DNA from: a virus
Direction: 5' to 3' (one strand)
IMG/VR virus record: IMGVR_UViG_3300031660_000051
Location: 1-25,971 of that record
Length of the DNA: 25,971 nt
This document shows positions 1 through 25,971 of this stretch, piece after piece; positions within the stretch are counted from its first letter, which is position 1, and each line of letters begins with the position of its first letter. The notes under the pieces are model-generated. The model had not been told where the DNA came from. It worked only from the letters and a program-made list of their open reading frames with translations, and ran no database searches. The translations under genes and the position numbers were made by a program.

Positions 1-381
1 TTTGCCTGAGATTCTTTTGTATAAACCTTTATCTTCTATTGGCTGGTACATACGGAGAGTGCCTGTACCTGCACCTGTGACTTCAAGACGAACTGAACCC
101 CCTAAATCCTGAATAGTGCCTGTTGTTGCAGATTGAGCTATTTTCCACCTATCTGACTGAAACCCTGACGATACATTAGTAGCAGTCGTATAAGTACCAC
201 GCTGCCATACATCAAACCCACCATTAATAATAAGGTTCTTACGACCTGCTCCAATACTATTACGAATCTCCTGAACACTGTCAGCCCTTAGTACAGCTTC
301 ACCAGCTATACCGCTAGGCTTGTCTAGTTCTGATAGTTTCTCCCTGATGTTGATCGAGGGTTTGCTTATGTTTACTGTCAT
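1..381 (-). CDS. Tail fibre / receptor-binding protein, N-terminal part (cut by window edge)
   Basis: This leftward reading frame starts at an ATG (379-381) and is still open at base 1, giving 127 residues of an incomplete protein. It contains RKNLIINGGFDVWQRGT at about residues 48-64. That motif is very common near the start of the distal carbohydrate-binding part of phage tail-fibre proteins. The following text (SSGFQSDRWKIAQS, then a beta-rich stretch) fits a jelly-roll carbohydrate-binding fold. The ATG lies 2 nt past the stop of the LamG-type fibre gene, so the two genes are cotranscribed and probably translationally coupled. It is the third fibre-like gene in the row. The role in host recognition is inferred from the motif and position. 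Confidence 0.75.
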   Translation of the reverse strand, partial: MTVNISKPSINIREKLSELDKPSGIAGEAVLRADSVQEIRNSIGAGRKNLIINGGFDVWQRGTYTTATNVSSGFQSDRWKIAQSATTGTIQDLGGSVRLEVTGAGTGTLRMYQPIEDKGLYKRISGK

Positions 382-383
382 GG

Positions 384-2927
384 TTATTCCTCGACTACTA
401 GGTTATTGGAAGCTGAGATAGCTGAACCAACGGCTGATGTGGTGTTGTCTACTCTGCGTAGTCCTTGGAATACTGAGCGACCAGATGATGTGCCTACGTG
501 GAGTAAGTTAGTTGTATCATCGTGAGCCAGAGCGGTGACAGCATCGGAGGAGCCGTAGAGAGTTGCTTGTGCATTCTCTTGGAATAAAGGCTTCTCTGCT
601 TCGTAGATGTCTTTGATCTGCTGTGCTGATGGGGCTGTTGCTGAGATGCGGATAGTAGCTAAAGAACTGTTAGCCATTGGATTAGATCCATTCGGTGATG
701 ACCCGATGGTGGTCACTGCTGCGGTATTTGTAGCTGTATTAGTGTTCGCCACAGAGGCTACGAGTACACCATTGCCGTATATATGCACTACTCCACTTAC
801 ACGTAAAACAGTAAAATGAGTCCACCCTGTAAAAGTTGCTGATGAAGTAGCTGCTGTGTTGTTTATCTTTGTGTAAAAAGCCCCAGTCGATTGAACATTG
901 ACGTATAGCCTAGTTGCTCCTGCAACCGACCCTTGTGTATTACGGAAGAATATATATTCAGTCGCTCCAGTAACAATCTTAACCCACCCCATAATCGAGA
1001 AGTCACCCGTACCAAAGTCCAAGTCACTGTTATAAGGCTGCTCAAGATAGTTACTTGAACTAAACCCTGAGTAACCCACTAGATCAGCGCCAGTTGCCAC
1101 GGCTGTCTTGGTGATTGTTCCGTGTACTGCTAGGCCGTTGGCGTTCACTGAGCGGTCTTCTTCACCCCCCACATACATAGTAAAGCCTGATATAGAAAAA
1201 TTAGATGCAACCCCATTACCAACCATTAAGTTAACATATGATGAAGCGGCAGTTGTTCCCGTCCATGTAAAACTATTTGCACCTGCAACTGATACGAAGC
1301 CATGAGGCCCAGAACCAACTGAAGAAGACGACTGCCCAAAGAATGTAGGGGCTGTGCCACTATTTAAGGTTAAGTTGAATTTAACTGTATACGTTCTACC
1401 GATAACAGGGGTATATGTCGTATTTAGAGTTCCATATGAGGTAGTGTTAATAGCAGAAGTGATGTCTAGCCCACTACCAGTGTATGTCTCAAATGGGTAG
1501 GTAGAGTGATTAGTCCAGCCCGATATGATGTTAGTACCACTACCCACCACATCAGTCGTATCAGTATCACTCAATGCTGCGAGTTTGATGTCACCGACCA
1601 TGTAGCCTGTGTTGTAGTCTGAGGCAGTATAAGCAACCATTGACTTAGTTCGGTCAGCTACATTGTCTACTAAGTGTGAAACGCCACCTCCGAAGCCTGT
1701 GTATATTCGATCGCTTGAGGCCACAAAGTTGTTGTTCGCAACTTCTATATTACCAAGTAGAGTAGGCCACGATGAATTTGCTCCATAACCGTTGTTATTC
1801 ACACTATTAGTGTGAGGGTAGCCTAGCGAGCCAGTCCCTATACTACTAACTGAAGTATAAGGGACTTGGGCCATAAGCTGGAATGCGCTATAGGAAGTGC
1901 CTTCTGACCCCCATATAGTTCCGTTAGAATCTATAGTTATATTGCGAACAGCCCATCCAGCGTTAGCCTCTCCACCACTAACCACACTCCCATCATCCTT
2001 AATCACAGACACTCCACCATCGGTAGCCACTGCAATCGTTGGAATCGGTAGGCCAGTTGCGGAGTCTATAGGAGCGTTGGGTAGGACTGTCATTGCTATG
2101 TCGTTGATTTTGCGGCTGACAAGGGAACCTAATACGCCTGCCCCGTGCCAGTTCTTATTAGAATTTCTTTTGCTTATGTTTCCGTTGTATATCTGAGAAA
2201 GACTGGGGGAACCCCATTGCTCGCCCCTATCTTGTAGGAACCTAACCACATTAAGGTCATAACCAGCACCGCCAGACCCAGTGGCTAGTACACCATTCAA
2301 AGCATCTACACAAGTTATAGCTACCTCACCCACCATGTTAGAGCTGCTAGATACATTAAACACCATCCACATAGGCATACTAGGGTCATCACCATCATAG
2401 ATGGTTACTGCGCCTGTAGTTGCAACAATCACTGCAACCGCTGGGAACTCTTTCGTTGAACCACGAGTGCTAGTGTTCAATGCTTCGTTATACCAAGATG
2501 TGCCTTGTGTACGCTTACGCCATGCTCCACCGTCTGAGTCTTTGCTAGTGTCGTAGATGAATACGTCTACTGCTGTGACTGCTATCGTGTCAGAGATAGC
2601 TGTAAGATCAATGCCTGTGAAGTCTACTGCGTCTGTTGTAGCAACACCTTGGTTCAAAGCTTTAACAGCAGCAATACTAGTAAGCTCACTGTCCATGAGA
2701 GCACCTGAGGTGGTCACATTAGCTGTATCAGTTACATCTGCACTTGCTTCAACAGCATCTAGCTTAGAGCCATCTACAGATACGTTACGACCATCGAAGG
2801 TAGAGTTAGTTGTGACAGCACCTGTCATTGCTCCACCTGTTAAGGGGAGGGAGTATGCATCTACTCTGTCTGCCTTGACTTCACCTGAGGAGGTTAGTAG
2901 GTCTGCTAATAATCTTGCTTTAGACAT
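384..2927 (-). CDS. Tail fibre / virion protein with LamG-like lectin domain
   Basis: This is an 847-residue protein. The N-terminus (MSKARLLADLLTSSGEVKAD, then LPLTGGAMTGAVTTNSTFDG and SVDGSKLDAVEASADVTDT) is a module I recognise from fibre or structural proteins of marine phages. Residues about 620-780 look like a concanavalin A/LamG domain: LDFGTGDFSIMGWVKI, then TGWTHFTVLRVSGVVHIYGN, then TTIGSSPNGSNPMANSSLATI. Such domains bind glycans, so a surface-recognition role is likely. The middle is Ser/Thr/Gly-rich without a recognised fold. The gene starts 1 nt from the stop of the 86-aa gene and ends 2 nt before the next fibre start. The fibre assignment is secure; its receptor is unknown. Confidence 0.8.
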   Translation of the reverse strand: MSKARLLADLLTSSGEVKADRVDAYSLPLTGGAMTGAVTTNSTFDGRNVSVDGSKLDAVEASADVTDTANVTTSGALMDSELTSIAAVKALNQGVATTDAVDFTGIDLTAISDTIAVTAVDVFIYDTSKDSDGGAWRKRTQGTSWYNEALNTSTRGSTKEFPAVAVIVATTGAVTIYDGDDPSMPMWMVFNVSSSSNMVGEVAITCVDALNGVLATGSGGAGYDLNVVRFLQDRGEQWGSPSLSQIYNGNISKRNSNKNWHGAGVLGSLVSRKINDIAMTVLPNAPIDSATGLPIPTIAVATDGGVSVIKDDGSVVSGGEANAGWAVRNITIDSNGTIWGSEGTSYSAFQLMAQVPYTSVSSIGTGSLGYPHTNSVNNNGYGANSSWPTLLGNIEVANNNFVASSDRIYTGFGGGVSHLVDNVADRTKSMVAYTASDYNTGYMVGDIKLAALSDTDTTDVVGSGTNIISGWTNHSTYPFETYTGSGLDITSAINTTSYGTLNTTYTPVIGRTYTVKFNLTLNSGTAPTFFGQSSSSVGSGPHGFVSVAGANSFTWTGTTAASSYVNLMVGNGVASNFSISGFTMYVGGEEDRSVNANGLAVHGTITKTAVATGADLVGYSGFSSSNYLEQPYNSDLDFGTGDFSIMGWVKIVTGATEYIFFRNTQGSVAGATRLYVNVQSTGAFYTKINNTAATSSATFTGWTHFTVLRVSGVVHIYGNGVLVASVANTNTATNTAAVTTIGSSPNGSNPMANSSLATIRISATAPSAQQIKDIYEAEKPLFQENAQATLYGSSDAVTALAHDDTTNLLHVGTSSGRSVFQGLRRVDNTTSAVGSAISASNNLVVEE

Positions 2928-2928
2928 A

Positions 2929-3189
2929 CTATTCTCCCATAGCTGCTAGTGAAGCCGCCTGTGCTGCTAGGTAAGCTGCTTTAACTTCTGGTGTGTGTAT
3001 CACTGAGCATATCGCTGTGACCTTTGGGTCTTCATCGGTACATACATGATCTGGCATACAGACATGACGATGGAATGATGAGGATAGTGCTACACCGTCT
3101 TCTAAGATTCTGGTTGCTGTGCGTACTTGTACTGAGCCGTTTTCTAGAACCTCAATTTTATCTACGATTGTTTCTTTAGTTAGTGCCAT
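2929..3189 (-). CDS. Small conserved phage protein of unknown function, between fibre genes
   Basis: This is an 86-residue protein starting MALTKETIVDKIEVLENGSVQVRTATRILEDG (written here in part: TIVDKIEVLENGSVQVRTA). The upstream AGGAA, with 8 nt between it and the ATG, is an acceptable ribosome-binding site. The N-terminal half predicts as short beta strands (EVLENGSVQVRT). The middle has a Cys/His cluster (HRHVCMPDHVC) and the C-terminus is an Ala-rich helix (EVKAAYLAAQAASLAAM). Similar small proteins sit among fibre genes in many phages. A chaperone, a capping role, or nothing structural are all possible. The function is not known and no domain was recognised beyond this pattern. Confidence 0.75.
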   Translation of the reverse strand: MALTKETIVDKIEVLENGSVQVRTATRILEDGVALSSSFHRHVCMPDHVCTDEDPKVTAICSVIHTPEVKAAYLAAQAASLAAMGE

Positions 3190-3220
3190 GTTATTTATTC
3201 CTGTGTTTGTTAAGGTCTGT

Positions 3221-3238
3221 TGCTAGAGTCCACTAGCA
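3221..3238. other. Short hairpin between fibre gene and 86-aa gene
   Basis: TGCTAG and CTAGCA form a perfect 6-bp stem around a 6-nt loop just after the stop of the large fibre gene. There is no T-run on either side, so it does not look like an intrinsic terminator. It may protect or process the mRNA, or be chance. Confidence 0.35.
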
Positions 3239-3242
3239 GTAG

Positions 3243-6200
3243 TTAAGAGTCTGTGTAATATATTGCATGTCCATAGATAGACGAGCTGGGGTTACTTAGA
3301 TGGCTATATGACATAATTGACCACCCACCAGAGCTATTACCATAGAAATTTAGGTAGCTAGCGCCACCATTTAGATAAACATTTGGTGTTGCTGTACTAA
3401 TGCTCTGATACATTACAGACCCAACCGTTCCATGCCCCATATACCCATTAGATACAAAGGGTAAGCCTGTTATAGAAACGTAGTTAGAACTGGAACGCTC
3501 ACTAAAAGAAGACGCTACAAACCAAACAGTAACTTTATTACCTACTTTAGTGTACTTCGCATTTACAGCAGCGATTGTGCCAAGGCTAGCGGCAGGTTGC
3601 CAAGTACCCTCTTCATAATCATCTAGCACCTCAGAAGTCATACCTCCTGCGTTACCATTAGCAGAGAAGTCTATGCCTTTGCCTGATGTGCCTATGACTA
3701 GGTTGCCTGTGTTGACTGTAGCATCCCCGTTGGTTTCAGCGGTTAAGACTTGAGCATTATTTGAAATTAAACTTGCAGGATAGTTGTTCAATGCGCCTAA
3801 CTTAACAAAGGCGTTGTTTGGGTCAGTGCCTACAATCATCTTCTTAGTGCCATCACTGGCTTCAAAGAAGTTTGTCATTACACCTCTGTTTAAATAAACA
3901 CCTAAGCCACTGCCTACACTTGCAGTGCCTATCCCTATACCATTACTCTGTATAGTTAGCTTGGTACTTGAAGCATTATCATCAATACCTGTGGAGGTGA
4001 ACGTGCCTGTGGATATAGCATCAGCCGTTACAGTGCCAGTTACGTCTATGCCACTTGCATCCACCCTCATACGTTCAGCGGCATTAGCCTTAAACTGTAG
4101 GTTGTTGTTGGCTTGGTCTATGATGTATGCGTTAGCTAGGGTTGCATCCCCTGCCAAGTACACTGTGTTTGTATCCGCATATACGTTTAGGTTAGCCCCA
4201 CCCGTTTTTCCTATGGTAGCTCTAACACCGTTAGTTGAGCTAGTAGCTGTCAAACCATTTGTGGTTACGGTACCTGTTACATCTACGCCCGCAGAAAAGG
4301 TCTGTGAAGATGCAAAGGTGTTTGCAGAGGCAGTCTCTGCATACTTAGTATCAGCTTCTGACTTAGTATAAGCACTATCAATAGGCTCAAACCTAGCATC
4401 AGAAGCAGTCTTACTATAATGATCCGCTAATAAGAACGTACCAAATGAGTGTATAAACACTACATCATCAACAGCAGCACCCGTATCCAAGATAACACTA
4501 GAGCCGTTAGTAGCTGTGTAGTCTTCTGCATCTAAGCGGATACCATTAAGGTATACCTGTAAGTACCCTGCATCATAAACAGCAGCGTAAGTAGTTTGGT
4601 TTGCAGTAGCCGTGTATTGAACACTATTGTTTGTACCACTAACAGCAGAACCCGCAGATACCCAACCAGAGCCATTATAAACCTTCATAATAGCAGCGCC
4701 AGTATCAAACCATAAGTCACCAGTACCCGGTGAAGAAGGTGTACCTGACTGAGATACATACTGACCTACGAATGTAGCTAAAGAAGCAGCCGAGCTATTC
4801 GCACTGTTTAATGAGTTAGTTTCACTCGTACTAGCGTTAGACTCTGAGGTAGCAGCGTTAGAAGCACTGGTAGCAGCCGCAGTAGTAGAACCAAACAATG
4901 TATCTGAATAGTTTTTAGTCACTACGTCTTGCGCTAGGGTAGGGTTAGCTACACCTGTGATCTTGTTAGCACCCATTGCAAGAACACCTGACATGGTGTC
5001 TCCCGCCTTAGATACCTTCAAGGCTTCGCCTGCATCTACATAAGTCTTAGTAGTAGCATCTGCACCCGCTGTAGGAGCACCTAAGCCAGTAATCTTGCTT
5101 GTACCCATAGCAAGGGCACCACTAAGGGTTCCACCTGTTAGGTTTAGCTTTAATGCATCGGCTGAATCCGTGTAAGCCTTAGTCACTGCATCGGCAGCAG
5201 CCGTAGGAGTACCTAGACCTGTGATTTTGCTTGTACCCATAGCAATAGCACCCGTCATGGTGCCACCCGCTTTAGGTAGTTTAGTTGCAATGCTGTTTGT
5301 TATAGTAGTATGGAAAGATGCATCATCGTTCAATGCAGCAGCCAGTTCATTTAAAGTATCCAATGCCCCGGGAGCCGCAGCAACCAAGTCAGACACTTCC
5401 TGATCTACATAACCTTTGGTAGCAGCATCGGCAGTGGCTGTTGGAGTACCCAGACCTGTGATTTTGCTTGTACCCATGGCGATGGCACCAGACATAGTAC
5501 CACCAGCTAGATTTAGCTTTAGGGCGTCTGCACTATCAACATAGGTTTTGGTAGTTGCGTCGGAACCTTGCACAGGAGCACTTAGGCCCGTTACTGTGGC
5601 TGCGGTACCTGAGTTCATGTTTAGTGAACCGTTGATGGTCAAGTCCGTGAATGAACTTGCACCTGTACTGGTTATGTTACCCGAGACGTTACCCGTTACA
5701 TTACCTGTTAGATCACCATCAACATCACCCGTTACATCTCCAGTAACTGCACCCGCAATTGGGCCTACGAAGTTAGTAGCAGTGATAGTGGTACCGACTA
5801 CAGTACTAGCAGAAGCAGCACCGATTGCAGTACCATCAATAGAACCTGCACCAATGTCTACCGTAGCTAGGACGTTAGTACCTGTACTGGTTACATTACC
5901 TGCTAAGTTTCCTGTTACGTTACCTGCAACTGTACCCGTGTGAGCACCGTTTGAATTACCTTGTAGGTTACCCGTTACATTACCCGACACGTTACCTGTG
6001 ACAGCACCCGAGATAGGGCCTACGAAGGCCGTACCTGTAATGGTAGTACCAACGATAGTAGTAGGAGTAGAAGCGCCGATAGTAGCATCATCGATAGTAC
6101 CCGCGTTAATATCTGCGGTATCTGCCACTAGGGCATCGATGTTAGCTGTACCATCAACCCAAAGATCCTGCCACTCTTGTGTGGTAGAACCTAAGTCATG

Positions 6201-6959
6201 TGTACCGTCTGTAGCAGGGAGTACATCCGAGTCTACCCGGCCAGTGAAGGTGACGGTATCTGAAGTAGCATTACCTAATGTTGTATCGCCTAATACATTT
6301 ACAGTGTTGGAGAATATAGCTCCGCCCGTGACGCCTAGGCTACCTAATACTACGGTATTACCCGTAAGAGTACTTGCACCTGTAACGGCAAGGGTTCCAC
6401 CTATAGCGGTGTTGGATGAAACAGTAAGAACACCACCTACATCGACATTACCCGTAGAGGACATAGTGACTGCGTTGATATCGTCAATGTAACCAACTCC
6501 GTCGATATGGATGTCTTTAAACTGTAGAGTAGACGTACCTAATGTAACTGTATTATTAACTTTAGGGGCAATGATGTTAGTGTTGCTGATTGCCGCTACG
6601 GTTACCCAGTTAGCATTGTTAGTTGTATTGTATAAGCACAGGTGGGTATAACCCGTGGAAGTGTTGATCCAGATCGAACCGGGTGCATAACCTGCGGTGT
6701 TATCATCTGTAGCAGCAGGATCAGCAGTCGCTGTGTTATTGTTACGACCACCGAAACCACCGTGAATAGCGGGTAAGTAACCAGACACAGACGTAGTTAA
6801 AGGTAGCTTAGGTGCGCTGCCCGTAGACCCGTCGTGGGTGTGTCCTGTTGAGGCGTTGAAAGCGGCTAATAACTGGTTAAATTCAGCATTAAGTGGTGGT
6901 GCAGTAATGTTCGCACCGTTAATAATGTCCGCTACTGACTGTCTAGTATATCCCGCCAT
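3243..6959 (-). CDS. Large repeat-rich tail fibre protein
   Basis: The protein has 1238 residues from the ATG at 6959. A TTG one codon upstream (6962) would add one residue, but the GGGGAG site is 6 nt from the ATG, so the ATG is preferred. It overlaps the stop of the upstream gene as TGATG. The N-terminus (MAGYTRQSVADIINGANI, then PLNAEFNQLLAAFN and GHTHDG) is a typical fibre attachment region. Next come T-G-N-V repeats (about 281-433) and four phage-tail repeats of the form TKTYVDSADALKLNLAGGT (about 453-685). A T7-fibre-like module follows (about 770-845, with QVYLNGIRLDAEDYT). The C-terminal module starts with EVLDDYEEGTWQP near residue 1105, a common distal fibre domain. Host recognition is inferred. 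Confidence 0.88.
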   Translation of the reverse strand: MAGYTRQSVADIINGANITAPPLNAEFNQLLAAFNASTGHTHDGSTGSAPKLPLTTSVSGYLPAIHGGFGGRNNNTATADPAATDDNTAGYAPGSIWINTSTGYTHLCLYNTTNNANWVTVAAISNTNIIAPKVNNTVTLGTSTLQFKDIHIDGVGYIDDINAVTMSSTGNVDVGGVLTVSSNTAIGGTLAVTGASTLTGNTVVLGSLGVTGGAIFSNTVNVLGDTTLGNATSDTVTFTGRVDSDVLPATDGTHDLGSTTQEWQDLWVDGTANIDALVADTADINAGTIDDATIGASTPTTIVGTTITGTAFVGPISGAVTGNVSGNVTGNLQGNSNGAHTGTVAGNVTGNLAGNVTSTGTNVLATVDIGAGSIDGTAIGAASASTVVGTTITATNFVGPIAGAVTGDVTGDVDGDLTGNVTGNVSGNITSTGASSFTDLTINGSLNMNSGTAATVTGLSAPVQGSDATTKTYVDSADALKLNLAGGTMSGAIAMGTSKITGLGTPTATADAATKGYVDQEVSDLVAAAPGALDTLNELAAALNDDASFHTTITNSIATKLPKAGGTMTGAIAMGTSKITGLGTPTAAADAVTKAYTDSADALKLNLTGGTLSGALAMGTSKITGLGAPTAGADATTKTYVDAGEALKVSKAGDTMSGVLAMGANKITGVANPTLAQDVVTKNYSDTLFGSTTAAATSASNAATSESNASTSETNSLNSANSSAASLATFVGQYVSQSGTPSSPGTGDLWFDTGAAIMKVYNGSGWVSAGSAVSGTNNSVQYTATANQTTYAAVYDAGYLQVYLNGIRLDAEDYTATNGSSVILDTGAAVDDVVFIHSFGTFLLADHYSKTASDARFEPIDSAYTKSEADTKYAETASANTFASSQTFSAGVDVTGTVTTNGLTATSSTNGVRATIGKTGGANLNVYADTNTVYLAGDATLANAYIIDQANNNLQFKANAAERMRVDASGIDVTGTVTADAISTGTFTSTGIDDNASSTKLTIQSNGIGIGTASVGSGLGVYLNRGVMTNFFEASDGTKKMIVGTDPNNAFVKLGALNNYPASLISNNAQVLTAETNGDATVNTGNLVIGTSGKGIDFSANGNAGGMTSEVLDDYEEGTWQPAASLGTIAAVNAKYTKVGNKVTVWFVASSFSERSSSNYVSITGLPFVSNGYMGHGTVGSVMYQSISTATPNVYLNGGASYLNFYGNSSGGWSIMSYSHLSNPSSSIYGHAIYYTDS
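4905..5600 (-). repeat. Four tandem phage-tail repeats inside the fibre gene
   Basis: Near-identical text (on the + strand, GATTTTGCTTGTACCCAT or close variants) recurs near 4957, 5090, 5219 and 5457. Each copy encodes a unit such as GAIAMGTSKITGLGTPTA followed by DAATKGYVD. Unit spacing is irregular: the interval between the last two contains an inserted stretch encoding LNELAAALNDDASFHTTI. Such units form trimeric fibre shafts and are prone to recombine between phages. Confidence 0.85.
5660..6120 (-). repeat. Two diverged long repeats with Gly-Asn-Val motifs in the fibre shaft
   Basis: The encoded text has two related units. One begins DINAGTIDDATIGASTPTT and the other DIGAGSIDGTAIGAASAST. 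Each is followed by a VVGTTIT or IVGTTIT strand, FVGPI(S/A)GAVTG, and then a run of short TGN(V/L) or GD(V/L) steps ending in TSTG. The pattern suggests an internal duplication of a beta-helical shaft segment. Confidence 0.75.
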
Positions 6960-8815
6960 CAACGTCTCCCCGCGATGCTAAATTCAAAAACGATTCCTTG
7001 TATGCTGTAAGGGTCAAAATTCCCCAAAGTAACAAAGGTAAGCTGGCAAGAATAGCCAGTGCCCTGTAGGCTGGTTGTAATGATGGGTTTCTCTGTTCCA
7101 CCATAGTTAATGTTGGTACCTGCATAATTAATGTTCTTCCCTTTATAGCGTACTGGTGCGCCTTTAGACTCTTGCGAATAGGAACTAGGGCTGGCTGTGT
7201 TGGGATCTTCCCAATCATACGATACCGCCATGTTCAAAGTCAGAGGGCCTTCAGCCCGTATAAATGTGTTGGCCTTACGCATGGTCTTCTTAACTTCGGT
7301 ATCTCCAAAGTCAAAGAAGGGCGTGGTGTATACGGATAGGATGTCTGCCCCATTAAACTGGTTGGTAGTCTCTTGCTGATAGACCTTGCCGTCGTAGTCA
7401 CCGTGTAGGACTAGCTCTTTTGAGTTAACATATGCCGAAGCACAGCAACTGGCACGAATGCCCACTAGCTCTCCAAACTCCCAACCTAACCTTTGGTCAG
7501 CCGACCGAAGACCACCAATGATGCCGAAGCTATCGGTGGTAAAGGTAGTATCGTCACCTATGAAGTAACGTAACTGGGACTTGCTGCGAATTACCACACC
7601 ATTGAGGGTAGATAAATCGTAGTCTTGTGGAAGCGCAGTAAGTAGTTGTTGTATGCTCTTAGAGATAGTCTCTAACTCAACGTCACCGATTCGACTTGTT
7701 CCCGCTACGGGGCGTAGTCCATCGGGTGCTAAGAACACTAGGTCACCACCAATCTCCAATACGGAATCTCGGGCAATGCAACCTACGTTGGTAGTAATCT
7801 GATCTAACACGAATCCAGCAGTCACGTCAGGGGATACTTTCTTAATTCCGTTATCACCAAATACAAATAGGTCACCACGGAACGGTTTAAACTGCACTAC
7901 GTCAAAGCCTATGGCTAACTGACCTGCACCAGCGGCTGATGTGAATGTAAGAGGATCTAATGGGGCAGAGTAGGCTATTGTCGCCTGTGCGACTCGATCT
8001 CCACCTAGGAATAGATGGTTCTCAAATGCATCAACCAATTCAGGTCGGGCTAAGGCACTTGGGCCTCCCGGGCTTGAACTGCCACCAGAGCCACTTGGGC
8101 TGATAGCTTTCCAGTTGGTACCATCATAGAGAACAGCGTTATTCACACCGTCTACGAAACATATCCTGTTACCACCGCCGAAGTTAAAGCTAACGTGGCG
8201 AAGTTTAGAGACTGTTCTAACACCATCTTTGAAATTGTGTACTATGCCCGTGGTATAGGGTGCCCATGCTGAGTAGGCTACATAACGATAGTATTTATAC
8301 TCGTTTGTATCTACTGTGATGGTGTCCCCTACTGTTGCACCCGTACCCAGCGTAACTGTGTTACCGCTGATACTATAGTGAGTGCTAACCGTTAGGGTTG
8401 TTGTGGTAGAACCCGTAGTCTTTGTAACAACCGTATTAGCTGCGTTGTTAATGTCTAGCGTTCTTGAGTTTGAATCTGCGCCAGTAAATGCTGTCTGGGA
8501 TGCCGTGGCTGTGTAGGTAAAGGTCTTAACCTTACGGGTAGCAATTATGACTGTAGTGTCTAGGTTGTCGTCTTTGAAGATTGCGACAGACAAGACTTTA
8601 CCCTCGGTATTAACGGGGTCTATTTCTTGATGGTTGGCATTAGCATTGTAAGGAGAGAAACCTTCAATTCTGCGGTATCCCCCAAATAGGCTAACTTCGT
8701 AGTTAACTAATCGGGTAGCGGAGCCGGGGGCATTTTCACTTAGATCTAGATGATTCTCGTTACTGTTAAGCCCGCCGCCGCATATTACCTTGTAGGACTG
8801 TACGCGATCAGCCAT
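6959..8815 (-). CDS. Tail tubular protein B-like (nozzle) protein
   Basis: This is a 618-residue protein directly after the tail tube A-like gene, with a 1-nt gap, in the order expected of T7-like short tails. The N-terminus (CGGGLNSNENHLDLSENAPG, then LVNYEVSLFGGYRRIEGF) matches the nozzle-type proteins I associate with podoviruses: a gly-rich opening followed by a 'reads the solution data' beta-propeller-like body (FKPFRGDLFVFGDNGIKKV and FLAPDGLRPVAGTSRIGDV). Residues about 97-169 (FTYTATASQTAFTGADSN to TLGTGATVGDTITV) look like an inserted T7-fibre-like beta module also seen in the downstream fibre. It probably forms the distal tail tube through which DNA exits. The family assignment rests on context and pattern, not on a search. 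Confidence 0.75.
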   Translation of the reverse strand: MADRVQSYKVICGGGLNSNENHLDLSENAPGSATRLVNYEVSLFGGYRRIEGFSPYNANANHQEIDPVNTEGKVLSVAIFKDDNLDTTVIIATRKVKTFTYTATASQTAFTGADSNSRTLDINNAANTVVTKTTGSTTTTLTVSTHYSISGNTVTLGTGATVGDTITVDTNEYKYYRYVAYSAWAPYTTGIVHNFKDGVRTVSKLRHVSFNFGGGNRICFVDGVNNAVLYDGTNWKAISPSGSGGSSSPGGPSALARPELVDAFENHLFLGGDRVAQATIAYSAPLDPLTFTSAAGAGQLAIGFDVVQFKPFRGDLFVFGDNGIKKVSPDVTAGFVLDQITTNVGCIARDSVLEIGGDLVFLAPDGLRPVAGTSRIGDVELETISKSIQQLLTALPQDYDLSTLNGVVIRSKSQLRYFIGDDTTFTTDSFGIIGGLRSADQRLGWEFGELVGIRASCCASAYVNSKELVLHGDYDGKVYQQETTNQFNGADILSVYTTPFFDFGDTEVKKTMRKANTFIRAEGPLTLNMAVSYDWEDPNTASPSSYSQESKGAPVRYKGKNINYAGTNINYGGTEKPIITTSLQGTGYSCQLTFVTLGNFDPYSIQGIVFEFSIAGRR

Positions 8816-8816
8816 A

Positions 8817-9539
8817 TCAGATACCTACATAATCTTGGCTTGATCTTGACTTACGAGGCACCCGGGTGTCATACACACGTTCGTATTTATTGATAAAGAT
8901 ACCTTGCATGTTTTTAACGCCCTGTTGGAATACTTGAGCAGTAAGCGTAGCTGACTCAGGATTATCTCGGAACATATACATATAGTACAAAGCACCGTCA
9001 ATAATCACATTGTCGTATGAGTTAGGAATTCGAGTTGTATCCCCGTGCAGAGATAGGCCCACATTGTTCATATAATACTTGAACTGGATTGTGTAGGCTT
9101 GGTCTGGGGAGGGGCTTACCACATAGCCATTGCCGTGGGAGGGTGCAATAACAGCAGGTATGGATACGCCTGCGGTGCTACTGTCATCATCAGTACTTTT
9201 ATATTTCTTGTAGTAAATATCACGGTCTATGAATTCAAGCATCTTGTGGTTAACATTTAATGATGCATTCTTTTGTAGCTGGAAGGTATTCCAATCTACG
9301 ACCTTAAAGTACTCAGGCCAAGAATACTCTTCCTGACCCACGGCTAAAACTTGTGTGTGTTGAGCAGCGTTGAATGGCCACTCATATTCTGCTTGATTAA
9401 TTTGACCGATAGCATCAGTGATAGCGTCTTTAGCTAGGGTTTGGATTCCCCGTGTATTACTAAAGTCGGCTTCAGCAATTTCAACTTCGTTTAGTTTACG
9501 AAGCAATCGATTGGTGAGACTGAGGTAAGTGGATGCCAT
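8817..9539 (-). CDS. Tail tubular protein A-like / head-tail adaptor protein
   Basis: This is a 240-residue protein with a helical N-terminus (YLSLTNRLLRKLNEVEI), then QINQAEYEWPFNAAQHTQVL, a sequence type I associate with tail tubular protein A of T7-like and marine podoviruses (the adaptor ring under the portal). The later NSYDNVIIDGALYYMYMFRD and the basic C-terminus (RVPRKSRSSQD) fit the same family. It lies between the capsid gene, from which a terminator separates it, and the nozzle-like gene. This is the usual capsid, tube A, tube B order. The size is a little above that of T7 gp11. The function in joining portal to nozzle is inferred from family and order. Confidence 0.75.
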   Translation of the reverse strand: MASTYLSLTNRLLRKLNEVEIAEADFSNTRGIQTLAKDAITDAIGQINQAEYEWPFNAAQHTQVLAVGQEEYSWPEYFKVVDWNTFQLQKNASLNVNHKMLEFIDRDIYYKKYKSTDDDSSTAGVSIPAVIAPSHGNGYVVSPSPDQAYTIQFKYYMNNVGLSLHGDTTRIPNSYDNVIIDGALYYMYMFRDNPESATLTAQVFQQGVKNMQGIFINKYERVYDTRVPRKSRSSQDYVGI

Positions 9540-9564
9540 GGGTCAAATTACTCTTTCTATAGAT

Positions 9565-9599
9565 AAAAAAGGGGCACCCCTCCGAAGAAGGATACCCCC
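9565..9599 (-). terminator. Intrinsic terminator after the major capsid gene
   Basis: In the leftward RNA, GGGG and CCCC enclose an inner TCC/GGA stem with loop TTCTTC, followed by a run of six U. It begins a few bases after the capsid stop. A leaky terminator here would make capsid mRNA exceed tail mRNA, as after gene 10 in T7. Confidence 0.75.
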
Positions 9600-9606
9600 T
9601 AGTGGT

Positions 9607-10683
9607 TTACGCTAAGTTGTAGTTAGCAGTAATTAGAGCCTCTGGACGGAGGATCTTACGACCGTATAACTGCATTCCGCGCACGATATCAGCAAAAGAT
9701 GCTGTATCACGGTAGCTTTCAGTCTTAGCCAACTGCTGGGCAGTAGCTACGCAAGACTTATGTCCTGCTACAACAGTACCAAAGTTCACTTCGGAACCGA
9801 TTGAGGCAGAAGTGCCCGCACCAGTACCCATGTAAGGTAGGTTGTTAGACTTATACACTTTGAAGCCACGGATAAGACCGCTGCCTACACGACCGTTGCG
9901 AAGTTCATCGCCACCGCCGAAATCACTATTGATGAATTTAGAATCTTCATCCATTAGCAATTCGTAGAACACTGGATCAGCAACGAACCAACGATCTGCT
10001 GTGTCCACGTTAGCTTCATCCATCTTACGAGCCATTCGGTTAAGAACTGCAAGAGGACTAGTGATAGCACCAGAACCACCGCCAGCGGCAAGAGGAATAG
10101 AAGTCAATGCGTGTAAGGCTGCTGCTTCAGTACCACCAATGTCAGAACCACCGAAATCGGTAATGTCTAACTTGTTAGCAAGCAACAATTCGTCAGCACC
10201 AGCAGCAGAATCAGCCTTAGTGCCGTTAGCGGCAGTACGAGCAATCCAAGCTGTGTTACCAGCATTACGCTCGAAACCAGATAAGTAACCTAGTACTTCA
10301 GCGTCATAGGTGTCACGAAGTTTAAACGCGGCACGGTCAGTCGCTAAGTCCATGAAGTTAACATGGCTGTGAGCAGCTTCAATGTCATCGATCTTGAACA
10401 TAAAGTAGTTCGCTTGGTCGATGGTAAGTGAGAAATCTCCGTCACTTAGGTTCTGTGCGGCCACTGCTGTGCCACGCGCATAATCTGAGACAGTAATTTC
10501 TGGTTCTTTGATGATCTTAACACTATCGCCATATGAAGCAATTTCGCCCATATAATCGGTATTGGTAATATCTTCAATTACAGATGTGTTGCGGAAAGTC
10601 TTTTGGACTTTTTGTGAATAAATGATTGGACTAAAGTTACCGTTTGGTAAGTTGGCATAGCCACTAGCTTTTGCGAAAGCCAT
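9607..10683 (-). CDS. Major capsid protein
   Basis: This is a 358-residue protein with a strong ribosome-binding site (AGGAG, 7 nt from the ATG). The text after the N-terminus (FSPIIYSQKVQKTFRNTSVI, then TDYMGEIASYGDSVKI and a TVSDYARG stretch) is of the HK97-fold coat type found in podoviruses. The ASYGDSVKI strand and the central MARKMDEANVDTADRWFVAD with a following FGGGDELRNGRVGSGLIRG fit an E-loop/P-domain and A-domain layout. It sits right after the scaffold-like gene and before the tube genes. It has its own promoter, a long leader and a terminator, as expected of the most abundant virion protein. No N-terminal prohead protease site is evident. Confidence 0.85.
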   Translation of the reverse strand: MAFAKASGYANLPNGNFSPIIYSQKVQKTFRNTSVIEDITNTDYMGEIASYGDSVKIIKEPEITVSDYARGTAVAAQNLSDGDFSLTIDQANYFMFKIDDIEAAHSHVNFMDLATDRAAFKLRDTYDAEVLGYLSGFERNAGNTAWIARTAANGTKADSAAGADELLLANKLDITDFGGSDIGGTEAAALHALTSIPLAAGGGSGAITSPLAVLNRMARKMDEANVDTADRWFVADPVFYELLMDEDSKFINSDFGGGDELRNGRVGSGLIRGFKVYKSNNLPYMGTGAGTSASIGSEVNFGTVVAGHKSCVATAQQLAKTESYRDTASFADIVRGMQLYGRKILRPEALITANYNLA

Positions 10684-10957
10684 GTTGCATCTCCTATAGA
10701 TGTTAAGTTAAAGTGCCACTAAAATTTGGGGGTATCCGACACATGCCGTAATACGCCACCAGCGGCGAAACGAAACAGAATGGAATACTTCATTAAGGGC
10801 TAAGTTGTATTGGGTATCTTTGTGGAAAAGGGCCAAACTTACTTAGGTGTCTTTAGAGTTTTCTTCTGAAAAGGGGGGTGAGGTAGAAGGCTATGCATAT
10901 AAGGAAAACAACTCCAGTATTGCATAAGCCTCGGCTCGGGGGGATGGTATCAAGGTT
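10684..10957 (-). promoter_or_regulatory. Long structured 5' leader of the capsid mRNA
   Basis: About 265 nt separate the candidate promoter from the capsid ATG, with no convincing gene in this stretch on either strand. The leftward RNA can form a stem of AGGCU(U)AUGCA with UGCAUAGCCU (plus-strand 10921-10931 and 10888-10897), with one bulged base and a 23-nt loop, close to the 5' end. The rest is unstructured by eye up to the AGGAG site. Long leaders with 5' stems often stabilise capsid mRNA; that role is inference. Confidence 0.5.
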
Positions 10958-10987
10958 GTTATACCACATTTACTAGTTAATTAGCAA
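10958..10987 (-). promoter_or_regulatory. Candidate promoter for the capsid gene
   Basis: The leftward strand reads TTGCTA, 18 nt, TATAAC. The -10 matches the consensus at 5 of 6 positions and is identical to the -10 of the candidate late-operon promoter at 17951. It lies just after the scaffold stop, so it would add capsid transcripts to the operon readthrough. Confidence 0.5.
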
Positions 10988-10992
10988 GTGGT

Positions 10993-11763
10993 TTAACGCG
11001 CTCCGCCAGTAACGTCGTACTCAAACAGCCCTTTACTGATTGATTCCATGATTTTAGCTTCATTTTTATCGTATTCAGCCGCTGTCATGCGTTCGACCTG
11101 ACTTTCTGTAAACATAGACCTACCACCCGACGGGGCAGCAACTCCACTTCTACCTACGGCCTGTGCGGCATCACTGGCGCTTTTAGGACGTACCTTACGG
11201 ATACCTTTGTCGGATTTGTAGAGGTCTAACGCTCTAGCCGCCGCTCTGGCATCTGTATTGTTCTTATATAGGGCATCTTGAACAGAAGTAGGCTGTTCTA
11301 CTACCCAGTTATGGAAATCTTTCTGTGCTCTGATCTTATCGAAGTCAGGATGTAGTTTCCGTAGTTCTATCATTGCTTTTTCGGACTTAATACCTGCTTG
11401 CTGCTTCTTAATCTCAGCAAACTCTACGTTGGCATCTGATACCGCTTCTTGTACCCGCTTTTGGGCAATAGTATCGATTATCTTAGCAACGTCAGGGTAT
11501 TTTGTTGACCATGCGTCAACTTCTTCGGCAGTTTTAGGGAATTTGATCTGTCCCTTGGTTGCATCGGTAAGTTGTGCCTTTACTTGCGAGAGTTCTTGGT
11601 CACGTTGTACCATTTGCTGTTGCATGTGGCGGCGTAGGTCACCATATCGCTTTTTAAACGACTCTTCATCTGATCCTGTAGGAGTACCCTCGTCAGGTAC
11701 CTCTCGTACTAGTTCCTTTACATCTTCGGGTTCGTCCCGATATGCGTTTCGGTATTTAGCCAT
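10993..11763 (-). CDS. Scaffold-like protein
   Basis: This is a 256-residue, strongly charged, helix-predicting protein directly before the capsid gene, where podoviruses place their scaffold. It has a GGAG site 5 nt before the ATG. The N-terminus is acidic (RDEPEDVKELVREVPDEG). A coiled-coil-like segment (KKRYGDLRRHMQQQMVQRDQ, then ELSQVKAQL) follows. The rest is charged helix (KRVQEAVSDANVEFAEIKKQ), and the C-terminus has MTAAEYDKNEAKIMESISKG. Low Cys/Trp content, high Lys/Glu content and position match scaffold proteins, which organise coat assembly and are absent from mature heads. No enzyme motif is visible. A head-completion role cannot be excluded. Confidence 0.7.
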   Translation of the reverse strand: MAKYRNAYRDEPEDVKELVREVPDEGTPTGSDEESFKKRYGDLRRHMQQQMVQRDQELSQVKAQLTDATKGQIKFPKTAEEVDAWSTKYPDVAKIIDTIAQKRVQEAVSDANVEFAEIKKQQAGIKSEKAMIELRKLHPDFDKIRAQKDFHNWVVEQPTSVQDALYKNNTDARAAARALDLYKSDKGIRKVRPKSASDAAQAVGRSGVAAPSGGRSMFTESQVERMTAAEYDKNEAKIMESISKGLFEYDVTGGAR

Positions 11764-11794
11764 GTGTTCTCCGTGGGGGGGGCCGTTAAAGTAG

Positions 11795-11813
11795 ACTAAT
11801 CGGAATGATTAGT
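11795..11813. other. Hairpin between scaffold-like and acidic protein genes
   Basis: ACTAATC and GATTAGT form a perfect 7-bp stem with loop GGAAT (plus strand). No U-run follows in the leftward RNA, so it is more likely an mRNA-stability or processing element than a terminator. Confidence 0.4.
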
Positions 11814-11842
11814 GGTTCTGCGGGTAGCCCGAGGCCTGCAAA

Positions 11843-12691
11843 CTAGCGTTTCATCATAGCAAACTTGACTGCTGGACGATAAGTATTCTTGCCATCTGTG
11901 GACTTGTAGGGGTCTTCTTCCTCGTCTTCAAGGGTTTCTTCTTCTATGGTGGTAATTGCAACGTCTACAGAGTTACCTTCGGGAGTCTCATACTCCTCCT
12001 CGTCTGCTTCGTAGGCTTCGTCTTCATCCTCCATATACTCTTCATCTTCTTCGTACTCTTCTTCAAGAGTCTCGATCTGACCTTCCATCTGCATCGCCAT
12101 AAGGCCCATCTTGGCCTCGTCACGCATTTCCATTAGATGCTTCAAACCATGCCATCGCACTACATCTGCTGGAACGACGTATTCACCATCACTTAGAGCG
12201 GCTGGGATATCGTCACGGACGTTCATTTCACTAGAGCCGGGAGGTACTGGGTTGCCGGACTCTTCGTCCATGCCTACCATCATCTCTGGCATCATCATAC
12301 CACCATGGAACATTTCAATAGGGGCAGACTCCTCCGGGATAGGGACTTCCTCCATCGGTGCTTCGATGGGTACCCCTGCGTCTGGGGGGAGGGGGATGTC
12401 CTCCGCTACTTCAGGCAGTAGGCCGTCGCTACGGGTTTGAGCATACTCACTGGCTTCAGGTTCACTATCAAATACAGGCAATTCTTCACCTGTAAGTGGA
12501 TCTACCGGGCCATTCTCTTCGATGAATGCTTCTAACTCTTCTTGAGAGAACTGCTCACCTTCTGCATTAACGGTAGGGATGGTTACCCAACCATACTTTG
12601 TTTCAAAAGTAATTGTGCGCTCAGAGAAGTTATCCCCTGTCTCGGGGTCTTCAAAAACCTTGCGACCTTTAGTTGTGTAAGTATCTTCCAT
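11843..12691 (-). CDS. Acidic structural protein with a conserved phage motif
   Basis: This is a 282-residue protein with a strongly acidic C-terminal half: a run of Glu/Asp/Tyr around 205-245 includes EEYEEDEEYMEDEDEAYEAD. The segment DDIPAALSDGEYVVPADVVR, then HGLKHLMEMRDEAKMGL, belongs to a motif I have often seen in proteins encoded between portal and capsid genes of marine podoviruses. A Met-rich patch precedes it (FHGGMMMPEMMVGM). Start and upstream stop overlap as TAATG. The function is unknown; an internal virion or portal-associated protein is plausible. The acidic tail could mimic DNA or bind the Lys-rich protein of the same operon, which is speculation. Confidence 0.7.
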   Translation of the reverse strand: MEDTYTTKGRKVFEDPETGDNFSERTITFETKYGWVTIPTVNAEGEQFSQEELEAFIEENGPVDPLTGEELPVFDSEPEASEYAQTRSDGLLPEVAEDIPLPPDAGVPIEAPMEEVPIPEESAPIEMFHGGMMMPEMMVGMDEESGNPVPPGSSEMNVRDDIPAALSDGEYVVPADVVRWHGLKHLMEMRDEAKMGLMAMQMEGQIETLEEEYEEDEEYMEDEDEAYEADEEEYETPEGNSVDVAITTIEEETLEDEEEDPYKSTDGKNTYRPAVKFAMMKR

Positions 12692-12906
12692 TATTTTGCT
12701 CCCTCCAGAGCTTGATCACGCAATGTCTGGAACCGACGCAATTCTGCAATAGCGCCTTGTAGTTCCATTAGCTTGGTATGATCTTTTGTATTTTCTAAAA
12801 ATGCCCGCATCGAGTCGATACGATTCTCTACATACCTCTGTAAGAGAGGATACTTTTCTACGTCGTTAACTAAGGGTAGTATTGATTTAGCTAAAACTTT
12901 TTCCAT
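12691..12906 (-). CDS. Short helical protein of unknown function, after the portal gene
   Basis: This is a 71-residue, almost wholly helix-predicting protein (AKSILPLVNDVEKYPLLQRY, then RIDSMRAFLENTKDH and TKLMELQGAIAELRRFQTLR). It overlaps the portal stop and the following start by TAATG at both ends, so it is translated as part of a coupled chain. Small portal-neighbouring proteins of this type are known but uncharacterised in podoviruses. The heptad-like hydrophobic spacing suggests a coiled-coil partner of portal or of the acidic protein. No motif identifies a function. Confidence 0.7.
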   Translation of the reverse strand: MEKVLAKSILPLVNDVEKYPLLQRYVENRIDSMRAFLENTKDHTKLMELQGAIAELRRFQTLRDQALEGAK

Positions 12907-15047
12907 TACTGTGGTGGGCCTTGTGGTGGTTGACCTTGGGGCTGTGGAGGAGGCTGTCCGCCATTATCTCCACCACCTGCGCCTGTAAATCCGGGAGTGC
13001 CGGGTTCAGGTGCGTTGCCCGGAGCTATGTTGCCTCCGCCATTTCCTGTGGGGTCGTTAACGCTCGGGGCACCGCCTTCTCCTCCTTGTTGCTGTTGAGG
13101 TGGCTGCTGTGGCATAAGAGCCGCAACTGACGCCATCATCTCAGCTTGGATAGCCGCTTCTCTTGGATCATTAAGAACCTTGTCTTCGTCTAGATCCATA
13201 GATGCTGCAATCTCTCGTAAGACGTAATCGTACTTAACAAACGGAGCCATGCTTGGGTTCGCTGTCATCTGCATGAACTGCAACAGACGCTGTGAACGTA
13301 CCTCGTTACGCATTAGGCTTTCTGTACCCTTAGCTGAAACGTCTAGGTCACCCCTGATAGATTTATCGAAGTTGAACTGCATGTTAAAGCTAAACAAAGA
13401 TCTGCCTAGGGGAGCTAGTAAGTAATCATCCATGTTACGCACAACGGCTTTAATGTTCTGCGCTGCGGCACCCATAAGCATAGACATACCAGATGCGGTT
13501 CGACCCACACCCATCACGCCTGTACTGCCGTGAGCAAATGATGGCATACCTGTAGCTTCGTCAGCCAACTGTCGGGCCTTATCAAATACCTGTAGGCACT
13601 CGTTTGTTACGTTAGGGAACTTGGTACCGAAGATAGCTTGGCCGGGTGCTCCAGCTTGGCGTCTAAACACCTTGCCCGGATAAACACTCATGTCTTGTCC
13701 CGGCACTAGGTTCGTTTCGTCAATCTCAATAAGTAGATTAGATGAAAGAGCAGCGTTGTCTACCATAAGACGCATGAAGCCATTCATGATCTCTTGGGTG
13801 TCTTCCATGTTCTCTGCCAAGCCAATACCAAAGAAGCTATATGGATTAAGCTCGTATGGAACAGCATGGTAAGGAATACGGATAGGAGTGAACGGGTTAA
13901 TCACTAGGCGTAATACTTGGCCATTACAAACCCAAGCGTTAATCTGGATCTCTTCGTTCTCTAAGAAGTTGTCGGGTAAGTCTAAATCTGCTTCTTCTGC
14001 AATCTCTGCGTCTACGATGCCCCAGTATTCGAGTACTTCGTAGCGTTCAATGCCGGAGGACATGTCGTTATCTTCTAAAGTGTCCTCCCAATAGTGGGGA
14101 GTATAATTAGGGCCGAAATCAATCGCCTCATCAATTGCCTCTCCTCTAAAGAAAGGACGTTTCTTCAAGGCCCTCATTTGAGAGCGGTTTAACCGATGAC
14201 GTTCAATCGTGTACTCGGCTTCTGCCATATTCCTAGCGTCAGGGTCTGGGTAAAAGTTCCAGATGCTTACAGCTTCTACTTTGGGAATAGTCCTGAAAGT
14301 TGGATCATAGTTACCTTCATCATCCCATTTAGGGTATTCTTTCTGAAGGGCAAATGGGCCTTTTAGTATACCTGTACCAAATAGGCACATCTCAAAAGCC
14401 GTAGATCGTAAATGTTTGTTAGCTTCACTTTCATCTAACTGATCATGTATGGTTCTCTCCATCTTCCTAGCTGCTTCTTTAGCAGGCTCGAATGTGATGG
14501 CTGTTGGTGTCTTACCTGAACCGGGGCGTAGGCTACCCTCGTCAACTCGACCTAACTGATCAGCGAATGGGCCAGACCGTTTAAGTAGTTCTGGGCGAGA
14601 TACGGTAGGGGACTTTGGAGCAGCCCCCGTCATTTCACCTAGCTTATCTTCGGTAACTTCTTTCGGATCAAAGTGTAAAGATCCATCAACGCCAACAGGC
14701 TTATACGCAGCCTCAATTCCAATCGGGAACTTACTGCCTGCAAAAAGAACGTCCACGACCTGTGCATACGCTGCAAGAACTTTCGTTTTAGTAATCTTAA
14801 TGAAAGCCTGACTTTTCTCTTGCTGGGTAAACTGAACATCGGGGCCATACAATCCTCTATAGTTTCTATAGGCAGTAATCCAACGAGCTTCGTCGGCCTG
14901 CCTTGCTTCATTGGAGCGGTTGTATCGGCCTTCGATCCAGCCCACTAGGCCTGATAGGGATGCCTCGTCTTCTAGGGATTTAGTATCCTCTAGTCCGAGA
15001 GCACTTTCCTCCATGTTCATATCTTCGGGTCTGTCTACAATCGCCAT
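12906..15047 (-). CDS. Portal protein
   Basis: This is a 713-residue protein, in the size range of podoviral portal proteins. It begins with an acidic segment, then GWIEGRYNRSNEARQADEAR and ITAYRNYRGLYGPDV, followed by SQAFIKITKTKVLAAYAQVV, a portal-type wing/stem region. YPKWDDEGNYDPTFRTIPKV and IWNFYPDPDARNMAEAEYTI match the 'YPDPD' text common in P22-like and marine podoviral portals. The last 70 residues are Pro/Gln/Gly-rich (PQQPPQQQQGGEGGAP and PPPQPQGQPPQGPPQ) and probably disordered. It is next to TerL, as usual. It forms the dodecameric ring where DNA enters and leaves. Frame and start are clear; the SD is weak (GGA, 10 nt). Confidence 0.88.
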   Translation of the reverse strand: MAIVDRPEDMNMEESALGLEDTKSLEDEASLSGLVGWIEGRYNRSNEARQADEARWITAYRNYRGLYGPDVQFTQQEKSQAFIKITKTKVLAAYAQVVDVLFAGSKFPIGIEAAYKPVGVDGSLHFDPKEVTEDKLGEMTGAAPKSPTVSRPELLKRSGPFADQLGRVDEGSLRPGSGKTPTAITFEPAKEAARKMERTIHDQLDESEANKHLRSTAFEMCLFGTGILKGPFALQKEYPKWDDEGNYDPTFRTIPKVEAVSIWNFYPDPDARNMAEAEYTIERHRLNRSQMRALKKRPFFRGEAIDEAIDFGPNYTPHYWEDTLEDNDMSSGIERYEVLEYWGIVDAEIAEEADLDLPDNFLENEEIQINAWVCNGQVLRLVINPFTPIRIPYHAVPYELNPYSFFGIGLAENMEDTQEIMNGFMRLMVDNAALSSNLLIEIDETNLVPGQDMSVYPGKVFRRQAGAPGQAIFGTKFPNVTNECLQVFDKARQLADEATGMPSFAHGSTGVMGVGRTASGMSMLMGAAAQNIKAVVRNMDDYLLAPLGRSLFSFNMQFNFDKSIRGDLDVSAKGTESLMRNEVRSQRLLQFMQMTANPSMAPFVKYDYVLREIAASMDLDEDKVLNDPREAAIQAEMMASVAALMPQQPPQQQQGGEGGAPSVNDPTGNGGGNIAPGNAPEPGTPGFTGAGGGDNGGQPPPQPQGQPPQGPPQ

Positions 15048-15051
15048 TTAT

Positions 15052-16947
15052 TTAGTATCCAAATTTGAGACTTGCTGGTCGGTAAGCCTGAGTATTTTTC
15101 TTGCCCCAATCCTCAAAAGGAGAAGAGGATCTAGGACGGGACATTGCTCCGTATCGAACGGAGTCATAGGTGTGGTCACTGCGATATCTAATATCGATAT
15201 CATCACCGCCTTTAGGGTCGGTAGGGATCACGGGGAGGTCTGCTATAATCTGACGACAAGTATTGAAGAACACTATGCCGGGAGTTTGAGCCTCTTCATC
15301 GTACTTTAATAATTCATGAAGTCGGTTTCTTCCCGCTACTCGGGCACCTGCACTTCTGTCTGATGGACGCCAGCGGCAACCCAAAGCAATCATTTCTTCT
15401 GCTATGGATGGGCCTATCTGACCCCTGTTATGCCAACAGGAAGAGTCGAGCACACCATAACTCATTTGCTCCCCAACTTCAAGGGCCATGACTGCTTTTG
15501 CAAGGTCACGACCTGTATGTTTGCTAACGTACAATTCCCTATAAACGATAAGGGTTTCGTAGGCTGGGTCTATGGCAAACCAGTGTACGGCGGAGTAAGA
15601 CGAGTAACCGTAGTCACAGGATCTAAACCGTCTCCATTCATCTGGGATCTCAAATGGATCAACCACATGTATCTTGTTTCTAAACTCACTGAAGGCTGCA
15701 CCGTCTGCTACGGCCCAATCACCTTCGAGTAATTGTCTCCGCTGCATTTCCGGCAGAGAAAGAAGGTTAGCCTCATATTGGCCACCCTCCATTAGGTATG
15801 GGTTATCTTTTAGGGATGCTGGGATAAACCGTCTATCAAATAGGGTCTGTCCTGCCTTAGCATGGCCCTCTGGATAAACTAACACATCACCTGAGTCTAT
15901 ATCCGTTGCAGGGAACTTCTGGTTCGCTGGTGCAGGATCTATAAACATCTTCTTAACCCAAGAGTGACCGGGGCCACCCGGGTTCGTCGTTGCCCTCATA
16001 TGAATAGGCAAGGTTGGGTCTGTTGTACGCAATCGGGATCGCATGTAGTTCCAAGCGAAGGGCGTTGCATGTTGTGTTAATTCGTCAAAGGCAATGTAAG
16101 AGAAGGCCTGTCCCTGATAACGCAACACGTCTTCATCACGTTCTAGGTAAGTCATCCAGAGTTTAGCCCCGCTAGGGAATACCCACTGTGATTTCTTCTC
16201 TTGCCACTTAGCACCCGGATAAGCCTTCGGATAGATCTCCTGAGACTTCCACACCAACTCTCGAAGTTCATCGTTTGTACGACGAAGTATCAAGCCATTG
16301 AAGTTACCATTACCAAAGTAACGCATTGGGTCAGCGAGTAGTCCATAAGACTTACCACCACCCGCACTACCGCCGTATAGAACCTCTCGTTCAGATGCTG
16401 CTAAGAATTCTGTCTGTGGGCCTTCGTTAGGCGCAAATATAATCTCACGTTCTGTGGGAGTAGCCTCAAAGTCCAATGAGTCACTAAAGGTACCCATAGG
16501 TACCCCAATAGACTCAGGCTGGGTCACTTGAGTGAGTGCCTTGATCTTCTTGTTGGTTGCAGCCAGACTACGCTTAGTCCCCGCTTCCTTATTCTTTAAT
16601 TCTTTTAGGGCCTTGCCTTCTTTGGTCTTAGGGGCCTTTGCTTTCTTACGCTTTGCTAATTCTTTTACACGGGGATTATTGTCACCCCTATGCCTTCTCC
16701 AGATGTTGGCTAGGCCTTGGTGAGAGATAGAGTGCCCTGCATTCTCACTTAGCCACCTAGCAGCTTCACGGTAGGAGTGCCCATCATCTAGGAAGTCCAT
16801 GGCCTTTTCAACAAAACCAATGATCGTAAAGTCAGCTACTGCAACTAAAACATCCTCCTCACTAACAGCATACCCATAAGGTATCTTCGAGGTTTTATTG
16901 GGACGCTTCTGATCCTGCCAGTTACTCGTCTGTTTCGGGGCTGTCAT
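15052..16947 (-). CDS. Terminase large subunit (packaging ATPase and nuclease)
   Basis: This is a 631-residue protein. Walker A is GGSAGGGKS at 192-200, Walker B is YIAFDE at 284-289 with D288/E289, and the coupling motif ATTNPGG is at 319-325. The nuclease half has candidate metal ligands D445 (CDYGYS), D501 (GVLDSS) and D591/D595 (SDHTYD). Residues 23-88 form an extra N-terminal domain (YGYAVSEEDV, then LDDGHSYREAARWLS and ISHQGLANIWRRHRG) resembling the recombinase-type helix-turn-helix of serine recombinases. A Lys-rich linker (92-140) joins it to the ATPase. It overlaps the TerS-like gene by 26 nt. It drives DNA packaging with the portal; the role of the N-domain is inference. Confidence 0.93.
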   Translation of the reverse strand: MTAPKQTSNWQDQKRPNKTSKIPYGYAVSEEDVLVAVADFTIIGFVEKAMDFLDDGHSYREAARWLSENAGHSISHQGLANIWRRHRGDNNPRVKELAKRKKAKAPKTKEGKALKELKNKEAGTKRSLAATNKKIKALTQVTQPESIGVPMGTFSDSLDFEATPTEREIIFAPNEGPQTEFLAASEREVLYGGSAGGGKSYGLLADPMRYFGNGNFNGLILRRTNDELRELVWKSQEIYPKAYPGAKWQEKKSQWVFPSGAKLWMTYLERDEDVLRYQGQAFSYIAFDELTQHATPFAWNYMRSRLRTTDPTLPIHMRATTNPGGPGHSWVKKMFIDPAPANQKFPATDIDSGDVLVYPEGHAKAGQTLFDRRFIPASLKDNPYLMEGGQYEANLLSLPEMQRRQLLEGDWAVADGAAFSEFRNKIHVVDPFEIPDEWRRFRSCDYGYSSYSAVHWFAIDPAYETLIVYRELYVSKHTGRDLAKAVMALEVGEQMSYGVLDSSCWHNRGQIGPSIAEEMIALGCRWRPSDRSAGARVAGRNRLHELLKYDEEAQTPGIVFFNTCRQIIADLPVIPTDPKGGDDIDIRYRSDHTYDSVRYGAMSRPRSSSPFEDWGKKNTQAYRPASLKFGY

Positions 16948-17323
16948 CGGTTGGGGTTACCCTCTTTGGTGGTAAGATAAATATTCCCCCTGCTGGCCCT
17001 GAAATCTCTACTAATTCTTTCTTAACTAAACCTGCACGATCAAGTATCTGCGTAGCTGCTGCCACTGCATTCCTTGCCCCCATCGCACCCGGGTCATTCA
17101 ATACGTCTACCATACTATAAGTCGCCTTGGGCGCATTCATAGCAAGTACCATGCTGGCCCTATCTACGATCTGATCACGCAGTGGCCCAACAACTTCACT
17201 TATCTTTGTGTTAGGGGAATAACCCGCTGCGTTCATTGCCGCACGGATATCACCTCTAGCTTCATTGCACAGGGCCTCTAGGAAGGCTTCCTGCATATCT
17301 GTAATATCTTTTTTATCAGCCAT
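16922..17323 (-). CDS. Terminase small subunit-like protein
   Basis: This is a 133-residue protein directly upstream of TerL, which is where a small terminase is expected. The N-terminal helices (DITDMQEAFLEALCNEARGD and IRAAMNAAGYSPNTKISEVV) resemble the helix-turn-helix of small terminases, with the ARGDIRAAMNAAGYS text typical. A C-terminal part (AATQILDRAGLVKKELVEIS) also matches this class, and the end is Pro/Thr/acidic. It overlaps the Lys-rich upstream gene as TAATG. It would recognise the viral DNA and regulate TerL. The packaging signal is not visible here. Confidence 0.75.
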   Translation of the reverse strand: MADKKDITDMQEAFLEALCNEARGDIRAAMNAAGYSPNTKISEVVGPLRDQIVDRASMVLAMNAPKATYSMVDVLNDPGAMGARNAVAAATQILDRAGLVKKELVEISGPAGGIFILPPKRVTPTDDSPETDE

Positions 17324-17634
17324 TACTTTTTCTTCTTTACCAGCTTGCCTTTAGATGCCTCAACAAGTTCTCCACGTTTATACTTTTTGGAACCCTTGGA
17401 GTCTTTTTCTTCTTGTTGCTTATCTTTACGCTTGGCTTCGGCCATGCCACCAGAACTGTAGCCTTTAGCCTTCTTCTTCTTTGCTTTAACTAATCCGCCC
17501 TTTGCCATACCTTCATCCTGTTTGTTAACATCTAATTTCTGGAGACCATCACCGATCTTCATGAAACCACCTGTATTCATCTTTTTAACTTTTGATGTGG
17601 ATTTAACAGATGCCCCACAGTTCGATTGTTTCAC
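17323..17634 (-). CDS. Lysine-rich small protein, possibly virion-associated
   Basis: This is a 103-residue, strongly basic protein. The start is GTG (17632-17634), supported by AGGAG 7 nt upstream. Lys-runs dominate (LVKAKKKKAKGYSSGGMAEA, then KRKDKQQEEKDSKGSKKYKR and KGKLVKKKK). GG-containing turns (MNTGGF, MAKGGL, SSGGMA) recur. No folded domain is recognised. Similar Lys/Gly-rich small proteins lie near the terminase genes of marine phages. A DNA- or RNA-binding or virion-internal function is possible but not shown. Confidence 0.65.
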   Translation of the reverse strand: MKQSNCGASVKSTSKVKKMNTGGFMKIGDGLQKLDVNKQDEGMAKGGLVKAKKKKAKGYSSGGMAEAKRKDKQQEEKDSKGSKKYKRGELVEASKGKLVKKKK

Positions 17635-17666
17635 CGCTTATCTCCTATTGTGTATATGCCACCAAG

Positions 17667-17933
17667 TCACCTTTTCCTTCGATAGGTTTCTTCGGTACTG
17701 AAGTTTAGTTCTTTGGTGGATTGACCATCGTCTTTGTTATCCGAATAGTCGTAGTCGTAGAATTCACCATACCCCCGAAACACTGTGGCCTCTTCTCTCG
17801 CCTGAGTGGCGGTGATGAAACCCTCTTCAATGAGGTATCGTTTGGTATCCAACAAACTAAGGTGGACGCCAGTAGCCGCATCTATAGCGGCTCTTATGTA
17901 GATTAGGTTTATTGTGTTTTTAGGTAGGGACAT
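17667..17933 (-). CDS. Small conserved phage protein of unknown function, first gene of late operon
   Basis: This is an 88-residue protein starting MSLPKNTINLIYIRAAIDA and containing LSLLDTKRYLIEEGFIT, text of a type I have seen at the start of late operons in roseobacter phages. The end is Asp/Tyr-rich (EFYDYDYSDNKDD) and then basic. The candidate promoter at 17951-17979 would start transcription about a dozen bases before the ATG. No good Shine-Dalgarno site is visible, so it may be read almost leaderless. The function is not known. It could be a small regulator of the late genes, by position only. Confidence 0.65.
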   Translation of the reverse strand: MSLPKNTINLIYIRAAIDAATGVHLSLLDTKRYLIEEGFITATQAREEATVFRGYGEFYDYDYSDNKDDGQSTKELNFSTEETYRRKR

Positions 17934-17950
17934 TTTAAGTCTTGGTATTT

Positions 17951-17979
17951 GTTATAACACTACTGAGACTCAATTGCAA
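17951..17979 (-). promoter_or_regulatory. Candidate late-operon promoter
   Basis: The leftward strand reads TTGCAA, 17 nt, TATAAC. The -10 matches the sigma70 consensus at 5 of 6 bases and the -35 at 4 of 6. It is placed just before the first late gene. Confidence 0.5.
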
Positions 17980-18025
17980 GGGGTGCAGTGAGCCACAGTG
18001 ATTTGCCAATACTAGGGTTGGAGTA

Positions 18026-18054
18026 TTGACAATGGAGGAGATCCATGATAAAAT
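18026..18054 (+). promoter_or_regulatory. Strong rightward sigma70-like promoter, antisense to nuclease operon
   Basis: TTGACA (perfect -35), 17 nt, TAAAAT (5 of 6). The spacer holds ATGGA and TCCAT as an inverted repeat around GGAGA, and ends in ATCCATGA, shared in register with the promoter before the primase gene. It points right, into the 3' end of the leftward nuclease gene. Confidence 0.6.
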
Positions 18055-18101
18055 ACACAGGCGTTTGCCGAGCCGACTACCTATAATATACAGGTATAAC
18101 T

Positions 18102-18557
18102 CTAGGAGGCAATAGCCATGTCTAAGTCATTACCGATAGCTAACTGCCATGCAGTGTAAGGACATGTTTCTTGGTGAGCAACTCTATTTAGGTAGATGGA
18201 AGTCTTACCGTCATAGTTATCACACTTCTCAAAGGTAACCGAGGTATCTTCTAGGCAGACTAGAGCAAACACATCACACACCCCAGACTCGTACTCTCGA
18301 AACGTAGTCGTCTTACCCTTCTTAATATTATATAGCCGTGCTCCTGTCGCGGCTTTCTTGGTTTTAACGTCCACTCGAATTACCCCTTTCTGATCCGGGA
18401 GCATTACTAGTAGGTCATAACCACTTCCAGCCGTATGGTGAACTTCATAGCCATAACCAGAGAGGATAGCCGTAACTAGGTGCTCTCCTATACGGCCTAC
18501 TTGGGAACAATCTAGTGGTGTCATCAAACTAGGGTCAAATAGGGTGCTAGAGTTCAT
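18102..18557 (-). CDS. PD-(D/E)XK superfamily nuclease (Holliday-resolvase or endonuclease type)
   Basis: The protein is 151 residues from the ATG at 18557. This start is chosen because CGGAG lies 9 nt upstream; the frame is open further, to 18623, but that start has no site and overlaps more. E25 (VGRIGEHLVTAILSG), D48 (GSGYDLLVM) and D63-x-K65 (RVDVKTKKA) form the E..D..DxK pattern of PD-(D/E)XK nucleases. A later VCDVFALVCLED strand fits the fold. Archaeal Hjc, group I intron endonucleases and Mrr-like enzymes share this core, so the substrate cannot be named. It overlaps the upstream gene by 11 nt. A role in recombination or DNA processing is plausible. Confidence 0.7.
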   Translation of the reverse strand: MNSSTLFDPSLMTPLDCSQVGRIGEHLVTAILSGYGYEVHHTAGSGYDLLVMLPDQKGVIRVDVKTKKAATGARLYNIKKGKTTTFREYESGVCDVFALVCLEDTSVTFEKCDNYDGKTSIYLNRVAHQETCPYTAWQLAIGNDLDMAIAS

Positions 18558-18867
18558 CGAATAAATCTCCGTGTAAATGATTACCTTCCATCTTGCCTGC
18601 AATATCCCGTAGGTTATGTGCATGACGTTCTAATTCATGTGCGATTAGGTATAGCTGATGATATCCAGCAGGGAGGTGTTCTTCCTCATAGAATTCAATG
18701 AGATTCTCTACGATATGATCAAACTCTAGGCGTACTTCAACCGAGTCTTCACTATCATCAGGGAATATATAGGTAATTACAAAGAAACGACCATCACTAT
18801 CTACTTCAAGATCATTTTCTACTGTTAGGGAGATTTCTATTGCGGTTGTGTCACTAGCGTGGGTCAT
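18547..18867 (-). CDS. Acidic protein of unknown function, paired with nuclease
   Basis: This is 106 residues from the ATG at 18867, preferred over the GTG at 18897 because GGAG is 5 nt upstream of it. The protein is rich in Asp/Glu (ENDLEVDSDGRFFVITYIFP, then DDSEDSVEVRLEFDHIVENL). It ends in a His-containing helix (HELERHAHNLRDIAGKMEGN). No domain is recognised. It is cotranscribed with the nuclease (overlap of 11 nt), so it may modulate it. An acidic partner could be a regulator or a DNA mimic, but nothing in the sequence proves this. Confidence 0.6.
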   Translation of the reverse strand: MTHASDTTAIEISLTVENDLEVDSDGRFFVITYIFPDDSEDSVEVRLEFDHIVENLIEFYEEEHLPAGYHQLYLIAHELERHAHNLRDIAGKMEGNHLHGDLFDEL

Positions 18868-18981
18868 GGAGACTCCGATATTGCTGCATATACTCACGGT
18901 ATAGGCGAGTCATGCTCTTAGGGTACTGCATCTAGCTAATTAAGTCAACTCTAATGGGAACCATTGTATGGTATAGACTAC

Positions 18982-19010
18982 ATTATAGTCCTTATGAGCT
19001 ATATTGTAGT
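18982..19010 (-). promoter_or_regulatory. Candidate promoter for the nuclease pair
   Basis: A perfect leftward TATAAT (18982-18987) lies about 115 nt before the first ATG. The -35 at 17 nt (ACTACA) is poor, so an activator or alternative factor may be needed, or the element may be chance in this AT-rich stretch. Confidence 0.35.
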
Positions 19011-19039
19011 GTAATTTGTACAATAGGCATCCCTTTAAG

Positions 19040-19660
19040 GGGCGTTATGGGTACATACAGGCACTCTGTTGACGGTTGACAGTAGGATACTCCCCGGTTC
19101 TACTAACGGGCGCTAGGCATTTTACATTGGCGGTATTTGAACGGTAGGGATTGGTTGTTATTGGGTGGGTTATTAGGTCGTTGACAGTCTCCATTTTCCG
19201 ATATTCGGTTAGGGTTGTATACGGTATCGGGTACCCCCCCCGGTGGCGGTTGCCCGGCCCCCCCCGGCCCGGATAGTGAGCAATGGCGGGGCTTCCAGAC
19301 CATCTCAAGTAAATAATAATAACCCGCCCCGGGTATTGCCAAGGATATTCCGCCGGGATTGATCAACAAATAAACCACTAGCCGGAGCAAGTGCCCGCCG
19401 CTGTTGGGCTTGATCAATGCGACCTCATAACGTGGAAGTATCCGCCCGGTGATTTATAAGCGATCCCGGTAGACGTATATTAAACGGCGGAGGGCGGCGC
19501 CCCGGGGTGTACGATATCCGCTATTAACCCGGAACTATCCCGGCCTACCTTATACAAGGCCCACACAATGCCGCCTACTGCACGTTCTAACCTATACCCT
19601 AGTTACCCTATAGGGTAGGAACTAACACGCCTAGGCAAGGCCCTATTAAATAGCAGGCAT
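19040..19660. other. GC-rich stretch without convincing gene
   Basis: About 620 nt with C-tracts near 19235 and 19259, many CCGG/CCCGG words, and no reading frame with recognisable content. TACCCTATAGGGTA at 19604-19617 is a perfect 14-nt palindrome and could be an operator. CAATGGCGGGGCTTC at 19281-19295 recurs at 19675-19689 inside the terminator. TTGACAGT occurs twice (near 19075 and 19182) without a good -10. The composition contrasts with the AT-richer late operon and with 22.0-22.3 kb. It may be a replication, packaging or control region, or a transferred segment; none is proven. Confidence 0.5.
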
Positions 19661-19696
19661 AAAAAAACCCCACACAATGGCGGGGCTTCGGGGTTT
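19661..19696 (-). terminator. Intrinsic terminator of the accessory operon
   Basis: The leftward RNA can form AAACCCC with GGGGUUU (7 bp), or the tighter CCCC/GGGG with a 10-nt loop, running into seven U. It lies just after the 52-aa gene. Its last 16 nt (AGGCATAAAAAAACCC on +) are identical to those at the small-RNA terminator at 22324-22339. Confidence 0.8.
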
Positions 19697-19708
19697 AACT
19701 AGGGTTAG

Positions 19709-19867
19709 CTAGTCGGTTGGATTATCGGCGGCGTTGATCCTGTCACATTCCGCAACTAAAACGGGGTGCCAGATATCGCGCTCGATTACTTCGCCGGGTA
19801 TATAAAAGTCTATAGCCCATTGTTTGAACTCTGCGACCTCCACCGGGTTCAAGTCTCGAAATAACAT
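19709..19867 (-). CDS. 52-residue protein, last gene of accessory operon
   Basis: The frame starts ATG at 19867, overlapping the stop of the 69-aa gene as TAATG, and ends with TAG at 19709. The protein reads MLFRDLNPVEVAEFKQWAID, then FYIPGEVIERDIWHPVLVAE, and ends CDRINAADNPTD. It is helical and Trp-containing. A similar FRQWA...PG...WHPV...EC text recurs in small phage proteins of unknown function, as I recall. The coupled start, the coding-like composition and the immediate terminator after it support a real gene. It was found by reading across the junction rather than by length. The function is unknown. Confidence 0.7.
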   Translation of the reverse strand: MLFRDLNPVEVAEFKQWAIDFYIPGEVIERDIWHPVLVAECDRINAADNPTD

Positions 19868-20076
19868 TAATCACCTCGCGTTGAAAATAGCAAAGCCTGC
19901 GCCCTGTTAGATTCACAATATTGATAGGATTTATCAAAGTCGGGCCATATACCCGCTTCGACATTATCACAATATAAAATAGCAGCCTGCAAAGCGTCTT
20001 GATAATCGGAGTGACCCGCCCAAGCAAAAGCGACGATAAACGCCACTATGCCCAAGCAAAGGATAAAGCCATGCAT
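19867..20076 (-). CDS. Small membrane-anchored protein of unknown function
   Basis: This is a 69-residue protein. The start overlaps the DUF932-like stop as TAATG, and the stop overlaps the 52-aa start in the same way. Residues 4-20 (FILCLGIVAFIVAFAWA) form one hydrophobic segment, either a membrane anchor or a signal peptide. The rest (QDALQAAILYCDNVEAGIWP, then DFDKSYQYCESN) has two Cys that could pair outside the membrane. The function is not known. Superinfection exclusion or surface roles are typical of such lysogeny-module proteins, but here this is only a guess. A different frame overlapping it (19743-20027) was rejected. Confidence 0.65.
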   Translation of the reverse strand: MHGFILCLGIVAFIVAFAWAGHSDYQDALQAAILYCDNVEAGIWPDFDKSYQYCESNRAQALLFSTRGD

Positions 20077-21002
20077 TACGCTGCAACCCGCAAGAATGAA
20101 TCGGATTCGATCAGCTTCGCAACTTCGCGCTCTCTTTGATCTAAAGTGATGGCAATATTATCGACGTTGGTAGAATTACGCACCCCAAACAAATCGCTCG
20201 AATGGCTGGCGTAATTAGTCAAGGCTGAGTAAAGCGCCCAAACTGATGCGCCCCGGTCGGCGGCTTCACGTTCAAACTGTACCATCATACTTTTGACCTT
20301 GCGGCCTGCCATGCCGTTTTCATTTAGAATCATTTCGGCTTGATCCGGGGTGATGCTATTCGATGCCCATTGCTGCCACGTTCTAACCCGCGTCACATAC
20401 TCCGCGCATTGCTTTTCGATAAACCCGGCAAAGATAGCCGCAGAATAACCCGACGTATGCCGGGCGGCCTTTTTGTTTATTTCGCCACTAGTACAGCCGT
20501 TGGTACACCACAGATCCTGCGCCCCTGCAAATAGGCGAACGGCCCCGGAGCCATTAAAGCTATTTGTTAAGCCTATTTTAAAAAGCAATTGTGTAGATGA
20601 TCCATTGAGCTGGCGTATATCTGCGCCTAGTCCATCAAACAATAATTCAATGCGGGTAAATTGGCCGCCATAACTTGAGGACTCTTTTAATGTAACGCCG
20701 TTTAATGCATGCCTTGGCAATGCCTTTTCGGCACCCTCAACCATCATCTGATAAATAGGCCCATTTTCTGCGATACCATAACGCGCCCCGACAATGCCAA
20801 GGTTAGCCCCATTATCATCGCGAACCACGGCCCGGCCTATTGTTTTATCTAATTGTTGGAATTCGATCCCGTCGGCGTCTTCAATCCCTGTATAGATAGG
20901 AACCAACTCCGCGTTGAAATCGGTTTCGGCTGTTAGTTCAGGCCATGAAAAACCACGACTAGAACCAATTGAAAATATATTGCTGTTAGATTGCATATTC
21001 AT
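20076..21002 (-). CDS. DUF932-like phage/plasmid protein
   Basis: This is a 308-residue protein from ATG 21002, with AAGGG 7 nt upstream (a second ATG two codons later has a worse spacing). The centre (LFKIGLTNSFNGSGAVRLFA, then GAQDLWCTNGCTSGE around 141-174) matches the layout of DUF932, a family common on plasmids and phages, including its 'CTNG' strand. The N-terminal part (GRAVVRDDNGANLGIVGARY) also fits. The biochemical function of DUF932 is not established as far as I know. It is the largest gene of the accessory operon, with the leader it shares with the Cys-motif gene. The family call is moderately sure. Confidence 0.7.
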   Translation of the reverse strand: MNMQSNSNIFSIGSSRGFSWPELTAETDFNAELVPIYTGIEDADGIEFQQLDKTIGRAVVRDDNGANLGIVGARYGIAENGPIYQMMVEGAEKALPRHALNGVTLKESSSYGGQFTRIELLFDGLGADIRQLNGSSTQLLFKIGLTNSFNGSGAVRLFAGAQDLWCTNGCTSGEINKKAARHTSGYSAAIFAGFIEKQCAEYVTRVRTWQQWASNSITPDQAEMILNENGMAGRKVKSMMVQFEREAADRGASVWALYSALTNYASHSSDLFGVRNSTNVDNIAITLDQREREVAKLIESDSFLRVAA

Positions 21003-21057
21003 AATAAAACCCTTTTTGCTAGTTATGCTGCCGAGACCACCCCGGCAACGAATTACA
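21003..21057 (-). promoter_or_regulatory. Structured leader and candidate promoter before the DUF932-like gene
   Basis: The leftward RNA has the stem TGCCG/CGGCA (21029-21033 with 21043-21047), then the text AACTAGCAAAAAGGGTTTTA directly before the ATG. A TGTAAT at 21052-21057 (5 of 6) would start the RNA at that stem. The same order occurs before the Cys-motif gene at 21893. Confidence 0.6.
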
Positions 21058-21089
21058 GTTTAATACATTAATACAGCCGGAGTAAAGCA

Positions 21090-21179
21090 TTACCCCGCCA
21101 TAAACCAAATAATACCACCCCAAAACACCACAAAGCCGATGCCTGTATATAGTGGCGTTAACGTCGGGCGGCTATTCAT
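21090..21179 (-). CDS. 29-residue single-span membrane peptide
   Basis: The ATG (21177-21179) overlaps the stop of the upstream Cys-motif gene as ATGA, and the frame ends with TAA at 21090-21092. The peptide is MNSRPTLTPLYTGIGFVVFW, then GGIIWFMAG. After a short polar N-terminus, nearly all residues are hydrophobic, giving one membrane span. Translation coupling and hydrophobicity support a real small gene. It is too short for standard calling. The function is unknown; toxin-like or exclusion peptides can look like this, but there is no partner gene or antisense RNA evident to support a toxin-antitoxin pair. Confidence 0.5.
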   Translation of the reverse strand: MNSRPTLTPLYTGIGFVVFWGGIIWFMAG

Positions 21180-21892
21180 GCCGGAACCATAGCGGCGGGG
21201 ATTAGATTATTATCGACTACAAAGCCGTTGTTTTCTAGTTTGGCAAGTGATCCCTTGGCAAGCAATCCCACCACCACCGCCCCGGCTGCGCTGTTAACCA
21301 AGTCGGACAAATCCCCGTCGGTTATTTTCCGCCCTAGGAATTCAGCGGGCAAAGTGTCTTTAAATACGACGGCAATGGGCACCCCGGTTTTTAATGCTAT
21401 CGTTACTTGCTTACTATATTGTGCCCGCCCGGAGTAACTAAACATTAACTGGTAGTTTTTAGGGGTGCGTCCTATCCGGGCCGCTCTTTTTGTATAATCA
21501 TAAAAATAGATATTAGGGAATGATTGTGGCACCCCGTATTTTTCCCAAGCTATATCCGAAATTGTGTTTAATCTAACCGCAGGCTTAACCCCGTTCTTTT
21601 TGCATAGATTATCAAAGTTGTTCAATTCCTTGGTTAACCGTTCCAGAAATTGCCCCTTGTCTATATGCCATAAGTTGGAGCGCCATTGCCGACCGGCTGC
21701 CACATTATCAAACCGACCACGGCCCGCCCCTTTTAAGCAACTCTCAAAACAACCCGCCGCTTTTGATCCGGGGCATATTTCCCGGTCTGGCATTAATGAC
21801 AAGCTGGCGACTCTATATAGTCCGCCCTTGTTAGTCTTTTTTATTTTAGTGTTACCGTTGCCAGTGTCTAATAAATTTAGGTGAGTATTCAT
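21176..21892 (-). CDS. Cys-motif phage/plasmid protein of unknown function
   Basis: This is 238 residues from the ATG at 21892. A longer frame opens at 21931, but this ATG has the AAGG site of the shared leader 8 nt upstream. The text GGLYRVASLSLMPDREICPG followed by SKAAGCFESCLKGAGRGRFD has C40, C48 and C52, which could bind a metal or cluster, and the GAGRGRFDNVA stretch is highly conserved in my memory of this phage/plasmid family (gp88/DUF7227-like; name not certain). YFYDYTKRAARIGRTPKNYQ and NSAAGAVVVGLLAKGSLAKL follow. The function is not known. It heads the accessory operon; its coupled 29-aa peptide follows. Confidence 0.65.
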   Translation of the reverse strand: MNTHLNLLDTGNGNTKIKKTNKGGLYRVASLSLMPDREICPGSKAAGCFESCLKGAGRGRFDNVAAGRQWRSNLWHIDKGQFLERLTKELNNFDNLCKKNGVKPAVRLNTISDIAWEKYGVPQSFPNIYFYDYTKRAARIGRTPKNYQLMFSYSGRAQYSKQVTIALKTGVPIAVVFKDTLPAEFLGRKITDGDLSDLVNSAAGAVVVGLLAKGSLAKLENNGFVVDNNLIPAAMVPA

Positions 21893-21953
21893 AATTAAAA
21901 CCTTTTTGCTAGTGAATAGCCGAACCACCACGGCCCGACCTATTGAAATTATA
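21893..21953 (-). promoter_or_regulatory. Extended -10 promoter and structured leader of accessory operon
   Basis: TGCTATAAT (-10 TATAAT at 21948-21953) is a good extended -10 with no clear -35. Transcription would start near 21941, at the stem GCCG/CGGC (21931-21934 with 21919-21922). The text ACTAGCAAAAAGGTTTTAAT then leads to the ATG. It is the near twin of the leader before the DUF932-like gene. Confidence 0.65.
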
Positions 21954-21999
21954 GCAGCGCCGCCGGATCAATAGAATAGAATAATATTTTAATTGCTGT

Positions 22000-22320
22000 T
22001 TAGCCGGGGCGGAGTAAAAACAAGGCCTCTCAGCTTGATTTATTTAGGTCTTTTTTGCCCTGTTTTGGGCTTACTCAAATTGGCTGATAACTAGCTATAT
22101 CTAACGATAAAGCATTATCACTTTCGATATATTTTAACTTTCAGATTGGTCTGGACTTGAGCACTTTATTTCAATTAATCTGGATTATTTCATATTTTTT
22201 TTATTTTTCGGCCCACCCCAAGGGGTTTATATATATATGAATTATATGAAAAATATCAAACCTGAAAATTGCAGTATGGTCTTGACGTGCCAGTCTTTTT
22301 TCAATTTGATTTACTCAAAG
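22000..22320. other. AT-rich candidate attachment/control region upstream of integrase
   Basis: No gene is evident here. The stretch is rich in A/T runs, with GATAA AGCA TTATC as a short hairpin near 22109, and TCAGATT...AATCTGG arms near 22142 and 22177. One copy of the 24-nt repeat lies at 22271-22294, and a degenerate copy near 22148. Such composition and repeats next to an integrase are typical of attP regions, but no core was identified. Confidence 0.4.
22271..22294 (+). repeat. 24-nt direct repeat, copy 1
   Basis: Begins GCAGTATGGTCTTGAC and ends GTGCCAGT; identical to 22482-22505. It contains TTGACG, which could be a -35. A third, degenerate copy (GGTCTGGACTTGAGCA) lies at 22148-22163. 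Confidence 0.9.
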
Positions 22321-22329
22321 GCGAGGCAT

Positions 22330-22371
22330 AAAAAAACCCTCGACGGTATTCCCGGTTAAGGGCATCGAGGG
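22330..22371 (-). terminator. Intrinsic terminator of the small RNA
   Basis: In the leftward RNA, CCCUCGA pairs with UCGAGGG (7 bp), with an inner CCC/GGG stem, and is followed by seven U. On the plus strand no T-run follows, so it acts leftward only. Confidence 0.85.
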
Positions 22372-22446
22372 GTGAAGACGGTGCCATTCGGGGGAGGAGG
22401 AGGCACCAAGCAGGTGTTGAAAGTGGGAGGGAGTACTCTCAACAAG
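22330..22446 (-). ncRNA. Cuckoo/CcsR-like small RNA with two anti-Shine-Dalgarno hairpins
   Basis: Read leftward from about 22446, three stem-loops follow each other. Stem 1: UGUUGAGAG with CUUUCAACA (9 bp, one G-U; 22436-22444 with 22415-22423) around the 12-nt loop UACUCCCUCCCA. Stem 2: GGUGCC with GGCACC (22402-22407 with 22380-22385; a U-G pair extends it) around the 16-nt loop UCCUCCUCCCCCGAAU, which holds CCUCCUCCC exactly. Stem 3 is the terminator at 22330-22371 with seven U. A promoter (22451-22479) is set to start at stem 1. Two C-rich anti-SD hairpins plus a rho-independent terminator is the plan of cuckoo RNAs, including Rhodobacter CcsR. Those RNAs act on mRNAs by pairing; here the function is inferred. 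Confidence 0.75.
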
Positions 22447-22450
22447 ATAC

Positions 22451-22479
22451 ATATTACTACAGTGGGTAGTCTGGGTCAA
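22451..22479 (-). promoter_or_regulatory. Candidate promoter of the small RNA
   Basis: TTGACC (-35, 5 of 6), 17 nt, TAATAT (-10, 4 of 6), read leftward. The start expected 6-7 nt later is at or next to the first stem of the RNA. Confidence 0.6.
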
Positions 22480-22481
22480 CA

Positions 22482-22505
22482 GCAGTATGGTCTTGACGTG
22501 CCAGT
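22482..22505 (+). repeat. 24-nt direct repeat, copy 2
   Basis: Identical to 22271-22294, spaced 211 nt from it, and located just upstream of the small RNA promoter and about 55 nt before the integrase start. Its TTGACG followed at 17 nt by TACTGT may be a weak rightward promoter for the integrase. Confidence 0.9.
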
Positions 22506-22559
22506 TTATTTTAGTTACTGTGGCCATTCACACGAACTCATAACTGTGGAGTTATACGG

Positions 22560-23615
22560 ATGACAAAGTACCTAGAAGAACGAAGATTAGTGGGTGGTAG
22601 GGTTAAATATGCCTTCAACCCGTCCAAAGGGATCAGAAATGCCCTCAATTTAAGCTACCAAGCCTTCCCATCGAAGGATGAAGCTATCCAGTACTGCCAA
22701 AGGGTACACTTGGAGTTCAGTTTGCACCGTAAGATGCATGGTAATGCAATTGCATTGTTAGAAGAGAGTGTTGCTGACCTCATAAACTTCTATAAAACCA
22801 CCCATGAGTGGCTCAAACTGAAGGAAAACAGTCAAAAACACTACAATTTGTGTCTGAAAACAGCTACAGGACTGCATTTAGACAAGTCTAAGGCTACTTT
22901 TGGTACCTTTAAGGCTAAAACTGTCACTGCAACACAAGCAGACAGGCTCTACACTCAAATCCAAAAGGACTACAGTGATCATAGGGCTAGTCATGTGATC
23001 AAAGTACTACGCAAGGTGTACAATGTGAGCTTTAGGCATGACAAAGTGAAGGCTAACCCCTTTGCAAGCATGAATATACCTGAATTACCTTGTAGAACTG
23101 TCTTGTGGACTCCTGAACAGGTCATGGAGGTCATTGAGACAGCAGATAGGCTTGGCTACCCCTCTTTGGGTACAATAACCCTGCTAACCTATGATTTGTG
23201 TGCTAGGCCGGGTGATATGAGGCAATTGCAGTGGGATAACTACCAAGATGGTATGTTTATCTACACTCAGGAGAAGACAGGCACTGAAATGTGTGTACCA
23301 GCCTCCCCCCGTCTTATAGAACGCCTAGGTACTGCGAAGGAAGGGACTATAGCCGTGTGCGAGACGACAGGCAAGCCCTACAGTAAGGATCTGTTAGTCA
23401 AGTACTTTGCTAGGGTGAGGCGAATTGCCACAGTGCCTACCCATCTACAACTCAGAGACCTCCGCCGTACTGGTGCAACTGAAATGGCAGAGAACGGGTG
23501 TACTGAGGATGAACTAAGAGCAGTCACGGGACACCAATCGAGGGAGATTCTAGCCACTTACGTTAGACCTACGACTAAATTGGCCATGTCTGCTATGAAT
23601 AAACGCTTTGGTTAA
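22560..23615 (+). CDS. int: Tyrosine recombinase integrase
   Basis: This is a 351-residue phage integrase. GGAG lies 8 nt before the ATG. The C-terminal catalytic half shows R216 (CARPGDMRQLQW), K239 (TQEKTGTEM), R302 within LRDLRRTGATE, H325 in AVTGHQ, and the nucleophile Y334 in ATYVRP. The usual His of the H-x-x-R box is Arg (R299) here. The N-terminal part (FYKTTHEWLKLKENSQKHYN) fits the core-binding SAM-like domain. It would integrate and, with an excisionase not seen here, excise the genome. The small RNA gene lies just upstream on the other strand, with a candidate attP region beyond it. Host attachment site unknown. Confidence 0.92.
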   Translation: MTKYLEERRLVGGRVKYAFNPSKGIRNALNLSYQAFPSKDEAIQYCQRVHLEFSLHRKMHGNAIALLEESVADLINFYKTTHEWLKLKENSQKHYNLCLKTATGLHLDKSKATFGTFKAKTVTATQADRLYTQIQKDYSDHRASHVIKVLRKVYNVSFRHDKVKANPFASMNIPELPCRTVLWTPEQVMEVIETADRLGYPSLGTITLLTYDLCARPGDMRQLQWDNYQDGMFIYTQEKTGTEMCVPASPRLIERLGTAKEGTIAVCETTGKPYSKDLLVKYFARVRRIATVPTHLQLRDLRRTGATEMAENGCTEDELRAVTGHQSREILATYVRPTTKLAMSAMNKRFG

Positions 23616-23623
23616 GATTTATA

Positions 23624-23652
23624 TTGACGGGGCGGAATATCCATGATATAAA
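23624..23652 (+). promoter_or_regulatory. Promoter for the primase gene
   Basis: TTGACG (5 of 6), 17 nt, TATAAA (5 of 6), in the gap after integrase. The spacer ends ATCCATGA, as in the promoter at 18026-18054, in the same register to the -10. Confidence 0.7.
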
Positions 23653-23703
23653 AGCGAGGCCGCCCCGGGGCCGAGCACCCAATAAGGTAACAAAGGGGGA
23701 GAT

Positions 23704-24483
23704 ATGTACAGCATTAGAGAACAATCAGAGTTACTACAGTCAATTAAGTTAGCTGATGGTGAATCTAAATCGATTGATTGTCCATTCTGTTCAGGGAAGA
23801 AGAAACTAAGCCTATCTAACAAAGAGGGTGTACTACTGTGGAACTGTTATAAAGCAACCTGTTCAGCGAGGGGTGCCTACCACAAAGGCTACGGCCTAGC
23901 AGGAGTAAGGGATAGAGTAGCAAACATACGACAACTCTCTAAGAAAAGAACGAGAGAAGTCCCCTTGATACTATCAGCACCACAACACCACCCTAGGGTA
24001 GATAACTACATAGACGAGAACAATTGTCGCTATGCTTTAACTGAACGCTTGATCCGTATTAAGTATGACCCAGCAGGTGATCGTTGTTTGTTCCTCATGC
24101 AGGATGGTAAAGGTGCAGTAGGAAGATCCATGTGTGGTGCATTGCCTAAGTGGATGTCTTACGGGGATACTACAGGTGTACTAAGTGTCGGGACATCTGA
24201 GCATGGTGTCATAGTAGAGGATGCTCCATCTGCGTGTGCTGTGGCAGCTACTGGAATGTATACTGGAGTATCTATTCTTGGTACTAACCTAAGCACTAAC
24301 CAGAAACGGCTACTCATGAGCTATAAGTCCCTGACTATCTGCCTAGACAATGATGCCAAGAAGAAGGCTGTCATTCTATTGAAGCATCTACAAGGTTTGG
24401 TACCCACAACGGTTAGATTTATTATCAATGATCTGAAGTACTGCCAACCTGATGAAATCATTAAAGTATTATCGTCTAAGTAA
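23704..24483 (+). CDS. DNA primase with zinc ribbon and TOPRIM domain
   Basis: This is a 259-residue protein, with GGGGGAG just before the ATG. Cys26/Cys29 (DCPFCSGKK) and Cys48/Cys53 (NCYKATC) form a zinc ribbon. A TOPRIM fold follows: E172 in VIVEDAPSACAV and D215/D217 in TICLDNDAKKKA. The arrangement matches T7-type primase (zinc domain, linker, TOPRIM) without the fused helicase, which is a separate gene here. It makes RNA primers for lagging-strand replication. Separate short primase and helicase genes are known from marine podoviruses of the HMO-2011 type, as I recall. The Shine-Dalgarno is a perfect complement to part of loop 2 of the small RNA. Confidence 0.88.
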   Translation: MYSIREQSELLQSIKLADGESKSIDCPFCSGKKKLSLSNKEGVLLWNCYKATCSARGAYHKGYGLAGVRDRVANIRQLSKKRTREVPLILSAPQHHPRVDNYIDENNCRYALTERLIRIKYDPAGDRCLFLMQDGKGAVGRSMCGALPKWMSYGDTTGVLSVGTSEHGVIVEDAPSACAVAATGMYTGVSILGTNLSTNQKRLLMSYKSLTICLDNDAKKKAVILLKHLQGLVPTTVRFIINDLKYCQPDEIIKVLSSK

Positions 24484-24505
24484 TACATTACCCGTACTTA
24501 ATTGG

Positions 24506-24531
24506 AGCCTCGTCGAAAGATGGGGCTTTTT
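24506..24531 (+). terminator. Intrinsic terminator with GAAA loop after primase
   Basis: AGCCTCGTC and GATGGGGCT pair over 9 bp (two wobbles) around the GNRA tetraloop GAAA, then TTTTT. It lies between primase and helicase, so the helicase needs readthrough or its own promoter; only a weak TATATA is seen before it. Confidence 0.8.
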
Positions 24532-24588
24532 ATTGTCCGCTCACCATGCTACCCTGTAGCTCAATTAAAACTTATATAAGTACCCATT

Positions 24589-25812
24589 ATGGACATAAGA
24601 CTACTCAAATCCCTACTCTCATACGATTTCTATACTGAAAACAAAGCTAATCTCACTCAGAACTTGTTCGAGGACGAGATACGGGAAGCCTACAACGTAA
24701 TCACCCAAGCTCATGACAAGTATGCTCATGATCTAACCTCGGGTGACCTTGAAGCTCTCTGGCAGAACAACAACCCTGTGGCAACCCGCTCCGAAGCAGA
24801 CGCCTTCTCACAATTGGTGGGCTTAGTCGTGAACGTCGATCCACTGTCCCCTCCTGTAGTATCTGATATCCTCCATGGTCTATGGCAGCGTCACATCGGT
24901 ACTAAGGTAGCTAACATTGGTATTGAACTGGCTGATGGTAACGACACAGCCATGGAACGCTTGAATACCCTGATGGATAAGACTAGGGAAGGCTTCCTAC
25001 CGACTGACTTTGGTGACAAGACCACTAAGGACATCACTGAACTACTGGCCCGGGTTACCAACGACAACCGCTGGCGCTTTAACATCGTCACCCTATCCCG
25101 TCATGTGTATGGCATTGGCCCTAGAGAGTTTGGTTGTGTCTTTGCATTACCAGAGACAGGTAAGACTGCTTTCCTTGTGTCTATCTGTACTGGGCCGGGT
25201 GGATTCTGTGAACAGGGTGCTAAGGTAATGTACCTAGGCAACGAGGAAGACACAGGTCGTACCATGCTTCGTGCTATCCAAGCTAAGTCAGGCTTTACTA
25301 GGGAGCAGGTAGTAGCTGACCCAAAGGCTGCTAGGAACTCCTTTAATAGCATTGAACACCTCTTCGACATGAACGAGGTACAGGATTGGGATCTAAACAA
25401 GATAGAAGCATATGTCGATAAAGAGAAGCCTGACGTACTTATCATTGACCAAGCCGACAAGGTTAACATTGGTGGTAACTTCAGTGCAGGCCATGAGCGT
25501 CTTCGTGAGTTGTATAGAAGACTCCGTGAGACTGCCAAGAAGTATGACTGTGCCCTGATCGCAGTTAGCCAAGCCAGTAACGATGCCAAGGGACGTACAC
25601 GTCTGTCAGGCTTTGATATGGAAGGCAGCAAGATAGGTAAGATGGCAGAGCTAGACCTTTGTATAGGTATAGGCAAGCATGAAGCTGGTGACGTGGATGA
25701 TTCTGAAATAGATACCTCACGCTACTTAACCGTCAGTAAGAATAAACTAACAGGTTGGCATGGTACGGTTATCTGTAACATCCAGACTGAGATAAGCAGG
25801 TATGTAGAATGA
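24589..25812 (+). CDS. DnaB-type replicative helicase
   Basis: This is a 407-residue protein. The N-terminal helical region (LLKSLLSYDFYTENKANLTQ) is the usual DnaB-like start. The RecA-fold domain has Walker A (ALPETGKT, 186-193), an NEE at 218-220 as catalytic Glu candidate, Walker B (DVLIIDQ, 282-288) and a Q328 sensor in IAVSQAS. This fits hexameric helicases of the DnaB/T7 gp4 C-terminal class. It would unwind the fork together with the separate primase encoded upstream. No strong ribosome-binding site is visible before the ATG. The terminator before it suggests its expression is controlled apart from the primase. Its stop overlaps the next start as ATGA. Confidence 0.9.
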   Translation: MDIRLLKSLLSYDFYTENKANLTQNLFEDEIREAYNVITQAHDKYAHDLTSGDLEALWQNNNPVATRSEADAFSQLVGLVVNVDPLSPPVVSDILHGLWQRHIGTKVANIGIELADGNDTAMERLNTLMDKTREGFLPTDFGDKTTKDITELLARVTNDNRWRFNIVTLSRHVYGIGPREFGCVFALPETGKTAFLVSICTGPGGFCEQGAKVMYLGNEEDTGRTMLRAIQAKSGFTREQVVADPKAARNSFNSIEHLFDMNEVQDWDLNKIEAYVDKEKPDVLIIDQADKVNIGGNFSAGHERLRELYRRLRETAKKYDCALIAVSQASNDAKGRTRLSGFDMEGSKIGKMAELDLCIGIGKHEAGDVDDSEIDTSRYLTVSKNKLTGWHGTVICNIQTEISRYVE

Positions 25813-25971
25813 GCACTGAACTAAGAAACGTACCCACAACAGAGATTAAACAAACCCGATTCTATGGTGGTGATGATCGTGGTGTCTGTATACAAATATC
25901 ACAGGTAACACCAAATGCACCTCGTTACGCCTCAGAAAGTAGAAGCTTTGATTACATTCAATTGACTCGTA
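25809..25971 (+). CDS. Hypothetical early protein, N-terminal part (cut by window edge)
   Basis: ATG (25809-25811) overlaps the helicase stop as ATGA, and the frame is open to the window end (54 codons). The text reads STELRNVPTTEIKQTRFYGG, then DDRGVCIQISQ. I do not recognise a family. Coupling to the helicase suggests a replication-associated gene of the early operon. Confidence 0.7.
   Translation, partial: MSTELRNVPTTEIKQTRFYGGDDRGVCIQISQVTPNAPRYASESRSFDYIQLTR

Follow-up and report, generated by a model that had tools for sequence, protein, structure and literature searches.

A conserved small RNA with anti-Shine-Dalgarno loops beside the integrase of HMO-2011-type roseophages

Does a marine phage carry its own small RNA (sRNA) beside its integrase, and which mRNAs would such an RNA act on? 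The window, the whole stretch of DNA analysed here, is an IMG/VR virus record of 25,971 bases. We assigned it to the HMO-2011-type podoviruses, near the cultured Roseobacter phages CRP-3, CRP-235, and CRP-212, because of its integrase, primase, helicase, capsid, portal, and terminase genes. A preliminary description, made from the letters of the window, had proposed at this locus a phage-borne sRNA similar to cuckoo and CcsR RNAs.

Position, promoter, and fold of the element

The structural genes of the window run leftward, and the integrase and replication genes run rightward. The sRNA sits between these two gene arms and reads against the direction of the integrase, from the other strand (Table 1). 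The promoter, the two stem-loops, and the terminator with seven U of the preliminary description were all found. The minimum free energy (MFE) of the sRNA was -39.1, compared to -23.6 +/- 3.0 for 200 dinucleotide shuffles (z -5.1), and none of the 200 was as good; the terminator was the most stable part.

In the MFE structure, 22444-22435 pairs with 22424-22415, giving a stem 1 of 10 bp around ACUCCCUCCC. The 9 bp described before are obtained once the last U-A pair is opened, which leaves a 12-nt loop, UACUCCCUCCCA. Stem 2 pairs 22407-22402 with 22385-22380. The hairpins display C-rich anti-Shine-Dalgarno (aSD) sequences (CUCCUCCC, CCUCCCUG, UUCCCCC): loop 2 has the exact CCUCCUCCC and loop 1 has CUCCCUCCC. 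The start predicted 6-8 nt past the -10 box falls at ~22443-22445, that is, at the foot of stem 1, where it had been expected. From these signals and their conservation, we infer that leftward transcription of the RNA would be driven by a sigma70-type promoter, divergent from that of the integrase (the two -35 boxes are 13 bp apart in the window), and that the transcript would end at its own terminator.

Two 31-nt direct repeats, 94% identical, flank the sRNA in the window. The repeat core TTGACGYGCCAGT recurs in relatives, before int and near a small ORF. This small rightward ORF lies to the left of the sRNA in relatives (gp01 of CRP-3; 5400-5740 in L094, and equivalents); the window has lost it, retaining the repeat and the sRNA there.

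CRP-3 integrates into tRNA-Met(CAT) (PMC6918029). In the window and its relatives, CTCATAAC stands 15-25 nt ahead of the integrase start. We take this string to be the anticodon-loop sequence of the initiator tRNA-Met. If it is the attP core, the integrase and the sRNA would come to lie at opposite ends of the prophage. The exact initiator tRNA string, meant to settle attB, had no match in three genomes.

Table 1. Coordinates of the sRNA, its neighbouring features, and its candidate target sites in the window
Feature	Position	Strand	Basis or remark
Cuckoo-like anti-Shine-Dalgarno (aSD) small RNA, ~115 nt	22330..22449	-	Fold z, covariance models; 5' end predicted at ~22444
-35 box TTGACC of the sRNA promoter	22474..22479	-	Sequence; relatives
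-10 box TAATAT of the sRNA promoter, spacer 17 nt	22451..22456	-	Sequence; relatives
Stem-loop 1, 10 bp, loop ACUCCCUCCC	22415..22444	-	Fold; alignment of 11 sequences
Stem-loop 2, 6-7 bp, loop UCCUCCUCCCCCGAAU containing CCUCCUCCC	22380..22407	-	Fold; alignment
Intrinsic terminator hairpin	22337..22371	-	Fold
Terminator U7 tract	22330..22336	-	Sequence
Tyrosine integrase	22560..23615	+	PF00589 1.6e-10; CRP-3 integrase 47%
Divergent promoter-like site TTGACG-N17-TACTGT for the integrase	22493..22521	+	Sequence; TTGAC sites before int in relatives
31-nt direct repeat, copy 1	22271..22301	+	Repeat search
31-nt direct repeat, copy 2 (GCAGTATGGTCTTGACGTGCCAGT...)	22482..22512	+	Operator, promoter, or integrase arm site
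CTCATAAC, candidate attP core	22538..22545	+	Between int and sRNA; kept in relatives; putative assignment
Primase ribosome-binding region AACAAAGGGGGAGAT, candidate target of loop 2 (GGGGGAG/CUCCCCC)	23683..23703	+	Computed complementarity
Tail-fibre ribosome-binding region GCGGGGAGACGTTGATG, candidate target	6957..6975	-	Computed duplex

Conservation among related phages

The integrase query alone found no relative, and alignments were needed: with integrase and helicase alignments we retrieved 160 viral loci. Phages with an integrase 59-69% identical to that of the window, here called type A, carry the same RNA in the same place. We aligned 11 type-A sequences, ten relatives and the window. 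A covariance model built from the ten relatives without the window recovered the window RNA at 60 bits, with an E-value (1.4e-12) that is rough because the calibration of our own model was short.

Both stems are maintained. For stem 1, 110 of 110 cells were paired in the 11 sequences, with one pair changed on both sides and 6 on one side; for stem 2, 97.4% of cells were paired, and 3 pairs had changed on both sides. Together, this makes 98.9% of cells paired and 4 pairs with changes on both sides. The covariation score was reached by none of 500 shuffles, the slid-structure controls were 37-51% paired, and RNAalifold predicted the same two stems unprompted. The TTGAC -35 box was present in 10 of the 11 phages. 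The loops of the type-A relatives were CUCCUCCC (most) and UUCCCCCUU; the full aSD 9-mer in loop 2 was seen only in the window, with UUCCCCCUU at that place in the relatives. The preliminary description had set conservation of the loops among close relatives as a check, and the aSD loops are indeed kept.

At an integrase identity of 40-50% the sRNA is no longer alignable, but its plan recurs: a promoter comes first, followed by hairpins with C-rich loops (one to three of them) and a terminator. The cultured phages CRP-3, CRP-235, and CRP-212 have a cognate RNA in the same place and on the same strand, upstream of the integrase. In 38 dereplicated relatives, CCTCC or CTCCC preceded the terminator in 33, against 10.3 in shuffles (maximum 18 in 300 shuffles), and the complementary motif did so in none. 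The aSD motif lay within a hairpin loop in 22 of the 38 (1.6 in shuffles, maximum 5), and TTG[AC]-N15-18-TANNNT was found on the sRNA strand in 28 (4.1 in shuffles, maximum 10).

We also ran a generic, position-free descriptor (an aSD-loop hairpin plus a terminator) over both strands of 1.01 Mb of DNA from related phages. It gave 51 matches, 49 of them upstream of int on the sRNA strand. In L108, the matched element is again this one, separated from int by an additional ORF. Thus, 50 matches were this element and one was elsewhere.

Exact loop patterns detected no additional member in viral contigs outside the loci already fetched (the match in L012 was unrelated), and no integrase relatives were found in bacterial genome contigs. 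When 298 Ruegeria-family genomes were scanned with the model R1, two weak matches came up. L302, the better of these, was considered as a bacterial homologue; it has similar stems but no aSD loops and hence was not counted. As far as sequence can establish it, this is a conserved RNA gene.

Relation to cuckoo/ar14, CcsR, and c4 RNAs

When compared to all Rfam families over the window, the top match was RF02344 (ar14), exactly at the sRNA and end to end. The preliminary description had named the cuckoo covariance model as a check, and here the proposal fell short: although it was the top match, it scored 27.0 bits (E 0.2), below the gathering cut-off of 58.8. None of the 8 sources with relatives reached this cut-off either. 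In Rhodobacteraceae genomes, the same family scored 32-68 bits, and two of five exceeded the cut-off.

The loop motif of cuckoo/ar14 RNAs was described earlier (PMC3927594). NfeR1 of Sinorhizobium belongs to the ar14 RNAs; reporters and loop mutants have demonstrated that its aSD loops pair at the ribosome-binding site and prevent translation (PMC10746234). Like the ar14/cuckoo family (RF02344), the phage RNA has adjacent hairpins with aSD loops, variable stems, and a terminator. Cuckoo RNAs present two to four adjacent hairpins followed by a terminator, and so do the window and the type-A phages; in the other relatives the number of hairpins varies from one to three, and some of these phages have the extra loop motif UUGCUAGUG. 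The variable stems are kept by compensation, as in cuckoo RNAs. However, the phage RNA is a phage-encoded, single, short unit, and the exact CCUCCUCCC, which cuckoo RNAs carry in every loop, is in loop 2 only. The RNA of CRP-3 (L002 256-323, -) also had a weak match to another sRNA family, RF02837 anti-hemB (21.9 bits, cut-off 49.5).

The genomes of Ruegeria, Tropicibacter, Aliiroseovarius, and Pseudoruegeria contain tandem arrays with CUCCUCCCUG loops and the exact 9-mer in nearly every loop. The ORF upstream of these host arrays is presumably DUF1127-like. The CcsR1-4 arrays of Rhodobacteraceae, in which the tandem RNAs are co-transcribed with an upstream DUF1127 ORF, are the probable host counterpart of the phage RNA, and CCUCCCUG is common to the host loops and many phage loops. 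Many aSD loops stand in a row in the host arrays, downstream of the DUF1127-like ORF; the phage RNA lacks this ORF and consists of one unit, preceded by a promoter of its own. Thus, the initial proposal of a cuckoo/CcsR-like phage sRNA holds for the architecture, the promoter, the terminator, and the conserved loops, but not for the ar14 score or the array of host type. The phage sRNA is a cuckoo-like variant, and its ar14 membership is not proven.

Another known phage-encoded RNA is the c4 antisense RNA of phages P1 and P7, which controls immunity by closing a ribosome-binding site of the phage itself (review PMC12197685). The sRNA described here resembles c4 in being encoded by a phage. It differs in that c4 has a single linked mRNA, ant, as its target and recognises it by specific antisense pairing; c4 is not known to have aSD loops.

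Candidate targets and alternative explanations

We consider it probable that the element is a stand-alone sRNA of temperate HMO-2011-type roseophages, with aSD loops that pair with ribosome-binding sites. The C-rich loops would bind G-rich ribosome-binding sites and thereby prevent translation, as for NfeR1. Masking of these sites by the phage RNA is suggested because of the NfeR1 mechanism and because many phage loops share CCUCCCUG with the host arrays. Its most likely role would be to limit protein synthesis from the replication and late genes of the phage itself, given its position in the lysogeny region and the 12-14 nt matches to the primase site in some relatives. Host mRNAs with strong Shine-Dalgarno sites are probable further targets.

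Among 24 window genes, the strongest duplexes were predicted for the tail fibre (-21.5) and the primase (-18.5). When the bare loops were used, three window genes lay within 0.3 kcal of each other: the one at 11843-12691, with a perfect match of 8 nt, the primase, and the tail fibre. The perfect run between loop 2 and the primase site reaches 12 nt in L094, where the primase ranks first of 54 genes, and 14 nt in L096, where loop and primase leader each lack one base of the C/G run. The match is 7 nt in the window, no better than for shuffled loops (p 0.48), and it is poor in L105 and L106 (3 nt in L106). In a double-centred swap test over 37 phages that ignored relatedness, and which relatedness and base composition can inflate, cognate sRNA/primase pairs were favoured (p 0.0006); the integrase gave p 0.008 and the helicase p 0.41. 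Inside type A alone, the swap test for primase coevolution was not significant (p 0.27). We regard an action of the sRNA on the phage's own replication genes as a good lead, not proof.

The tail fibre ranked second of 59 genes by predicted pairing in CRP-3, first of 60 in CRP-235, and fourth of 58 in CRP-212. We rejected it as a coevolving target: its CAGGGAG site falls within the last part of the preceding coding sequence, and the type-A loops do not follow it. The tail-fibre gene (3243-6959, -) begins at the ATG at 6959 and overlaps the end of the gene before it, so that its Shine-Dalgarno site GCGGGGAGACG doubles as coding sequence; automatic ORF calling places the start at TTG 6962.

Directly ahead of their start, GP88-like and DUF932 genes have a common leader tag, CACTAGCAAAA(G)AGG or a similar sequence (window 21024-20990 (-) and 21913-21890 (-); L117 4740, 3758, and 2738 (-)). 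Each tag is preceded by a GC-rich hairpin with GGUGG in the loop. A third sRNA hairpin, present in L110, L113, and L117, carries UUGCUAGUG, which is exactly complementary to the leader tag.

Loops and candidate targets can be paired by clade: UUCCCCCUUAAA with UUUAAGGGGGAA, UUUUCCCCUUAAAA with UUUUAAGGGGAAAA, and UUGCUAGUG with the CACUAGCAA leader tags. A tentative reading is that of a lysis-lysogeny switch, in which the sRNA loops would, for as long as the RNA is produced, close the ribosome-binding sites of the phage primase and late genes, and the loops would have diverged with their targets clade by clade.

Somewhat doubtful is a main action on the host, by which the sRNA would imitate cuckoo RNAs and silence host mRNAs with strong Shine-Dalgarno sites, or compete for targets, Hfq, or RNases. 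The CUCCUCCCUG loops of the Roseobacter-type host array, the CCUCCCUG of many phage loops, and RF02344 as the top Rfam match of the window are in line with it, as is GGAGG before 9% of host-contig ORFs vs. 0-5% in phages. However, host G+C is higher, and phages with the sRNA are no different in GGAGG avoidance from related phages without it, where GGAGG is equally rare. Since this avoidance is independent of the sRNA, a host-only role gains no support from it. Besides, some loops match phage sites far past the aSD core. On balance, the sequence evidence seems to point to the phage's own mRNAs at least as much as to host mRNAs.

It is improbable that the terminator is the selected feature, for instance because it keeps leftward transcription from entering the end of the small ORF, with the hairpins as a leader without function in trans. 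The stability of the terminator and the small ORF heading towards it in most relatives would agree with such a by-product. But the loops remain C-rich while the stems change by compensation, the promoter on the same strand is conserved, the aSD motif occurs at 3 times the shuffle frequency with its complement absent, and the window retains the RNA without the small ORF. Very improbable is a part of attP, with hairpins and repeats as DNA sites for the integrase or an excision factor and no RNA gene: despite the adjoining int, the 31-nt direct repeats on either side, and the tRNA-Met-like core nearby, the stems keep G-U pairs that are sensible in RNA only, promoter and U-tract terminator share their orientation, and the C-rich strand is always the sRNA strand.

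The stand-alone phage sRNA that we favour has company in other viruses. At least 120 viral contigs have two copies of CUCCUCCC, with both copies in well-formed hairpin loops in at least about 18 of them. Among the listed viral contigs, at least three score above the ar14 cut-off (L340, L352, L384). Other listed contigs with double hairpins and CUCCUCCC loops are L351, L356, L378, L393, L397, L400, L402, L420, L431, and L432; in at least three contigs (L351, L400, L432) a phage repressor-like gene lies within ~1 kb of the double hairpins. Some of these double hairpins stand directly ahead of a start codon, leader-like. Therefore, phage-borne cuckoo-like RNAs are more widespread, and any claim to a first case is weaker. 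The preliminary description was not aware of any phage member; in the literature searched we found no paper describing a phage-encoded cuckoo-like RNA, yet other viral contigs carry bona fide ar14 RNAs. What is new here is that the RNA has a fixed place next to the integrase in a whole clade of abundant marine phages.

HMO-2011-type phages rank among the dominant marine viruses (PMC9038755). For them, a conserved aSD RNA beside the integrase would regulate lysogeny or host takeover while being invisible to gene annotation. The sRNA is carried by CRP-3, which was shown to integrate into its host (PMC6918029), and this makes it directly testable. Finally, a phage counterpart to the host cuckoo RNAs lets one ask whether aSD regulation was borrowed from hosts, and whether it is aimed at host or phage mRNAs.
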